Assembly: GCF_003260995.1 (NCBI RefSeq)
Contig: NZ_CP030040.1
Location: 2,272,501-2,336,500, forward strand
Source: Acetobacterium sp. KB-1
GTDB lineage: Bacteria > Bacillota > Clostridia > Eubacteriales > Eubacteriaceae
Direction of reading: 5' to 3'
Length of the DNA stretch: 64,000 nt
Numbering within the stretch: position 1 is the first letter of the stretch; each line of letters opens with the position of its first letter. This document shows positions 1 to 64,000 of the stretch, piece after piece. A program made the position numbers and the translations under genes. The notes under the pieces are model-generated. The model had not been told where the DNA came from. It did not search any database and saw only the letters and a list, made by a program, of their open reading frames with translations.

Positions 1-458
1 AAAGGAATAATAATCGGAATGATCATTGGAAGAACAGCTTCTATCGGTATTCCCAAAAAGAAAGGGGTAATAGCAATATTCCATAATGCCATGGTTGCTG
101 TCATTGTTACTGTCCCAAGGGCAAGCCCTGTTATCGCACCTTTTCTGGTTTTGTTTCTTTTGTAAACATTCCCGGCAACAATCACAAAGGAGCCGGTTGC
201 AAAGAGATGCATTAAAATTCCAATAATACCGCTAGACGAACTTACTGTTACACCTTGCAATACACTAACCACGGCAGTTAATATCAATCCCCCTAATGGG
301 CCAAACATAAATGTTCCAATAAGAAGGGGAATGTCTGCTGGATCGTACTCCAGGAATGGGGCCGCCGGGAATATTGGAAAACGGATTAAAGAAACCAATA
401 GTATCGACATTGCCGCCAATACCGCCATCTGAGTCAGTTGTTTTGTCTTGATTTTCAT
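1..458 (-). CDS. ribU: Riboflavin ECF transporter S component RibU (C-terminus outside window)
   Basis: This gene runs off the left edge, so only about 152 N-terminal residues are visible. The start ATG is at 458-456, with GGAGG just upstream. The visible protein begins MKIKTKQLTQMAVLAAMSI and is highly hydrophobic, with several membrane segments and the FPAAPFLEYDPADIP stretch typical of RibU-type substrate-binding membrane proteins. RibU binds riboflavin and works with a shared energizing module (EcfA, EcfA', EcfT), which is not in view. The FMN riboswitch and terminator directly upstream support riboflavin as the substrate. The identification rests on family knowledge plus this context. 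Confidence 0.88.
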   Translation of the reverse strand, partial: MKIKTKQLTQMAVLAAMSILLVSLIRFPIFPAAPFLEYDPADIPLLIGTFMFGPLGGLILTAVVSVLQGVTVSSSSGIIGILMHLFATGSFVIVAGNVYKRNKTRKGAITGLALGTVTMTATMALWNIAITPFFLGIPIEAVLPMIIPIIIP

Positions 459-490
459 AAAAAATCCTCCTTCAATTGTCTGTTCAGTAA

Positions 491-526
491 ATTAAAAGCC
501 CTTGAAAATTTCTTTTCAAGGGCTTT
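491..526 (-). terminator. Intrinsic terminator of the FMN riboswitch
   Basis: An inverted repeat (AAAGCCCTTGAAAA at 495-508 with TTTTCAAGGGCTTT at 513-526) lies between the FMN aptamer and the ribU start, followed in the minus direction by a short T-rich tract. It is placed to end transcription when FMN is bound. Confidence 0.75.
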
Positions 527-539
527 GCGTGCAAAATTT

Positions 540-670
540 GTACGCCATTTCTTTCATCCGGACTATACCGTCGGTTCTGGATTCCAACCAGATCGGCCTT
601 TCGGCTCGTGGACTTATTGCTTTCGCACATCACCACCGGTGAGGACTTACACCTCGCCCTGAAACAGACT
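540..670 (-). promoter_or_regulatory. FMN riboswitch (RFN element)
   Basis: Read on the minus strand this stretch carries the conserved RFN blocks: TTTCAGGGCGAGGTG, then CCGGTGGTGATG, AGTCCACGAG, the GGTTGGAATCC arm, and ACCGACGGTATAGTCCGGAT followed by GAAAG, which closes the basal helix with the opening TTTCA. The aptamer is followed by a terminator and then ribU, the usual arrangement for riboflavin uptake genes turned off by FMN. Confidence 0.93.
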
Positions 671-686
671 ATTTATTTATAAATTT

Positions 687-716
687 ATTATATACCCGGT
701 TGAATTTCTTTGTCAA
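687..716 (-). promoter_or_regulatory. Promoter of the FMN riboswitch-ribU transcript
   Basis: On the minus strand TTGACA (716-711) and TATAAT (692-687) are separated by 18 bp, a near-consensus housekeeping promoter. Transcription would begin near 680, a few bases before the aptamer. Confidence 0.8.
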
Positions 717-735
717 TGATAATTTTTAGCCAACT

Positions 736-1665
736 CTAACTAAACATCTTTTTCTTAAATAAAACAAAGGCAGCAACCCCAGTACACGCAACAGAAATCA
801 GAATGATCGTCCAAAAATTGGGAACTGGCAAACCTTCTACGTTCATCCCATAAAAACTGGCAATCATTGTCGGTATGGCCATAAGAATGGTCAATGACGT
901 TAGTATCTTCATCACAATATTTAAGTTATTTGAAATAATTGATGCAAATGCGTCCATCGTTCCGCTAAGAATATTGGCATAAATATTTGACATCTCAATG
1001 GCCTGCTGCACTTCAATGAGCACGTCTTCCAACAATTCCTTATCTTCTTCATAGAGCTTAATAATACGCCCTCGTTGCAGTTTTTCTAACACACCCTGGT
1101 TCGCTTTTAGGGATGTTGAAAAGAATACCAAACTTTTTTCTAAATCAAGCAACTGAATGAGTTCTTTGTTTTTCAGGGAAATATGAAGTTGTCGCTCAAT
1201 GTCGGTACTCATGCGATTGATATGTCTCAGATAGATTAAAAATCTGCTGGCAACCCGATAAAGAATCTGAAAGATAAAACGGGTTCTTAGATTTGTGTGG
1301 ACATTTTTAACCCGACCTTTTGCAAAATCATCAATAAGGGTGTTTTCTCTCAAACATACCGTAATAATATTCTCTTCGGTTTGGATAATTCCAACTGGAA
1401 TCGTCGTATAAAGAACCATCTTCGTATCCTTTTCAATAACCGGAACATCAATGGTAATAAGGGCCTGATTATTATCCTCTAGCTCTACTCGGGAAATTTC
1501 TTCTTCATCCAGTGCCGCTCTGAGAAAATCAGATTCTACTTCTAGTTCTCTGGTAATAAAATGTAATTCTTCCTCAGTTGGATTAACCATGTTGATCCAA
1601 CTGTTCTTTTCAATGGACTCAACTTCTTGAATCTTGCCTTCAATGGTTTTATAGATTTTGATCAT
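736..1665 (-). CDS. corA: CorA family magnesium transporter
   Basis: This 309-residue protein has the CorA layout: a long, acidic, mostly helical cytoplasmic domain (about residues 1-245) and two C-terminal membrane helices. The signature YGMN (within FYGMNVEGLPVP) sits at the end of the first helix, and the C-terminus is short and basic (FKKKMFS). CorA proteins form pentameric Mg2+ channels in the cell membrane. AAGGAGG lies 6-8 bases before the ATG. Upstream come a 29-codon ORF, an intrinsic terminator and an M-box, so expression should rise when Mg2+ is low. Transport of cobalt or nickel cannot be excluded from sequence, but the M-box argues for Mg2+. Confidence 0.92.
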   Translation of the reverse strand: MIKIYKTIEGKIQEVESIEKNSWINMVNPTEEELHFITRELEVESDFLRAALDEEEISRVELEDNNQALITIDVPVIEKDTKMVLYTTIPVGIIQTEENIITVCLRENTLIDDFAKGRVKNVHTNLRTRFIFQILYRVASRFLIYLRHINRMSTDIERQLHISLKNKELIQLLDLEKSLVFFSTSLKANQGVLEKLQRGRIIKLYEEDKELLEDVLIEVQQAIEMSNIYANILSGTMDAFASIISNNLNIVMKILTSLTILMAIPTMIASFYGMNVEGLPVPNFWTIILISVACTGVAAFVLFKKKMFS

Positions 1666-1680
1666 TGCTTTCCTCCTTTA

Positions 1681-1770
1681 TTAAGAGCAGCCCATGATCC
1701 CTAAGATATTCCGGGCGCTCAGTTTTTGGTCATTTTGTTCAATACGCTTCTCTCCAGGGTCTGCGTCCAT
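1681..1770 (-). CDS. 29-codon leader ORF between M-box and corA
   Basis: An ATG at 1770-1768, preceded by a clear AAGGAG on the minus strand, opens a 29-codon frame beginning MDADPGEKR and ending at TAA at 1683-1681. The corA start codon follows 15 bases later and its Shine-Dalgarno directly follows the leader stop, so the two may be translationally coupled. The ORF lies downstream of the M-box terminator and would be translated only on read-through transcripts. Its start, an acidic run with an Asp-Pro, recalls the Salmonella MgtL leader (MEPDP...), in which acidic and proline residues destabilise ribosomes at low Mg2+. That likeness is inference; the ORF and its ribosome binding site are seen directly. 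Confidence 0.6.
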   Translation of the reverse strand: MDADPGEKRIEQNDQKLSARNILGIMGCS

Positions 1771-1851
1771 CTTATCTCACTCCTTTTTTTTTAATTCACA
1801 CCAAAGAAAGACCATTTGCTACTTTGCTTCTGGCTCTTTGGCGTCTAAATA

Positions 1852-1890
1852 AATAAAAAAATCTCCACTTTAACAGAGGAGATTTTTGCA
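1852..1890 (-). terminator. Terminator of the M-box expression platform
   Basis: On the minus strand AATCTCC pairs with GGAGATT across a short loop and is followed by a run of seven T. A competing antiterminator is visible: AGAGGA at the 3' edge of the M-box can pair with TCCTCT of the terminator 5' arm, reinforced by TTTTTGC and GCAAAAA. This is the usual ON/OFF design of M-box leaders. Confidence 0.85.
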
Positions 1891-1904
1891 TAGCAAAAAT
1901 AATG

Positions 1905-2065
1905 ATTCCTCTATTCGTTGAGTTTTGGCACTATACAGCATAGGGCATCGCCCAACTGCATTAAGTAAAACCTTAAGTCGATAGTACCTGTTGACCCATT
2001 GGCATCTTTCGATGTTTCCGGGCAGCAGCCATATCTGTATAGGAGCCTCACCTAACAAAAGAAAC
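1905..2065 (-). promoter_or_regulatory. M-box (ykoK leader) magnesium riboswitch
   Basis: Read on the minus strand the segment holds the M-box core: GTTAGGTGAGGCTCCTATA, CTGCCCGGAAACATCGAAAG, then GCCAATGGGTCAACAGGTAC and the closing CAACGAAT. M-box RNAs fold on several Mg2+ ions and terminate transcription of Mg2+ transporter genes when the ion is plentiful. The terminator and corA downstream agree with this. Confidence 0.92.
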
Positions 2066-2095
2066 ATATTGTTCTTTTATCTATTTATACCCATA

Positions 2096-2124
2096 ACTAT
2101 ATCTTTTTGTCTCATTGTTGTCAA
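2096..2124 (-). promoter_or_regulatory. Promoter of the M-box-corA transcript
   Basis: Minus-strand TTGACA (2124-2119) and TATAGT (2101-2096) are 17 bp apart. The predicted start near 2089 lies just before the M-box. Confidence 0.72.
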
Positions 2125-2224
2125 TCATTTTTAAGTTAACATGCCGTAAATTACGACCTTGTTAGCGATGACCCCTAACGGTTATCCCAACAAACACAAA
2201 GCAGCTTTATATCTGACATATTTT

Positions 2225-2257
2225 AATAAGGATCCGTCTGAGACAGATCCTTATTCT
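2225..2257. terminator. Hairpin after the repeat-protein gene
   Basis: AATAAGGATC and GATCCTTATT form a perfect stem around a short centre. The hairpin lies about 20 bp past the stop codon of the surface-protein gene. The T-tract is weak on both sides, so it may be an inefficient bidirectional terminator. The remaining bases up to the M-box promoter hold no gene that I can see. Confidence 0.5.
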
Positions 2258-2278
2258 CTTTGTTGCCAATCTGATTAA

Positions 2279-3823
2279 TTAAGAAGCATTATGTTTTTTT
2301 CGATAAATGACAACCCCAATAATGCCGAGTACAACAACAATGGCACCAATAATTCCAGCAACCATCCATGAATCAGCCGGATTTGATTCTACTATATTTA
2401 CCCGTACTGTTGCAACAGCACTTTTAAAATAATTGTTACCTTTATATTTGACAATAACTTCCTGTTCACCTACTTCGTTTTTATAACTTAACTCAATGTC
2501 ATCTCGGTTAAATTTAACTTCATTATTATTTTCATCCACAACTGCAATGGCAAGGTCTTGATACACTGCGTCGTTCATTTTTTTTGTATCACGATCATAT
2601 TCAACACTTGGTGGATTTGCCGCAATAACCAATGCGCTATCTTTTTTTTCTGCAATAATAACCGTTTCCGTTGCCTTGCTTGTGTTATATTTGTCGGTTC
2701 CTTTATATTTTACCGTCACCGGTTGATCGCCCGCAACGCGATTGTAACTCAGCTCAATATCCGTTGTTGTAAAATTAACGGCATTATTTTTGCTGTCAAC
2801 CACCTGAATTCCAAGCACTTGATAAACCGCAGCATCCAATTTGCCAGCGTCACTGGTATAGTCCACTGTAATCGGCGGTTTTGCCAGATTGATGGTTGTA
2901 TTTTCTTTAGCTGGTGCCGGAGGATCGACCTGGCCAGTGATTTCTATATCGACAGTCGCCATACTTGGCGAATACTGATCATTTCCTTTGTATTTTACGG
3001 TAACATCCTGTTTCCCGGGGGCTCGGTTATAACTCATCTCAATATCAGCTGCGGTAAAATTTATTTTGTTACTTCCCGCATCAACAACCACAATACTCAA
3101 TGCCTGATAAACAGCCAAATCAAGTTTTGCTGAATCACTGGTATAGGCTACTGCTGGCGGCTTCGCAGCAATGGATACTCTGGTATCCTGCTTTCCGATA
3201 ATCTGAACTGAAGCATTAACCTGACTCGGATTGTATTGGGAATTCCCCTTATAAGCGACAACAACATTTTGCGTTCCCACCGCATGATTAAAGGTCAGGG
3301 TAATATCACTCGGTGAAAATTCAATCTTGTTGGAATCACCATCGACCACTTGAATCACCAGATCGTCATATACCGCTTTATCTAATGTCGCAGCATCAGC
3401 GGAATAACCTACCGCTGGCGGATTGACTTTCAATACCAGTCGGGTATCTTTCTTAGGAACCTCATTGATAATAATGTTTCCAGTTGCCATACTGGTCTCA
3501 TATTTTTCGTCGCCGATATAGGTAACGTTTATCTTTTGCGTGCCAACCTGTCGATTGTAGTCGAGAACAATATCGTCCTTAGTGAAATCAATTTTATTAT
3601 CGTCGCTATCCACCACTACGATGTTCATGGCATTATAGACCGCCTTATCCAGTTCGTCTGCTGATGTGTTGAATGTCACCGAGGCTGGTGAACTGGCGAT
3701 CGATACCGTCGTTGCCAGTTGATTATCTGCTTCTGCCCAAATTCCCATCGGTAGCAGCATTAAAATCAATGCTGCAATCAATCCTGTTTGCCACATCCGT
3801 CCAGTTAATTTTTCATTATTCAT
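2279..3823 (-). CDS. Exported surface protein with five tandem Ig-like repeats
   Basis: This 514-residue protein starts with a signal peptide (about residues 10-31, ending near WAEA), continues with five tandem repeats of about 87 residues, and ends with one membrane helix (SWMVAGIIGAIVVVLGIIGVV) and a basic tail. Each repeat has the pattern P-P-x-V-x-Y, a D-x-A-V-Y motif, V-V-D, an [FN]-x-x-x-D-I turn, and V-x-Y-x-G-x-x-x-Y near its end. This resembles bacterial Ig-like or MBG-type beta-sandwich modules. No LPXTG sorting signal is present, so it is probably held in the membrane by its C-terminal helix. The next gene upstream encodes a second exported protein of similar style. The ligand is unknown. 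Confidence 0.75.
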   Translation of the reverse strand: MNNEKLTGRMWQTGLIAALILMLLPMGIWAEADNQLATTVSIASSPASVTFNTSADELDKAVYNAMNIVVVDSDDNKIDFTKDDIVLDYNRQVGTQKINVTYIGDEKYETSMATGNIIINEVPKKDTRLVLKVNPPAVGYSADAATLDKAVYDDLVIQVVDGDSNKIEFSPSDITLTFNHAVGTQNVVVAYKGNSQYNPSQVNASVQIIGKQDTRVSIAAKPPAVAYTSDSAKLDLAVYQALSIVVVDAGSNKINFTAADIEMSYNRAPGKQDVTVKYKGNDQYSPSMATVDIEITGQVDPPAPAKENTTINLAKPPITVDYTSDAGKLDAAVYQVLGIQVVDSKNNAVNFTTTDIELSYNRVAGDQPVTVKYKGTDKYNTSKATETVIIAEKKDSALVIAANPPSVEYDRDTKKMNDAVYQDLAIAVVDENNNEVKFNRDDIELSYKNEVGEQEVIVKYKGNNYFKSAVATVRVNIVESNPADSWMVAGIIGAIVVVLGIIGVVIYRKKHNAS

Positions 3824-3950
3824 TTTCTTTCCCTTTCCATCTGATCCATTTTTGCTATAACCACTAGCATCCTATGATCTATTAATCCAAACCGTTGTAA
3901 ACGTTTTTCTTAACTTGTCTCTACATCGTCTCCCTCCCCTTTATGATACT

Positions 3951-3982
3951 AAAAAAGATCTATCTTTATTGACAGATCTTTT
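3951..3982 (-). terminator. Intrinsic terminator of the YDG/MBG surface-protein gene
   Basis: AAAAGATCT and AGATCTTTT form a stem just past the stop codon at 3991, followed on the minus strand by a T-run. It separates the two surface-protein genes into different transcription units. Confidence 0.8.
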
Positions 3983-3990
3983 ATTTCAAA

Positions 3991-5427
3991 CTAGTCCATT
4001 TTGGTCAAACGATTTTTCCCAAAGAAGATGGCTCCCGCAATCAATAACAACAGCAACAAAGCAATGCCCATGTAAGGGATCGGCAACGCCTCTTCCTTCT
4101 CAGCGGCTCCGCTGCCGCCATCGCTGTACTCATTTCCGCCATACACAGCCACCTTATCTTCTTTTTTTATAATTTCAAATTTATTCGCTCCATCAGCTAA
4201 TTTAAGGTGATAATTCGGATTATCCAAACTCCCTAAAAAAACATCATAGGTCCCTACCGCTTCTCCTGCTTCACGTTCTAAAGATCCGAACATCACGTCA
4301 TCAGCATATAATCCTTTATTAAAACCATCTCCTGAATCCTCCTGCCAGACAGTGTAAGTTAATGCCGGGTCTGCTTCGCCCTGAATTTTCGAAACATAGC
4401 CAGGGATAACCGTTATTGCGGCCGGGGTAATGCTATATTTTTCCTTGGAAATGATGGTTTGGTTGTTGATTATATAATTTTCTGTCTTGGTCCCATCGAT
4501 GCCATACAAATAGAAGCCACCTGACGCCCATACATAATATTTTCCCACATCTTTTTGCCGAGTATTAATTTCTCCATAATAAGGATAAAAATCTGCCGCT
4601 CCAAAAACACCTAATTCTTCGCCCTTAATCAGATCTGTTTTATTGACAGATAGTTGATACTCATTGAGGTTTGGGGTTCCATCATAAACCTTATTCTGAC
4701 CGGCAAGGAGAACCTCTACCGGCTTGGGCAAAATACTGGCCACTAATGATACGTTGATGCTCACCAATGGTTTGGTCTCTGTTATTTCGTCGACAATGAG
4801 ATAGTTATTTCCCTTGTCGCCTGAAATCGTGACCTCTTTCAGAACGACTAAATTTGAATTTGTCGGTTTCACATCCTTAAATAAAAAACTGGCCGATGCA
4901 TAGTCAAATGCAACCTTATCGATATCCGCAGCGATAACACCCCGGTTTCCCAATCCCTTTAAGGCAATCTCAGGAACTATGATGTTACCATCATAAATTT
5001 TAGTAATTGGCTTTTCTGTAATGAATTCTGATGTTTTGAGTTCAATCGGCGTTATTTTAATTTCTTTTTTATCTTCAATCTTCGCATAGGCTTCGTCACC
5101 CCGATAGACTGCAAACACCTGATAGGTTCCCACCTCCGAAGGCGGATTGGTTGACAAGGGATAGATTTCTCCATTTGCCTGAATCCCTTTATAAGTGATC
5201 TCGATCAGTTCCGAATCAAGATCTGGTCCCTCGGCAACGGGATTTACTGTGGCCAAAACCTGCGGTCCTCCATTGTAGACGATATCAGATGAGAAGAGAA
5301 TAACCGGACGTAGCGATCCCTGTTCAGTTTGATTTTCTGCCAGGACGCTTATATAAAAGCAGGTCGCATTCAAAACGATCGTCAAGACTAAGCATAAAAA
5401 CAGCCTGATACTGTTGGTCTTTTTCAT
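3991..5427 (-). CDS. Exported surface protein with YDG and MBG-like domains
   Basis: This 478-residue protein has an N-terminal signal peptide (about residues 8-30, LFLCLVLTIVLNATCFYISVL), an extracellular body and a C-terminal membrane helix (MGIALLLLLLIAGAIFF) with a basic end. The body contains two KIYDG/KVYDG motifs (TKIYDGNIIVPE and NKVYDGTPNLNE) typical of YDG domains, and a region starting ITVIPGYVSKIQGEADPALT that matches the MBG pattern (K-x-Y/Q-G-x-x-D-P). Such modules are common in clostridial adhesins and surface-layer proteins. There is no LPXTG motif. The gene is monocistronic between terminators. Binding partner unknown. Confidence 0.75.
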   Translation of the reverse strand: MKKTNSIRLFLCLVLTIVLNATCFYISVLAENQTEQGSLRPVILFSSDIVYNGGPQVLATVNPVAEGPDLDSELIEITYKGIQANGEIYPLSTNPPSEVGTYQVFAVYRGDEAYAKIEDKKEIKITPIELKTSEFITEKPITKIYDGNIIVPEIALKGLGNRGVIAADIDKVAFDYASASFLFKDVKPTNSNLVVLKEVTISGDKGNNYLIVDEITETKPLVSINVSLVASILPKPVEVLLAGQNKVYDGTPNLNEYQLSVNKTDLIKGEELGVFGAADFYPYYGEINTRQKDVGKYYVWASGGFYLYGIDGTKTENYIINNQTIISKEKYSITPAAITVIPGYVSKIQGEADPALTYTVWQEDSGDGFNKGLYADDVMFGSLEREAGEAVGTYDVFLGSLDNPNYHLKLADGANKFEIIKKEDKVAVYGGNEYSDGGSGAAEKEEALPIPYMGIALLLLLLIAGAIFFGKNRLTKMD

Positions 5428-5581
5428 TGATTACTTCCTTTTTATACAAATTATCACAATACCCTGACGTTCTGTTCAATTATACCGATTTATAGCTCTG
5501 TATACAATGAAACCAGACCATTGTTCGTTTATAATTTACTTTGTGATTATTTCTTTACAATCATTACATAAAAATGACATC

Positions 5582-5613
5582 TAAAAACCCACCTGATTCA
5601 GGTGGGTTTTTAG
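5582..5613 (-). terminator. Terminator of the fruRKA operon
   Basis: AAAAACCCACCTGA and TCAGGTGGGTTTTT form a perfect stem 12-40 bp past the fruA stop, with a T-run on both sides, so it can act in either direction. Confidence 0.88.
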
Positions 5614-5624
5614 GGTGACGATTT

Positions 5625-6017
5625 TTATATAATCTCTAATTCATCAACCTCACTGCTTTTTGGTTTTTTCAAAATTCCGAGCATCAACATGCTGGCGACT
5701 GAACCGGCCGCCAGGGCGATCACGTAACCAAATGGATTGCCTACCAGCGGGAATACGAAAATGCCACCGTGCGGAGCCAGTAATGTACAACCAAAAAACA
5801 TCGATAATCCACCAGCCAGGGCTGAACCAACAATACAGGAAGGAATAACCCGTAGCGGGTCTTCTGAGGCAAAGGGAATTGCTCCCTCAGTAATAAAAGA
5901 AAGCCCCATTACATAATTGGCAATCCCGGCTTCCCGTTCTTTTTTAGTGAAGCGACTTTTAAAGATGGTGGTTGCCAGGGCAATACCCAGAGGCGGCACC
6001 ATCCCGCCGACCATCAC
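5625..6017 (-). CDS. fruA: FruA, 3' part (end of fructose PTS IIC domain), separated by frameshift
   Basis: This 130-codon frame encodes the last membrane portion of the fructose-specific IIC domain ([18 protein letters not shown], then [17 protein letters not shown]). It continues the upstream frame after a +1 shift. The shift comes from three exact copies of the octamer CCATCACC (plus-strand spelling) at 6011-6034; with one copy the two frames join without loss of any expected residue. A GTG at 6017 preceded by GGGG could allow re-initiation 4 bases past the upstream stop, giving a two-piece transporter. Whether the split is real, switchable or an assembly artefact cannot be told from one sequence. 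Confidence 0.85.
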
Positions 6018-6034
6018 CCCATCACCCCATCACC
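6011..6034. repeat. Triplicated 8-bp repeat that shifts the fruA frame
   Basis: Three exact, adjacent copies of CCATCACC (GGTGATGG on the coding strand). One copy would restore the uninterrupted FruA frame; three copies add 16 bp and bring a TGA into frame at 6024-6022. Four copies would add 24 bp and also be in frame. Confidence 0.95.
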
Positions 6035-7551
6035 GCCGCCATAATATCAAACTGACCAGTGGCCAGTGACGCCAGACCAAATGTATAGGCTGCCTTATTG
6101 ACCGGCCCGCCCATATCCACTGCCATCATACCACCCAGAACAATACCAAGAATGACCTTACTGGATGTCCCCATGCTGTTCAAACCGGCACTTAAAGCCG
6201 CATTGAGTGCTGCAACCGGGGGATTAATGACAATGACCATTAAGGCGCCAATCAGCAAGATACCAAAGAAGGGGTAAATCAATATCGGTTTAATACCCTC
6301 CAGGCTGGCCGGCAATTTTGCAAAGACTTTTTTCAGACCCACTACCAGATAGCCCGCGGCAAAACCAGCAAACAATGCCCCAAGAAAACCTGCGCCGCCG
6401 GTGTTAGCCAGCATACCACCAACAAAACCAACGGCTAAAGCCGGTCGATCCCCAATGCTCATGGCAATATAACCCGCCAAGACCGGTAACATAAATGCAA
6501 AGGCCGTATCGCCCACCTGTTTCAAAAAGGCCGCAATGGGGGTATTACTTCCAAAATTTGCCGGGTCAATGCTGTAGTCGTCAAACAAAAATGCCAGAGC
6601 GATCAGAATCCCACCACCGATAACAAAGGGCAACATGTGAGAGATGCCGTTCATTAAGTCTTTATAAACCTTACGACCAACACTTTCATTTTTCCCAGAA
6701 CCAGCGGGTTCTTCGCTTGTCTGGGCACCCCCAGAATACACTGCTGCCTTTCCCGCCAGAGCTTCTTCTATTAGTTCTTTGGGTTTGTGAATTCCCTGGG
6801 CTACATTTGTTTGAATAACTTGTTTCCCATTAAAACGGCCCATTTCCACATTAGTGTCAGCGGCAATAATAATGCAGTCGGCTGCTTTAATTTCTTCAGC
6901 TGTCAATAAATTTTTGACCCCGCCAGAACCATTGGTTTCCACCTTAATGGTAACCCCCATTTGTTTGGCCTTGCTTTCCAGACTTTCTGCTGCCATGTAC
7001 GTATGGGCGATCCCCGTCGGACAAGCGGTGACTGCCAGAAGTTGATACTTTCTGTCTGTTTCCTGCGTTTCTGGCGTCTTCTCAACCCCGAATTTTTCCT
7101 GTTCCTTTTGATCAATGAGCTTTAAAAACGTTTGCTTATCACTTGAGGCGATGAGCTTCTTACGAAATTCTTCATCCATCAAAATAGTGGACAACCGACT
7201 TAACACTTCCAGATGGAGATTATTTGCTGCTTCCGGCGCCGCAATCAAAAAGAAAAGATAGGCCGGCTCTCCGTCTAAAGCCTCAAAGTCAGTTCCTTCT
7301 TTAATAACCATAGCTGCCAGCCCAGCGTCTTTGACCACCGCGGATTTCCCATGAGGAATGGCAACCCCTTCTCCAATTCCAGTCGTTCCTTCTGCTTCCC
7401 GGACCATTACCGCTTTTTTAAAAACCGCTTTATCTGCAATCTTTCCGCTTTTAGCCATCAACCCCACTAATTGTTCAATCGTTTCTTCCTTGGATGCTGG
7501 TTTTCCAGCGAGATCAATGCCCTTTTCATTTAATAAATCAATAATCCGCAT
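6022..7551 (-). CDS. fruA: Fructose-specific PTS IIA-IIB-IIC, truncated at the IIC domain
   Basis: This 509-residue frame holds the IIA domain (residues 1 to about 150, phospho-histidine H67 in IPHGKS), the IIB domain (about 168-265, phospho-cysteine C177 in [12 protein letters not shown]) and most of the IIC membrane channel from about 295. FruA imports fructose and phosphorylates it to fructose 1-phosphate, the substrate of FruK encoded just upstream. The frame ends early at a TGA inside a triplicated octamer; the missing part lies in the next frame at 5625-6017. Joined, they would make a protein of about 636 residues, the normal size for FruA. It lies 16 bp after fruK in the fruR-fruK-fruA operon. 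Confidence 0.93.
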
Positions 7552-7567
7552 TTTTTATTCCTCCTTA

Positions 7568-8482
7568 TCATTTGTTTTCTTCGATCTTGTTCAACAACTT
7601 CAGAACCTCTTCTCTGGTTGCCAATGTTTCTGAAAAGGCAGATGCACTTCCCGTTGCAACCCCCATCACAAAAGCCTCACGTAGATCCTGATTTTTAAGA
7701 TAGCCAGCAATAAATCCCGCGACCATCGAATCTCCTGCTCCAACTGAATTTTTAACCACGCCTTCCGGTGGTTTCATTTCATGAATACTTTCATCTTCAG
7801 CAACGAGAAGCGCGCCTTCTCCAGCCATCGATACCAACACATTTTTGGCGCCCATTTCCTGCAATCGTTTGCCATAAGTAATGATGTCATCCCGACTCGT
7901 CAAGGTGACACCGAACATGTCCCCCAACTCATGGTTATTCGGCTTTATCAGAAAAGGCTGATACTTAACAACCCTTAACAATAGCTCGCCGGTAGCATCC
8001 ACGACAATTTTTACGCCGCGATTTTCCAGCAACCTCATAATATTTTCATAGGTATCCTCAGGTAATGCCGCCGGAATACTTCCAGCTAAAACCAGCATAT
8101 CTCCGGTTTCAATAAATTCGAGCTTTTTAAATAGCTGACTCAGTTCTTTTTTGCCAATACCAGGCCCTTGTCCATTGATTTCACTTTCTTTACCAGCTTT
8201 TATTTTAACGTTAATTCGCGAATTGCCCGATTTTAATTTAACAAAATCGGTGTAACAACCAAAGTCTTTGATACGCCGTTCGATTTCCTTTCCCGTAAAG
8301 CCGCCCACAAAACCCAGGGCAATATTTCGGATATCCAGATTTTTAAGAACCATGGATACGTTGATCCCTTTGCCCCCCGGGTAAATATGCTCCCATTCAC
8401 TGCGATTAACTTCACCTTCTCGAAAAGATGAAAGCCCGACCACATAATCCAAAGACGGATTAAAGGTTACGGTAAAAATCAT
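7568..8482 (-). CDS. fruK: 1-phosphofructokinase
   Basis: This 304-residue PfkB-family sugar kinase phosphorylates fructose 1-phosphate to fructose 1,6-bisphosphate in the cytoplasm. It shows the N-terminal TFNPSLDYVV and the YPGGKGINVS motif that mark 1-phosphofructokinases, and the C-terminal PfkB signature with the catalytic aspartate (VKNSVGAGDSMVAGFIAGY). Its start overlaps the fruR stop by 4 bases (ATGA), and fruA follows by 16 bases, so all three genes should be made from one transcript. Confidence 0.95.
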   Translation of the reverse strand: MIFTVTFNPSLDYVVGLSSFREGEVNRSEWEHIYPGGKGINVSMVLKNLDIRNIALGFVGGFTGKEIERRIKDFGCYTDFVKLKSGNSRINVKIKAGKESEINGQGPGIGKKELSQLFKKLEFIETGDMLVLAGSIPAALPEDTYENIMRLLENRGVKIVVDATGELLLRVVKYQPFLIKPNNHELGDMFGVTLTSRDDIITYGKRLQEMGAKNVLVSMAGEGALLVAEDESIHEMKPPEGVVKNSVGAGDSMVAGFIAGYLKNQDLREAFVMGVATGSASAFSETLATREEVLKLLNKIEENK

Positions 8483-9231
8483 GTCTCATCCACCTCCCAA
8501 ATTTTGGTATACTTTTTATAATGACCATTTTCCAGCTTTGTAGTAATGATCTCGCCTTGATCCAAGGCCCCAAAACTCACCGGTGCAGTCAAATTGAATT
8601 TAGTGGGATCCGCCAGAACGTAGGCCGTCTTACAACGACTGAAAGCTTCCCGCTTAACCTGTGCTTCAGTCGGGTCCGGAGTACTAAAGCCCGCTTTCAC
8701 ATCAATCCCATTGGTACCAAAAAAGCCTTTTGAAAAATTATACTTGCGCAGACAACTTAATGCCTCACTTCCCACTACTGCATCAGTGATGGGTTTGATT
8801 TCACCGCCGATAATAATTGTCCGACAGCCCCTTTTACTCAGTTTTGATGCAATAACCATACCATTAGTCACATAAACAGCACTCGTTTCATTGATGGAAT
8901 CAACCATGGCCTCGGTTGTCGTTCCGGCATCAATGTAGACAAAATCATCTTTCTCAATCAATCCCGCACTGAATTGTCCAATCACCTGCTTCTCGGTCCG
9001 ATGATGATCCTCTCTGAGCACAACGTCGAACTCAGTGGCCGCAAAACGTCCGTTAATGGCTGCCGCCCCACCATGAACCTTTCGCAGTTTTTTATTTTTG
9101 TCCAGCGTTGTGAGATCCCTACGAATGGTTGATTCAGAAATATCAAGGGATTCAGACAATTCCAATACCGTCACCACTCTTTTTTCTTCAACCATTTGAA
9201 GTATTTTTGCCAACCGTTCTTCAACAATCAT
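8479..9231 (-). CDS. fruR: DeoR-family fructose operon regulator
   Basis: A 250-residue DeoR-type repressor. I place the start at 9231, which gives MIVEERLAKILQMVEEK, preceded by GAGGTG; the longer frame reaching 9303 lacks a ribosome binding site and would cover the promoter. Residues about 3-58 form the DeoR helix-turn-helix (LAKILQMVEEKRVVTVLELS... SESTIRRDLTTLDK), and the rest is the sugar-phosphate sensor domain with the YIDAGTTTEAMVD and ADPTKF motifs. By analogy with family members the likely inducer is fructose 1-phosphate. It is the first gene of the operon, so it probably regulates itself. Confidence 0.92.
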   Translation of the reverse strand: MIVEERLAKILQMVEEKRVVTVLELSESLDISESTIRRDLTTLDKNKKLRKVHGGAAAINGRFAATEFDVVLREDHHRTEKQVIGQFSAGLIEKDDFVYIDAGTTTEAMVDSINETSAVYVTNGMVIASKLSKRGCRTIIIGGEIKPITDAVVGSEALSCLRKYNFSKGFFGTNGIDVKAGFSTPDPTEAQVKREAFSRCKTAYVLADPTKFNLTAPVSFGALDQGEIITTKLENGHYKKYTKIWEVDET

Positions 9232-9250
9232 TTCCTCACCTCTTTTCAGT

Positions 9251-9279
9251 ATAATACCACCATTCCCAGTCATCGTCAA
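9251..9279 (-). promoter_or_regulatory. Promoter of the fruRKA operon
   Basis: Minus-strand TTGACG (9279-9274) and TATTAT (9256-9251) are 17 bp apart and lie directly upstream of the fruR ribosome binding site. I did not find a convincing DeoR operator repeat here. Confidence 0.7.
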
Positions 9280-9387
9280 CCATTTTATTTCACATTTAGT
9301 CATTTATAATCAAAAACGCGCAATTGCACCTCTTTTTTACTTGATTTAATTGTTTACTGATTTATTACCCACTTTTTCTTTGCAAAT

Positions 9388-9421
9388 CAAAAGGAGATAG
9401 AATTTTTTCTTCTATCTCCTA
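9388..9421 (-). terminator. Intrinsic terminator of the sensor-kinase operon
   Basis: AGGAGATAGAA and TTCTATCTCCT form a perfect 11-bp stem 20 bp past the stop of the kinase gene, followed on the minus strand by TTTTGATTTG. Confidence 0.8.
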
Positions 9422-9442
9422 AATGTTTCCATATTCACTTAT

Positions 9443-11551
9443 TTATTCGGCCAGCGGTAAAATGATCGCAGCTTTAAAAAGATCGCCATCAATTTCCAGT
9501 TTCAGTTCACCCTGCTGGATTGTCATTAAGTCCTTGGCAATGGCCAGCCCTAAACCACTGCCTTCACTGTTTCTGGTTTCATCACCGCGCTTAAATCGTT
9601 CCATCAGTTCTTCTGGTGAAATATTTAAGGGTTGGGCTGAGACATTTTTAAAAACAACCGTGCCCGTTTTATTTTCGTCACATTTTGAAAACTCAATGTA
9701 TACCCGAGATTCTTTTTGAGCATATTTCAAAATATTAAAAAGCAGGTTTTCGATGACCCGCCAGATCAGACGACCATCTGCCGTGACAACAAAAAGATCC
9801 TTGGGATATTGGGTAATAAACTCAAGCTGTGACTTTGACAGTTCTTCTTCCATCTCACCCAACCCCTGGGTCATCAGCATTTCCATATCGACGGCCTGAA
9901 ACTCAACTTCGACATTCCCCGATGAAGCTTTCGCCGCTTCAAATAAATCATCGGTCAGCACTTTCAGGCGGTGAGCCTTATTTTCCAGGATATCTAAATA
10001 TTTCTGATTTTCCTCTGAATCCAGCTTTCCATTTTTTAACAGATCAATGGATGTGATAATCGATGTCAGCGGGGTTCTAATATCGTGGGATACATTGGTC
10101 AGCAACTCGGTTTTTAACCGTTGGCTCTTTACCTCTTCGGATACGGCCAGGGAAATGCCATCGCCAATGGCATTAATCCCTTCGGCCAATTCTCCTAACG
10201 CACCCTCAAAGCCAGTCAGTTTGTAGTCAACCTCGCCATTTTTGATTCGTTCCAGTCCATCCAGAATGCCGTCATACTTCTTCGCTTTTTTACCACCCAG
10301 ATAAAGCAGGTAAATAATGCAGATAAACGAGCAAATGCCAAGAATTGGCACCTGTACGGACAGAGCCAGAACCACCAGCAGAATAGCCCAAAACATAAAT
10401 CGTTTCACAGTCGGGGATCCTTTCATAACATCATTGTAATAGAGGGTTATTTTCTTGAATTGGTTTTTTATAAATTTCCATATTTGTTTAGTCAGTTTGA
10501 GTAATAATAACCGTTGCCAAAAACTGCCATCTTTTAAAATTCGCACCAGCGACAATAAAAAGTTTAGTCCTAAAGCGGCACCTACGGCAAAGAGCATGAT
10601 CATAACCGCCCTGGGGAAATTTTGATCATAGAAAAATACAATCGCTGCAATGACCAGGGTTTCCACACCCAGCAACAATAAAAAATGAGCATCAATCCAG
10701 AATGCGTCGATTGGTAAAAGGTGAATCCCGACCACTTCTTTTTTTTGCCCGGCTGAAATACAAGCTAGCAGCGCACAAATGGCCGCCAGAATAAAAAACA
10801 ATACAAAAATGCTTATCAGCCAGATAAATTGTAACCGTTCGGCCTGATACCCGACTTCTCGTTGAGCGATATAGGCATCATCAAATCCGATGGTTACAAT
10901 AAAATCTGGTTGAGCGGCATAGTCTAAGCTTTCATACTGATCCAGATTAGGCAGGCTGGACGAAACCGCCCCCTTATTATAGGTGAAATTTACCCGTCGA
11001 TTAAGCAGGTCATCCTGGGCGACGTCTTTGGGTTGACTGTTTTTAACACCCTGCCGCTCAATAACATAGGATAATCCCAGGGTTTGTTCCAGTTCTTTTT
11101 TTAATCGTTCATACCGATAGAGACTCTCATTAATCAGCTGCTTTTTTTTCGCCTCCAGCTTGTCCGCGTAGGGTTCCCAGAAAACCGGATCATCCAGCAT
11201 CTGCTGTTCGGTTGAGACACCCATATTTTCCGGATAGTAAATATCCTGTTCTGCTAATAAAGCCCATTTATAATCCTCTAACGCGGTCGTGTCAATCGCG
11301 TTTCCGGCACGAATATTTTCTTCACTTTGGTAGAAATTATAAACCCGATCGATCCGATCATAGGCGGTCAGCACCTTATTCCCCAGCTCGTCACTCTCCA
11401 GATAATTGTTCGTATTCGCCGTATAATCCCAATTAAACCAGTAGGCTTCAAATAAAGCCGCAAAACTGAGGGTTATAAAGACCACCGCCAAAATTGAACA
11501 GGTAATTTTAAATTTCTGATTAGTCCCGATAGTTTTCAATTTTGTAGCCAA
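9443..11551 (-). CDS. Sensor histidine kinase, multi-pass
   Basis: A 702-residue membrane kinase. One N-terminal helix (about residues 14-37) is followed by a roughly 200-residue outer domain and then several membrane helices between about 240 and 415. The kinase core has the HisKA phosphorylation box (LLTNVSHDIRTPLTSI), an N-box (IENLLFNILKYAQ) and the G-box GSGLGLAIAKDL. It overlaps the end of the response-regulator gene by 32 bases, so the two are co-translated. The multi-pass sensor resembles clostridial kinases paired with VanR/OmpR regulators; the signal is not evident. No transporter or target gene lies beside the pair. Confidence 0.85.
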   Translation of the reverse strand: MATKLKTIGTNQKFKITCSILAVVFITLSFAALFEAYWFNWDYTANTNNYLESDELGNKVLTAYDRIDRVYNFYQSEENIRAGNAIDTTALEDYKWALLAEQDIYYPENMGVSTEQQMLDDPVFWEPYADKLEAKKKQLINESLYRYERLKKELEQTLGLSYVIERQGVKNSQPKDVAQDDLLNRRVNFTYNKGAVSSSLPNLDQYESLDYAAQPDFIVTIGFDDAYIAQREVGYQAERLQFIWLISIFVLFFILAAICALLACISAGQKKEVVGIHLLPIDAFWIDAHFLLLLGVETLVIAAIVFFYDQNFPRAVMIMLFAVGAALGLNFLLSLVRILKDGSFWQRLLLLKLTKQIWKFIKNQFKKITLYYNDVMKGSPTVKRFMFWAILLVVLALSVQVPILGICSFICIIYLLYLGGKKAKKYDGILDGLERIKNGEVDYKLTGFEGALGELAEGINAIGDGISLAVSEEVKSQRLKTELLTNVSHDIRTPLTSIITSIDLLKNGKLDSEENQKYLDILENKAHRLKVLTDDLFEAAKASSGNVEVEFQAVDMEMLMTQGLGEMEEELSKSQLEFITQYPKDLFVVTADGRLIWRVIENLLFNILKYAQKESRVYIEFSKCDENKTGTVVFKNVSAQPLNISPEELMERFKRGDETRNSEGSGLGLAIAKDLMTIQQGELKLEIDGDLFKAAIILPLAE

Positions 11552-12212
11552 TGCCCCACACCACCTTTAAATATTTCGGTTCTTTTGGGTTAATTTCAAT
11601 CTTTTCGCGAATCCGCCGAATATGGACGGCCACGGTGTTGTCCGAATTATAAGCCGGTTCTTCCCAGACGTTCTCATAAATTTGGTCAATGGAAAAAACC
11701 TTTCCTTTCTCTGACATCAAAAAAAGCATGATCTTGTACTCTACCGGCGTCAATTTCACCTCTTCGCCATCCACCGTCAAACGCTTATAGTCATCTTCCA
11801 GAACCAGGCCACCCGTACAATAGGTACCCACTTTTTCCGGACATCCGCCCAGGGTGTTGTAGCGTCTTAGTTGCGACTTAACCCGGGCGATGACCTCCAT
11901 GGGATTAAAGGGTTTGCTAATATAATCATCACCACCCATGGTTAAACCCATAATTTTGTCATTATCTTCGGTTTTTGCTGATAGAAAGATGATTGGGATA
12001 TTTTTTGTCTCTCTTATTTTCATCGTGGCCCGAAGGCCATCCATTTCTGGCATCATCACATCCATAATGATCAATTGGACCTCCTCTTTTTCTACCAGAG
12101 CGATGGCTTCTTTTCCTGTATAAGCTTTTAAAATCGTATACCCTTCATTTTTTAAATAAAGTTCCAGGGCTTCAACGATTTCTTTTTCATCATCACATAT
12201 TAAAATACTCAT
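11520..12212 (-). CDS. OmpR-family response regulator
   Basis: A 230-residue regulator with an N-terminal receiver domain (acidic pocket at DDE near residue 7; phospho-acceptor in LIIMDVMMPEMDG; K in FISKPF-like ISKPFNP) and a C-terminal winged-helix DNA-binding domain (LTPVEYKIMLFL, NTVAVHIRRIREKIE, KVVWGIGYKIE). It is the first gene of a pair with the kinase that follows and should be phosphorylated by it. The closest style is VanR-like. Target genes cannot be named from the context. Confidence 0.9.
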   Translation of the reverse strand: MSILICDDEKEIVEALELYLKNEGYTILKAYTGKEAIALVEKEEVQLIIMDVMMPEMDGLRATMKIRETKNIPIIFLSAKTEDNDKIMGLTMGGDDYISKPFNPMEVIARVKSQLRRYNTLGGCPEKVGTYCTGGLVLEDDYKRLTVDGEEVKLTPVEYKIMLFLMSEKGKVFSIDQIYENVWEEPAYNSDNTVAVHIRRIREKIEINPKEPKYLKVVWGIGYKIENYRD

Positions 12213-12336
12213 TATCTTAGCTTCCGCCTTTCTGTTTCATTCTGGTTTAACTTTAACACAAACTTCTGTCAAAACAACGCCGAATTTCCTTAAGAAATTC
12301 TTACAATCAAACCCTTTGTTCTCCGACTCCCAATCA

Positions 12337-12370
12337 CAAAAAAAGACAGCATCCATTGGATTGCTGCCCT
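12337..12370 (-). terminator. Terminator of the TetR gene
   Basis: A GGCAGCAATCC / GGATGCTGTC imperfect hairpin lies 10 bp past the tetR stop and is followed on the minus strand by seven T. The rest of the gap to the regulator at 12212 holds no gene I can see. Confidence 0.75.
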
Positions 12371-12380
12371 TAAAATCGTC

Positions 12381-13028
12381 CTAGATTAAAAATTTAATAT
12401 CTTCTGGTTTGTTTTTATTTGAGAATTCAAAGCCCTGCTGAATCGTATTTTCGATCATTTCGCCATCCAGATTCATCAGTCTGAATAAATTTCGGATAAA
12501 GAAATAAATCATTGCCCGGCTGGTAAACTTGATGTTCTTTTCATAAAAATCGATAAAAAGCTCTTTTCGAGCCCCGTATTCTGAACGGGCAATCACTTCC
12601 AGATCGGCCTCAATATAGTTCTTGTTGAGAAAATCCAGACAGGACCGATTGAGGGTATTGGTAATATTGGTTCGTCCGTGGGGATTCACATTTTTAACCA
12701 GCACCTCATAATAAAGGGTTTTATTATGTTCATCGTTTAAGATCGCTTCATAATACAGCACCAGGGAATAACAATACTTGGTATAAAGATTAAGATTCTC
12801 AGATACCGATGAGACATAATCGTACAATGCCAAAAAGAAAACATTGTAGATATCGGTAATCATATCGTCTTTCTTTTTATAATAATAAGTAATGGTTCCC
12901 AGCTTGACATCAGCGTGATCCGCAATGTCCTGGATACCGGTTTTATTATAACCGTTCTCGTAGAATAAAACCTTTGCTGTTGTGATGATATTGCTCTTTG
13001 TTTGGATTCCTTTTCTTGACGTTGCCAT
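12381..13028 (-). CDS. TetR/AcrR family transcriptional regulator
   Basis: A 215-residue protein with a TetR-type N-terminal helix-turn-helix (about residues 14-60: ENGYNKTGIQDIADHADVK followed by LGTITYYYKKKDDM) and a divergent C-terminal helical ligand domain. The start ATG is preceded by AGGAAAGG. It is a single gene between its own terminator and the ACT/PaaK operon, so its target is unclear; the paaK operon directly upstream is one candidate, though that operon is already under a T-box. Confidence 0.85.
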   Translation of the reverse strand: MATSRKGIQTKSNIITTAKVLFYENGYNKTGIQDIADHADVKLGTITYYYKKKDDMITDIYNVFFLALYDYVSSVSENLNLYTKYCYSLVLYYEAILNDEHNKTLYYEVLVKNVNPHGRTNITNTLNRSCLDFLNKNYIEADLEVIARSEYGARKELFIDFYEKNIKFTSRAMIYFFIRNLFRLMNLDGEMIENTIQQGFEFSNKNKPEDIKFLI

Positions 13029-13156
13029 GGTTTGCCTTTCCTGTATAAATCATTTTATTAGTTACATTTAATTCATACCTTTGATCTTACGAAAAGTTTT
13101 GCGGAATGTCAATAGTAAAATAGCCAAAAGTTTCTAATTTACCCTAAATCGATCAA

Positions 13157-13594
13157 TTATTTCAGTAATAAGGTTTCCCGATCCAAAAGATTCACCTCTT
13201 TCACCTTCTCCAGGGTTTTTATCGCTTTTTGTTTGACCTCATCTTCAACCCGAATGATAATAATAGCATTGTCGGTTTTTTTCGGCAGGAAGGAGTAGGC
13301 ATAGATAATATTTATTTTTGCCTGAGTCAGAGCATCCACCAGGGTACTTAATCCGCCGGGATCATCAGAAATCTCAGCCGCTAAAACCGGTGTAACCGTG
13401 GTGATAATATCATTTTTTTTAAGCACCTCAATTCCTTTTTCGGTTTCTTGCAAAATCAGTCGCACAATCCCAAAGTCGGTAGCATCAGCAATATTTAGTG
13501 ACCGAATATTGATCTTATTATCGGCCAGAATTTTGAGGATATGATTGAGTCGGCCTTCATGGTTCTCGATGAAAATGGAAACTTGTCGTATCAT
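13157..13594 (-). CDS. Tandem ACT-domain protein
   Basis: A 145-residue protein made of two ACT domains (about residues 3-70, MIRQVSIFIENHEGRLNHI, and 72-140). ACT domains bind amino acids, often as regulatory modules. The gene follows paaK by 11 bases and is read with it under a T-box leader. Small ACT proteins paired with phenylacetate-CoA ligase are common in Clostridia and archaea, and probably sense an aromatic amino acid or its breakdown product. That role is inference from the pairing. Confidence 0.82.
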   Translation of the reverse strand: MIRQVSIFIENHEGRLNHILKILADNKINIRSLNIADATDFGIVRLILQETEKGIEVLKKNDIITTVTPVLAAEISDDPGGLSTLVDALTQAKINIIYAYSFLPKKTDNAIIIIRVEDEVKQKAIKTLEKVKEVNLLDRETLLLK

Positions 13595-13605
13595 TTTTTC
13601 TTCTC

Positions 13606-14904
13606 CTAAATCTTTCTTAAATCGACAACCCGTTGGCTTTTTCCTTCGCTTCGGGGAAGGCTCTTGGGTTCTACCAGCGCTACCTTGGCGCTAATGCCAA
13701 TGGTTGACAAAATCCGTTCTCTGATCCGTTTTTCCAGATTCTCCAGATTGCTGATTCGATCCGAGAACAAGGCTTCACTGAGCTCTACTTTAATTTCTAA
13801 GGTATCCAAGGAGCCGTCTCGTCTGACGACCAATTGATAATGGGGTTCCACTTCACCAATTTCTAATAACACGCTTTCAATCTGGGTCGGAAAGACATTG
13901 ACGCCACGGATAATTAGCATATCATCGGAGCGTCCCTGGAGTCGACTGATGCGCAAGTGGGTTCGTCCACAGGCACAGGGCTCCGGTTTGATGGTGGTAA
14001 TATCCCGGGTGCGGTAACGCAGAATCGGAATCCCCTCTTTGGTAATGGTGGTGATCACCAGTTCGCCCTGTTCACCATAAGGCAGCACCGCTAATGTTAC
14101 AGGATCAATAATTTCCGGAATAAAGTGATCTTCCCAGACATGAAGACCATCCTGAGCTTCGCATTCAATGGCAACCCCCGGCCCCATAATTTCCGATAAA
14201 CCATAAATATCAAAGGCTCTAATTTTTAGTTTTTTCTCAATTTCTTTGCGGATGTTTTCTGACCAGGGTTCGGCTCCAAAAATACCAGCCCGAATCTTCA
14301 GGCTGGCCGGATCAATTCCCGACTCCGCCAACACCTCTGCTAAATAAATAGCATAAGATGGGGTGCATGTCAATATGGTTGAGCCAAAATCTTGCATAAT
14401 CATAATCTGTTTTGCCGTATTTCCGCCAGAGATCGGAATAATTGATGCACCCAGTCGTTCCGCTCCATAATGCACCCCCAAACCACCGGTAAATAACCCA
14501 TAACCATAGGCATTCTGAATCACTGAATGAGGACCGGCACCGGCTGCGACCAGGCAGCGAGCCATCAGTTCCGACCACATCGATATATCATTTCTGGTAT
14601 ATCCCACTACCGTCGGTTTACCGGTGGTGCCGGACGAGGCATGGATGCGAACAATCTGTTCCAGTGGTACGGTAAAAAGGCCATAGGGGTAATTATCCCG
14701 TAAATCAACCTTGGTTGTAAAGGGAAGTTTTTGAAGATCATCCAGTGATTTTATATCTTCTGGCATTAACCCGTTTTCCTGAAATTTGTTACGGTAAAAG
14801 GGAACATCATGATAGATCCGATTGACCATTTTCTTTAATCGTTCCAATTGCAGTTCCTGTAAATTTTCTCTTGGCATGCATTCGTAGCTCTTATTCCAGT
14901 ACAT
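13606..14904 (-). CDS. paaK: Phenylacetate-CoA ligase (AMP-forming)
   Basis: A 432-residue adenylate-forming enzyme that joins CoA to phenylacetate or a related aryl acid with ATP. I place the start at 14904 ([15 protein letters not shown]) because GGAGG lies right before it; a longer frame to 15009 runs into the T-box. Seen motifs are the phosphate loop [16 protein letters not shown], the [13 protein letters not shown] adenylation motif, YRTRDI, and a C-terminal [11 protein letters not shown] hinge. It is followed by a tandem ACT protein. In anaerobes such enzymes work with ferredoxin oxidoreductases on aryl-pyruvates, but none is in this window. Control by a T-box ties it to the level of one amino acid. 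Confidence 0.92.
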
Positions 14905-14956
14905 CTTTTCCTCCAAAATTTTCTTTTTAATTTTCTTTCTAATTCTATTGCCATGC

Positions 14957-14995
14957 AAATAAAAAGACCCGTCCTTATTGAAAAGGACGAGTCTG
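14957..14995 (-). terminator. T-box terminator
   Basis: GACTCGTCCTT and AAGGACGGGTC form a long stem followed on the minus strand by TTTTTATTTG. The T-box sequence just upstream can pair with its 5' side as antiterminator. Confidence 0.9.
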
Positions 14996-15258
14996 ACTCG
15001 CGGTACCACCTAATTTGATTAGTTACTAATCCACCTTTGTAGAACAGGACTTCTAACCATCCCGTTCTTACTCTTGCTAACGGCGAGCAACACCGGATCT
15101 GCCTAATAAGTCTGCAAATAGATTATTCACACCCATTCAGCCAATCAACTCCTGAGGGAACTTCACTCCCGTCATTGCCATTGGCTTCCAGCCTTACCAA
15201 CTCTCTGAAGACGCCAACGGAAATTACTTTCCTCATTCACAGTTTTTAATCATTTGAA
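14957..15258 (-). promoter_or_regulatory. T-box leader upstream of paaK
   Basis: The minus strand carries the T-box core AGGTGGTACCGCG (15010-14998), the Stem I AGTAA and AGAGAGTTGG motifs, and a terminator hairpin. T-box RNAs read the charge of one tRNA and permit transcription when it is uncharged. The base of Stem I pairs CTGTGAATG with TATTTGCAG, which places the specifier region near GAATAATC at 15127-15120; this would give AAT (Asn) or ATC (Ile). A TGG (Trp) codon sits ten bases upstream in CTGAATGGG. I could not settle which is read. Confidence 0.92.
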
Positions 15259-15259
15259 T

Positions 15260-15289
15260 TATTATATTACTAACCGCAAAATAATGTCA
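15260..15289 (-). promoter_or_regulatory. Promoter of the T-box-paaK transcript
   Basis: Minus-strand TTGACA (15289-15284) and TATAAT (15265-15260) with an 18-bp spacer, directly before the T-box Stem I. Confidence 0.82.
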
Positions 15290-15437
15290 AGATTTTTTTA
15301 GACCAGCCGACTCAACGGTCTTATTTAAAACCCCAGGAACTAGCCGAAACGTATGGATATTGCTAAAAACATATGATAGGATTAGAGTGGCTAAATTTTT
15401 CAGCAGGTAAATCTTGATGATTGACCAGGAGGTTACT

Positions 15438-16274
15438 ATGGACACGATTCTTATCTCACTTCACTCAATTTCTAAATATTTCGGAAAAAAATTAATCCTA
15501 AACAATATTAATCTGACGATCACAAAAAAATCCGCCCTCGCTTTAATGGGCCCCAATGGCAGTGGTAAAAGCACCCTGCTCAAACTAATCGGTGGTCTAT
15601 CAATAATTTCTTCCGGCTCCCGTGACTCTGCGCCACAACTTAAAATAGCTTACATCCCGGAGAATTTTCCCAAAATTGATTTAACTCCCGAAGAATTTAT
15701 TAATTCAACGGGTTTGATCGGCGGTTTAGCACCTAAACAAGTCACCACCCGCATGACAGAGTTATTTCAGGCCTTTCAGATGGAAGACATGGGCGCTGTT
15801 CCGATCAAACATCTTTCCAAAGGCACAATCCAGAAGGTCGCCGTTATCCAGGCTTTGCTTACACCCCCCGACGTCTTACTGCTGGATGAACCATTATCCG
15901 GTCAGGATATCCAATCGCAAAAATTATTTATCCGCATGGTTCAAAAGCTGCATCAACAAGGTGTGGCAACGATCATGTCCTGTCATGAGCGTTTTCTCGT
16001 TAAACAACTGGCTCACTCCGCCTACGAACTATTAGATCATCAGTTAATACCAATGGATTTATCCGGCTTAAAGGAAATAAAATATGATCTGATGATTTTT
16101 GAAGCACTGGCCAAATCAGCGATTGATCCAGCGCTACAGACTTTAATTGAGCAGGCAGAATGGGATCATAACCGTCTAAAACTGATTGTTTCAAGGGATC
16201 AGAGTGACGTTGTTTTAAAGGAGCTGTTAAAACAAAAGTTTAAACTGCGAACCATGGAAGGGATAAGCCAATGA
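15438..16274 (+). CDS. ABC transporter ATP-binding protein
   Basis: A 278-residue ATPase. The start at 15438 (MDTILISLHSISKYFG) is set by AGGAGG 6 bases upstream; the frame extends further but without a second site. Walker A is GPNGSGKSTLL, the signature is LSKGTIQKVAVIQALL (an unusual LSKGT rather than LSGGQ), and Walker B is VLLLDEPLSGQD. It overlaps the next gene, a membrane protein, by 4 bases (ATGA), so the two form an ABC-2-like exporter. The substrate is unknown. The partner gene appears frameshifted. Confidence 0.9.
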   Translation: MDTILISLHSISKYFGKKLILNNINLTITKKSALALMGPNGSGKSTLLKLIGGLSIISSGSRDSAPQLKIAYIPENFPKIDLTPEEFINSTGLIGGLAPKQVTTRMTELFQAFQMEDMGAVPIKHLSKGTIQKVAVIQALLTPPDVLLLDEPLSGQDIQSQKLFIRMVQKLHQQGVATIMSCHERFLVKQLAHSAYELLDHQLIPMDLSGLKEIKYDLMIFEALAKSAIDPALQTLIEQAEWDHNRLKLIVSRDQSDVVLKELLKQKFKLRTMEGISQ

Positions 16275-16861
16275 AGAATTTGTTAGTTTATCACTTTAAA
16301 ACCTATCTCAAATCCTATAAATTACTGCTCCCCTTTTTAATCTACCTGATCTATTTATTTACCGCTTACGGGATCATGCCCTTTTCCATTGTTTCCAGTT
16401 TTTCCGAATCGGCCGGTGTTCTTTTCTTTATCATGGCCTATGTCGGTTTCAGCTACGCTGAACTTGAAAATCCGATTACCGAACAGCTAGTTTTGCTAAG
16501 GATCAATAACGACACTCTTTATTACCTGAGCCGACTGACCATGCTGCTGATTATTGGCGTTGTTATGAGTATCATTGGCATCTTGTATCCGCTGGTTTTA
16601 AATGTTATCAACAACAATCACTTATTTACCCGCAATTTACAGTTTGAAGATGTAGCGATCGGACTTTCCCTTCATTGTTTAATGGCCTTTTTAGGGGCCA
16701 TGACCGGTTCATTTTTTCATCCCCGAATTATCCGAAACCGAAAAATGGCCGTGCTGCTGTTGTTCTTTGTTGCTGTCATGGGGATATCAAAGGGCGCCCT
16801 GGCCGATTATTTTCCCCAAACCCCCCCGCTTGATCGCCTGGGTTTTCCCGCCTGTTTTTGA
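16271..16861 (+). CDS. ABC transporter membrane protein, interrupted by frameshift
   Basis: A 196-residue frame with about five hydrophobic segments (LLLPFLIYLIYLFTAYGIM, SAGVLFFIMAYVGFSYAEL, LTMLLIIGVVMSIIGILYPL, IGLSLHCLMAFLGAMTGSFF, MAVLLLFFVAVMGISKG). It is translationally coupled to the ATPase. The frame ends shortly after a run of seven C at 16821-16827; with six C the reading continues into a further 55 or so residues with another membrane segment. The full protein would then be about 240 residues. Either the gene is broken or switched off in this cell line, or the C-run was misread. Confidence 0.75.
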   Translation: MKNLLVYHFKTYLKSYKLLLPFLIYLIYLFTAYGIMPFSIVSSFSESAGVLFFIMAYVGFSYAELENPITEQLVLLRINNDTLYYLSRLTMLLIIGVVMSIIGILYPLVLNVINNNHLFTRNLQFEDVAIGLSLHCLMAFLGAMTGSFFHPRIIRNRKMAVLLLFFVAVMGISKGALADYFPQTPPLDRLGFPACF

Positions 16862-16994
16862 TATCCTCGCCGCATTTACCGGCCTGGAGTTTTTCAGCCT
16901 CCCGGCCATGGCATTACCCGTTGCCCTAACCATCATTTATGGGTTCGTTTTAATAATTGGTCAAATCGAACTTTTAAAACGCGCTAAATTCTAG
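16828..16994 (+). pseudogene. Displaced C-terminal part of the ABC membrane protein
   Basis: In the frame left after the C-run the sequence encodes RLIAWVFPPVFDILAAFTG followed by a hydrophobic helix (ALPVALTIIYGFVLIIG) and a basic end. This completes the permease started at 16271. It has no ribosome binding site of its own. Confidence 0.6.
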
Positions 16995-17037
16995 ACCCCT
17001 GGTATCTCAAAACGCGCTGTTGCTAAACAAATTCTGA

Positions 17038-17077
17038 AAAAGCCCATCAAAAGATTTCACTTCTGATGGGCTTTCGT
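17038..17077. terminator. Bidirectional terminator between the ABC exporter and cobT
   Basis: AAAGCCCATCA and TGATGGGCTTT form a stem with T-tracts on both sides, so it can end both the plus-strand ABC operon and the minus-strand cobT transcript. Confidence 0.85.
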
Positions 17078-17106
17078 GTTATTGATTTAATTCTTGGATT
17101 TTATTC

Positions 17107-18159
17107 TTAAACAACACCCAGACCAACATCGCCATAGGTTGCCATTTCGCGATTCATGTATAAGGCAGATTCGACAATATTAAAGGCGATCGCAGCACCA
17201 CTGCCTTCTCCCAGACGCATACCCATGTTCAGAAATGGTTTAGCACCGATAAATTCCGACGCAAAAGCGGCCCCTTTTTCAGCCGAAGCATGGGAACAGA
17301 TTAAATAGCCTTTTACCTTGGGATCAATCCCGATGGCAATGGCGGCCGCAGCGGTGGAAATAAAACCATCAATTAAAACCGGAATATGATTGGCGGCTCC
17401 GGCCAGCATCGCACCGGCCATAGCACCGATCTCAAATCCGCCGACCTTTGCCAGGACATCGATGGCATCGGTTTTGTCGGGTTGATTAAGAGCAATGGCA
17501 TCCCGAATCACCTGGGCTTTGATAACCTGCTTATCTTCCGACAGATTCGCTCCGGCACCAGTTAGTTCCCCCGGATCAACACCACTAAGGACTGCGATAA
17601 TAGCGGCACTAGCCGTCGTATTAGAGATCCCCACTTCACCGGTGCCGAGAATATTATACCCGTTATCGATGGCGCGTTGGGCCACATCGATTCCTACTTC
17701 CAGGGACTTTACGGCTTCTTCCCGGGACATCGCCGGACCTTTTTTCATATTTGATGTGCATTTTCTGATTTTTTTATCCAAAATTTTTGATTTTGGTTCC
17801 AAATCCGATTTCATCCCAACATCACAGACAAAAACATCGGCGCCAGCTTGTTTGCTTAAAGCGGCAACGCCGCTTTTGCCAGCAACGATCATCTGCGCCA
17901 TCAGGTCGGTTACTTCCTGGGGTGCCGCAGCAACGCCTTCTTCAAAGACGCCATGGTCGGCAGCAAAAACCAGCATCGCTTTTTTGCTGACATCCGGATA
18001 CATTTCGCCGGTAATGCCGGCTAACTGCACGGCGATCTCTTCCAGTGTTCCCAGACTGCCCACCGGCTTAAGTAGAAAATCCACTCGATCCTTGGCGGTT
18101 TTGATCATTTCTTCATTAAGCGGCTTAATTTTTCCCACTGTTTCATTTAATAAACTCAT
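17107..18159 (-). CDS. cobT: Nicotinate-nucleotide-dimethylbenzimidazole phosphoribosyltransferase
   Basis: A 350-residue enzyme that makes the alpha-ribazole phosphate of the lower ligand of cobalamin. It has the family features: VFAADHGVFEEGVAAAPQEVT near residue 65, the GTGEVGISNTTASAAI loop near 172, and GMRLGEGSGAAIAF near the end with the catalytic glutamate. Corrinoids are essential to the acetogenic way of life, so its presence fits. It lies 77 bp after a histidine-kinase gene. A TATAAT in that gap suggests a promoter of its own; I saw no cobalamin riboswitch. Confidence 0.96.
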   Translation of the reverse strand: MSLLNETVGKIKPLNEEMIKTAKDRVDFLLKPVGSLGTLEEIAVQLAGITGEMYPDVSKKAMLVFAADHGVFEEGVAAAPQEVTDLMAQMIVAGKSGVAALSKQAGADVFVCDVGMKSDLEPKSKILDKKIRKCTSNMKKGPAMSREEAVKSLEVGIDVAQRAIDNGYNILGTGEVGISNTTASAAIIAVLSGVDPGELTGAGANLSEDKQVIKAQVIRDAIALNQPDKTDAIDVLAKVGGFEIGAMAGAMLAGAANHIPVLIDGFISTAAAAIAIGIDPKVKGYLICSHASAEKGAAFASEFIGAKPFLNMGMRLGEGSGAAIAFNIVESALYMNREMATYGDVGLGVV

Positions 18160-18236
18160 TTCTTACTCCTGTCAACTCAACTGTTTTTTCTCATTATAAC
18201 ATATCTGCGAACTTTGAAAATTCAATTTTTTAAGTT

Positions 18237-19928
18237 TTACAGCGGAAGTCGCACTTCAAACCACACACCATTATCGCGGTTATCCACAGCCACCTTGCCG
18301 CCATGGCAGATTATAATGCCTTTGACGATTGCCAGACCTAAACCAGTGCCTTTTTTATCCGATTGGGCCTTATAAAAGTATTCCCAGATCTGATTAATCT
18401 CATCTTGCGGAATTGACTTACCCACATTATAAACAGAAACAATCCACTCTTTTTCCTGGCTTTCACAGCCAACCTGAATTATTCCGTCAGTTGGACTGAC
18501 ATGTTTGATGGCATTGTTTAAAAGATTATAAAAAACCTGTTCCATCCGCTTGCGGTCCATGATCACTTTTTTTTCTGGATCACAATGATTATTAAAAACG
18601 ATATTGTTTCCCGGATAGGTATTTACAAACCGCTCAACCACCGAAGCGATGACCTCAACCCCAGAAACGCTTTCTTTTTTAAGCTGATAGGCACCCGATT
18701 CGATTTGGGCCAGATCTAAAAGATCGCTCGCGATTCCGCTGATTTTATCAGCTTCCCGCTGGATCGTCACAAAGTATTCCAATTCTTCATCCCGATTCTC
18801 AAGAATGCCATCCTCTAATGCTTCAGCATAGCTTTTTATCACCGCCAATGGGGTTTGGATTTCATGAGACACCTGAGCGGTAAAACGCTGCCGCATCTTT
18901 TCAAATGCACGTTCTTTACTCAGTTCTTCCTGAAGTTTTAAAATAGCCCCTTCCAATTCATCCGAAATATGATTCAAGGTTTCTCCTAGCTGACCGATCT
19001 CATCCTTTCTAGTTCCCTGATATTTTTTTGTAAAATTGAGATTTCCCATTTCTCCGGAAATTTGATTTAATGAAATAATGGGCTTTGAAATACCCCGAGA
19101 AAAAAAATAGGCAAAAACAAGCGAACACGTAAAAACAATCATTAAGAATACCAGCAGAAAATTTTCCACAATCTCAATGACCTCGTGAACTGAGTAAAGC
19201 GGAATACGTCCGATAATCAGGGCGCCATCAGCAGCTAAAACCTTATGGGTCAGCCACTCAACCTGGTGATCATCATTTCCCAGCACAATAATAAAACTTT
19301 CATCTTCCTGATGCTCTTTCACCTGATTCTCCAGACTATTCTGTTGACCAGCACCAGAGCCCTTACCATTTTCCGATCCGCTACCGGAACCACTACCTGA
19401 TCCACTGCCCGATCCGCTGCCCGATCCGCTACCGGTACCACTGCCCGAATCACTACTCGATCCCGACGCATTACCGGCACCACTGCCGGCGCCAGCACCC
19501 GTTTCTTTTCCCTCACCACTGTGTTCACCACCTGCTGCCAAACGTTTTTTTTCAACACTTGTCAGTCCCAAACGATCCATTTGATTAATCTCATCACGTC
19601 GTTGACTCGCTGTCACTATTTCAGCGGTTCTAGTTTCTATCGAAACATCTTCAAAAGAGCTATCTTCAGCGCCCGTTTGCTGCCCAATAATTTCAACAAC
19701 AATCCCTTCCTCTTCAGCGACATCAATAAATAATTGAAGTTCGGGGGTTAATCCATTCTGATTATACATTGTTACAGCCTGATTCGTTTTATCAATTAAG
19801 GCCGCGGTTCTTTTCTCAGTATAGTATACCTCAAAATAGGAACCCAGGACATAATACGTTAATAAACAAAGTACCAGAAAGAAAGCCCCAAGATAGAGCA
19901 TTAATCTCGAAAAAATCGAACTTCTCAT
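18237..19928 (-). CDS. Sensor histidine kinase with Gly/Ser-repeat outer domain
   Basis: A 563-residue membrane kinase: first membrane helix about residues 8-29, outer domain to about 240, second helix (FLLVFLMIVFTCSLVFAYFF), a HAMP linker (SRGISKPIISLNQIS), HisKA (FTAQVSHEIQTPLAVIKSY), N-box (NLLNNAIKHVSP) and G-box (GTGLGLAIVKG). The outer domain carries a low-complexity tract of alternating Gly and Ser at about residues 138-188, encoded by a degenerate 6-bp repeat. It overlaps the regulator gene by 4 bases. Two small secreted proteins rich in Gly and calcium-loop motifs are encoded on the other side of the regulator, so this pair may control them. Confidence 0.88.
   Translation of the reverse strand: MRSSIFSRLMLYLGAFFLVLCLLTYYVLGSYFEVYYTEKRTAALIDKTNQAVTMYNQNGLTPELQLFIDVAEEEGIVVEIIGQQTGAEDSSFEDVSIETRTAEIVTASQRRDEINQMDRLGLTSVEKKRLAAGGEHSGEGKETGAGAGSGAGNASGSSSDSGSGTGSGSGSGSGSGSGSGSGSGSENGKGSGAGQQNSLENQVKEHQEDESFIIVLGNDDHQVEWLTHKVLAADGALIIGRIPLYSVHEVIEIVENFLLVFLMIVFTCSLVFAYFFSRGISKPIISLNQISGEMGNLNFTKKYQGTRKDEIGQLGETLNHISDELEGAILKLQEELSKERAFEKMRQRFTAQVSHEIQTPLAVIKSYAEALEDGILENRDEELEYFVTIQREADKISGIASDLLDLAQIESGAYQLKKESVSGVEVIASVVERFVNTYPGNNIVFNNHCDPEKKVIMDRKRMEQVFYNLLNNAIKHVSPTDGIIQVGCESQEKEWIVSVYNVGKSIPQDEINQIWEYFYKAQSDKKGTGLGLAIVKGIIICHGGKVAVDNRDNGVWFEVRLPL
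19370..19500. repeat. Degenerate hexamer repeat coding for a Gly-Ser tract
   Basis: On the coding strand the segment is a run of GGN-[TA][CG]N codons (GGATCG/GGCAGT/GGTAGC type) giving (GS)n in the kinase outer domain. Such a repeat can change length by slippage in 6-bp steps without a frameshift. Confidence 0.75.
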
Positions 19929-20596
19929 TCTTTAAACTTGTACCCCAGCCCTCTGACGGTTTGGATGCACTCTCCTTTATCTCCCATTTTTTTACGTAAT
20001 CGTTTGATGGTTGTATCAACAACACGTATATCACCATCATAATCATATCCCCAAATCCGATCAAGAATCTGCTCTCTGGATAACACCAATTTCTGATGAT
20101 TGACAAAATAGCTTAAAACCTCGTATTCTTTTTGTGTGAGGTTAATAATTTCATTATGAATTGTTATTTGTCGTTCGTCTGAATTTAATCTCATTCCACA
20201 AACATCAAGCTTATTTTCAGTTGTAGCAACCCCGCTTCTTTTTAGCAAGGCTTTGATTCGGACCATCAATTCTCGGGGACTGAAGGGTTTTGTTACATAA
20301 TCATCTGCGCCAACTTCAAATCCCTGAATCTTATCTTCTTCTTCTCTTCGAGCCGTGAGCATGATGACTGGCACATTGTCCGTTTCCCTTATTTCTTCCA
20401 GCACTTCAAACCCATCCATTTTCGGCATGGTTACGTCGAGAATAATACAATCCGGTTGTTTTTCTGTCCAAAGGTCCAATGCTTCCTCTCCGTCCGCCGC
20501 CCCGAAACCTTCATAGCCCTCTTTTTTTAAATATTTTAAAACGATTTCTCGCAGTTTTTCTTCATCCTCAGCCACTAATATGCGAATGCCTTTCAT
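19925..20596 (-). CDS. OmpR-family response regulator
   Basis: A 223-residue regulator. The start at 20596 (MKGIRILVAEDEEKL) is supported by GGAGGT 8 bases upstream; the longer frame to 20644 is not. The receiver has the acidic pair in AEDEE, phospho-acceptor in CIILDVTMPKMDG and the KPF loop (VTKPFSP); the C-terminal winged helix shows LTQKEYEVLSYF and VVDTTIKRLRKKMG ending in VRGLGYKFKE. It is read first, followed by its kinase with a 4-base overlap. TTGACA lies at 20655-20650 with a weak -10. Likely targets are the divergent secreted-protein genes 290 bp away. Confidence 0.92.
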   Translation of the reverse strand: MKGIRILVAEDEEKLREIVLKYLKKEGYEGFGAADGEEALDLWTEKQPDCIILDVTMPKMDGFEVLEEIRETDNVPVIMLTARREEEDKIQGFEVGADDYVTKPFSPRELMVRIKALLKRSGVATTENKLDVCGMRLNSDERQITIHNEIINLTQKEYEVLSYFVNHQKLVLSREQILDRIWGYDYDGDIRVVDTTIKRLRKKMGDKGECIQTVRGLGYKFKE

Positions 20597-20816
20597 TATA
20601 TATACCTCCACTACCTTTATCAGCTTATCATTTTTTGATGGCAATTTTGTGTCAAAACATATCTTTTATTGATTTTATAAACGACAACTTATAATTTTAT
20701 ATTTTAACACACCATCCTCATTTTTTTCTAACCTTTAAACAATTGTCTTTGTTATATCCTTATACATCTTTTGTTTATATCATCTTTACGGTTATAAAAA
20801 TTAATTTTTTAACATC

Positions 20817-20849
20817 TGACACCTAAATGACATACAGCTATCCTATAAT
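20817..20849 (+). promoter_or_regulatory. Promoter with TGACA direct repeat, secreted protein 1
   Basis: Two TGACA half-sites (20817 and 20828) are exactly 11 bp apart, and TATAAT follows 16 bp after the second (20844-20849), in place of a good -35. This is the layout of a promoter activated by an OmpR-type regulator. The same half-sites, spacing and -10 occur at the next gene. Confidence 0.75.
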
Positions 20850-20885
20850 ACAAACATCGAAAGAAAAAAAACGGAGGAATTTACA

Positions 20886-21209
20886 ATGAAAGCAAAATTA
20901 GTTTTAGTATCATCATTGGCGTTAATGTTAGCAACAGCAGGTACAACCTTTGCCGCTTCAGGTTACGGGCAGGGCAGTGGCGTTGGTCAGAGTAGCGGCG
21001 GAGAGCGACAATATGCAAACAGTCAGGAATCAGTTGATGCTGACGGTGATGGCATCTGCGACCTCACTGGGGATCCTGTCGGCACTGGCGGATTAGGCTA
21101 TGAATCCGGTACCAATGCACTTGTTGATGAAGACGGTGTTTGTGACATTGGTGACGGCACCCCTATTCAAGATGGATCTGGTCTGCAACGTGGTAATCAA
21201 AGTTTTTGA
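20886..21209 (+). CDS. Small secreted protein with calcium-loop motif, copy 1
   Basis: A 107-residue protein with a clear signal peptide (MKAKLVLVSSLALMLATAG, cut after TTFAA) and a Gly/Ser-rich mature part. It contains DADGDGICD (DxDxDG followed by a Cys-Asp), like the loops of Excalibur or thrombospondin type-3 calcium-binding repeats, and a shortened second copy (DEDGVCD). There are two cysteines, one in each loop. The ribosome binding site is CGGAGGA. It is a tandem paralogue of the next gene: the signal peptides and leaders are almost identical. Function unknown; probable Ca2+-binding exported protein. Confidence 0.75.
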   Translation: MKAKLVLVSSLALMLATAGTTFAASGYGQGSGVGQSSGGERQYANSQESVDADGDGICDLTGDPVGTGGLGYESGTNALVDEDGVCDIGDGTPIQDGSGLQRGNQSF

Positions 21210-21248
21210 TTGAACCTCATATTTTAATAATTATTAATATGACCTTTT

Positions 21249-21281
21249 TGACACATGAATGACATAAAGCAATTGTATAAT
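21249..21281 (+). promoter_or_regulatory. Promoter with TGACA direct repeat, secreted protein 2
   Basis: TGACA at 21249 and 21260 (11 bp apart) with TATAAT at 21276-21281, 16 bp after the second half-site, matching the upstream paralogue base for base in spacing. Confidence 0.75.
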
Positions 21282-21328
21282 GAAGGTAGTAAAAGAATCA
21301 CAAAAATAAAAAAACGGAGGAATTTACA

Positions 21329-21658
21329 ATGAAAGCAAAATTAATTTTAGTCACATCGTTAGCATTAATGTTAGCAACAGCAGGTACCACCTTTGCCGCG
21401 AACGGCAATGGCCGGGGTGCTGGTGATGGATCCGGTCTTGGTCAAGGTAACGGCGGCGAAAGACTGTATGAGAATTGTCAGGGAACCGGTGATGCTGACG
21501 GCGATGGTCTCTGTGATTTAACCGGAAATCCTGTTGGCACTGGCGGCGCTGGCACTGGCGCATTTGTTGACGCAGACGGCGATGGTGTTTGTGATGTCGG
21601 CGGCGGTACCCATCCTCAAGATGGATCTGGAATGCGACATGGCGGAAGAACCCGTTAA
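21329..21658 (+). CDS. Small secreted protein with two calcium-loop motifs, copy 2
   Basis: A 109-residue tandem paralogue of the preceding gene. The signal peptide is MKAKLILVTSLALMLATAG, cut near TTFAA; the mature part is Gly-rich with two full loops, DADGDGLCD and DADGDGVCD, each carrying the DxDxDG pattern and a Cys-Asp. In copy 1 the second loop has lost two residues, so this copy may be the more functional one. It ends in a strong terminator. The pair and its TGACA promoters sit divergent from a two-component system whose sensor also has a Gly/Ser tract. Confidence 0.75.
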   Translation: MKAKLILVTSLALMLATAGTTFAANGNGRGAGDGSGLGQGNGGERLYENCQGTGDADGDGLCDLTGNPVGTGGAGTGAFVDADGDGVCDVGGGTHPQDGSGMRHGGRTR

Positions 21659-21677
21659 TCATTCACCCTTACTTTTA

Positions 21678-21718
21678 AAAGCCGCAATGATCGTAAACGA
21701 TCATTGCGGCTTTTTTAT
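21678..21718 (+). terminator. Terminator of the secreted-protein genes
   Basis: AAAGCCGCAATGATCG and CGATCATTGCGGCTTT form a long perfect stem followed by TTTTATTT. Confidence 0.92.
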
Positions 21719-21750
21719 TTATATAACTCTACTTCAGGACGATTTTTAAT

Positions 21751-21784
21751 AAAAAAAGAAACGTCTCGGTTTGAGACGTTTCCA
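21751..21784 (-). terminator. Terminator of metNIQ
   Basis: GAAACGTCTC and GAGACGTTTC form a stem followed on the minus strand by seven T, 12 bp past the metQ stop. Confidence 0.9.
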
Positions 21785-21795
21785 GAAATTAGGAC

Positions 21796-22608
21796 TTAAG
21801 ACATCGGTACAACAGCGCCCTGGTAATTGCTTTCGATAAAGCTGATCACTTTTTCGCTTTGCAGCGCTTTCATCAGTGCCAATGTTTTTTCACTTGTTTC
21901 ATCTCCAGTTCGTACTGCCACAATGTTGGCATAGGTCTGTGCCGCTAAGGAATCTTTTTCTTCTTTCGCGATGGCATCGGTTCCGGCATTCAGTCCTGCT
22001 TCAATGGCATAGTTTCCGTTAATAACAGCCAAATCAACATCCGGAAGTGAGCGTGCCAGTTGAGCCGCCTCCAGTTCTTTAAAAACAAGATTTTTGGGAT
22101 TTTCAATAATGTCTTTTGGTGTTGCTTCCAAACCAACATTCGGATCAACCTTGATTAAGCCAATTGTTTCAAGTAATAAAAGTGCTCTGGCTTCGTTTGT
22201 TGTATCATTTGGGATGGCAATCGTTGATCCATCAACAATGGCATCCAAAGTTTTTAATTTACCTGGATATAAGCCCAATGGTTCATAATGAACCGCACCG
22301 GCACTCACCAACTTGGTATTATTTTTCACATTAAAGTCTTCCAGGTAGGGGAGATGCTGGAAAAAGTTGGCATCTAACTCTTTATTTTCCAAGGTTAAAT
22401 TCGGTTGAACATAATCGGTAAATTCTTTAACTTCAAGGGTGTATCCCTCTTCTTTTAATACTTCACCAGCAACCGCTAAAATCTCTCCATGAGGTGTTGG
22501 ACTGGCCCCGACTACAATGGTTTTGTCATCTGTGCCTTTCGCCGCACAGCCTGAAAATAGGGCCAAACCGAGAACACTGACCAATACTACTAAACCTAAT
22601 TTTTTCAT
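21796..22608 (-). CDS. metQ: Methionine ABC transporter substrate-binding lipoprotein
   Basis: A 270-residue lipoprotein of the NlpA/MetQ family. The signal peptide ends in the lipobox LFSGC with the lipidated cysteine at residue 21. The mature part has family stretches ASPTPHGEIL, LDANFFQHLPYL, HYEPLGLYP and ALLLLETIGLIKVDP. It captures methionine (D- or L-) outside the membrane for the MetNI transporter encoded upstream. A promoter of its own lies in the 114-bp gap after metI, so it can be made in excess over the membrane parts. Confidence 0.92.
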   Translation of the reverse strand: MKKLGLVVLVSVLGLALFSGCAAKGTDDKTIVVGASPTPHGEILAVAGEVLKEEGYTLEVKEFTDYVQPNLTLENKELDANFFQHLPYLEDFNVKNNTKLVSAGAVHYEPLGLYPGKLKTLDAIVDGSTIAIPNDTTNEARALLLLETIGLIKVDPNVGLEATPKDIIENPKNLVFKELEAAQLARSLPDVDLAVINGNYAIEAGLNAGTDAIAKEEKDSLAAQTYANIVAVRTGDETSEKTLALMKALQSEKVISFIESNYQGAVVPMS

Positions 22609-22658
22609 GATCTTCTCCTTTTCTTTTCTTTCATATAATTCCTAGTTGAATAATATGT

Positions 22659-22687
22659 AATATAACATGGGCGGTGTTTACTGTCAA
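22659..22687 (-). promoter_or_regulatory. Internal promoter of metQ
   Basis: Minus-strand TTGACA (22687-22682) and TATATT (22664-22659) 17 bp apart, in the gap between metI and metQ. Confidence 0.75.
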
Positions 22688-22722
22688 CCCAAATTATCTG
22701 CGGATCGTAAAATCCTGATTCT

Positions 22723-23382
22723 TTATTTTCGGCGATCCTGTTTTTGGGCAATTTTCATACCAACTTCTTGAAAGAGCTGGACGATTAAAACCAGTAATAT
22801 TACGGTTATCACCATCATACCCGTTTCATAACGATAGTAGCCAAAGCGGATGGCAATATCTCCCAGGCCGCCGCCACCGACAATCCCTGCCATCGCGGAA
22901 TAACCTAAAATAGTGGTGGTCGCAATGGCTGCGCCAATAATCAACGAGGGCTTCGCCTCAGGAATCATCACCTTGGTCACCACCTGCATGGGACTGGCGC
23001 CCATTGACAGTGAGGCTTCAATAATCCCATAATCCACCTCTTTAATAGAAGATTCCACCAACCGGGCAATAAATGGTGCCGCTGCAATCACCAGCGGTAC
23101 AATGGTTGCCGTTGATCCAATGGTTGTCCCGGTAATCAGCCTTGTCAGAGGAATCACTGCAATTAGCAAAATCAAAAACGGGATCGACCGGGTAATATTG
23201 ACCACCATGTTGAGTACCTTATTAAGCCACTTCATCGGGACAATCCCATCGGAATCGCTGGTGACCAGCAAAACGCCCATCGGTAACCCAATAACATAGG
23301 CCAGAAGTGTTGACGCCAATGTCATATAAAGGGTCTCAAGGGTTCCTTGAACCATCAATGCCGTCATTGAACTATCCCACAT
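22723..23382 (-). CDS. metI: Methionine ABC transporter permease
   Basis: A 219-residue membrane protein with about five to six helices. The start at 23382 (MWDSSMTALMVQGTLETLYM) has GGAGGTG upstream and overlaps the metN end by 11 bases; the longer frame to 23445 lies inside metN. The permease coupling loop EASLSMGASPMQVVTKVMIPEA (the EAA motif) is complete. It forms the channel of the MetNIQ importer. Confidence 0.94.
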   Translation of the reverse strand: MWDSSMTALMVQGTLETLYMTLASTLLAYVIGLPMGVLLVTSDSDGIVPMKWLNKVLNMVVNITRSIPFLILLIAVIPLTRLITGTTIGSTATIVPLVIAAAPFIARLVESSIKEVDYGIIEASLSMGASPMQVVTKVMIPEAKPSLIIGAAIATTTILGYSAMAGIVGGGGLGDIAIRFGYYRYETGMMVITVILLVLIVQLFQEVGMKIAQKQDRRK

Positions 23383-24403
23383 GGGTACCCACCTCCTCAA
23401 CCGTAATTTGATGTGAGCGGAGATAATTAACGGCCCGTGCCGCACTCAGCTCATCCTCAGGCAATTGGATCACCATTTGCCCAAAAGCAAAGCCATCAAT
23501 ATTTTTCATATCGGCATGGAGAATATTCACCAGACATTTTGTTTCGAGGATCATTTTTGCAATCACCGAATCACTGGATGATTTTTCATCAAAGACAATT
23601 CGATACGTGTTTTTGCCCATCACCACCGAACCCTGATCACCTTCAGAAAAAATCATTTTTTTGGCAATCTCGGTTTTGGGGTTTTTAAAGATCTCTTCAA
23701 CCTCACCGTTTTCGGCAATTTTACTTTTATCGATGATTGCCACATGGCTACAAATCTGCTCCACCACACTCATTTCATGGGTGATGATCACAATGGTAAT
23801 GCCCAATTTTTGATTGATTTCTTTTAACAGCTTGAGTATGGAATTGGTTGTCGATGGATCCAGAGCTGATGTCGCCTCGTCGCATAACAAAATCTTAGGG
23901 TTATTAGCCAAGGCTCTGGCAATCGCGATCCGTTGTTTTTGTCCCCCCGACAACTGGGTAGGATAGGCCTTGGCTTTATCGGGTAAGCCAACCAACTCCA
24001 ACAGTTCAGCGGTTCTTTTTTTGGCCGTTTCTTTATCCACCCCGGCAATTTCAAGGGGAAAAAGAATATTTTTTTCGGCAGTTCGTTGCATCAGCAAATT
24101 AAATTGCTGAAAAATCATACCCACCGAATAACGTACCGTTCTCAGTTCTTTTTCGGCTATTTTTGATATATCCTGTCCATCAATAAAAACACTGCCGCTG
24201 GTGGGCTTTTCAAGAAGATTGATACAGCGAACCAGGGTGCTTTTACCAGCCCCGCTCATACCGATAATTCCATAGATATCGCCCTGGTCGATGCTTAGAT
24301 TTATGCCATCTAACGCTTTTACTTCGCCGCTTTTAGGACGAAAGGTTTTCCCCAGATCCTTTATTTCAATGATGGGTTTTTGGGACGTCTTTTTCGTTTC
24401 GAT
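23372..24403 (-). CDS. metN: Methionine ABC transporter ATP-binding protein; start codon unusual
   Basis: An ATPase of about 343 residues with Walker A GMSGAGKSTLV, signature LSGGQKQR, Walker B ILLCDEATSALD and a C-terminal ACT-like NIL regulatory domain, which in MetN binds methionine and inhibits transport. The open frame goes back to a GTG at 24472, but that codon lies inside a hairpin right at the predicted transcript start. A strong AGGAGG (24417-24412) instead points to codon ATC at 24403-24401, nine bases further. No ATG, GTG or TTG exists there, so either an AUC start is used or this base is a sequencing difference from ATG. Confidence 0.9.
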   Translation of the reverse strand: METKKTSQKPIIEIKDLGKTFRPKSGEVKALDGINLSIDQGDIYGIIGMSGAGKSTLVRCINLLEKPTSGSVFIDGQDISKIAEKELRTVRYSVGMIFQQFNLLMQRTAEKNILFPLEIAGVDKETAKKRTAELLELVGLPDKAKAYPTQLSGGQKQRIAIARALANNPKILLCDEATSALDPSTTNSILKLLKEINQKLGITIVIITHEMSVVEQICSHVAIIDKSKIAENGEVEEIFKNPKTEIAKKMIFSEGDQGSVVMGKNTYRIVFDEKSSSDSVIAKMILETKCLVNILHADMKNIDGFAFGQMVIQLPEDELSAARAVNYLRSHQITVEEVGTHVG

Positions 24404-24451
24404 GTTCCTTACCCTCCTATAATCAACAAATTTAAATAAATAAAACCATCT

Positions 24452-24483
24452 TAAAAACAGTGGGTTTAACACACACCCACCGT
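24452..24483 (-). other. Hairpin at the 5' end of the metN transcript
   Basis: ACGGTGGGT and ACCCACTGT form a 9-bp stem (one mismatch possible) followed by TTTTTAAG on the minus strand. It starts at or within a few bases of the predicted transcription start, so it could stabilise the RNA, block translation or act as an attenuator. It does not look like an S-box or a methionine T-box. Confidence 0.5.
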
Positions 24484-24485
24484 TT

Positions 24486-24515
24486 ATTATAGTATCGATT
24501 TCATTTTCTTGTCAA
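24486..24515 (-). promoter_or_regulatory. Promoter of metNIQ
   Basis: Minus-strand TTGACA (24515-24510) and TATAAT (24491-24486) with an 18-bp spacer. Confidence 0.82.
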
Positions 24516-24537
24516 GCTTAATAGCACCTTCGGCTAC

Positions 24538-24906
24538 TTAAATATCGCGAATTTGTGCGCCAAATGGAAACAATGCCAGTTTGGCAAATTTAAACCATTG
24601 TAATCCAAAGGGTATCCCAACCAGGGTAATACAGTAAATAATCCCCAGAATCGCAGATCCCGCGGCTAAACCCCAACCGAAAATCAGGATCCACAAAATA
24701 TTTAAGATTACCGATCCGGTTCCCATGTTTGAATAATCAACGGTTTTACCAAATGGCCAGAGGACTAACTGCGCCATTTTAAAAGCCTGCAATCCCAACG
24801 GGATACCAATAATGGTAATGCAGCAGAGAATGCCGGCTAAAAGCCAAGCGATCGCCATAATCAGGCCCCCCAAAATAATCCAGATAATGTTACCAATGAT
24901 GCTCAT
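24538..24906 (-). CDS. YccF-domain membrane protein
   Basis: A 122-residue membrane protein with two copies of a YccF-like motif: GILCCITIIGIPLGLQAFKMAQLVLWPFGK near the N-terminal half and IIYCITLVGIPFGLQWFKFAKLALFPFG near the end (each spans about 28 residues). The start at 24906 (MSIIGNIIWIILGG) has AGAGGG upstream. Four hydrophobic segments are expected. The function of YccF proteins is not established. Confidence 0.85.
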   Translation of the reverse strand: MSIIGNIIWIILGGLIMAIAWLLAGILCCITIIGIPLGLQAFKMAQLVLWPFGKTVDYSNMGTGSVILNILWILIFGWGLAAGSAILGIIYCITLVGIPFGLQWFKFAKLALFPFGAQIRDI

Positions 24907-24988
24907 ACTTTTCCCTCTTTTCAATGTCACTTTATTTGTTTCTTGTGAAAGTAACTGCTTTTTACGTCAGTTTTTAATGACCCGCTTC

Positions 24989-25528
24989 TTATTTTAAAGA
25001 TGGGTCCCGGGCTACCGCCGCCTTTTTAAACTCACGGTTGCCGATATGGCAATAACCTCCGGGGTTCTTTAACAGATAGTCCTGGTGATAAGCTTCTGCA
25101 GAGCTGTAGTTTTCAAGCGGCAATACTTCAATGGCCAGGGGCACCCCGTATTGCTGCCTTAACTGATCGACTGATTCTAATATCACCGCTTCATCGGAAG
25201 GATCCGAAAAATAAATGCCGGTACGGTATTGAGTGCCTCGATCATTCCCCTGACGATTGACCGCTACCGGGTCGATGACTTCAAAATACAGACTTAACAA
25301 AAATGGTAAGCTGATCACTTGATTGTCATAAAGCACCTTAACGACTTCAGCATGCCCGGTATTTCCATGGCACACATCCTCATAGGAGGGATTCGGGGTT
25401 TTTCCGTTGGCATAACCCACCTCCGTCTTAACAACCCCTCTGATGGCTTTAAAATACATTTCCGTTCCCCAGAAACAACCTCCAGCCAAAACGATTTCTT
25501 TGCTGTTTTCTTTTTTATTGTTTTCCAT
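24989..25528 (-). CDS. msrA: Peptide methionine sulfoxide reductase MsrA
   Basis: A 179-residue enzyme that reduces methionine-S-sulfoxide in proteins and free methionine. The catalytic motif GGCFWGTE places the active cysteine at residue 18; GYANG, GHAEVVKVLYD and YHQDYLLKNPGGYCHIGN are family motifs. No MsrB domain is fused. It starts one base after the stop of the preceding alpha/beta hydrolase gene, so the two are in one operon. It protects this anaerobe's proteins from oxidants. Confidence 0.95.
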   Translation of the reverse strand: MENNKKENSKEIVLAGGCFWGTEMYFKAIRGVVKTEVGYANGKTPNPSYEDVCHGNTGHAEVVKVLYDNQVISLPFLLSLYFEVIDPVAVNRQGNDRGTQYRTGIYFSDPSDEAVILESVDQLRQQYGVPLAIEVLPLENYSSAEAYHQDYLLKNPGGYCHIGNREFKKAAVARDPSLK

Positions 25529-25529
25529 A

Positions 25530-26270
25530 TCAATTTCCTTTCCAGATTTCCATAATTTTTGCTATTGTTATCGCTTGCTGTTCAGCCGATGAAATAGATG
25601 CGATCCCATCGCCGGACTGTTCTCCATAATTACCGAATCCGCTATGATTACCACCTGCTATTTCATAATAACGGGCCGTGACCGGCAGCTTATTTCGGCC
25701 TTCGGTAAAGCCCTGTTGGTTAATAATCTGATCTTCGCTGCCATATAGAGTCACTACCGAATGACTGCTCTGAGAAAGCGATTCATTGGGATAAGCACCT
25801 AATAAAGTCAGCCCCGCTACCTTGTCTTCATGTTCGGCCAGATAGTCCGAAGCCATGGCGCCGCCCAAAGAGTGACCCACCATGATCCAATGCTCGATCT
25901 CCGGCAACGCTTCCAACACCTTGTCAGCACCGTTTGCATTAAACACGGCCAGATTAAAGGGCATCCCCACAATCACAGCCGGATAGCCTTGTTCCGCCAG
26001 TGAGCGCATCAGCGGAGCATAAGCGATATCTTCCACCTTACCACCGGGGTAAAAGATAAAACCCGTTTCATCCTGACCTGTTGTTGGCATAAATATGGTC
26101 AGATTTCCTTCTTCCCTGACAATTACCTGATTTCCTGAGATCAGGGCCTCATGGGCAGTTTGATCAGCATGGTAATAATCTCCCAGATAGGTCAATGTTA
26201 TAATGACAAGCGCCACCAATACCATTCCAATTATTTTGCTGATACGTATTAAGCTTTGCCCTTGTTTCAT
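25530..26270 (-). CDS. Membrane-anchored alpha/beta hydrolase
   Basis: A 246-residue protein with an N-terminal membrane helix (IIGMVLVALVIITLTYLG) and an outside-facing alpha/beta hydrolase domain. The nucleophile elbow is GHSLGGA, the acid is probably D in LYGSEDQII, and the His is in GGNHSGFG. The start at 26270 (MKQGQSLIR) has AGGAG nine bases upstream; the longer frame is not supported. It precedes msrA. The substrate is unknown; the fold belongs to the broad PF12695-like esterase group. Confidence 0.82.
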   Translation of the reverse strand: MKQGQSLIRISKIIGMVLVALVIITLTYLGDYYHADQTAHEALISGNQVIVREEGNLTIFMPTTGQDETGFIFYPGGKVEDIAYAPLMRSLAEQGYPAVIVGMPFNLAVFNANGADKVLEALPEIEHWIMVGHSLGGAMASDYLAEHEDKVAGLTLLGAYPNESLSQSSHSVVTLYGSEDQIINQQGFTEGRNKLPVTARYYEIAGGNHSGFGNYGEQSGDGIASISSAEQQAITIAKIMEIWKGN

Positions 26271-26382
26271 AACCATCTGCTCCTTTTCATTCCAAAATGA
26301 CATGATAATACAGATTTGCTCTATTTTATACCCCAACCCGTTATAAAACAACATTTAAGTCATTTTAACATTTTTCAAAAAA

Positions 26383-26410
26383 TAAAAAAACCGCAATCAC
26401 TGCGGTTTTG
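26383..26410 (-). terminator. Terminator of the tRNA operon
   Basis: AAAACCGCA and TGCGGTTTT form a stem followed on the minus strand by seven T and more T-rich sequence, about 10 bp past the 3' end of tRNA-Lys. Confidence 0.9.
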
Positions 26411-26418
26411 ATTTCAAA

Positions 26419-26494
26419 TGGTGACCCATGGGCGACTTGAACGCCCGACACCCTGATTAAAAGTCAGATGCTCTACCAACTGAGCTAATGGGTC
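26419..26494 (-). tRNA. tRNA-Lys (anticodon TTT)
   Basis: A full cloverleaf of 76 bases including an encoded CCA: acceptor GACCCAT pairs with ATGGGTC, D-arm AGCTCAGTTGGTAGAGC, anticodon loop CTTTTAA, T-arm GGGCGTTCAAGTCGCCC. It is the last gene of the five-gene operon. Confidence 0.97.
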
Positions 26495-26567
26495 ATGCTA
26501 TAATTTACTTTTTGTTTGTCTCCAAACGATAATGAATACTCAACTTTGCCTAACTAAGCGATTCACA

Positions 26568-26602
26568 CAAAAATGTTCACTTCCTTCGGTCGTGCATTTT
26601 TG
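26568..26602. other. Hairpin between tRNA genes
   Basis: CAAAAATG and CATTTTTG form an 8-bp stem around a loop with further CAC/GTG pairing. It lies in the 170-bp gap between tRNA-Gln and tRNA-Lys and joins the duplicated tRNA-Lys fragment. It may be a processing signal or scar of a rearrangement. Confidence 0.45.
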
Positions 26603-26615
26603 GTTCTCTGCTTTG

Positions 26616-26636
26616 CAACTGAGCTAATGGGTCATG
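26616..26636 (-). pseudogene. Partial copy of tRNA-Lys (first 20 bases)
   Basis: Twenty-one bases are identical to 26477-26497, the acceptor 5' strand and D-arm start of tRNA-Lys. The rest of the tRNA is missing. It lies 139 bp upstream of the real gene in the same operon. Confidence 0.8.
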
Positions 26637-26667
26637 TCTTTTTTCTGTCTTCTCTGCCGAGCAAAAG

Positions 26668-26743
26668 TGGCAGGGGTAGCAGGACTCGAACCTACGGATG
26701 CAAGAATCAAAATCTTGTGCCTTACCAACTTGGCTATACCCCT
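26668..26743 (-). tRNA. tRNA-Gln (anticodon TTG)
   Basis: A 76-base cloverleaf with encoded CCA: acceptor AGGGGTA pairs with TACCCCT, anticodon loop within GATTTTGATTC, T-arm with GGTTCGAGTCC. The first pair is A-U rather than the common U-A of tRNA-Gln. Confidence 0.95.
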
Positions 26744-26764
26744 ATTAATATAATGCTATTGAAA

Positions 26765-26842
26765 TGGGGTGGATAATGGGACTCGAACCCACAACTTCCG
26801 GAATCACAATCCGACGCTCTAACCGATTGAACTATACCCACC
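26765..26842 (-). tRNA. tRNA-His (anticodon GTG)
   Basis: The cloverleaf has acceptor GTGGGTA with TATCCAC, an extra 5' G opposite C73 as required for tRNA-His, anticodon loop TTGTGAT, T-arm GTGGGTTCGAGTCCCAT and encoded CCA. Confidence 0.96.
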
Positions 26843-26866
26843 ACGAGATAAATACGATAAAATAAA

Positions 26867-26943
26867 TGGTGCGCCTGAGAGGATTCGAACCTCTGGCACA
26901 CGGCTTAGAAGGCCGTTGCTCTATCCTACTGAGCTACAGGCGC
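26867..26943 (-). tRNA. tRNA-Arg (anticodon TCT)
   Basis: A 77-base cloverleaf: acceptor GCGCCTG with CAGGCGC, D-arm AGCTCAGTAGGATAGAGC, anticodon loop CTTCTAA, T-arm AGAGGTTCGAATCCTCT, A73 and encoded CCA. Confidence 0.97.
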
Positions 26944-26962
26944 TCAATTCTTTTCGCAAAAA

Positions 26963-27036
26963 TGGAGCGGGTGAAGGGAATCGGACCCTCGCGACTGGCT
27001 TGGAAGGCCAGGGCTCTACCACTGAGCTACACCCGC
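26963..27036 (-). tRNA. tRNA-Gly (anticodon TCC)
   Basis: A 74-base cloverleaf: acceptor GCGGGTG with CACCCGC, anticodon loop CTTCCAA, T-arm GAGGGTCCGATTCCCTT and encoded CCA. It is the first gene of the operon. Confidence 0.97.
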
Positions 27037-27061
27037 ATTGCCTCTCTTAGAGACAAGTGTT

Positions 27062-27090
27062 AGTATACTTTAAATAGAAAGAGTTGTCAA
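27062..27090 (-). promoter_or_regulatory. Promoter of the tRNA operon
   Basis: Minus-strand TTGACA (27090-27085) and TATACT (27067-27062) with a 17-bp spacer, about 25 bp before the 5' end of tRNA-Gly. It would drive all five tRNAs. Confidence 0.85.
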
Positions 27091-27166
27091 CTACTTTTTA
27101 TTTTTTATTTGATGCTCGCTTTATTTTGCAAACACACCGTAATCCGTCATCAAAAAATGAAATGTC

Positions 27167-27949
27167 TTAGACGGTTTTAATGCCCACACCTTTTTTAAAA
27201 ATATGCGCCGCCACTAAAAATACACTAATAACAAGGCCAATTGTTAAAATAACATGAATCACAATATTGCCTTCACATACCCCAATATAGGCATATCGGG
27301 AAACATTAACCAGGGGATAGATCGGGTTTATGTATTTAATGGAAGATAATAATCCCGGCAACTTTGAAATTTCAAAAAACACACCACCTAAATAGGTAAG
27401 AGGCGTAATGATAATTGCCAATGCAAAATTCATCTTTTCAAAGTTATCCAGCACCAGCCCGGCAATCAAACCCAGTGATGCGAAGACAAAGGATGTTGCG
27501 GTTAATGCCAATACAAAAAACAGTGGATGCACTACTTCATAACCGACAAAGAAAATTGTTGCCGCATAGGTTAGAATACCCACCAGCACCCCACGAAACA
27601 TCCCCCCAAAAACAAAGGCCAGAATTTTTTCGGTAATTGAGATCGGGTAGCTGTTTAAATCCTGAATGGTATTCTGAAATTTTTGCGAAATCATTGAAAA
27701 CGCCGGATTTTGAAACGCGGCAAAAATCGCCCCCATTGTCGCTAAGCCGGGCACTAAAAAATTAAGATAACTAATCCCTTCGATCCCGACCTCCCTGGTT
27801 TGAAGCATCCCCCCAAAGATTAACATGTATAAAATGTTTGAAATAAGCGGAGCCAGAACCGTCTGAACTGGCACCTTCATAAACCGATGAATTTCCTTGT
27901 TCAGGAGGGTTAAAAATCCAATTCTATTGTAAAATATCCTGTTTTTCAT
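27167..27949 (-). CDS. ABC-2 type transporter permease
   Basis: A 260-residue membrane protein with six hydrophobic segments, of the ABC-2 (NodJ/DrrB-like) type; the stretch LVPGLATMGAIFAAFQNPAFS and the PLTYLGGVFFEI motif are typical. It starts 8 bases after its ATPase partner stops, and AGGAG lies in that gap. The two form an exporter of unknown substrate (drug, lipid or polysaccharide are usual for the family). Confidence 0.9.
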   Translation of the reverse strand: MKNRIFYNRIGFLTLLNKEIHRFMKVPVQTVLAPLISNILYMLIFGGMLQTREVGIEGISYLNFLVPGLATMGAIFAAFQNPAFSMISQKFQNTIQDLNSYPISITEKILAFVFGGMFRGVLVGILTYAATIFFVGYEVVHPLFFVLALTATSFVFASLGLIAGLVLDNFEKMNFALAIIITPLTYLGGVFFEISKLPGLLSSIKYINPIYPLVNVSRYAYIGVCEGNIVIHVILTIGLVISVFLVAAHIFKKGVGIKTV

Positions 27950-27957
27950 CTGTTCTC

Positions 27958-28863
27958 CTAATGTTTGATGATATTTAAATAAATATCTTCGAGCTTTGGT
28001 CTTTCCACCACCAGATTAGTAAATTCCATGTTTTTCTCTGACAGTTGTCGAAAGACTTTGGACAAGTCCTTCTTTGAGGCCTTCAATTGAAGTCTGGTTT
28101 TGTCTTCGATATGCGGGTGGTAGTCACTTAAAAAATCAAAATCAGCTAGACTTAGCTCATCTTCAAAATGAACTTCAATGATGGATTCCCGGGAAAACGC
28201 ATCCATCAACTCTTCTTTAGGCTCATCGGCAATAATTTTTCCACCATCAATAATTACAATCCGCTTACACAGTTTTTCGGCTTCCTCAATATAATGAGTG
28301 GTCAGGATGATGGTGGTACCCGATTCATGCAGCTTAACCAGAAAATCATATAAGGTATGCCGCATTTCAATATCGACTCCTGCTGTCGGTTCGTCCAGAA
28401 TCAGAATTTTGGGTTTATGAACCAATGCCTTGGCGATTAAAAATCGCCGTCGCATCCCTCCGGATAGATCCCGGATTCTGGCGCTTCTCTTTTCGGTTAA
28501 GTACAAAGCGTCCAGAACTTCATCGATGTATTCCTTGTTATCCTTGATCCCGAAATAGCCGGACTGTTTTTTTAGCGCTTCATCTACGGTAAAAACAAAA
28601 TCATACCCGGTATCCTGGGGCACAATGCCAATAATCTTTTTTGTTTCAAGCTCATTTCTGTCGAGGCTGTACCCGCCGATACTGACATCTCCCCGGGTCT
28701 TTTTTACATTACCGGCAAGAATATTGATCAGGGTACTTTTTCCCGCCCCATTTTGCCCCAGCAAGGCGGTAAATTCGCCTTCTAAAATTTCTAGATTGAT
28801 ATTTTTTAAAGCCTCTTTTTTCCCTTTTTGATAGGTCATTGATACATCTTTAATACTCAGCAT
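27958..28863 (-). CDS. ABC transporter ATP-binding protein (DrrA/NodI-like)
   Basis: A 301-residue ATPase with Walker A GQNGAGKSTLI, signature LSGGMRRRF, Walker B ILILDEPTAGVD and the H-loop LTTHYIEEAE. The LSGGM-R-R-R form and the C-terminal extension (about residues 225-301) are common in DrrA/NodI-type exporters. It is read just before its permease. GGAGG precedes the start. Confidence 0.93.
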   Translation of the reverse strand: MLSIKDVSMTYQKGKKEALKNINLEILEGEFTALLGQNGAGKSTLINILAGNVKKTRGDVSIGGYSLDRNELETKKIIGIVPQDTGYDFVFTVDEALKKQSGYFGIKDNKEYIDEVLDALYLTEKRSARIRDLSGGMRRRFLIAKALVHKPKILILDEPTAGVDIEMRHTLYDFLVKLHESGTTIILTTHYIEEAEKLCKRIVIIDGGKIIADEPKEELMDAFSRESIIEVHFEDELSLADFDFLSDYHPHIEDKTRLQLKASKKDLSKVFRQLSEKNMEFTNLVVERPKLEDIYLNIIKH

Positions 28864-28890
28864 TGATTGCCTCCTTTTTCCGTCTTTCTG

Positions 28891-29376
28891 TCAGTCGCGC
28901 CAAAGCGGGATGATTTTTGCGTTAATTTCGCCATTCTCAATGATAATCAATCCATAGCTTTCAGGATCTCCCATTCTGGGAGCCCCCACCGAGCCAGGGT
29001 TCATCATTAGAATGCGGCCATCATCTTCGATATAAGCGTGGTGGGTATGACCATAAAGAATCACCTCGGCCTTTTTTTCCAACCCGGCAACGTAAAGACG
29101 GTGCAAATCGTTCTTGACGCCGTACTTATGGCCATGGCAGGCAAAAAATTTAAAGCCGCCCAAAATGGTCTCCAGCGACATACTGCCATCATCAGCAAAA
29201 GAATCCAAATTGCCCTTCAGGATGTGGATGGGGGTATTTGTGATCGTACGCAGATAGAGGGCATCTTCGACATAGTCTCCAAGATGAATCATCACATCCA
29301 CTTGGCCCATCTCCTGGACGGCTTGTTTTACCGCTTTTAAATTACCATGGCTGTCACTCATTACACCAATTTTCAT
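28891..29376 (-). CDS. YfcE-type metallophosphoesterase
   Basis: A 161-residue phosphodiesterase of the calcineurin-like fold. Metal-binding motifs are DSHGN (residues 8-12), HLGDYVED, GNLD, CHGH and GHTHHA, in the order of YfcE/MJ0936 proteins. I use the start at 29376 (MKIGVMSDSHGN), which has GGAGG; the longer frame to 29526 overlaps rdgB and lacks one. It follows rdgB by about 50 bases, an arrangement common in Clostridia. The natural substrate is not known. Confidence 0.9.
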   Translation of the reverse strand: MKIGVMSDSHGNLKAVKQAVQEMGQVDVMIHLGDYVEDALYLRTITNTPIHILKGNLDSFADDGSMSLETILGGFKFFACHGHKYGVKNDLHRLYVAGLEKKAEVILYGHTHHAYIEDDGRILMMNPGSVGAPRMGDPESYGLIIIENGEINAKIIPLWRD

Positions 29377-29429
29377 TTTATCCTCCATCCCTTCCTTCTG
29401 CTTAATTAAAGGATCCGATTGTCCTGTTT

Positions 29430-30029
29430 TTAAAGTGCCTGATTCAACAGTTCCCGAGCCTTTGCAATAGCGACCGCCCGATGACTCAACCGATTTTTTT
29501 CTGCTTTGGTCATGTCTCCGTAGCAACGGCCAGACGCTTCATGGATAAACAGCGGGTCATAGCCGAATCCGCCAACACCGCAATAATCAAAGGCAATTTT
29601 CCCCCGGACCAGACCTTCGCAGCATAACTCCCGTCCATCAGGCAGAATCATCGCGATGACGGTGATAAAAGCAGCTCCCCGATTCATTTCCGGCACATCT
29701 GCCATTTCCTTTAAAAGCTTTTTATTATTATCTGCATAGGTGGCCTCTTCTCCTGCATAACGAGCCGAATAAATCCCCGGAGCCCCATTAAGGCAATCAA
29801 CCGATAAGCCGGAGTCGTCGCCCATAATGATCAGGTCTTTTCCCTTAACAAGGGGCTGTAACGCCCGCACCTTTATCAGCGCATTCGCTTCATAGGTTTG
29901 ACCATCTTCAATGATGTCAATGTCAATGCCAAAATCCTTCATCGTCTTGACTTCAAAATCCGCTCCCAACATCGTCTTCAGTTCTCTGGCCTTATCCGGA
30001 TTACCGGTGGCTAAAAGTATTGTTCTCAT
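29430..30029 (-). CDS. rdgB: XTP/dITP diphosphatase (non-canonical purine NTP pyrophosphatase)
   Basis: A 199-residue RdgB/HAM1 enzyme that hydrolyses dITP, ITP and XTP to keep damaged purines out of nucleic acids. Family motifs seen are LLATGNPDKARELK, the SDSGL-like MGDDSGLSVDCLNGAPGIYSARYAG region, and GFGYDPLFI with the final LSHRAVAIAK. An ATG two codons earlier (30035) is also possible; the difference is two residues. It follows rph by about 10 bases, as in many Firmicutes. Confidence 0.94.
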   Translation of the reverse strand: MRTILLATGNPDKARELKTMLGADFEVKTMKDFGIDIDIIEDGQTYEANALIKVRALQPLVKGKDLIIMGDDSGLSVDCLNGAPGIYSARYAGEEATYADNNKKLLKEMADVPEMNRGAAFITVIAMILPDGRELCCEGLVRGKIAFDYCGVGGFGYDPLFIHEASGRCYGDMTKAEKNRLSHRAVAIAKARELLNQAL

Positions 30030-30042
30030 TATCATTTACCCG

Positions 30043-30792
30043 TTATTCCTGTAATGTACCTTTTTGGAAGGCGATGATTTTTTTAATGCTCGCTTCTCCG
30101 AGTTCTAACATCTTTTGAAGTTCTTCCTTTTTAAAGGGACGTTCTTCACCGGTTCCCTGAATTTCAATGATTTCGCCGGTTTCAGTCATGACCATGTTCA
30201 TATCAACCTCAGCGTTTGAATCTTCTTCATAACACAGGTCAACGATGGCTTCGCCCTCAAAAATCCCAACACTAGTAGCAGCGACAAAATTGGTAATTGG
30301 CATTGCTTTAATTTTCCCCTTTTCAATCAGATCTGATAAGGCATCATGGAGGGCCAGAAATGAACCGGTAATCGCCGCGGTCCGGGTTCCACCATCGGCC
30401 TGGATTACATCACAGTCAATCCAGATGGTCCGTTCCCCGAGCATTGAAAGGTCGATGACTGATCTCAGACTCCTGCCGATTAAGCGCTGGATTTCCATGG
30501 TTCGGCCATCGATTTTGCCACGGTTGCGATCGCGACTTTTACGGGTATTGGTTGATCCGGGAATCATTTCATACTCGGCAGTGATCCACCCCTTTTTCTG
30601 ACCTTTTAAAAATGGTGGTACCTTGTCTTCCACCATGGCGGTGCAAATGACTTTGGTATCGCCCACTTCAATGAGCACCGATCCCTGAGCATGTTTAATA
30701 AAATGTCGGGTAACCTTTATTGGTCTTAATTCATGGGCTTCCCGACCGTCAATCCGTTTTTTCTCTACATTAATTTCTTCACTGTTTTCCAT
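30043..30792 (-). CDS. rph: Ribonuclease PH
   Basis: A 249-residue phosphorolytic 3'-5' exoribonuclease that trims tRNA 3' ends. Motifs: [13 protein letters not shown] near the start, [15 protein letters not shown], the [19 protein letters not shown] stretch with the phosphate-binding arginines, and [18 protein letters not shown]. It is at the usual 240-250 residue length and is followed by rdgB in one operon. Confidence 0.96.
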
Positions 30793-30823
30793 AGTTTTCC
30801 TTTATCTATTTCTCATTATTTAA

Positions 30824-30858
30824 GGGATTACCACAAATCTTGTAGTAACCCCTTAGTC
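30824..30858. terminator. Weak hairpin between gatB and rph
   Basis: AAGGG-TTAC and GTAA-CCCTT form a broken stem about 55 bp past the gatB stop with no real T-tract, so it is at best a weak terminator. Confidence 0.3.
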
Positions 30859-30911
30859 AAAATTTCTGTTTCTTAGTACCAACAATTGTTTTGCTTTATC
30901 TTATAAAAATC

Positions 30912-32357
30912 CTAACGATGCGATGCCAAATGTTTAGCTACAACCGCCCGAATAATTTCGTTAGCGACCTGGGCATTCGCTTTTCCTTTTGTTACTTTCA
31001 TCACCTGACCGGTTAAGAAGCCATAGGCTTTTTCATTACCGGCGCCTATATCTTCAACCGATTTGGGATTATCCGAAACGATTTTTTCAATGATGGCTTC
31101 CAGCTCGCTGCTGTCACTCATTTGCGCCAGACCCTTATCTTTAACAATATCGCCCGGGTTTTTGCCGGTACTAAACATTTCTTTTAAAACTTCTTTACCA
31201 GTGTTGCCACTGATTTCATTGTTTTTGACCAGTTTTAGCAACGCTACCAATTGCGTCGGAGTAATCGAAATATTTTCCATACTCAGTTCATTTTCTTTTA
31301 GTAATGGTGGAATTTCCACCATCATCCAGTTAGAAATCTGTTTGGGTTCATTATACAGCGCCACTGCTTCTTCAAAGAAGCGAGCGGTGACCCCCGTGGT
31401 TGTCAGCACCCCGGCATCGTATTCCGGTAGTTTATATTCATCAATATAGCGCTGTTTTTTGGCTTCCGGCAATTCCGGCAGTTCGCTTTTAATTTTTTCG
31501 ATGTAATCGGGTTCCAGCACAATCGGGACCAGATCCGGTTCCGGGAAGTAACGATAATCATGAGCTTCTTCCTTGCTTCGCAGTGAAGATGAGGTCCCTT
31601 TGGTGTCGTCCCACTTACGGGTTTCCTGAATAATCGTGTGACCTTTTTTAATCTCAATGATCTGTCGTTTGCTTTCGTATTGAACAGCCCGGATCAGCGC
31701 CCGGAACGAGTTTAAGTTTTTCATTTCAGTTCGGGTTCCCAATACTTCGCATCCTTTTTCCCGAATCGATAGATTCACGTCAAAACGCATCGAACCCTGT
31801 TCCATCTTACAGTCAGAGACGCCAGTATATTCCAGAATATTTCTGACCTTTTCGGCAAAGGCGCGGGCTTCCTCGGCACTGCGCAGATCCGGCTCGGTGA
31901 CGATCTCAATCAGCGGTACACCACAGCGGTTAACATCCAGAAGCGTCCCGTCGGCCGATTCATGAAGCAGCTTTCCGGCATCTTCTTCGATGTGAATACG
32001 GGTGATGCCGATGTCTTTTTTAACGCCATCGACTTCAATGCCAACTACGCCACCGGTACAGATCGGTAAATCAAACTGGGAGGTTTGATAGGCTTTGGGT
32101 AAATCCGGATAAAAATAGTTTTTTCGATCCATCTTGCTAAAGTGGGCAATTTCGCAATTAAGGGCTAAACCCGCCCGGGTGGCGTATTCAACGACTTTTT
32201 CATTCAGTACCGGTAACACCCCGGGCATCCCCAGGCAAACCGGGCAGGTATGAGTGTTTTCATCCTGGCCGAACTCGGTCGGACAGGAACAAAATATTTT
32301 TGTTTTTGTCCCCAACTCAATATGGATTTCCATTCCGATGACAATTTCATATTCCAT
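30912..32357 (-). CDS. gatB: Glutamyl-tRNA(Gln)/aspartyl-tRNA(Asn) amidotransferase subunit B
   Basis: A 481-residue protein of the GatB/GatE family that activates Glu-tRNA(Gln) (and Asp-tRNA(Asn)) for amidation. Motifs: YEIVIGMEIHIELGT, TCPVCLGMPGVLPVLN, zinc-binding FCSCP near residue 22 with the CPVC pair, KMDRKNYFYPDLPKAYQ, and the C-terminal YqeY-like helical tail. It follows gatA by 3 bases. This bacterium therefore makes Gln-tRNA indirectly, as most Firmicutes do. Confidence 0.97.
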   Translation of the reverse strand: MEYEIVIGMEIHIELGTKTKIFCSCPTEFGQDENTHTCPVCLGMPGVLPVLNEKVVEYATRAGLALNCEIAHFSKMDRKNYFYPDLPKAYQTSQFDLPICTGGVVGIEVDGVKKDIGITRIHIEEDAGKLLHESADGTLLDVNRCGVPLIEIVTEPDLRSAEEARAFAEKVRNILEYTGVSDCKMEQGSMRFDVNLSIREKGCEVLGTRTEMKNLNSFRALIRAVQYESKRQIIEIKKGHTIIQETRKWDDTKGTSSSLRSKEEAHDYRYFPEPDLVPIVLEPDYIEKIKSELPELPEAKKQRYIDEYKLPEYDAGVLTTTGVTARFFEEAVALYNEPKQISNWMMVEIPPLLKENELSMENISITPTQLVALLKLVKNNEISGNTGKEVLKEMFSTGKNPGDIVKDKGLAQMSDSSELEAIIEKIVSDNPKSVEDIGAGNEKAYGFLTGQVMKVTKGKANAQVANEIIRAVVAKHLASHR

Positions 32358-32360
32358 GAT

Positions 32361-33833
32361 TTAGACCTCCGTTCCCAATGGTGCTTTTAAATTTTTAAGG
32401 CCTGATTCCTGCTCAAAGGCCCAGGCTGTTTTTAACAGAGTCTCTTCACTTAAGATCGGCCCCAGCAACTGCATCCCAATCGGCATCCCGTTGTTGTCCA
32501 AACCGCAGGGAATTGAAGCCCCGGGAATTCCGGCAATGTTAACGGGTACCGTATAAATATCAGTGAGATACATCTCCAGCGGATTGCTGGTTTTTTCGCC
32601 GATGCCAAAGGCGGTAGTCGGTGCTGTTGGGGTCAAGAGCACATCGCAGCCGCTAAAGACCTGATCAAAGTCGGCTTTGATGATCGTTCGCACCTGCATC
32701 GCTTTTTTATAATAGGCATCATAGTAGCCAGAGCTGAGGGCATAGGTCCCCAGCATGATCCGTCGTTTGACCTCGTCGCCAAATCCCTGGCTTCTGGTTT
32801 TCTTGTAAAGATCAATCAGGTCATTGTATTCTTCGGCTCTAAAACCATAACGAATGCCATCATAACGGGCCAGATTGGAACTGGCTTCAGCGGACGAAAT
32901 CATATAATAGGCGGATAGGGCATAATCCAGATGTTGGAATGACACATCGACAATCGAAGCCCCCAGAGTTTTATAGATGACGATGGCATCTTCCAGGCTT
33001 TTGCGAACTTCCGGTTGGAGCCCTTCGCCGAAAAATTCTTTAGCCACGCCAATTTTCAAACCTTTGACCCCTTGTTTGAGGTTTTTAGTATAATCGATTT
33101 TTTTAAGATTAAGGGAGGTGGAATCCTTGGCATCATGACCAACAATGGTATTTAGCACCAGCGCGCAGTCTTGCACGTCCTTGGTGAACGGCCCAATCTG
33201 ATCAAGCGACGAAGCAAAGGCCACCAGACCATAGCGGGAGACCAGACCATAGGTCGGTTTCATCCCCACCACCCCACAAAATGAGGCGGGCTGACGGATC
33301 GATCCGCCGGTGTCTGATCCCAAGGCAAAAAAAGCCGTATCAGCAGCCACAGCAACCGCTGATCCGCCACTGGAACCGCCAGGTACCTTGTTTAAATCCC
33401 AGGGATTGTGAGTCGTTTTATAGGCTGAATTTTCAGTGGACGAACCCATCGCAAACTCATCCATATTGGTTTTCCCCAGCAAAATACCACCCTCTTCGCT
33501 AAGCCGTTGATAAACCTCGGCATTATAAGGAGGATTGAAGTTATCGAGCATTTTTGAGGCACAAGTGGTTAAGATTCCCTTAGTGCACATGTTATCTTTG
33601 AGTCCATAGGGAATTCCTTCCAATGGCGTTCTTTTTGCTCGCCCGGACAGCTCGGCATCTATTGCGGTAGCCGTTTCTAGCGCCGCTTCGGTCTGGAGAC
33701 TCAGATAAGCATCGGTCGCTTTTTCAACGATATTAATGCGGTTAACCACCGCTTGGGTTACCTCTGTAACGGTGACTTCTTTTTTATCCAGAAGGTCATT
33801 TATTTCGTGTATGGTTTTTTGATACAATTCCAT
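32361..33833 (-). CDS. gatA: Glutamyl-tRNA(Gln)/aspartyl-tRNA(Asn) amidotransferase subunit A
   Basis: A 490-residue amidase-signature enzyme that frees ammonia from glutamine for GatB. The Ser-cisSer-Lys triad lies in PYGLKDN (Lys), [17 protein letters not shown] and [16 protein letters not shown]. It follows gatC by 9 bases and overlaps no other gene. Length and motif order are normal for GatA. Confidence 0.97.
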
Positions 33834-33842
33834 TGTTGCCTC

Positions 33843-34130
33843 CTATTCCATAACCCGGGGAACCTTAAAGCACCCGGCTTCGCTCTCTGGCGCATTGGCC
33901 AAAGCTTCTTCATTACTCAGACAGGACTTAATTTCATCCTCCCGAAAGACATTCTGAACCGCCAGCACATGTTCGGTGGCTTTAATTTTAGAGGTGTCCA
34001 ATCCGCTTAAGGTTTCAGCATAATTAAGCACTGCACCCAGTTGCTCGGCCAGGGCGGTCACTTCATCCTCGGAAAATTCCAAACGGGCCAGATTGGCCAC
34101 GTAGGTGACATCTTCTCGTGTTAAACTCAT
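33843..34130 (-). CDS. gatC: Glutamyl-tRNA(Gln)/aspartyl-tRNA(Asn) amidotransferase subunit C
   Basis: A 95-residue small subunit that clamps GatA to GatB. It begins MSLTREDVTYVANLARLEFS and ends in the typical VPRVME. First gene of gatCAB; a 148-bp gap separates it from ligA and holds no clear regulatory RNA, only a small ATGCAC/GTGCAT hairpin near 34186-34205. Confidence 0.95.
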   Translation of the reverse strand: MSLTREDVTYVANLARLEFSEDEVTALAEQLGAVLNYAETLSGLDTSKIKATEHVLAVQNVFREDEIKSCLSNEEALANAPESEAGCFKVPRVME

Positions 34131-34278
34131 AGTGTTATCCTTTCTTTACTGTTGACTATCGATCTTACTTTTCTAATCAATTCATGATGCACTTCTTGTG
34201 CATTTTTTAAATAGCTCGGGCACTGATTTTTATCTTAACAGCCGGAGCCGTCAATTTGATTTTAAAAATCACCCTTCA

Positions 34279-36279
<2,001 letters not shown>

Positions 36280-36314
36280 CTATCCTTTATAGCTACTTTT
36301 TAACGCTATTTTAA

Positions 36315-38522
36315 CTAAGCTTTTTCCACAAACGTCGGATCCATTTTTTTGATTCCCACCCCCGGAAACGCGACTGAAATCATGTTATTTTTAACTTCAA
36401 CCACAGTACCAATGCCAAATTTTTTATGTTTAACCTTATCCGTCAACGCAAACCCATTTTCTGATGGACCATTGTGAAGGTTAACGGCATTGGCATTATT
36501 TCTGCGAATAGCTACCTTCGACTGGGTCACCCGTTCAGAAAAAGTCTTATTCTTTTTCGTTTCAATGTCAATTTCCGGCTTACGTTCATAGCGCTGTTTA
36601 TTTTCCACGCAAACTTCATCCGGCATTTCTTTTAAAAATCGCGATGGGGTTTGCAGTTGGCGACGTCCGTAAAGGGTTCTTTCCGCTGCCCAGGAAATGT
36701 AAAGACGTTTCATCGCCCGGGTAATCCCCACATAGCAGATTCGTCGTTCCTCTTCAATTTCCTCCGGCGAATCCATGGCTCGGCCATGGGGGAAGATCCC
36801 TTCTTCCATCCCGGGAATAAAGACAATCGGGAATTCCAGTCCTTTGGCGTTATGAAGCGTCATCAGGAGAACCTTCCCCTGATCACCATCGTACTTGTCG
36901 GTTTCTGACGACAAGGCGACCGTTTCCAGGTAGGCGCTGAGGCTTTGATCATCACTATTTTTTTCAAAGTCTGTGGCGGAAGATACCAGTTCCTGAAGGT
37001 TTTCCAGGCGGCTTTCACCCTTATCCATCTTTCCGGTTTCCAGCATTTCCAGATAGCCGGTTTTTTCAATCACCGCCGTGATCAGCTCGCTTAAGCTGGC
37101 CGTCTCCCGGATTGTTTCTAATTTCTTCATTAATTCGCTAAACGCCCGAACCTTGTTTTTGACGCTGGGACTCAGCTCCGGAATTTCTTCAACATGATGG
37201 AAGGCCTGCATTAAACTAAAGCTTTTAAAATTGGCGTATTCGGCAATTTTTTCAATGGTGGCTGAACCAATCCCCCGCTTGGGCACGTTGACAATTCGCA
37301 TAAAGCCCATGTTGTCTTTAGGATTGCTCAGGACATTTAAATAAGCAATGACATCTTTAATTTCAACCCGCGAATAAAACCCGGTTCCGCCGATTAATTG
37401 AAAAGGCAAGCCGGCCCGCATCAGCGCTTCTTCAAACAACCGGGACTGGGCATTGGTTCGGTACAGAATCGCAAAATCGCCGAAGATACCATTGCCCTTG
37501 GTGATGTTTTCATTAATCTCATCAACAATAAACCGGGCTTCATCATAACCCTGGTTAAACGAAGCAATCATAATTTTTTCATCGCCGTCATTGTTGGTCC
37601 ACAGCGCCTTTTCCTTACGACCGGTATTTTTGGCAATAACACCGTTGGCACAGTCCAGAATCGTCTGGGTTGAGCGGTAGTTCTCTTCCAGTTTAACTAC
37701 CTTGGCGTTGGCGTAGTCTTTTTCAAAATCCAGGATATTGTTGATATCCGCTCCCCGCCAGCCGTAAATACTCTGATCGTCATCGCCGCAGACACAAATA
37801 TTTTTGTATTTGGCGGCCAGCATGTTAACCAGTTCATATTGGCTATGATTGGTATCCTGATATTCATCCACCATAATGTATTTAAAGCGATTCTGATATT
37901 GTTCCAGAATTTCCGGAAAGCCCTTAAATAATACCAGGGTATTGTAGATCAGATCATCAAAATCCATGGCATTGTTTGCTTTTAAGCTTTCCTGGTAGCG
38001 TTTATAATAAAGTCCGACCTTCTCTTTTCTGAAATCGCCGGAATTTTCTTTTAGATAGGCTTCCGGACTGACAAAATTATTCTTGGCCGTTGAGACTTCG
38101 CCGCTTAAAAACTGGTTGGTAAAATATTTGTCATTGAGGCCCAATTCTTTGATTAAGCTTTTATATAAACGCTTCTGATCGTCCATATCATAAATGACAA
38201 AGTTGTCGTCATAACCCAACCATTGTGCATGGGTTCGCATAATTCGGGCACACATGGCGTGAAATGTCGACATCCAGATCCGTTTACTGTCCTCAATCTT
38301 CATTTTGGCAATCCGCTCCCGCATTTCGCCGGCGGCTTTATTGGTAAAAGTGATGGCCAGAATCTGTGAAGGCCATGCCTGTCCTGTTTCAATAATATGG
38401 GCAATGCGATGAATAATAGTTCGTGTTTTCCCTGATCCGGCCCCTGCCAATATTAATAGTGGCCCATCGATGGTTTCTGCTGCTTCTCGTTGTCGAGTGT
38501 TTAACCCGTCTAATAAACTCAT
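36315..38522 (-). CDS. pcrA: ATP-dependent DNA helicase PcrA/UvrD
   Basis: A 735-residue superfamily 1 helicase used in repair and plasmid replication. Walker A is LAGAGSGKTRTI, the DExx motif is MVDEYQDTN, and the other SF1 motifs follow in order (CVCGDDDQSIYGWRGAD, LEENYRSTQ, VLLMTLHNAKGLEFPIVF, RRICYVGITRA). The C-terminal tudor-like tail (KVKHKKFGIGTVVEVKNN) that contacts RNA polymerase in PcrA is present. It is the first gene of the pcrA-ligA pair. Confidence 0.97.
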   Translation of the reverse strand: MSLLDGLNTRQREAAETIDGPLLILAGAGSGKTRTIIHRIAHIIETGQAWPSQILAITFTNKAAGEMRERIAKMKIEDSKRIWMSTFHAMCARIMRTHAQWLGYDDNFVIYDMDDQKRLYKSLIKELGLNDKYFTNQFLSGEVSTAKNNFVSPEAYLKENSGDFRKEKVGLYYKRYQESLKANNAMDFDDLIYNTLVLFKGFPEILEQYQNRFKYIMVDEYQDTNHSQYELVNMLAAKYKNICVCGDDDQSIYGWRGADINNILDFEKDYANAKVVKLEENYRSTQTILDCANGVIAKNTGRKEKALWTNNDGDEKIMIASFNQGYDEARFIVDEINENITKGNGIFGDFAILYRTNAQSRLFEEALMRAGLPFQLIGGTGFYSRVEIKDVIAYLNVLSNPKDNMGFMRIVNVPKRGIGSATIEKIAEYANFKSFSLMQAFHHVEEIPELSPSVKNKVRAFSELMKKLETIRETASLSELITAVIEKTGYLEMLETGKMDKGESRLENLQELVSSATDFEKNSDDQSLSAYLETVALSSETDKYDGDQGKVLLMTLHNAKGLEFPIVFIPGMEEGIFPHGRAMDSPEEIEEERRICYVGITRAMKRLYISWAAERTLYGRRQLQTPSRFLKEMPDEVCVENKQRYERKPEIDIETKKNKTFSERVTQSKVAIRRNNANAVNLHNGPSENGFALTDKVKHKKFGIGTVVEVKNNMISVAFPGVGIKKMDPTFVEKA

Positions 38523-38611
38523 GTGTTCTCCTAAATATTTATTTCATAGTTAATTGCAAAAATTATAAGAACTTCAGGCTCCGTTTTGCAACGCTCTAAT
38601 TTGTTTCATTC

Positions 38612-39751
38612 TTAAAATTTCTTTTCGCCATAATAAATGCTTGTTAAGACCTTATCCATCTTGGCTGCATCCATTTTAATTGGATTTCTCTGGGTGGAGC
38701 CCATCAGCGAATTTTTTAGTAACTCATCATAATTGGCTTTAAATTCTTCTTCCGGGATGCCAGCAGCCTGAAAGGAGCTGGGGATTTCGAAAGTTTTGTT
38801 GAGCTCTTTAATTTCATCGATAATGTTTTTCCCGATTAACCGGGATAGCTGTTCCAGTTCCTCGGCCACCTGCGGATCCTGCCCATTATATTCCAGTACA
38901 TAGGGCAGAGCAATGGCATTTAGCAGTCCATGACTGGTACCAAAGCGCCCCCCAAAAGCATGGGCAATGCCATGGTCCATTCCCAGACCGGCATTTTGAA
39001 AGGCGAACCCGGCCAGACAGGAAAAGTTGTGAACATGCTGCCGACTTTTTATATCCCCGCTTTCAAAGGACTGGCGCAGATACTTAAGTAAACCTTCTAC
39101 GGCCCCTTTTGCCATGGTTTTGGTGAAGTCATCGGCGCTTTTATTAATCATCGCTTCCAGACCATGGGTCAGGGCATCCATCCCCGATTCCACTATCACA
39201 TCGGGTGGCATTGATAAAGTCAGTTCCCCATCTAAAATAGCCAGATCGGGAATAAAGGCCTTCGTTTTTAGCCCTATTTTAATATTTTCTTCCGGGAAGG
39301 TAATCACGGCTGCCCGGGTAACCTCAGAGGCCGTTCCGGAGGTTGAGGGAATCGCCACCAGTTTGATCCGCTCCCGTTTTTCCGGTGCCTGACCAGCCTT
39401 GATCGCTTCGATGGTTAACCCATTGTACTCGCACATCAGGGTCATGACCTTGGCAGCATCGAGAACCGAACCGCCACCAATGGCAATCACTACATCCGGA
39501 TTAAACGCCTTCATCTTTAACAGACCCGCTTCTACATCACAAACGCTGGGGTTTGCTCCAATGCCGCTAAGGATATCATAATCCTTAGCAACTTCTTTTA
39601 AAAGGGCTTCGGCCCGTTTGATGGTCCCATTTCTAAATAAAGCGGTTCTTCCGGTTACGATAAAAAACCGTTGCCCCACTATCTCTCTAATGGTATCCAA
39701 GGTGCCGGGACCGGTTATGATCTCGTCTCCGCAAAACTTTAAACTGCTCAC
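38612..39751 (-). CDS. Iron-containing alcohol dehydrogenase
   Basis: A 379-residue group III alcohol dehydrogenase. The NAD-binding GGGSVLDAAKV motif and the iron-binding region (DALTHGLEAM; GMDHGIAHAFGGRFGTSHG) with its conserved histidines are present. It oxidises or makes a small alcohol; the substrate is not clear. Its start overlaps the histidine-kinase stop by 4 bases, so it is co-translated with a two-component system, an unusual setting. Confidence 0.92.
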   Translation of the reverse strand: MSSLKFCGDEIITGPGTLDTIREIVGQRFFIVTGRTALFRNGTIKRAEALLKEVAKDYDILSGIGANPSVCDVEAGLLKMKAFNPDVVIAIGGGSVLDAAKVMTLMCEYNGLTIEAIKAGQAPEKRERIKLVAIPSTSGTASEVTRAAVITFPEENIKIGLKTKAFIPDLAILDGELTLSMPPDVIVESGMDALTHGLEAMINKSADDFTKTMAKGAVEGLLKYLRQSFESGDIKSRQHVHNFSCLAGFAFQNAGLGMDHGIAHAFGGRFGTSHGLLNAIALPYVLEYNGQDPQVAEELEQLSRLIGKNIIDEIKELNKTFEIPSSFQAAGIPEEEFKANYDELLKNSLMGSTQRNPIKMDAAKMDKVLTSIYYGEKKF

Positions 39752-41061
39752 TTTATATCTACCCCCTTATCAAAATTGAGTGTAATCTTTGTCCCTTTTT
39801 TTTCTTCACTTTCAATGGTCATACCGGCATGGTGCTCATCGACAATCCAATTAGCAATCGACAAGCCCAGTCCCGTTCCACCCTCGGTTCGGGATCGGGC
39901 CTTGTCAACCCGATAAAACCGCTGCGTTACCTTTTCTATCTGATCTTTGGCAATCCCAATCCCCTGGTCGATAACCGCCACTGACACCCCCTGAAGCGTC
40001 TTCTTCCCAATAAGGCGAATACTGGTATTTTCACCGCTGTATTTAATCGCATTATCCAAAAGAATCACCAGTAACTGGGTAATCTGCTTTTCATCGCCGA
40101 TAATGATCAGATCATCCTCCAGCTTGTTGCTAAAAGAAATTCCCTTTTTCCCGGCTAAAGGTGCCATTTTTTCACAAACCATCTTGATTATATAGGTTAA
40201 ATCGACCGGTTCTCGCTGTACCATCATATCCCCGGAATCGGCCCGGGCTAAGAACATCAGATCTTCAACAATGTGCTGCATCCACTGGATCTCATCATAA
40301 GCGTTATTGATCCAGGTCAGCTGACTCTCCACACTTTCATCGGTGCTGGCTTTGACCACTTCCAGATTTGTCTGAATCACGGCAATCGGTGTCCGTAGCT
40401 CATGAGAAGCGTCGGCCAGAAATTCCTGTTGACGTTCGACACTTTTTTTAATCGGAATCAGAGAACGGCCAGACAAAAAATAGCCACCCAGAAAAGATAA
40501 CGAGGCTCCGATCAGGATCGTAAATCCCACCATTTCCTGTGCATTTCCTAACAGTGATCGTTCCGACGCCATATTTTTCATGGCCTGAACAATTTTTAAT
40601 TCACCATTTTTGTTGACCACCGCATAGGTGCAAATCTTATAATCCTTATCGCCTTGCTTATAATCGCTAATCAGATACTTTTCTTTGTTCTCTTCAAAAT
40701 AGTGTTTCGAAATTTCTAGCAGCTTTGCTTCTTCAAGGGGAAGCAAGTAAGATTGATCCAGCACTTTAAACTGTTGATCAAAAATTATATAGGAGATATT
40801 ATTCTGAACAAGACTACGGGCATACTCAAAATATCCCTGTTTTTCTTCTTCGGTCACCTCGTCTCCCGCTTCCTGTCGTTCCAGATATTCAATTTCATTG
40901 GCCAACTGGGAACAGTATATCTTAAGATTATTATTCACGTTTGTCTCCACATCCATACTCAAAACCACGTACAGAAAAACGGAAATAAATAATAGGAGTC
41001 CGATAAGGACTCCCGTATTCATAAGAGTAAGGTTGATCCGAAGTTTGTTAAGGCTTAACAT
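39748..41061 (-). CDS. Sensor histidine kinase
   Basis: A 437-residue kinase with two membrane helices (about residues 13-33 and 178-198), an outer domain of about 145 residues between them, and a core with HisKA (FLADASHELRTPIAVIQTNL), N-box (LLDNAIKYSGEN), and G-box (GGTGLGLSIANWIVDEH). The linker after the second helix is short and has no clear HAMP domain. It overlaps the regulator gene by 14 bases and the alcohol-dehydrogenase gene by 4. The signal is unknown. Confidence 0.9.
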   Translation of the reverse strand: MLSLNKLRINLTLMNTGVLIGLLLFISVFLYVVLSMDVETNVNNNLKIYCSQLANEIEYLERQEAGDEVTEEEKQGYFEYARSLVQNNISYIIFDQQFKVLDQSYLLPLEEAKLLEISKHYFEENKEKYLISDYKQGDKDYKICTYAVVNKNGELKIVQAMKNMASERSLLGNAQEMVGFTILIGASLSFLGGYFLSGRSLIPIKKSVERQQEFLADASHELRTPIAVIQTNLEVVKASTDESVESQLTWINNAYDEIQWMQHIVEDLMFLARADSGDMMVQREPVDLTYIIKMVCEKMAPLAGKKGISFSNKLEDDLIIIGDEKQITQLLVILLDNAIKYSGENTSIRLIGKKTLQGVSVAVIDQGIGIAKDQIEKVTQRFYRVDKARSRTEGGTGLGLSIANWIVDEHHAGMTIESEEKKGTKITLNFDKGVDIK

Positions 41062-41731
41062 TCTCCTTCTCCTTTAAAACATAACCCAATCCGCGGATGG
41101 TTTTTATATAGGTTTGCGAGGTGTCCAGCTTTTTTCTTAAATAATGGACATAGATTTCGACACTATTCTCCATCGCCAGGCTCTCGATCCCCCAGATCCG
41201 GTCCAAGATCTGTTCTTTTGAGATGATCATACCGGGATTCCGAATAAACATTTCCAGCAATTGGGCTTCCTTGGCAGTAAGCCGATTTAAGACCTCATCG
41301 ACATACAATTCCCCGGAATTAATATTTAATGAAATGTTTGAAAAGTGAATCACATTATCCTGGTAAACCTCCCAGGGGCGACGGCCCAGGGCTCTTACCC
41401 GGGCAATCAACTCTTCTGTGACAAAGGGTTTAACCAGATAATCATCGGCACCCATATTTAGTCCGTTGACCTTGTCTTTGGTGTCATCCTTGGCGGTTAA
41501 CAAAAGAATTGGTACATTCTTTCCCGCTTCCCGAATTGATCGCAGAATTTCCAAACCGGTCATTCCCGGCAGCATAATATCCAGGATAATGACATCGTAG
41601 ACATCATTCTCACTGAGTAACTTGCCTTCGATCCCATCATTAACAACGTCAACTAATATTTTATTTTTTTCAAAAATCTTCCCCAATGCTGCGGCCAGGG
41701 GCTTTTCATCCTCAACTAAAAGAACACGCAT
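41048..41731 (-). CDS. OmpR-family response regulator
   Basis: A 227-residue regulator: receiver domain with the acidic EDE pocket, phospho-acceptor in VIILDIMLPGMTG and KPF (LVKPFVT), then a winged helix (LTAKEAQLLEMF, SVEIYVHYLRKKL, TIRGLGYVLKE). GAGGAG lies in the 12-bp gap after the upstream 694-residue gene, so the regulator is likely read in the same transcript. It overlaps its kinase by 14 bases. Confidence 0.92.
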   Translation of the reverse strand: MRVLLVEDEKPLAAALGKIFEKNKILVDVVNDGIEGKLLSENDVYDVIILDIMLPGMTGLEILRSIREAGKNVPILLLTAKDDTKDKVNGLNMGADDYLVKPFVTEELIARVRALGRRPWEVYQDNVIHFSNISLNINSGELYVDEVLNRLTAKEAQLLEMFIRNPGMIISKEQILDRIWGIESLAMENSVEIYVHYLRKKLDTSQTYIKTIRGLGYVLKEKENVKP

Positions 41732-41743
41732 GGTTTTTCTCCT

Positions 41744-43828
41744 CTATAGGTTGCTCTCATCCTTCTTTAGGTTACTCTCATCCTTCTTTTTTTCTGGAAA
41801 CACCTCTTCTAGCAATTTTTCCATCGGAAGAACGGTTCCTTTAAAATCTGGTTCTTCAATGACCCGACGGCATTCCAGAAAAATCCGCACCGCTCCCTCA
41901 TAATTCTCCAGAAAATTATCTGACTGAAGGACTTCCCGGTCCATCAAATGATAGATGAATAATCCCATAAAGTAGACCTTATCCGGCTCAATCTTCTTGA
42001 GATTCGCGTACTTGAAAAACGCCGAAAGCGCATTATCTTCTTTATCCAGAATTTCGCCGGCAATCCGCACCCATTCCTGAGATAGGGTCTCGGTGACCGC
42101 CTCTTTAAAAGCGACCCATAAAATCGCCCGAGCCACCGAATCTTCGACAATATTTAGCGAGTTTTGAACGGCTTCAGCCCCGCGGTTGAAGGCTTCAATA
42201 ATTTTGGGAGCATAGGTGATCTGGCCTAGGGTATAGTTTTTTCTGAGCCCGGCATCGGTATCGATCAGTTTATTCAGCAGGATATCATCCTTTTTGAGTT
42301 CGGTTTGAATCACATACCACTCATCATAGATACAGTAGGGCAAAAATCCAAAATCATTAAAAATATGATTAATAATCCGCTGTACCTGGAGATATTTATC
42401 CCGCTTTCGCTGAACTTCTTTCTGTTTTTTGAGAAAGGTCTCCATCTGATAATAAAGGTTGTGTCGTTCAAAAAAACGTTCCATCTGGGCAATGGTTTCC
42501 GGTTCATCGCTATAAAAAATCAGTTCATCCAGTTCCCGCTGCTCTTCCCCCAGACTTCGGCCATTATTCATAATCAACTGTAAATACTGCTTGTCCTCAT
42601 AGGTCACCCGGTTGCAGGGATGATAGAGCGGATTGGGGAAGGTTTCGGTATAGATAAAAAACACCTGATGACTCCGTCTAAAATAAATAATATAGCCCTT
42701 GGTGGTAAAAAATCCCCAACCCTTGTCACTGGGTTTATTACCATGCTTGATATGAAACCCTTCCGTGTAAAGACAATTTTTAAGGAGGTAGGTGACAATC
42801 TTTTCGTTATTGTCAATGCCCATGTTCCTCAGATTCTGTCGATAATAAGCCCAAAGCAGTTCAATAGCGGTGCCTTTGGGATCAAACAAAGCCTCCATGG
42901 AAAACATTTTTTGACTTTTTAAGTTTTTGACAATACACAAAAGTAAACAATCCAAATGGACTGCCTCGATAAATTCACCGGGTTTTATTTTTCCCAGATC
43001 TTCAACCACGCGGTCATTAAAATATTCCAGACTATCTTTTTTGAGCTTATCCTGAAGTTTCCCGGTCTTCTGATTAAACCGATCAATGGCGTTGGCCACT
43101 GAAAACAGCACACTTTCTGAAACAAGGGTCAGGACTACCTTTTTTTTCTTATCCCAGGGATAAAAAACATTTTTCAGGATCACTTCATTGATGATTTCTG
43201 ATGATTGCACCTGATAATCGACCTGCACATCGCTGGGAATGGAAATATAAATCAGTTTGGGATTATCAAGGGTATCGATGATCAGGCCCCGGCGGCTCAA
43301 AAACACATTGGCTTTAATGAGTTCATCCTCAACGCCACAGTTAACTTCCACTTCTTCTAAAAATTGTTCGTTCTGGATCATATAGGCAATAAAATTTCGG
43401 GTGGTGTCGAGTCCCTGTTCAATTAAATTAGCTTCGAACCCGTAAAGCAGTAGAATATGGACGATCCGCACGATATCGCGTTGCCGGTCGACACCACGGC
43501 TTTCTTTGGCCCGAATAAAGGTCTGATTAAGAGGGGAGTTCAAATCATAGTAGTCTGGTGCTACCGAAAAGAGCGCCTCAACGGCCAGTAGAATCAACAG
43601 ATCGACCTCGACTGAGACCATCCCATTTTTTTGAACATCCTTATTTTTCTTAAGGTTATTCATCATCCATTGGTGCATATCCTCTAATTTTTCAACACCC
43701 TTTTTTAAGATACTGTTACAGTCGCCGCAAAGGACATCATATTTTATACTTAATCTATCATTATCTAATTTATAATTTCTATCAAAAAAACCGATTGTTT
43801 TTCCACATTTATTACACGGTGTTTTCAT
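41744..43828 (-). CDS. 694-residue protein with N-terminal zinc ribbon, function unknown
   Basis: I do not recognise the main body. Residues 1-40 form a likely zinc ribbon (C5-x2-C8 and C34-x2-C37) with the GKTIGFFDRNYKL pattern of DUF4428-like modules. The following 650 residues are soluble, charged and mostly helical, with no membrane segment or known catalytic motif; the middle (about 340-460) has the GWGFFTTKGYIIYFR stretch resembling PH-like folds found beside DUF4428. The C-terminus is a tandem heptapeptide KKDESNL, twice, from a 21-bp direct duplication at 41748-41789. It is the first gene of an apparent operon with a response regulator, a kinase and an alcohol dehydrogenase. Confidence 0.7.
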   Translation of the reverse strand: MKTPCNKCGKTIGFFDRNYKLDNDRLSIKYDVLCGDCNSILKKGVEKLEDMHQWMMNNLKKNKDVQKNGMVSVEVDLLILLAVEALFSVAPDYYDLNSPLNQTFIRAKESRGVDRQRDIVRIVHILLLYGFEANLIEQGLDTTRNFIAYMIQNEQFLEEVEVNCGVEDELIKANVFLSRRGLIIDTLDNPKLIYISIPSDVQVDYQVQSSEIINEVILKNVFYPWDKKKKVVLTLVSESVLFSVANAIDRFNQKTGKLQDKLKKDSLEYFNDRVVEDLGKIKPGEFIEAVHLDCLLLCIVKNLKSQKMFSMEALFDPKGTAIELLWAYYRQNLRNMGIDNNEKIVTYLLKNCLYTEGFHIKHGNKPSDKGWGFFTTKGYIIYFRRSHQVFFIYTETFPNPLYHPCNRVTYEDKQYLQLIMNNGRSLGEEQRELDELIFYSDEPETIAQMERFFERHNLYYQMETFLKKQKEVQRKRDKYLQVQRIINHIFNDFGFLPYCIYDEWYVIQTELKKDDILLNKLIDTDAGLRKNYTLGQITYAPKIIEAFNRGAEAVQNSLNIVEDSVARAILWVAFKEAVTETLSQEWVRIAGEILDKEDNALSAFFKYANLKKIEPDKVYFMGLFIYHLMDREVLQSDNFLENYEGAVRIFLECRRVIEEPDFKGTVLPMEKLLEEVFPEKKKDESNLKKDESNL
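41748..41789. repeat. 21-bp tandem duplication at the gene end
   Basis: Two 21-bp copies with one mismatch (AGGTTGCTCTCATCC... and AGGTTACTCTCATCC...) encode the repeated C-terminal KKDESNL. The repeat keeps frame, so it can grow or shrink without breaking the gene. Confidence 0.85.
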
Positions 43829-43962
43829 TATTTACAATCCTTCCCTATCGTCCTGCTTACTTTTCTCTATATTCATGAATTATCACTTGCTTTTTTTACA
43901 GGCCATACCTATTGTATTGATGTCACTGTGTATAGTTTACCATAAAACTGGGCTTTTTACTC

Positions 43963-44004
43963 AAAAAAAATAAAAGAGCAAACTAAATTAAGGTTGCTCT
44001 TTTA
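43963..44004 (-). terminator. Terminator of mnmA
   Basis: AAAAGAGCAA and TTGCTCTTTT form a stem followed on the minus strand by TTTATTTTTTTT, 19 bp past the mnmA stop. Confidence 0.9.
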
Positions 44005-44022
44005 TCGCTTAAATTGGGTTTA

Positions 44023-45099
<1,077 letters not shown>

Positions 45100-45148
45100 T
45101 TACATTTCCCCCTCTGATTTTTTCAACCAAAATCCACGTTAATTTTTA

Positions 45149-46336
45149 TCAAACCATTTCTTTAGCCATTTTTTTTGCTAATTCATTTAAATCAATGACG
45201 TCCTGTTCGTCCGGCGTTCCCTTAATCATCAGGATCTCATCAATGGTGTCGACCTTTGCCTCGTTGATAAAATAATTAAAGTTTTTATCAGCTCCACCAC
45301 TCCAGCTGTAGTTTGCAAAAAATCCAACCTTATGATTGTCAACTTTTATTTCACCCAATTTATAAAGCAAACTGGCCATTTTCGGAAAAATCTGTCCGTA
45401 GTAGGATGGCGCCCCTAAAAACAAACCTTTGTACTTCCAGATATCGGATATGATAAAGGAAATATCGGTTTTAGCCACATCATAAAGCTTTACCTCTTTG
45501 ACGCCTTCGTTTTTTAAGGCAATGGCTAAAATTTCTGCTGATTTCTGGGTACAACCATACATCGAACCGTAGGCAATCACAACACCAGGAACCGTTTCCT
45601 TCTTGCTCATTTTGACGTACATATCCAGAATATGTCTGGGATTATCCCGCCAGATCAAGCCATGAGATGGACAAATCGTCCCCATTTCGACATCGCAAAG
45701 TTTGTTAAGTGCTTTTAAAGCCTGACTGGCCACCTTGCCAACAATACAGGCATAATAGCGACGGGTTGGTTCTTCAAAGGCTGCCAGATCATTTTCATCA
45801 TCAAAAATGCTGCCCTCTGGCGTTTTAAAGCTGCCAAAAATATCCATGGAAAAGAGCACCTTGTCATTAATATCATAGGTAACCATGGATTCCGGCCAAT
45901 GAACCATCGGAGTCATGAAAAATTGGAGGGTGTGTTTTCCCAGACACAACGTATCGCCATCACACACCTCATGAAGATTTTCGGTGATCTTATAAAAATT
46001 GTTCATAATCGGGAACGTTTTTTTGTTTCCGACAATGACCAAATCCGGATATTCTGCCAACAAATCAGTAATTCCACTGGAATGATCGGGCTCCATATGA
46101 TTGACAATCAGGTAATCCACCTTTTTATCGCCTATAATGGATTTAATCTTTTCTATATACTCATCAGCTTTGATGGTTTTAACCGTGTCAATAATGGCCA
46201 CTTTTTCATCATTGATCACATACGCATTATAAGAAACGCCGTCCTGATCAATTGGCCATAGTCCTTCAAAAAGTGTCGTCTGATAATCATTCGCGCCTAC
46301 CCAAAATATATCGTCTTTAATTTTTACTGCATTCAT
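45149..46336 (-). CDS. A-type flavodiiron protein (flavoprotein FprA)
   Basis: A 395-residue soluble enzyme that reduces O2 to water and/or NO to N2O with two iron atoms and FMN. The metallo-beta-lactamase domain (about 1-250) has the iron ligands H80, E82, D84, H85 in HMEPDH, then H in MVHWPES, D in SMDIFG and H in CPSHGL. A flavodoxin domain follows from about 253 (VVIAYGSMYGCTQKSAE). Electrons normally come from rubredoxin or a reduced flavin partner, which is not in view. It protects strict anaerobes such as acetogens from oxygen. It has its own promoter and precedes mnmA. Confidence 0.95.
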   Translation of the reverse strand: MNAVKIKDDIFWVGANDYQTTLFEGLWPIDQDGVSYNAYVINDEKVAIIDTVKTIKADEYIEKIKSIIGDKKVDYLIVNHMEPDHSSGITDLLAEYPDLVIVGNKKTFPIMNNFYKITENLHEVCDGDTLCLGKHTLQFFMTPMVHWPESMVTYDINDKVLFSMDIFGSFKTPEGSIFDDENDLAAFEEPTRRYYACIVGKVASQALKALNKLCDVEMGTICPSHGLIWRDNPRHILDMYVKMSKKETVPGVVIAYGSMYGCTQKSAEILAIALKNEGVKEVKLYDVAKTDISFIISDIWKYKGLFLGAPSYYGQIFPKMASLLYKLGEIKVDNHKVGFFANYSWSGGADKNFNYFINEAKVDTIDEILMIKGTPDEQDVIDLNELAKKMAKEMV

Positions 46337-46373
46337 GTTATTTCCCCACTTTCCTTATGTTTTCTCGACCTTA

Positions 46374-46402
46374 AATATAACCTTAAATAGAAAATATTTC
46401 AA
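46374..46402 (-). promoter_or_regulatory. Promoter of the flavodiiron protein gene
   Basis: Minus-strand TTGAAA (46402-46397) and TATATT (46379-46374) are 17 bp apart, about 35 bp before the start codon. Confidence 0.7.
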
Positions 46403-46406
46403 GAGC

Positions 46407-46470
46407 AAAAAAAATGATCACCCCATACCACTTACGCGAATAAGACCAAGTTGAGCCTTTGTATGGGGTG
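46407..46470 (-). terminator. Long-loop hairpin with T8 upstream of fprA
   Basis: CACCCCATAC (46419-46428) and GTATGGGGTG (46461-46470) form a perfect 10-bp stem with a 32-base loop. On the minus strand it is followed after four bases by eight T (46414-46407), so it may terminate a minus-strand transcript that starts further upstream. Confidence 0.5.
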
Positions 46471-46487
46471 TGAGGATGGTCAAAAAA

Positions 46488-46559
46488 TAAAAAAGAGGTG
46501 CTCGACACACCTCTTTTTTAAGAAAATTAAGAAAGGAAATTAAAACGTTTTCACACCAT
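46488..46559 (-). ncRNA. Candidate small RNA (promoter-terminator unit without ORF)
   Basis: A minus-strand promoter (TGGATT at 46594-46589, 17 bp, TATAAT at 46571-46566) would start an RNA near 46559. It would run about 70 bases and end at the strong hairpin AAAAAAGAGGTG / CACCTCTTTTTT (46491-46519). There is no ORF of useful length. This is inferred from signal spacing only. Confidence 0.35.
46491..46520. terminator. Strong intrinsic terminator hairpin
   Basis: AAAAGAGGTG and CACCTCTTTT form a perfect stem around a CTCGACA-type loop, with A- and T-runs on both sides, so it can work in both directions. Confidence 0.85.
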
Positions 46560-46692
46560 GGGCTTATTATAACCGATTACATTTTAAAAATCCAGTACTT
46601 TTTTCTATTTTTTGTGCATTACTTTAGTTTTCTCCCACTTTCTGTCTTTGTTACTTAACAAAAGCTTAGTATAAATTTTACCCTCCATTCCG

Positions 46693-46722
46693 TTTACAGT
46701 TTTTTTGAAGCTATGCTATAAT
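46693..46722 (+). promoter_or_regulatory. Promoter of the 94-residue orphan gene
   Basis: TTTACA (46693-46698) and TATAAT (46717-46722) with an 18-bp spacer on the plus strand. Confidence 0.65.
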
Positions 46723-46766
46723 GACGATGATTAACACATTTATCTGAAGTGAAAGGAGCTGGTAAA

Positions 46767-47051
46767 ATGATTGAAACAAAGGATTCTGTCTCTTCAACCG
46801 ATTCGCAATGGACTGAAAAAGAAATTAAAGAAGAATTGCGTCGATTATTCCTGGGTGGAGATGACTGGAATAAGGAAGCTTGTATGGGATACTTTCTAAA
46901 AACCTGCCAACGCACAAATCTGGACATCAAAACGACTCAAACTCTGGCAATCGCCCTCTATCATTTATTTGATGAACTAACCGTAAGCGATGCAAAAAAA
47001 TTCTACTACAACGAATGTCACGCCATTTTATCCGGGCGTAATCATATTTAG
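46767..47051 (+). CDS. Small protein of unknown function (94 residues)
   Basis: I do not recognise this protein. The start at 46767 (MIETKDSVSSTDSQWTEKE) is supported by AAAGGAG nine bases upstream; a GTG further up has no such site. It is soluble, acidic in the first half, and has the short motifs EELRRLFLGGDDWNK and KTTQTLAIALYHLFDELT, which look helical. Two cysteines lie in the middle and one near the end. It has its own promoter and a terminator and stands alone between fprA and pilC, facing the opposite way to both. Confidence 0.7.
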   Translation: MIETKDSVSSTDSQWTEKEIKEELRRLFLGGDDWNKEACMGYFLKTCQRTNLDIKTTQTLAIALYHLFDELTVSDAKKFYYNECHAILSGRNHI

Positions 47052-47062
47052 TCTCAGTACAA

Positions 47063-47101
47063 TCAAGGACATTCTCAGACTTCTGAGAATGTCCTTTTCT
47101 T
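47063..47101. terminator. Terminator between the orphan gene and pilC
   Basis: AAGGACATTCTCAGA and TCTGAGAATGTCCTT form a long stem with TTTT on the plus side; it directly abuts the pilC stop and may serve both strands. Confidence 0.85.
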
Positions 47102-48328
47102 TTACATGCTGGAGTATACCGAATAGACATCAAACACCGGCAACATAATCGCCGCCAGAATAAACAGCACCAGCCCGCCAAAAATCAGCAGAATAAGCGG
47201 CTCCAACGCTGTATGCAGCAACTGAATTCTGGACTTAACCTCGTCTGCATAAATAAGATTCAACGTTGCCAGCACTTCCGGCATCGATCCGGATGCTTCG
47301 CCAATGGCGACCAACTGGCTAAAAAGGCCGGGAAACGCCTCACTTTCTGCCATTCCCTGACTCAGACTTTTGCCGCTTACTACTTTTTCCCGGAGCACCA
47401 TCAATTCTTTTTTGAGATACCGATTATTGGTAGCACCCTCCAAACGCTTTAATGCTGCCAGCAGGTCGATTCCACTTGCCAGAAACATTCCCAGGGTTGT
47501 GGCGATTCTCTCCAGACACCGTTTGTGACTCAGACTTCCAAAGAACGGAAGTCTTATTTTTAGCCAGTCCCGCCAATTTGCCACCGCGTCGATTTCTAAC
47601 AAAAGCATCGCTCCCGCTACAAATCCCGCCAGAATCAAAAGAACGATCGACCAACCGCCGCTTGATCCGTGACTCAGTCCCATCAAAAACCGGGTTGGTC
47701 CTGGCAGCTCCGCATTCATTACCGTAAACATGTCTGCAAAGGTCGGAAGTACCATCGTGATTAAAAAGACCAATACCAGTACAAACACAATGCTCAGGAT
47801 GATGGGATAGAAGAGGATCTGCTGAAGCTGCCGACGATTTTTTTCTTCACTTTCAAAATGCTCGGCCATTTTAAAAAGAACGGTATTGAGATTTCCACTC
47901 ATCTCTCCGGCTTCAACCATAAAAACAAACAAGGACGGAAATGACTTGGGATAAGCAATCATTGCTTGAGAAAGGCTCGCTCCGGATTGGATGCGGTTGC
48001 CAACCCCGGAAATATCTTGGGCAAATCCCTTATCTTTTGTCTCCTCACGAATAAGTTCCAAACATTTCAGAATTGGAATCCCCGCGTTTAACATGATGTA
48101 AAACTGTCTGCAGAAGCGGCTAAAAGAATCATCAGTTACCGAACGAATCCGAATATTAAATTCTTTATTTAGAAATCCTTCGGACTTCTTTTTTTCTTTG
48201 ATTTCCAGCACAATCAGATTTCTAGTCTGAAGGTGCAGGGCGACCTCCCGGAGAGTTTGCCCCGCAACCATTCCGGTGATGGTCTCTCCCCGCCGGTCTT
48301 TTGCTTTATAAATAAACTGTTTTTCCAT
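47102..48328 (-). CDS. pilC: Type II secretion/type IV pilus inner membrane protein PilC
   Basis: A 408-residue platform protein with two homologous T2SSF domains (about residues 70-190 and 272-395, each with a G-x-G-[SG]-LS pattern such as IQSGASLSQAM and VVSGKSLSQGM) and three membrane helices (about 170-195, 220-245, 375-400). It forms the membrane base on which PilB acts. It follows pilB by 9 bases. No pilin, prepilin peptidase or PilT gene lies beside it in this window. Confidence 0.93.
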   Translation of the reverse strand: MEKQFIYKAKDRRGETITGMVAGQTLREVALHLQTRNLIVLEIKEKKKSEGFLNKEFNIRIRSVTDDSFSRFCRQFYIMLNAGIPILKCLELIREETKDKGFAQDISGVGNRIQSGASLSQAMIAYPKSFPSLFVFMVEAGEMSGNLNTVLFKMAEHFESEEKNRRQLQQILFYPIILSIVFVLVLVFLITMVLPTFADMFTVMNAELPGPTRFLMGLSHGSSGGWSIVLLILAGFVAGAMLLLEIDAVANWRDWLKIRLPFFGSLSHKRCLERIATTLGMFLASGIDLLAALKRLEGATNNRYLKKELMVLREKVVSGKSLSQGMAESEAFPGLFSQLVAIGEASGSMPEVLATLNLIYADEVKSRIQLLHTALEPLILLIFGGLVLFILAAIMLPVFDVYSVYSSM

Positions 48329-48337
48329 TATTCCACC

Positions 48338-50002
48338 CTAACGATGCCATTCATTTTCAAAGGCTAAGATCTCCAAACCCTGAGAAATTGACGTTTCACC
48401 CTGTAAAAGATGACGTTTCAAGGACTCTTCAATGGGCTTAAACCCTTCTTCAATGGCGACTTTTCGAATGCCGTCATAATCCGCACCTTTACTGATGGCC
48501 TCCCGGATCTTTCTGCTAACTTTCATCACTTCCTGAACAGCAATTCGCCCCAGATACCCGGTTCCATGACAAAGGGAACAGCCCTCCGGATAGAAAAGCT
48601 CAATCTCCTGGTCCGCCATTCCCAGTAATCCTTTTTCGAACGCCGTTGCGAAGCTTTTCTTTTTACAATTAGGGCACAAACGTTTAATCAGCTTTTGAGA
48701 AATCACACCTCTTAATGCCGCTGACAACAGATATAAGGGAATCTTCATATCCATTAGGCGATTGATCGACGCAATGGCGTTGTTTGTATGAAGTGTTGAT
48801 AATACCAAATGCCCGGTAATTGCTGCCCTAGTCGCAATTTCGGCCGTATCTTCATCTCGGATTTCCCCGACCATAATCACATTGGGATCTTGTCTTAAAA
48901 TAGCTCTCAGCCCGTTGGCAAAGTTAAGCCCCGTTTTTTCGCTGACCTGAATCTGGTTGATATCTTCCATTTGGAACTCCACCGGATCTTCAATGGTGAT
49001 GATATTCTGCGTTCGGGAGTCCATGCCGTTGAGCAGGCTATACAAAGTTGTTGATTTTCCACTTCCCGTCGGTCCACAGATCAGAACCATCCCGTGGGGT
49101 GCTTTAATTATTTCTTTTAACACTTGTTTTTGTTGATTGGAAAAGCCCAGCTCATCAATTGATATTAAAAATTTTTTTTCATCCAGCAGGCGTAAGACGA
49201 TCTTCTCCCCATGAATGGTCGGAATAATCGATAAACGGACATCAATTTGGCGACCCTCATGATTGGTTGTGAACGCACCATCCTGAGGATGACGATGCTC
49301 GGCAATATCGCAGCCTGCCAGTATTTTCAGGCGGGTAATGACGCCTCTCCAAGTCTCTTTACTTAGCTGACCAATGGGTTTTAAGACGCCATCAATACGA
49401 AACCGCACTTGTACCTTCTGGGGAAAGACTTCTACATGAATATCACTGGCACCCCGGGAAACACCCTCATCAATCAGATCGTTCACGAGGGTGATTATAC
49501 TTGGTTCCAAGGTGAGTTCTTTCTGTTCTCGATGTTTTATTAACACCGCGCGATCCTGATTGACATACTCTTGATGATAGTATTTCTCAATTAACCCCAG
49601 GGTGCAACTTTTTTCGGCAACCAGTATTTTTAGTCGTTTTTCAGCAATCCGCTTGATCCTGCGGATTGTTTCTTCATGGGATGGATCCGCCATAACCACG
49701 GTCAATTGATCATCATTTTCCTGATTCAATGGAAAAACCAGATGTTTCTTGGCCTGCTCCTTCGAAAAAAAGCTCAAAGCCCGAAGATCTAAGGCATCTT
49801 TTAAGGGATCATAGCGTTCAAACCCCCACTCATTATGAAAAATCAGTACAATTTCCGCCTCTGTAATAATACGGTCTCTTACCAGTACATCTAGAATTGA
49901 GTTTTTTGACCGCTTTGCTTCATCAATTCGCTCAGCTATGTTTTGTCGGGTAATCATCTTGTTTTTGAGAAGCATTTCCAAAACCAACATATTTTCCTTC
50001 AT
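48338..50002 (-). CDS. pilB: Type IV pilus assembly ATPase PilB/GspE
   Basis: A 554-residue extension ATPase. An N-terminal GSPII_E_N-type domain (about 1-150) precedes the ATPase core: Walker A CGPTGSGKSTTLYSLL, Asp box, Walker B (DPNVIMVGEIRDEDTAEIA), His box (GHLVLSTLHTN), and a tetracysteine zinc site (CPNCKK ... CSLCHG). The start ATG at 50002 follows AGGAGG by four bases; a GTG one codon earlier is less likely. With pilC it can build a pilus or a type II-like secretion or DNA-uptake device if pilins are encoded elsewhere. Confidence 0.94.
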   Translation of the reverse strand: MKENMLVLEMLLKNKMITRQNIAERIDEAKRSKNSILDVLVRDRIITEAEIVLIFHNEWGFERYDPLKDALDLRALSFFSKEQAKKHLVFPLNQENDDQLTVVMADPSHEETIRRIKRIAEKRLKILVAEKSCTLGLIEKYYHQEYVNQDRAVLIKHREQKELTLEPSIITLVNDLIDEGVSRGASDIHVEVFPQKVQVRFRIDGVLKPIGQLSKETWRGVITRLKILAGCDIAEHRHPQDGAFTTNHEGRQIDVRLSIIPTIHGEKIVLRLLDEKKFLISIDELGFSNQQKQVLKEIIKAPHGMVLICGPTGSGKSTTLYSLLNGMDSRTQNIITIEDPVEFQMEDINQIQVSEKTGLNFANGLRAILRQDPNVIMVGEIRDEDTAEIATRAAITGHLVLSTLHTNNAIASINRLMDMKIPLYLLSAALRGVISQKLIKRLCPNCKKKSFATAFEKGLLGMADQEIELFYPEGCSLCHGTGYLGRIAVQEVMKVSRKIREAISKGADYDGIRKVAIEEGFKPIEESLKRHLLQGETSISQGLEILAFENEWHR

Positions 50003-50179
50003 CACGCCTCCTAATGACTAGAGCTTTTTCGTTTATCTAATAATTGCAGTATAAATGATTTAGAAATAAATATCCAGCACTACATAGATTTCCAAACGGA
50101 CTTTGTTAAAGAAGACTTTTATTGCCACAGCAACCTAACTTATCGAATCTGATTCAAGTCTTAAGGCCAAACACTGTTA

Positions 50180-50208
50180 TTGCAAATTACCGCCTGATTA
50201 TATATAAT
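50180..50208 (+). promoter_or_regulatory. Promoter of trkA-trkH
   Basis: TTGCAA (50180-50185) and TATAAT (50203-50208) with a 17-bp spacer; GGAG lies before the trkA start. The 250-bp gap holds no riboswitch I can recognise, and in particular no clear ydaO/c-di-AMP element. Confidence 0.78.
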
Positions 50209-50254
50209 AAGCGGAGTTACATCCATTTAAAACTATTAGATCAGGAGATATCCT

Positions 50255-51628
50255 ATGAACATCGTAATTGCCGGTGCTGGCAAGGTTGGTGAAGTTCTCT
50301 GTAGCGATCTTGCCAGAGAAAATCACAATATCATGCTCATTGAACTCAATGAAACACGCCTGGATCAATTTATCAACTCATATGACATTAGCGGTATTCA
50401 TGGTAATGGCGCTATGTTTGACATTCAGACAGAAGCCGGGGTCGATACCTGCGACGTATTTATCGCTGTCACCCGCAATGATGAAACGAACATTATTGCG
50501 GCGATTACGGCCCGCAAACTTGGCGCAAAATTTACCATCGCCCGGGTTCGTGATCCCGAATATTCAAAACAAATGACCTTTCTACGAGAAATCTTAGGTA
50601 TCACCTTAATTATTAATCCAGAACTGGAAGCCGCTCAAGAAATAACCCGTACGCTCCTTTTTCCTTCTGCATTGCATGTGGAAGCCTTTGAGCATGGACG
50701 GGTGAACATGATCGAGGTGGTTCTAAAAGAGGGCACTCCGCTGGTTGGTTTACCGCTCAAAGACCACAACGGCCGTTTCGGCGACGTGGTGATCTGTATT
50801 GTTATTCGGGATGATCATGTGATGATCCCCGACGGTGAAACAATCCTTCGAGCCGAGGATCACGTCATGGTTACAGGCAGTCCTGGCGACGTTCGGATTT
50901 TTAGCAAACACTGCCAACCCGACCTGGTTAAAATCAACTCCACTGTGATTATCGGCGGCGGTAAGCTGACCGACTATCTTTTATCCCGGCTCATAAAAAT
51001 GCGGATGATTATCAAGGTTATCGAAATTGATGCCGATAACGCTGACCGACTTGCGATTAAATATCCCCAAAGCGAAATTATTTTTGGTGATGGAACCAAA
51101 CAGGCCTTTCTAAATGAAGAACACTTTTCTGAATATGATTCGGTTATTGCCTTAACCGGGGTTGATGAGGAGAACATCCTGATTTCAATTTACGCCTCCC
51201 GCATGGGGGTAAAAAAAACAATTACCAAGGTAAATCGGACCGATTTGCTAAAGGTACTAGATAATGTTGGACTTCAATCGATTATCACGCCTCAACGACT
51301 TATCGCCAACCACATTATTCGTTTTATTCGCTCCATCGAAAATTCTCAGGGTTCTACCGTCAGTGCTTTTTATCGCTTGCTGGATGGTCGGGTTGAGGTT
51401 CTACAGTTTAAGGTCAAGGAATCCTGTTGTGAAATTGCTATTCCACTTGTTGAACTACAAACCAAACCAGGACTGCTGATTGCCTGTATTATTCGTGATG
51501 GAAAAATTATCTATCCTAAAGGCACGAGTCGGATTTTACCCCATGATGATGTTATTGTCGTCACCACCACGCATAAAAATTTCCAGGACATTGATGATAT
51601 TTTTGAAAAGAACCGAGGCCGCCAATGA
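50255..51628 (+). CDS. trkA: Trk potassium uptake regulator TrkA
   Basis: A 457-residue cytoplasmic protein with two RCK units, each a Rossmann NAD/ATP-binding domain followed by a TrkA-C domain. The first nucleotide motif is IVIAGAGKVGEVLC (residues 3-16) and the second, weaker, is TVIIGGGKLTDYLLSRL near residue 230. It gates the TrkH channel. Its stop overlaps the trkH start by 4 bases. Confidence 0.95.
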   Translation: MNIVIAGAGKVGEVLCSDLARENHNIMLIELNETRLDQFINSYDISGIHGNGAMFDIQTEAGVDTCDVFIAVTRNDETNIIAAITARKLGAKFTIARVRDPEYSKQMTFLREILGITLIINPELEAAQEITRTLLFPSALHVEAFEHGRVNMIEVVLKEGTPLVGLPLKDHNGRFGDVVICIVIRDDHVMIPDGETILRAEDHVMVTGSPGDVRIFSKHCQPDLVKINSTVIIGGGKLTDYLLSRLIKMRMIIKVIEIDADNADRLAIKYPQSEIIFGDGTKQAFLNEEHFSEYDSVIALTGVDEENILISIYASRMGVKKTITKVNRTDLLKVLDNVGLQSIITPQRLIANHIIRFIRSIENSQGSTVSAFYRLLDGRVEVLQFKVKESCCEIAIPLVELQTKPGLLIACIIRDGKIIYPKGTSRILPHDDVIVVTTTHKNFQDIDDIFEKNRGRQ

Positions 51629-53073
51629 ATGGGAAAATGGTCGGTTACGTTCTCAGTCGAATCTTGTTTATTAATGCCCTGCTGATGATTCCAGCGCTGC
51701 TTGTTGCGCTTATTTATAAAGAAGGCTGGCAAGGTTTATCCCCGTTTCTTCTTAGCATTGGGATCACTGGTGGTTGTGGGTTCCTGATCGGTTTTCGCAA
51801 ACCCTCAAATACTGACTTTTTTGCTCGAGAAGGGCTGGTGCTTGTTGCTTTATCCTGGATCGCACTATCGTTTTTTGGAAGTCTTCCCTTTTTACTAAGC
51901 GGTGCTATCCCCAATCCCATCGATGCGTTTTTTGAAACCGCCAGTGGTTTCTCAACCACTGGTGCTAGTATTTTAACCAATATTGAATCACTTTCTCATT
52001 CGCTTTTGTGGTGGCGGAGCTTTACCCACCTGATTGGTGGAATGGGCGTTCTTGTTCTGGCTTTGGCGGTTATGCCCAAAATCGAATCCGGTGATGTCTT
52101 TATTATGCGCGCCGAAGTTCCCGGCCCGACCTTTGGTAAGGTACGAACCAAGCTTCGGAGTTCTGCCCGAATTCTCTACGTTATTTATTTATCCATGACG
52201 GCTGTGTTGGTTTTATTACTAGCCTTGGGCGGGATGCCCCTCTTTGACAGTTTTATCCATGCTTTTGGCACCGCCGGCACCGGGGGATTTAGCAATAAGG
52301 CAGCCTCCATTGCCTATTACAATAGCACTTATATTGATTACGTGCTAGCCATCAGCATGATTCTCTTTGGCATCAATTTTAATTTGTATTATGCTCTATT
52401 TTTTATGCGAATGAAAAATATTCTAAAAAACGAAGAGCTCCGATGGTATCTGGGCTTTATCGCTTTTGCTGTGCTACTAATCTGCCTGAATGTCCGCCAT
52501 TTGTATTCGTCAATTGATCTTCTTGTCCGGGATGTCTTTTTTACGGTTGCCACGATTATTACGACCACTGGCTACGCCACCGCCAATTTTGATGTCTGGC
52601 CGGTTTTTTCCAAGGTTATTCTCCTCTTTTTGATGTTCGTTGGGGGCATGGCCGGCTCAACCGCTGGCGGCATCAAGGTCAGTCGAATTGCTATTTATAT
52701 TAAAACAACCATCCAAGAAATTCGTGTCAATGTCAGCCCTAACCGACGGCTACCGATCTTGTTTGAAGGCAAGTCTATAGGTCCGGTTCTCAGCCGACAG
52801 ACCAGTGTGTATTTGATTACTTACACGTTTATGTTTGTTATCTTTCTGATTATCACCTCCCTATCGGCACCCAATTTCACCACCGCTTTCACTGCCGTGG
52901 CTGCCACCTTTAACAATATTGGTCCCGGACTGGATGCTGTTGGGCCAGCGGGAAATTATGCTGGTTTTAATAATCTGACCAAATTTTCACTAAGTCTGGT
53001 GATGATTATGGGCCGATTAGAAATCTTCCCGATTCTGGTTCTGCTTAGTCCTAGAACCTGGCGACGAGGATAG
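51625..53073 (+). CDS. trkH: Trk potassium uptake channel TrkH
   Basis: A 482-residue membrane protein with about ten hydrophobic segments and the four pore loops of the Trk/Ktr/HKT family; TASGFSTTGAS, AFGTAGTGGFSNK, and TTTGYATANFD, with a final FNNIGPGLD, are the selectivity-filter glycine regions in order. It is overlapped with trkA by 4 bases (ATGA) and ended by a strong terminator. It imports K+ with the membrane potential. Confidence 0.95.
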   Translation: MNGKMVGYVLSRILFINALLMIPALLVALIYKEGWQGLSPFLLSIGITGGCGFLIGFRKPSNTDFFAREGLVLVALSWIALSFFGSLPFLLSGAIPNPIDAFFETASGFSTTGASILTNIESLSHSLLWWRSFTHLIGGMGVLVLALAVMPKIESGDVFIMRAEVPGPTFGKVRTKLRSSARILYVIYLSMTAVLVLLLALGGMPLFDSFIHAFGTAGTGGFSNKAASIAYYNSTYIDYVLAISMILFGINFNLYYALFFMRMKNILKNEELRWYLGFIAFAVLLICLNVRHLYSSIDLLVRDVFFTVATIITTTGYATANFDVWPVFSKVILLFLMFVGGMAGSTAGGIKVSRIAIYIKTTIQEIRVNVSPNRRLPILFEGKSIGPVLSRQTSVYLITYTFMFVIFLIITSLSAPNFTTAFTAVAATFNNIGPGLDAVGPAGNYAGFNNLTKFSLSLVMIMGRLEIFPILVLLSPRTWRRG

Positions 53074-53090
53074 CTACCAAATTTTAAGAC

Positions 53091-53126
53091 AAAAACCCCT
53101 GAAACCATGGTTTCAGGGGTTTTTGC
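53091..53126 (+). terminator. Terminator of trkA-trkH
   Basis: AAAAACCCCTGAAACC and GGTTTCAGGGGTTTTT form a long perfect stem, 18 bp past the trkH stop. Confidence 0.93.
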
Positions 53127-53236
53127 TGACTATTTTACATATCGAATTAAACTTCACTGATTCGAACGTCGAGTTCCCAAGCTCATCTTTCGTTTCTTCT
53201 CATCATTTTAAATTCTTACGCTGTATTTATCAACAA

Positions 53237-53620
53237 TCATTTTTGAGCCGGTGTTCCGTTCTCAAACAATCCATCATAGAGCAAATTACCAGCTTCATCG
53301 TAGTATTTTCCATCGCCATTCCAAACACTGCAACGATATTCACCTTCATATTTCACATTTCCGTTCTCATAGTGTTCTTTTCCGAAACCATCAAATTCCA
53401 TATATCCTTTTAAATTTCCTTTAACTCGAACCTCACCATTTTTATGGTAATATTTACCCTGTTCGGACAGCAAGCCATTAAAAAAATCACCTTCTGCGAT
53501 AACTTTTTTATCCTCGTACTTTTTACCTTTTATCCAACCGTCCTTTAGTCGAAAACCTTCAACATAGTCTCCATATGAACAACGTTCTCTGACCAACACT
53601 TTTTTATCTTTAATTTTCAT
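53237..53620 (-). CDS. MORN-repeat protein
   Basis: A 127-residue protein built from short MORN-like repeats (YHKNGEVRVKGNLKGYMEF, HYENGNVKYEGEYRCSVWNG, YYDEAGNLLYDGLF), like YwqK-type bacterial proteins. The start is uncertain: ATG at 53620 gives MKIKDKKVLV; other starts at 53632 (ATG) and 53650 (TTG) are in frame. The role is not known; in some bacteria such proteins are immunity or antitoxin-like partners, but no toxin gene is beside it. It is a single gene in the accessory-looking block. Confidence 0.75.
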   Translation of the reverse strand: MKIKDKKVLVRERCSYGDYVEGFRLKDGWIKGKKYEDKKVIAEGDFFNGLLSEQGKYYHKNGEVRVKGNLKGYMEFDGFGKEHYENGNVKYEGEYRCSVWNGDGKYYDEAGNLLYDGLFENGTPAQK

Positions 53621-53850
53621 GCTTATAAACATCCCTTTCGTTTCACTCAAGGTACAAAACTTACTGCAACATCTTATCTTAAACGTTATTCTTTGTTTTA
53701 TAATTAATCAATAACCGTTAACTACACCATCCGCAAATTTTGTTTGAGGCATATTATTAAGGGTAACTTTCAAATGATAGCAAATCTTATAACGACACGA
53801 TTTTATTAAAGTTGTATCAGCTATTTAAAAATAAACCAGGAGGTAAAACA

Positions 53851-54678
53851 ATGAGTATGATTACGATGAACGATGGTACGCAGATTTATTATAAGGACTG
53901 GGGTACCGGGCAACCGATAGTCTTTAGCCACGGTTGGCCACTTAATGCTGACAGTTGGGAATCTCAGATGCTGTTCCTGGCCTCAAAGGGCTATCGATGC
54001 ATCGCCCATGACCGACGTGGCCATGGACGATCAAGCCAACCCTGGGATGGCAACGAGATGGACACCTATGCCGATGACCTCTCAGAAATCATCGAAGCCC
54101 TTGACCTGAAGAGCATTGTTCTGATTGGCTTTTCCGCCGGCGGTGGTGAAGTCGCCCGCTATATCGGACGCCACGGCACAAAGCGGGTAGCCAAGGCTGC
54201 GTTAATTGCCGCCGTCCCCCCGCTGATGCTAAAAACAGATGCTAATCCCAGTGGTTTGCCGATTGAGGCTTTTGACGAGATTCGCCTTGGCTCCATTGCT
54301 GATCGTTCGCAGTTCTACAAAGATCTTGCCAGTGGCCCATTCTTCGGGGCTAATCGGACCGGTTCAAAGGTTTCTCAAGGCATGATTGACTCTTTCTGGC
54401 TTCAGGGGATGCAAGCCGGCAGCAAAAACACCTTCGACTGCATCAAGGCCTTCTCCGAAACTGATTTCACTGAAGACCTCAAAAAGTTTGATGTGCCAAC
54501 GCTAATCATTCACGGCGATGATGACCAGATTGTTCCCATCGGTGCGGCAGCGCTCGCCTCTTCAAAGATCATCAAGCACGCCAGCCTGAAGATCTACCCG
54601 GGTGCACCTCACGGTCTCGCTTATACACATAAGGATCAACTTAATACGGATCTTTTGGCGTTCGTTCAGAGCCGCTGA
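53851..54678 (+). CDS. Alpha/beta hydrolase (non-heme chloroperoxidase/arylesterase-like)
   Basis: A 275-residue soluble hydrolase. The start at 53851 ([18 protein letters not shown]) has AGGAGGT 8 bases upstream. Catalytic residues: Ser in GFSAGGGE, Asp in HGDDDQIVP, His in [10 protein letters not shown]. The pattern [17 protein letters not shown] and [13 protein letters not shown] is typical of cofactor-free haloperoxidase and arylesterase proteins (PcaD/ChpA type), which usually act as esterases. It converges with a minus-strand gene, overlapping its end by 13 bases. Natural substrate unknown. Confidence 0.9.
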
Positions 54679-55271
54679 TTTTTAAAATGGAGAAATGATA
54701 ATATGCAAACCGGAATAAAATAGGCACACCAGAATTCCAGCACCAGAATTCCAATGAGACCGCTGCCAGCCATATCCGAACTAAAAATTCCCATCATCGG
54801 AATAACCAGACAACTGATTGCAAAAAGACCGTGAACCAGTAGAAGAACCTTCAGCGCCTTATCTGCTTTTGACTCCGCTTTAAAAGACAGCGCAATAAAA
54901 AAGGTGGTTAAGGCCATAAATCCATATCCCAGTAAATTATAGCTAAAAAACAATCCGAATTTCTGGTAATCAAGTATCTGGGCTATAGGCAGGCTGAGAT
55001 TCGCCAGCCGCACCACCGTTAATTGGGCAAAATATACAATCATAATGAGGGTGCCATAGATGGCGGCAAAAACTAGCGCCGTATAACTGACAGCTTTTGA
55101 TTCTTTTTCTGAATCGGCAACAAATGCGCCAATCATCGGGATAAACCCCCAGGCGATAAACATACTGGCCAGATAACTAACCGAACTATTCCCCACGATC
55201 ATGGATACTGCAAAGACTACAACGGCCGCCAGCGTGACAAGAGACGCGTACATTCCTGTTTTGTTATTCAT
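54666..55271 (-). CDS. Six-helix membrane protein of unknown function
   Basis: A 201-residue protein with six hydrophobic segments and no obvious catalytic motif; I do not recognise the family. Its ATG lies 26 bases after the TetR stop with AGGGAGA upstream, so it is in one operon with that regulator, which probably represses both. By analogy with TetR partners it may transport or sense a small hydrophobic compound. Its end overlaps the convergent hydrolase gene by 13 bases. Confidence 0.78.
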
Positions 55272-55297
55272 CTTCTCCCTCTTCTTAGTTATTTCTG

Positions 55298-55891
55298 CTA
55301 ATCATCCTGGGGATGTTTTCGTACCATATCGACAATCCACTTCGCTTCCGGAACAGCAATCTGAGGATAGCTCACCAAAGCTTCGGCAACACCATGAATC
55401 GCTCCCCAGAAGGCCAATGATAGTGAAAGGGGATCGCCTGGTCGAATACTTCCCTGCGTTTGGCCTTTTTCTATTAGTTTTGCGGTCTCATAAACCGAGG
55501 TCGAAGCGGAAAGCGGTGCCTTCGATTCCTCTGGTATCCAATGGGAGGTCAGTGCCTGATTGGCCAGCATAAAAATTTTTGCCGCCTTGGTTGAGTCCCG
55601 GAACGCCTGAAGAATTACTGCTGTCATTTGTTCGAAAAATTCGATCGGGGAGATGGATTTCTCCATCAGCGTTTCTGTTAAATCCAATCCTTCCTCAGCG
55701 ATTTTCAACAATTCTTCCAAAATAGCTTGCTTGGTGGGAAAATAATGAAAGAGAAGTCCCACACTTACCTCCGACCGTTTGGCAATATCCCGGACAGTGG
55801 TACCGTGATAGCCCTTGTATACAAATAAATCCAGGCTGCTTAATAAAATCGCCTGTCTTCGTTTTTCCGTTTGTTCCGCCCGATTTCCCAT
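55298..55891 (-). CDS. TetR/AcrR family transcriptional regulator
   Basis: A 197-residue repressor with an N-terminal helix-turn-helix (YKGYHGTTVRDIAKRSEVS then VGLLFHYFPTKQAIL, about residues 24-62) and a helical ligand domain. It is read before the membrane-protein gene. Two identical 16-bp palindrome-like sites flank its promoter, so it very probably controls itself. It may also control the neighbour hydrolase, though no such site lies there. Confidence 0.9.
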   Translation of the reverse strand: MGNRAEQTEKRRQAILLSSLDLFVYKGYHGTTVRDIAKRSEVSVGLLFHYFPTKQAILEELLKIAEEGLDLTETLMEKSISPIEFFEQMTAVILQAFRDSTKAAKIFMLANQALTSHWIPEESKAPLSASTSVYETAKLIEKGQTQGSIRPGDPLSLSLAFWGAIHGVAEALVSYPQIAVPEAKWIVDMVRKHPQDD

Positions 55892-55913
55892 CCGTGATCA
55901 CCTCGTTATTTTA

Positions 55914-55984
55914 TTGATCATTTGCTCAACAAAATAATATATCAAGTCAAACCTCTTGTCAATAATTATTGATCATTTGCTCAA
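55914..55984 (-). promoter_or_regulatory. Promoter of the TetR operon with twin operators
   Basis: Two exact copies of TTGATCATTTGCTCAA (55914-55929 and 55969-55984), each an imperfect palindrome (TTGATCA/TGCTCAA), are 55 bp apart. Between them lie TTGACA (55962-55957) and TATTAT (55939-55934) with a 17-bp spacer. One operator is just upstream of the -35 and one just downstream of the -10, suited to strong self-repression. Confidence 0.82.
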
Positions 55985-56016
55985 TAATAAGTTCAGTATT
56001 TTTTATATTAATCCTT

Positions 56017-56724
56017 TTAACGATCTTTTACGGTTTTAACCTCACATTCCACTTCATAAAAATCATTAATTATGCAATCCACTTCTTTCATATCTTCGAA
56101 AATCGCCTGTCTATCTTTGGGTGAAATTGCGATAATCTTTCCAATTCCGGCTTTATATGCTGACTGTATTCCAGAGATCGCATCCTCGATCACGACACAA
56201 TTTTGGGCGTCAACTTGTATCATTTTAGCCGCTTTTATATAAATATCGGGGTTTGGTTTTCCTTTTATCGTTCCGTCATTGTAAATGATTTTGTCATTAT
56301 CAAACCACTTATTTAATTGAAATTCTTTTCTGTAAAAATCAACATTGACTTTTGTTGATGCCGTTGCAATTGTTCTTGGGATATTATGCTTTTTTAAATT
56401 ATCCAACAACCGGATCGCGCCAGGTGCTAATTTAAAATTTACCGCATCTTCGGTACATAGTTTGCGATAAATAATTTCCTTTTTTTCCGACAAGTCATCA
56501 ATTACATCTACCGATAAACTTTTTTCGAGAAAATACCCTAATATAAAGTCATTGTTACGCCCGTGTACATATTGCAAAAATTCGCTGTCACTAATCTCTC
56601 TATTGCACAATTCTTTGATAAATATCCGCCATGCTAACTCATGTTTGTCCGAATCCCAAAACAACGTACCATTAAAATCAAAAATTAAACCAATTTTGTT
56701 TATACCTGAATCCAAGATATTCAT
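56017..56724 (-). CDS. HAD-superfamily hydrolase (beta-phosphoglucomutase-like)
   Basis: A 235-residue HAD phosphatase. Motif I is LIFDFNGTLFWD (Asp nucleophile, the second Asp replaced by Asn, a variant known in some members), motif II is TIATAST, and motif III/IV is KGKPNPDIYIKAA then CVVIEDAISGIQSAYKAG. The cap is alpha-helical. The gene is followed (in the minus direction) by the TetR operon and preceded by a CDP-alcohol phosphatidyltransferase 26 bases away. Substrate unknown. Confidence 0.85.
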   Translation of the reverse strand: MNILDSGINKIGLIFDFNGTLFWDSDKHELAWRIFIKELCNREISDSEFLQYVHGRNNDFILGYFLEKSLSVDVIDDLSEKKEIIYRKLCTEDAVNFKLAPGAIRLLDNLKKHNIPRTIATASTKVNVDFYRKEFQLNKWFDNDKIIYNDGTIKGKPNPDIYIKAAKMIQVDAQNCVVIEDAISGIQSAYKAGIGKIIAISPKDRQAIFEDMKEVDCIINDFYEVECEVKTVKDR

Positions 56725-56750
56725 TGTGTCTCCTCTCCTTCAATTCTAAA

Positions 56751-57293
56751 CTATTTTTCGCGCTTTGAAAAAATGCTGGTTCTGTTGAGGTCCAGGGTTT
56801 TTGAGGTAAGTATGATAAGAAACTCTTCAAGGGATGCCAGAAAAGCTAAAATCCCCGTTATGATGAGCAGATTATTGCCCCAAAAAGGATAGACTAACGG
56901 GCAGAAAAAGAAAAATAGGCCCGATAATTTATTAGCGATCGTATGAATAAATAATATCTTTCTAAATTTTATTTTTGAAAACACGGCATTTCCAATTCGC
57001 AGGATGAAAACAATAATAATTCCGGCAAATATCAGCATCGTGATTTGATTTTGCTTTATCACCGTAATGATGATCATACCGCTCAAAAACAAGTCTGCAA
57101 TGCTGTCCAGCTTTGCCCCAAGCAAGGTTTCACTGCCGATTCTCCGGGCTATATAGCCATCCAACAGATCCGTTAAGCCGCATATCAGGTATACCAGGAT
57201 AAAAAGAACACTGCGAAAGTCAATCAATAACAAACCGAGAGATAAAAAAATTCGACATGAAGTTATTATGTTGGGTATGTACGCTTTTTTCAT
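56751..57293 (-). CDS. CDP-alcohol phosphatidyltransferase family protein
   Basis: A 180-residue membrane enzyme of the phosphatidylglycerophosphate synthase type. The catalytic signature D-x2-DG-x2-AR-x8-9-G-x3-D-x3-D is complete (DLLDGYIARRIG then LGAKLDSIAD). It has about five membrane helices. It transfers a phosphatidyl group to an alcohol acceptor, which cannot be named from sequence; it is shorter than PgsA and CdsA-linked synthases elsewhere in the chromosome are likely. AAAGGA precedes the start, and the upstream 200 bp hold a kinase remnant. Confidence 0.85.
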   Translation of the reverse strand: MKKAYIPNIITSCRIFLSLGLLLIDFRSVLFILVYLICGLTDLLDGYIARRIGSETLLGAKLDSIADLFLSGMIIITVIKQNQITMLIFAGIIIVFILRIGNAVFSKIKFRKILFIHTIANKLSGLFFFFCPLVYPFWGNNLLIITGILAFLASLEEFLIILTSKTLDLNRTSIFSKREK

Positions 57294-57372
57294 ACGTTAT
57301 ATCCTTTGCTCGACACGTTGTGTGTTTTTTTGCGGCTTGCGACACCGTAATCGCAATTACTTTAATTTTAAC

Positions 57373-57504
57373 TGGACTTATCATCCAACACCAGTCCAGG
57401 CCCAAAAACACGTTGTGATCAAGATGCTTGGAAAGCTCTGTGGAAGTGACTGTTTTGCCCGTTCCGATCGTGTCTCTGACTACTATCAGGTGCTTTAATT
57501 GCAC
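57373..57504 (-). pseudogene. Remnant of a P-loop kinase
   Basis: A frame starting at 57504 encodes about 44 residues like the start of a P-loop nucleotide or shikimate-type kinase (LIVVRDTIGTGKTVTSTE, then DHNVFLGLDWCWMISP). The frame then turns into unrelated sequence and runs into the next gene. The middle and end of the kinase are missing. Confidence 0.6.
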
Positions 57505-57514
57505 TTTTTCTGTT

Positions 57515-58189
57515 TCATAAAATGTCTACTAAGTCATTAAAATTCTGAATAATAAAGTCAGGCTTTATGGGATTGTTCCATTTTCGGTTATCTCTATTTA
57601 TCCAGCAGCTTGTGATTCCAGCCCTGTGAGCACCTAAAACATCCGCAGAACTATCACCAATGTGTATGATTTCCTTTGGCTCTGTATCCAGTTGGCCTAA
57701 TACGGTATGAAAAAATTTACCACTTTTATTACCTTTATAACTTTTAAGGTCGTCTGAGATGAATGCCTTATCATATGTTATCTTGCAAATCAAATCATCT
57801 ACCATCAAGTGATTGGAATCGCTGGAAAGGATAATCTGATATTTTGGGCGGAGTTTTTTCATGCAGTCCAAGACGTCATGAAAAAAGGGTGCCTTGGCAT
57901 GCTGGCACATCAAATTATATGCCACGTCCTGCGCTGTAGTTTTAAAGTTCAATTTTTCCATGGCCTTTTGAGCACATTCCTGATACACTTCAGTCATTGT
58001 TTTAAACTGCTCCGATTGCACCGCCTTCTCATAAACGTTGGGCAAGGTGCTTAAAATTGCTTTTGCACCCTGCCTGGCTTTTTCATCGGTATAACTGTCT
58101 TTCAAAATGCCGCGCCAGATTTCTGGGATACGTTCGTTGACATCCACCAGCGTCTGAAAGATATCAAAACTAATTATTCTATAGTTCAT
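57515..58189 (-). CDS. HAD-superfamily hydrolase (haloacid dehalogenase-like)
   Basis: A 224-residue HAD enzyme. Motif I is ISFDIFQTLVDV (nucleophile Asp followed by Phe at the third place, as in dehalogenase-type members); motif II is IILSSDSN, motif III is K in SYKGNKSGKFF, and motif IV is IIHIGDSSADVLGAHRAG. It belongs with phosphatases and dehalogenases of the FMN-hydrolase type. It lies directly beside the kinase remnant. Substrate unknown. Confidence 0.83.
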   Translation of the reverse strand: MNYRIISFDIFQTLVDVNERIPEIWRGILKDSYTDEKARQGAKAILSTLPNVYEKAVQSEQFKTMTEVYQECAQKAMEKLNFKTTAQDVAYNLMCQHAKAPFFHDVLDCMKKLRPKYQIILSSDSNHLMVDDLICKITYDKAFISDDLKSYKGNKSGKFFHTVLGQLDTEPKEIIHIGDSSADVLGAHRAGITSCWINRDNRKWNNPIKPDFIIQNFNDLVDIL

Positions 58190-58239
58190 AATGGCTCCTA
58201 AAATCGTTATTTCTTAAAATAGTTAAAACTGAACGTATA

Positions 58240-58279
58240 ACAAAACACCATTGGAATTTACATTCCGATGGTGTTTTGT
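58240..58279 (-). terminator. Terminator of hom-lysC
   Basis: CAAAACACCATNGGAA and its mate TTCC-ATGGTGTTTTG form a long stem followed by TTATAC on the minus strand, 25 bp past the lysC stop. Confidence 0.85.
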
Positions 58280-58303
58280 CTACGATCTCAGAGTTTTTTT
58301 AAA

Positions 58304-59512
58304 CTACATATCAAATTTTTTATGAATATGGACCATTGCTTCTTTGCCACGTTCCTTGTCAATCAGACAGGATATCTTGATTTCTGAGGTGCTGATAGTT
58401 TGAATATTGATGCCCAGTTCAAACAGCGCTTCAAAGAACTTGGAGGCAATTTCGGCATTGGCCACGATCCCGGTACCAATCACCGAAAGCTTGGCAACGC
58501 CCTGATCGTACTCGACCTTTTGGGCGTTGACCTCAAAGGCGAATTTCTGAGCCACGGAAACGGCTTCCTGCAGTTCATCCACATCAATAGTGAAAGAAAT
58601 ATCATTAACGGCAGTTCGATTAACATTCTGGACAATCATATCCACATGAATGTTGGCTTTTGCCAGAGCACTGAACAAACGAAAAGCAATTCCCGGTTGA
58701 TCCGGCACTTCAAAGATTGATATTTTTGCGATATTTTCATCAAGAGATACCCCTCGAACTAATACTTTTTCCATAATAACATCCTCCTTAATAATGGTTC
58801 CTTCATTGTAATTATAGCTTGATCGTACCACTAGTGGCACCTTGAATTTTTCGGCCATTTCCACCGAGCGGGGGTGCAATACCTTAGCCCCGGTGCTGGC
58901 CATTTCCAAAACCTCTTCATAGGAGATTTCATCAATTTTTGAAGCCGCCTCAACAATCCGGGGATCGGCAGTGTACACCCCATCAACATCGGTATAGATT
59001 TCACACAACTCAGCCTTTAATGCGGCCGCTACCGCCACTGCCGACGTATCGGAGCCCCCTCGGCCGAGGGTGGTAATATCCTTATTCTCATTGATTCCCT
59101 GAAAGCCGGCCACAATCACAATCTTATCATCTGCCAGTTCCTTTTCAATGCGGTGGGTGTGAATATCATTGATCCGAGCCCGCTTATGAACATTGGATGT
59201 AACAATCCCGCACTGGGCGCCAGTTAAACTGACCACATCATGACCAAAAGCCTGAATGGCCATAGCCAACAAAGAAATCGACACCTGTTCGCCGGTTGCC
59301 AGCAGCATATCCATTTCTCGATGAGGTGGATGTTCATTGATCTTTTGAGCCAGATCAATGAGATCATCGGTGGTATCACCCATGGCTGAAACTACCACCA
59401 CCACTTTCTTGCCTTTTTCCTTGGTCTCAATAATCCGACTTGCAACCCGCTTGATTCTTTCCACATTGGCAACACTGGAGCCGCCATATTTCTGTACAAT
59501 TAAATCTTGCAT
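58304..59512 (-). CDS. lysC: Aspartate kinase with internal start for a beta subunit
   Basis: A 402-residue aspartokinase that phosphorylates aspartate, the first step to lysine, threonine and methionine. Seen: the N-terminal KYGGSSVANVERI, the ATP and Asp-binding FQGINENKDITTLGRGGSDTSA, and two C-terminal ACT domains (about 260-400) for feedback. Inside the gene, AAGGAGG (58789-58783) lies eight bases before the ATG at 58774, so the last 156 residues (MEKVLVRGVSLDENIAKI) can be made alone, as the beta subunit of Bacillus-type aspartokinase II. It follows hom by 20 bases. Confidence 0.96.
   Translation of the reverse strand: MQDLIVQKYGGSSVANVERIKRVASRIIETKEKGKKVVVVVSAMGDTTDDLIDLAQKINEHPPHREMDMLLATGEQVSISLLAMAIQAFGHDVVSLTGAQCGIVTSNVHKRARINDIHTHRIEKELADDKIVIVAGFQGINENKDITTLGRGGSDTSAVAVAAALKAELCEIYTDVDGVYTADPRIVEAASKIDEISYEEVLEMASTGAKVLHPRSVEMAEKFKVPLVVRSSYNYNEGTIIKEDVIMEKVLVRGVSLDENIAKISIFEVPDQPGIAFRLFSALAKANIHVDMIVQNVNRTAVNDISFTIDVDELQEAVSVAQKFAFEVNAQKVEYDQGVAKLSVIGTGIVANAEIASKFFEALFELGINIQTISTSEIKISCLIDKERGKEAMVHIHKKFDM
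58774..58789 (-). promoter_or_regulatory. Internal ribosome binding site in lysC
   Basis: A full AAGGAGG is placed eight bases before an in-frame ATG (58774-58772) within lysC, marking the probable beta-subunit start. Confidence 0.75.
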
Positions 59513-59532
59513 TTATCTTCGTCACTCTTTTC

Positions 59533-60786
59533 TTAGTCATAGATCCGGGCATAAAATAATTCAGGCACCGTTTCCTTTAATTTTTCGGTCATTTTATTAA
59601 AAACATTGGCCGCAATGGCACTTGTTACCACATAAACCTGATTCTTATTCACGATAACCGTTTTTCGGGCAGCTACCGTTTCGACGGCTGTCAGCACCTG
59701 ATCCAGCATTTCTTTGTCGTTCAGATTAGCTCTTAGATAATATTTACCTGAGAAAACGTCAGTTCCCATTTTATTAAGCTGACGGTTAAGCCGCAGCGGT
59801 TTTGGCAAATTCTGTTCCCCGACGATATTAAGGATATAGAGCACATCCCCGACCACGGCATTGGCAGTGGCGTCTTTTCCGGCACCTTTCCCATAAAATT
59901 GCAATTCGCCGATGATATCCCCGGTGATGGAGATAATATTAAACTCACTGTTGACGTTACTCATAATCGATGCTTCTCTAAACAACACCGGTTCCACCGT
60001 GGTATAGACATTTTTCTCTTCAAGCATCGAATGCCCCAGATATTTGACCACATAACCCATCGAACTGATCATCTCAATATCGGCAGCCCGAATTTCGGTA
60101 ATTCCCCGTTTATAGACATCTTCATCCCGAATAATGCTTTCATACGCCATCGAAGAGAGGATGGCAAGCTTACGGGATACATCGTAACCTTCAACGTCTG
60201 CGGTGGGATCGGCTTCAGCAAAACCGATGGACTGAGCCAAAGCCAACGTCTCACCAAAATCAGCCCCTTCTTCGGTCATTTTCGATAGGATGAAGTTCGT
60301 GGTTCCATTAAGGATTCCTTTGATTTCAGTCACCCGATTGATTTTCATTTCTTCTTTTAAACTGCCGATGATCGGAATTCCACCGCCTACTGAAGCCTCA
60401 TAACGCAGCACCACGCCATTTTCCTCGGCTAGCGTCTGCAATTCGGCAAAGTACTCAGAGATAACCGCCTTATTGGCAGTTACCACATGTTTTCCTGCCC
60501 GAAGACATTCTTTGATCATTTCGTATTCAAATTCCATGCCCCCCATCAGGGCAATCACCAGACCGATACTGTCATCTTCCAGAATCTCACTGGGGTGGGT
60601 CACAATTTTTCCCACCGAATCGCCCAGATCTTTGGACGCATCCCGCTCCAGTACCTTGGTAATGACCGGGCTTGACTTTCTCGACTCCACATCGGTAAAA
60701 TTACCAGCAAACTTCCCTTTATTTAAATTGATGAGTTCATAGACCCCAGAACCAATGGTTCCACAGCCCAAAAGTGCGATATTCAA
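59533..60786 (-). CDS. hom: Homoserine dehydrogenase
   Basis: A 417-residue enzyme that reduces aspartate semialdehyde to homoserine. NAD-binding GCGTIGSGVYEL at the start, the catalytic region EASVGGGIPIIGSLKE and GILNGTTNFILSKM, and a C-terminal ACT domain for threonine feedback. The start codon is TTG at 60786, six bases after GAGGTG, giving MNIALLGCGTIG. It lies first in hom-lysC and faces away from thrC. Confidence 0.96.
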   Translation of the reverse strand: MNIALLGCGTIGSGVYELINLNKGKFAGNFTDVESRKSSPVITKVLERDASKDLGDSVGKIVTHPSEILEDDSIGLVIALMGGMEFEYEMIKECLRAGKHVVTANKAVISEYFAELQTLAEENGVVLRYEASVGGGIPIIGSLKEEMKINRVTEIKGILNGTTNFILSKMTEEGADFGETLALAQSIGFAEADPTADVEGYDVSRKLAILSSMAYESIIRDEDVYKRGITEIRAADIEMISSMGYVVKYLGHSMLEEKNVYTTVEPVLFREASIMSNVNSEFNIISITGDIIGELQFYGKGAGKDATANAVVGDVLYILNIVGEQNLPKPLRLNRQLNKMGTDVFSGKYYLRANLNDKEMLDQVLTAVETVAARKTVIVNKNQVYVVTSAIAANVFNKMTEKLKETVPELFYARIYD

Positions 60787-60843
60787 TAAAATTCACCTCG
60801 TATATGTATTTATTCTAAAAACACTTGTTTTTTCAGTGAAAAC

Positions 60844-60872
60844 ATTCTATCATATAGCTAGGGGTTATTCAA
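60844..60872 (-). promoter_or_regulatory. Promoter of hom-lysC
   Basis: Minus-strand TTGAAT (60872-60867) and TAGAAT (60849-60844) with a 17-bp spacer in the divergent gap. I saw no T-box or threonine leader in this 160-bp gap. Confidence 0.65.
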
Positions 60873-60946
60873 TCCCCCTCCGAGAAGATTTTTTGAATAT
60901 TTTTGAAGATTTTTCCCGGCACACCATAAATTTTTGGAGGAATCAC

Positions 60947-62464
60947 ATGAAAAAAGGCTACCACAGCACGCGATCCAAAGACATCAATGTTACTGCATCC
61001 CAGGGCATCCTGCAAGGATTGGCTCCGGATGGCGGACTCTTTGTCCCCAACTTTATCGATAAGATTAATTTAGACCCAAGCAAATTCATGGGAAAAAACT
61101 ACGGCGAGATGGCACATCAGATCTTTTGCGCTTTCCTCGATGATTTCAGCGAAAAACAAATTTCTGATTCCATTCAGGGCGCTTATTACTCCGGTAAGTT
61201 TGAAGAAAAAGAACCGGTTGCACTAAAAAAAGTCAAAGACCGCTATTTTCTGGAACTCTTTCACGGCCCCACCTGTGCCTTTAAAGATATGGCTCTCACT
61301 ATTTTACCATATCTGATGGTAGAGTCTATGAAAAATGTCAATAATCAGAAGAAAATTATGATCTTAACCGCCACCTCCGGGGATACCGGGAAGGCCGCTT
61401 TGGAAGGTTTTGCCGATGTTCCCAATATTAGCATTATCGTGTTTTACCCTAAGGATGGGGTCAGCACCGTTCAGGAAAAACAGATGCTCACTCAAATTGG
61501 TGAAAACACCTGTGTGGTGGGAATCGACGGCAATTTTGACGACACCCAGAATGGCGTTAAAATGATCCTCAACGATCCCCAATTAGCGGCCGAACTGGCT
61601 AAAGCCAATGTGATCTTTTCCTCGGCTAATTCCATTAATATCGGTCGGCTGCTGCCTCAGGTTGTTTATTATTTTTATAGTTACTATGAGCTGTTGCGTC
61701 GGGGCGAAATTCAACCCGATGAAAAAATAAATTTTGTGGTCCCGACTGGGAATTTCGGCAATATCTTAGCTGGCTACTACGCTTCGCTGCTGGGCTTACC
61801 GATTAATAAGCTGATCTGCGCATCCAATGCCAATAAAGTTTTAACCGACTTTTTTAGGACGGGTAACTATAATCGCAACCGGGATTTTTATAAGACTTCA
61901 TCCCCATCTATGGATATCCTGATTTCCAGCAATCTGGAACGGCTACTTTACGATGTCTCCGGCGCCGATCCGGATGCGGTTAGTGATCTGATGGCGCAGC
62001 TAAAAAACCAGGGCACTTATCAAGCCTCTAAAGCTCTGATGGAAAAAACCAGCCTCTTCTATGCCGGTGCTGCCGACGAAGGTGAAACTGCTCAAGCCAT
62101 CAAAGCAATTTTTGATGAAACCCATTATTTGATGGACCCACACACTGCCGTCGCCAATAAGGTTTATGAAGACTATCTTAGTGAAACCAAGGATACCACC
62201 AAAACCGTGATCGTCTCAACTGCCAGCCCTTACAAGTTTGGGCGTTCCGTTTATGAAAGCATTTTTGGTGACTGTACGTGCAATGATTATGAACTTTTAA
62301 CGGTTCTGGCTGAAAAAACCGGTACCACTATTCCCCAGCCATTAAAGGATCTCGACAAAAAAGCCAATCAGCATCAGGGACAATGTGATAAAGCCGAAAT
62401 GCCTCAGGCCGTTCTTGATTTTTTAAACAATCAGGTACACAATCAGGTGGAACAAAATGATTAA
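60947..62464 (+). CDS. thrC: Threonine synthase
   Basis: A 505-residue PLP enzyme that turns phosphohomoserine into threonine. The start at 60947 (MKKGYHSTRSKDINVTAS) has GGAGG seven bases upstream; an upstream frame lacks one. PLP lysine is in HGPTCAFKDMAL, the phosphate loop in TATSGDTGKAALEG, and the SANSINIGRLLPQ motif is present. This longer form is the E. coli/yeast-like class. It overlaps thrB by 8 bases. Confidence 0.96.
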   Translation: MKKGYHSTRSKDINVTASQGILQGLAPDGGLFVPNFIDKINLDPSKFMGKNYGEMAHQIFCAFLDDFSEKQISDSIQGAYYSGKFEEKEPVALKKVKDRYFLELFHGPTCAFKDMALTILPYLMVESMKNVNNQKKIMILTATSGDTGKAALEGFADVPNISIIVFYPKDGVSTVQEKQMLTQIGENTCVVGIDGNFDDTQNGVKMILNDPQLAAELAKANVIFSSANSINIGRLLPQVVYYFYSYYELLRRGEIQPDEKINFVVPTGNFGNILAGYYASLLGLPINKLICASNANKVLTDFFRTGNYNRNRDFYKTSSPSMDILISSNLERLLYDVSGADPDAVSDLMAQLKNQGTYQASKALMEKTSLFYAGAADEGETAQAIKAIFDETHYLMDPHTAVANKVYEDYLSETKDTTKTVIVSTASPYKFGRSVYESIFGDCTCNDYELLTVLAEKTGTTIPQPLKDLDKKANQHQGQCDKAEMPQAVLDFLNNQVHNQVEQND

Positions 62465-63347
62465 GGTTCGGGTTCCGGGAACCAGTGCCAACATCGGCCC
62501 GGGGTTTGACGCCTTTGGTCTGGCACTGTCAATTTACAATACCTTCAGTTTTGAAGAAAAAAATGACGGCAAGCTGACAATCCGGGGCGTTGAACGGAAG
62601 TATCAAAGCGATACCAATCTGGTTTATCGTTCGATGCAAAAGGTGTTTAAAAAAGTGGGTTACCATCCCAAGGGACTTTATATCCACACCGATGTGGATA
62701 TCCCCATCAGCCGGGGACTGGGCAGTTCCGCCACCTGTATTGTTGGCGGACTTTTTGGTGCCAACACCCTGATTGGATCACCCTTATCGACCGAAGAACT
62801 TTTTGATATCGCGGTGGAGCTGGAAGGACACCCGGATAACGTCGCTCCAGCCATCTTCGGGGGGCTGGTCGTTTCCATGAACGATCGCGGCAAAAACATC
62901 TACATCAAGAGCGCGGTTCACCCCTGTTATGAATTCTACGCGCTGGTACCGGACTTTCCCCTATCCACGGCCGATGCCCGTCAGGTTTTACCTAAAAAAA
63001 TCAGTTTTGGCGATGCCACCCATAATCTGCCCCGGGCAACGATGACCTATCTGGCTCTGGCCAACGGTTGCCCGGATATTTTAAAGCTGTGTATGAAGGA
63101 TCGCCTGCACCAGCCCTATCGTAAAAAACTGATTGTCCACTACGATGTGATGACCAAAAAAGCCCGGGAAATGGGGTGTCTCAACACCTGTATCAGCGGT
63201 GCCGGCCCGACCATTCTGGTCATTAATTCAGTCAGCAACCAGGATTTTGAGCGCGAGATGCTTGCCTATTTAGCACAAAAAGCACCGGGATGGCGAATCA
63301 TTCCGCTATCTCCCGATCATACCGGTGTCCAGGTTTTAGGAGGTTAG
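62457..63347 (+). CDS. thrB: Homoserine kinase
   Basis: A 296-residue GHMP kinase that phosphorylates homoserine for ThrC. The N-terminal VPGTSANIGPGFDAFGLAL, the phosphate loop PISRGLGSSATCIVGG, and the C-terminal CISGAGPTILVI motif are present. It overlaps thrC by 8 bases and is followed 4 bases later by an ACT protein. Confidence 0.96.
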   Translation: MIKVRVPGTSANIGPGFDAFGLALSIYNTFSFEEKNDGKLTIRGVERKYQSDTNLVYRSMQKVFKKVGYHPKGLYIHTDVDIPISRGLGSSATCIVGGLFGANTLIGSPLSTEELFDIAVELEGHPDNVAPAIFGGLVVSMNDRGKNIYIKSAVHPCYEFYALVPDFPLSTADARQVLPKKISFGDATHNLPRATMTYLALANGCPDILKLCMKDRLHQPYRKKLIVHYDVMTKKAREMGCLNTCISGAGPTILVINSVSNQDFEREMLAYLAQKAPGWRIIPLSPDHTGVQVLGG

Positions 63348-63351
63348 ACCA

Positions 63352-63786
63352 ATGATTAAAGATTATCTGATTGTTAATAAAAAAATACTGCCCGATTATT
63401 ATTCCAAGGTGGTAGAAGCCCGCATTTTAATGGAATCTGCCCAGTGTAAATCGGTCAGTGATGCGGTAAAAAAGGTGGGCATCAGCCGTAGCACCTACTA
63501 TAAATATAAGGACTACATTTTTACCCCTTCGGAAAATTATGGTCGTAAGTTTACACTTTCTTTTAAGCTTGACGATACACCCGGAATTCTTTCCAATATT
63601 TTGACGATTCTCCGGGATCACCAGACCAGCATTATCACCATTCATCAGGATATCCCAATTAACCAGGCTGCCGTTGTGATTGTGACCCTGGACGGAAAGG
63701 ATCTAATCTTAACCATTGATGAGTTGATGGCGATGTTAGAAGCCCTGGACGGCGTACACGGCGTTCAGCTAATTGCGATGGAATGA
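63352..63786 (+). CDS. ACT-domain protein with helix-turn-helix (PheB/UPF0735-like)
   Basis: A 144-residue protein with an N-terminal helix-turn-helix-like region (SVSDAVKKVGISRSTYYKYKD at about residues 37-57) and a C-terminal ACT domain (about 70-142). It resembles the PheB/UPF0735 family. Read as the last gene of thrC-thrB, it could sense threonine or another amino acid and regulate these genes, but the function of the family is unproven. AGGAGG precedes it. Confidence 0.85.
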   Translation: MIKDYLIVNKKILPDYYSKVVEARILMESAQCKSVSDAVKKVGISRSTYYKYKDYIFTPSENYGRKFTLSFKLDDTPGILSNILTILRDHQTSIITIHQDIPINQAAVVIVTLDGKDLILTIDELMAMLEALDGVHGVQLIAME

Positions 63787-63828
63787 GGCTTTAGTTGTCG
63801 GTACTGGGTTATCTTTCTTGACAGTTTG

Positions 63829-63862
63829 AAGCCCCATTCTAAAATCAGAATGGGGCTTTTTG
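63829..63862. terminator. Terminator of thrC-thrB-ACT
   Basis: AGCCCCATTCT and AGAATGGGGCT form a perfect stem followed by TTTTTG on the plus strand. It may also serve the minus-strand gene that follows. Confidence 0.93.
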
Positions 63863-63886
63863 ATAACTTTGAATTTTATTTACACG

Positions 63887-64000
63887 TTAATAAAGCTCGA
63901 TCGTATTTGACAAACTATCCTCACTGGAGAACCAGTAGTAAGAGCCCAAAACCTCGTCCATCAGGTCTTCGGCGACGCTGATGGTATTGGCGTCGATAAT
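63887..64000 (-). CDS. C-terminal end of an unknown minus-strand gene
   Basis: Thirty-seven residues and the stop TAA (63889-63887) are visible; the rest lies outside the window. The end reads IIDANTISVAEDLMDEVLG, then YYWFSSEDSL, and closes in a short tail. The codon use and the terminator behind it look like a real gene, but the family cannot be named. Confidence 0.5.
   Translation of the reverse strand: MIDANTISVAEDLMDEVLGSYYWFSSEDSLSNTIELY

Follow-up and report, generated by a model that had tools for sequence, protein, structure and literature searches.

Short leader ORFs of Mg2+ transporter genes are already known from enterobacteria (mgtL, corL and mgtQ), as is an M-box followed by an upstream ORF from Mycobacterium tuberculosis. 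MgtL, encoded upstream of enterobacterial mgtA, carries the motif EPDP, in which altering Glu2 and Asp4 abolished the effect, and it acts on transcription termination (PMC11282234). The corA leader of Acetobacterium described below resembles mgtL in being a short ORF 5′ of a Mg2+ transporter gene with two alternative predicted RNA folds, in carrying acidic residues and proline within codons 2-5, Asp4-Pro5 being in register with EPDP, and in the expectation that poor leader translation would give more transporter. It differs from mgtL in that the genes concerned are corA and mgtE, that Acetobacterium has Ala3 where MgtL has Pro3, that the output is apparently translational masking of the Shine-Dalgarno sequence (SD) rather than transcription termination, and that the leader is stacked behind an M-box. 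The sequence comparison with MgtL covered this short motif.

In Salmonella and E. coli, corA likewise has a short leader ORF, corL, whose translation is inverse to corA expression, but which is reported to have fewer proline and acidic residues and to act with Rho (PMC11552253), whereas here a clear acidic-Asp-Pro motif is combined with a putative SD switch in Gram-positive bacteria. The mechanistically nearest published case that we found is mgtQ of Salmonella mgtCBRU, in which acidic codons control whether a switch exposes or hides the transporter SD; unlike the present leader it is intergenic and has 8 codons, its proline codon acts by base pairing and not as an amino acid, and its arms pair 1:2 and 3:4 against 2:3, a geometry other than the one proposed here (PMC8092293). 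In M. tuberculosis pe20, an M-box is followed on one mRNA by the conserved short ORF rv1805A, but there the M-box governs translation of the uORF itself, and the available part of the report proposes no ribosome-destabilizing role for rv1805A and does not mention mgtL (PMC12810186). Within the open-licence literature, with preprints excluded and terms matched literally, no report was found of an acidic-proline leader preceding corA or mgtE in Firmicutes.

The locus occupies positions 736-2124 on the minus strand of the window, the whole 64,000-nucleotide stretch of Acetobacterium sp. KB-1 DNA that was analysed. A promoter-like site (TTGACA-17-TATAGT, 2096-2124) matching 11 of 12 consensus positions lies 5′ of the M-box; it is weak on its own, because nine such sites were observed in the scanned region against 7.8 expected. 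The M-box Mg2+ riboswitch aptamer (RF00380, 1903-2066) is full length, scores 148.4 bits with the covariance model against a gathering score of 44, and is the only M-box match in the genome. It is followed by an intrinsic terminator hairpin and U-run (1854-1890, -13 kcal/mol, z -4.96), which was found by hairpin energy computation and is absent from the output of a simple terminator scan. An inverted repeat (ACGCCAAAGA...TCTTTGGTGT, 1795-1843, minus strand) between this terminator and the leader is poorly conserved in the genus alignment. The M-box itself is ordinary as a member of the ykoK family; the addition is the leader ORF behind it.

This ORF (MDADPGEKRIEQNDQKLSARNILGIMGCS, 1681-1770) has 29 codons and its own SD, AGGAG within AAGGAG (1780-1784), of which GGAG or a shifted GGAG is kept in the genus alignment. 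Codons 2-5, Asp-Ala-Asp-Pro (1756-1767), form the proposed ribosome-destabilizing motif. The end of the leader stop lies 15 nt from the corA ATG at 1665, with the corA SD AGGAGG (1672-1677) in between. As in MgtL-type systems, the short ORF with an SD stands 5′ of a Mg2+ transporter gene: corA (736-1665) encodes 309 aa matching PF01544 (E 9.2e-53), and its product contains YGMNVEG, which we take to be the GMN motif of the Mg2+ transporter. The preliminary description had reported a 29-codon ORF with a ribosome binding site between the M-box terminator and corA, its stop abutting the corA SD, and both observations are borne out. When the 4.0 Mb genome was searched with AGGAG-N3..12-ATG-NNN-NCN-GAN-CC, the corA leader was the single match.

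Other features of the window include an FMN riboswitch just 3′ of corA (RF00050, 542-670, minus strand, 105.4 bits), a T-box leader (RF00230, 14980-15249, minus strand, 122.7 bits) and a cluster of five tRNA genes (26422-27036, minus strand). Two long ORFs of 514 and 478 aa 5′ of the M-box (2279-5427, minus strand) have hydrophobic stretches near the N terminus, repeats in the interior and a hydrophobic C-terminal end, and from these sequences they look like surface proteins.

Conservation of the leader was assessed in 19 Acetobacterium genomes, of which 17 had corA and the same 17 had an M-box; the two genomes with neither match are 83 and 86% complete. The leader ORF was in frame in all 17 corA loci, that of KB-1 included. 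Loss of its start, stop or frame in close relatives had been named as what would speak against a leader peptide, and all three are kept (17/17), the stop codon being TAA in 16 loci and TGA in one. The first six residues, MDADPG, and the last three, GCS, are invariant, while the middle varies and the length is 28 or 29 residues, changing in frame. The acidic and proline residues within the first five codons that characterize MgtL are therefore represented by D2-A3-D4-P5 in 17/17 loci, with Ala replacing Pro3, and a rule of an acidic codon 4, Pro codon 5 and SD was positive in 17/17 against a shuffle mean of 0.05. The preliminary description had proposed looking for a conserved acidic/proline start with synonymous changes elsewhere. 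This start is indeed the conserved part, and synonymous changes occur at Asp4 (GAC 13, GAT 4), Pro5 (CCT 16, CCC 1) and Gly6 (GGA 13, GGT 4), although the codons of Asp2 and Ala3 never vary in the genus.

Short ORFs 5′ of corA were also found at loci of CorA relatives, some from public genomes and some from the same order, with starts such as MNPDP, VSPDP, MKADP, MSPEP and MDADP, and most of these loci are without M-box motifs. A motif rule was framed after reading these loci and those of the genus: an ATG, GTG or TTG start with an SD, an acidic codon 4, a Pro codon 5, a length of 8-70 codons and a start no more than 260 nt from corA. On the loci already read (L056-L121) it was positive in 29 of 58. 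A CorA search of 393 class genomes at E<=1e-80 was positive in 157, 13 of them in the same order as KB-1. The rule was then applied to 123 further loci, drawn from 122 of the 144 class genomes outside that order plus one locus of the own-order search, and including two near-copies of loci read before. It was positive in 31 of 123, and these divided into 29 among the 47 fetched loci with the best CorA scores versus 2 among the 76 with lower scores. Dinucleotide shuffles gave a mean of 0.35 (maximum 2) for the 47 loci and of 0.475 for the 123, and reverse complements gave 0/47 and 1/123. Widening the window of the rule to 450 nt raised the count to 35/123, with one of the four extras (L218) probably due to chance. 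Among the 47 best-scoring loci the motif was absent from 18 within 260 nt and from 15 within 450 nt. Each species is represented by a single genome in the class samples, and several of the positive loci come from a shared genus.

The leader type is widespread, often without an M-box, and its shared motif is Asp4-Pro5, which the preliminary description had missed. A variant, V-K-P-D-P-L-C (L122, L124, L126, L058), starts 58-70 nt 5′ of corA, runs across the corA start in another frame and stops 26 or 56 nt into the gene. Three loci of family f23 (L132, L136, L137) have the leader about 250-290 nt 5′ of corA, with a recurrent hairpin-like pair, GAGTATCTTTTG...CAAAAGCTACTC, between the two.

The 79 leader-positive loci, redundant and genus copies included, bear on what has been conserved. 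It is very unlikely that selection acted on an RNA element, such as a protein or ligand binding site, in which the open frame is incidental. Such an element would be consistent with base conservation in the genus that extends beyond the codons, both at the 3′ end and around the start codon, and with the invariant Asp2 and Ala3 codons. However, over the 79 loci codon 4 (GAC 63, GAT 12, GAG 3, GAA 1) and Pro5 (CCT 61, CCG 10, CCC 5, CCA 3) vary synonymously, the search rule having fixed the residues but left their codons free, and in the genus the length changes in frame. Rfam scans also argue against it: at gathering score no family was found on the KB-1 leader or on the leaders of 20 other leader/corA loci, where the hits (T-boxes, tRNAs and L10 leaders) all fell outside the corA leader regions, and a permissive scan gave sub-threshold matches only. 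The Rfam 15 scan, in which no family matched the KB-1 corA leader at gathering score, may not have covered the structured corA leader RNA of gammaproteobacteria (PMC6429828).

That the ORF encodes a functional microprotein, acting for example on CorA, is more improbable still, even though the peptide has invariant N- and C-terminal ends throughout the genus. Outside the genus the leaders share little beyond codons 4-5 and range from 12 to 53 residues across the 79 loci, the conserved 3′ end overlaps a paired RNA arm, and the peptide had no match in Pfam or NCBIfam.

To approach the class without reference to corA, the pattern GGAGGTG-N2..8-RTG-NNN-NCN-GAY-CC, a strong SD followed by RTG-x-NCN-Asp-Pro, was searched in the 393 class genomes. 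It gave 18 matches versus 3 for the reversed pattern. By coordinate comparison with the CorA search, 16 lie directly 5′ of corA; the other two (L246 and L249) lie 5′ of mgtE genes with MgtE_N and CBS domains, so that every one of the 18 stands before a gene for a Mg2+ transporter, and the two transporter families are unrelated. The KB-1 leader is outside the 18 because its SD differs, and the pattern thus catches only part of the leader set. In a phylum sample of 249 genomes, nearly all of other classes, there were 33 matches against 13 for the reversed pattern, so chance plays a larger part there; most were long genes starting x-x-D-P, or antisense frames. Among the 30 of these 33 loci that were supplied, nine were ORFs of 8-60 codons, four of which precede mgtE (L299, L305, L319) or corA (L300), while for the other five no CorA or MgtE match was found. 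When MgtE genes were surveyed regardless of leader, in 30 loci supplied from 81 positive of 118 genomes, one (L267) had the motif within 320 nt, so that the use of the motif on mgtE is patchy.

This distribution bears on whether the ribosome is lost at the motif or merely held there. A ribosome paused at Asp4-Pro5, for example through a lack of EF-P or of charged Pro or Asp tRNA, would likewise leave the 5′ arm of the RNA switch described below free, giving the same RNA output to a signal that need not be Mg2+. Consistent with such a pause, E. coli MgtL gives a toeprint at Pro3 when EttA is present (PMC11282234). The motif, however, contains a single Pro codon and one or two acidic ones, which makes tRNA supply a poor signal, and the 18 class matches all precede Mg2+ transporter genes and not amino-acid genes. 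We regard stalling as decidedly unlikely and drop-off at the motif as the preferred reading.

M-box and leader also occur together elsewhere. Of 20 class loci given to cmscan, 10 had an M-box, and in 8 of these a leader was placed between the M-box and corA (L133, L136 and L137 of f23; L150, L151, L153 and L164 of f27; L154 of f69). One locus (L155) combines an M-box with a near-miss leader, MECDTG, and in another (L162) an M-box was present and no leader was found within 450 nt. Together with the family of KB-1, these three bring the number of families with the tandem arrangement to at least four, and its recurrence in the three other families was a further point that the preliminary description had missed. 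M-box and leader each occur alone too, M-box motifs without a leader being present, for example, at L190, L193 and L214-L217. Further M-boxes lie 5′ of P-type cation ATPase genes in the genus (L041, L042) and in the same family (L035-L038), a call made from the N-terminal domain PF00690, which was tested in one genus example and one family example.

An RNA switch downstream of the motif is predicted. In KB-1 a 5′ arm within the leader (GAGCGCCC, 1713-1720) would pair with a 3′ arm (GGGCTGCTC, 1685-1693), one bulged C being needed, and this 3′ arm is common to the anti-sequestor so formed and to an SD-sequestor, in which CTCTT (1683-1687) would pair with the corA SD (1673-1677). The arms were identified from the genus alignment and pair counts. 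The genus anti-sequestor at the leader end (GAGCGGCC...GGCUGCUC) is paired in 95.3% of cells, with a two-sided change at one pair only, G-C to A-U, among four distinct sequences. Four loci, KB-1 (L002), L003, L007 and L008, have the 5′ arm GCGCCC and the 3′ arm GGGC, which could pair in a shifted register with a bulge, while L006 has the GGGC 3′ arm with an unchanged 5′ arm. The SD-sequestor, formed by the 3′ arm and the corA SD, is paired in 97.5% of cells over only five pairs, one of them G-U, and has no covariation support because it is nearly invariant in the genus. Within the genus, covariation for the switch is thin.

Mean SD-unpaired probability was tried as a measure of switching and set aside, since many full regions are mixtures and the two states were not cleanly separated. 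An opening-cost test, chosen after that result had been seen, compared the cost of opening the SD in the whole post-motif region with the maximum cost when upstream parts were hidden, against 30 dinucleotide shuffles per locus over up to 110 nt. Of the 80 leader-positive loci, 23 that were redundant or doubtful were removed by hand, and the test was applied to the remaining 57. In these 57 loci, which are phylogenetically non-independent, the full-region cost had a mean z of 0.03 and the hidden-arm cost a z of +2.6, and the cost difference had a mean z of +3.0 (t 9.5). The control, 45 leader-negative corA loci with more distant CorA genes and no motif within 450 nt (0/45), gave a mean z of -0.28 with 20 shuffles over the last 90 nt. 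At the KB-1 locus, opening the SD costs 1.3 kcal/mol in the full region versus 4.7 in the suffix, a modest effect (z 2.0). As computed, both the 57-locus mean and the KB-1 value point to alternative folds tied to leader translation, the arrangement known from MgtL. For 43 of 55 loci, 50% or more of the bases that pair with the SD also find an upstream partner in the alternative fold, so that by computation one segment can pair with either an upstream arm or the SD, as in a translational attenuator.

Exceptions were found. In the genus, L005 has no switch by the test (z 0.1); among the other leader-positive loci, the switch is absent or reversed in L058, L059, L069, L126, L132, L136, L137 and L138. 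Among mgtE loci, L246 and L249 do not pass this test, and L299 and L319 have the same arm arrangement by eye.

Taken at face value, the genus layout would also suit translational coupling, in which ribosomes that complete the leader either start again at corA or open the SD hairpin; leader translation would then turn corA on, and a shortage of Mg2+ would lower corA expression. The leader stop sits 13-16 nt 5′ of the corA start across the genus with the SD in between, and the 3′ arm lies just 5′ of that stop. Over the 79 loci, however, the end of the stop codon falls anywhere between -140 and +56 with respect to corA, so that short-range re-initiation is no shared feature, whereas 50 of 51 loci have a 5′ arm that starts at most 12 nt beyond the stop, within reach of a finishing ribosome. 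In addition, a Mg2+ importer repressed at low Mg2+ makes little sense if Asp-Pro acts as in MgtL. We therefore hold coupling to be unlikely and prefer a switch that masks the SD when the leader is translated. The folding model suggests that the output of the leader is translational rather than Rho-dependent termination; this apparent output was also missing from the preliminary description. Because the Acetobacterium leader ends within the loop of the sequestor, a ribosome at its stop codon would itself cover the SD, and the sign of the switch in this genus is the least certain step of the model.

The arrangement that we consider probable, from comparative sequence evidence, folding computations and analogy, places two Mg2+ checkpoints on the corA mRNA, a transcriptional M-box gate followed by an Asp-Pro leader with an SD switch. 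Comparison and computation provide the conserved ORF, Asp4-Pro5 in many families, two transporter families and two mutually exclusive predicted structures. At ample Mg2+ the M-box and its terminator would halt transcription, by the mechanism known for the family to which the aptamer belongs. On transcripts that extend into the leader, the acidic/proline motif Asp2-Ala3-Asp4-Pro5 in the young nascent chain is proposed to destabilize the ribosome at low Mg2+. With ample Mg2+ the ribosome would pass the motif and cover the 5′ arm, in the second half of the leader; the 3′ arm would then pair with the corA SD and corA translation would be low. When Mg2+ is scarce the ribosome would be lost at Asp4-Pro5, the 5′ arm would pair with the 3′ arm, the SD would be open and CorA would be made. 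Leader translation, the Mg2+ response with its drop-off, and the direction of control are what we infer; ribosome loss at low Mg2+ in particular is carried over from MgtL, where Glu2 and Asp4 of EPDP matter (PMC11282234). The idea that a riboswitch and then an MgtL-like leader act on one RNA, put forward in the preliminary description, is supported by the comparative sequence evidence.

In the literature found, the ribosome-destabilizing leaders described for Mg2+ transporter genes all come from enterobacteria. We lean towards a broader reading, held with somewhat less confidence than that of the corA mRNA, in which nascent-chain ribosome destabilization is a general Gram-positive Mg2+ sensor on CorA and MgtE, read by an SD switch and, in a number of lineages, placed 3′ of an M-box. 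The 79 leader loci, redundant and genus copies among them, form a natural set for learning the minimal motif, and the corA transcript offers a testable case of one mRNA that would read Mg2+ twice, in transcription through an aptamer and in translation through ribosome stability. If the reading is true, leaders of this kind would be widespread in clostridia, on both CorA and MgtE, and could be found by a sequence rule short enough for genome scanning.
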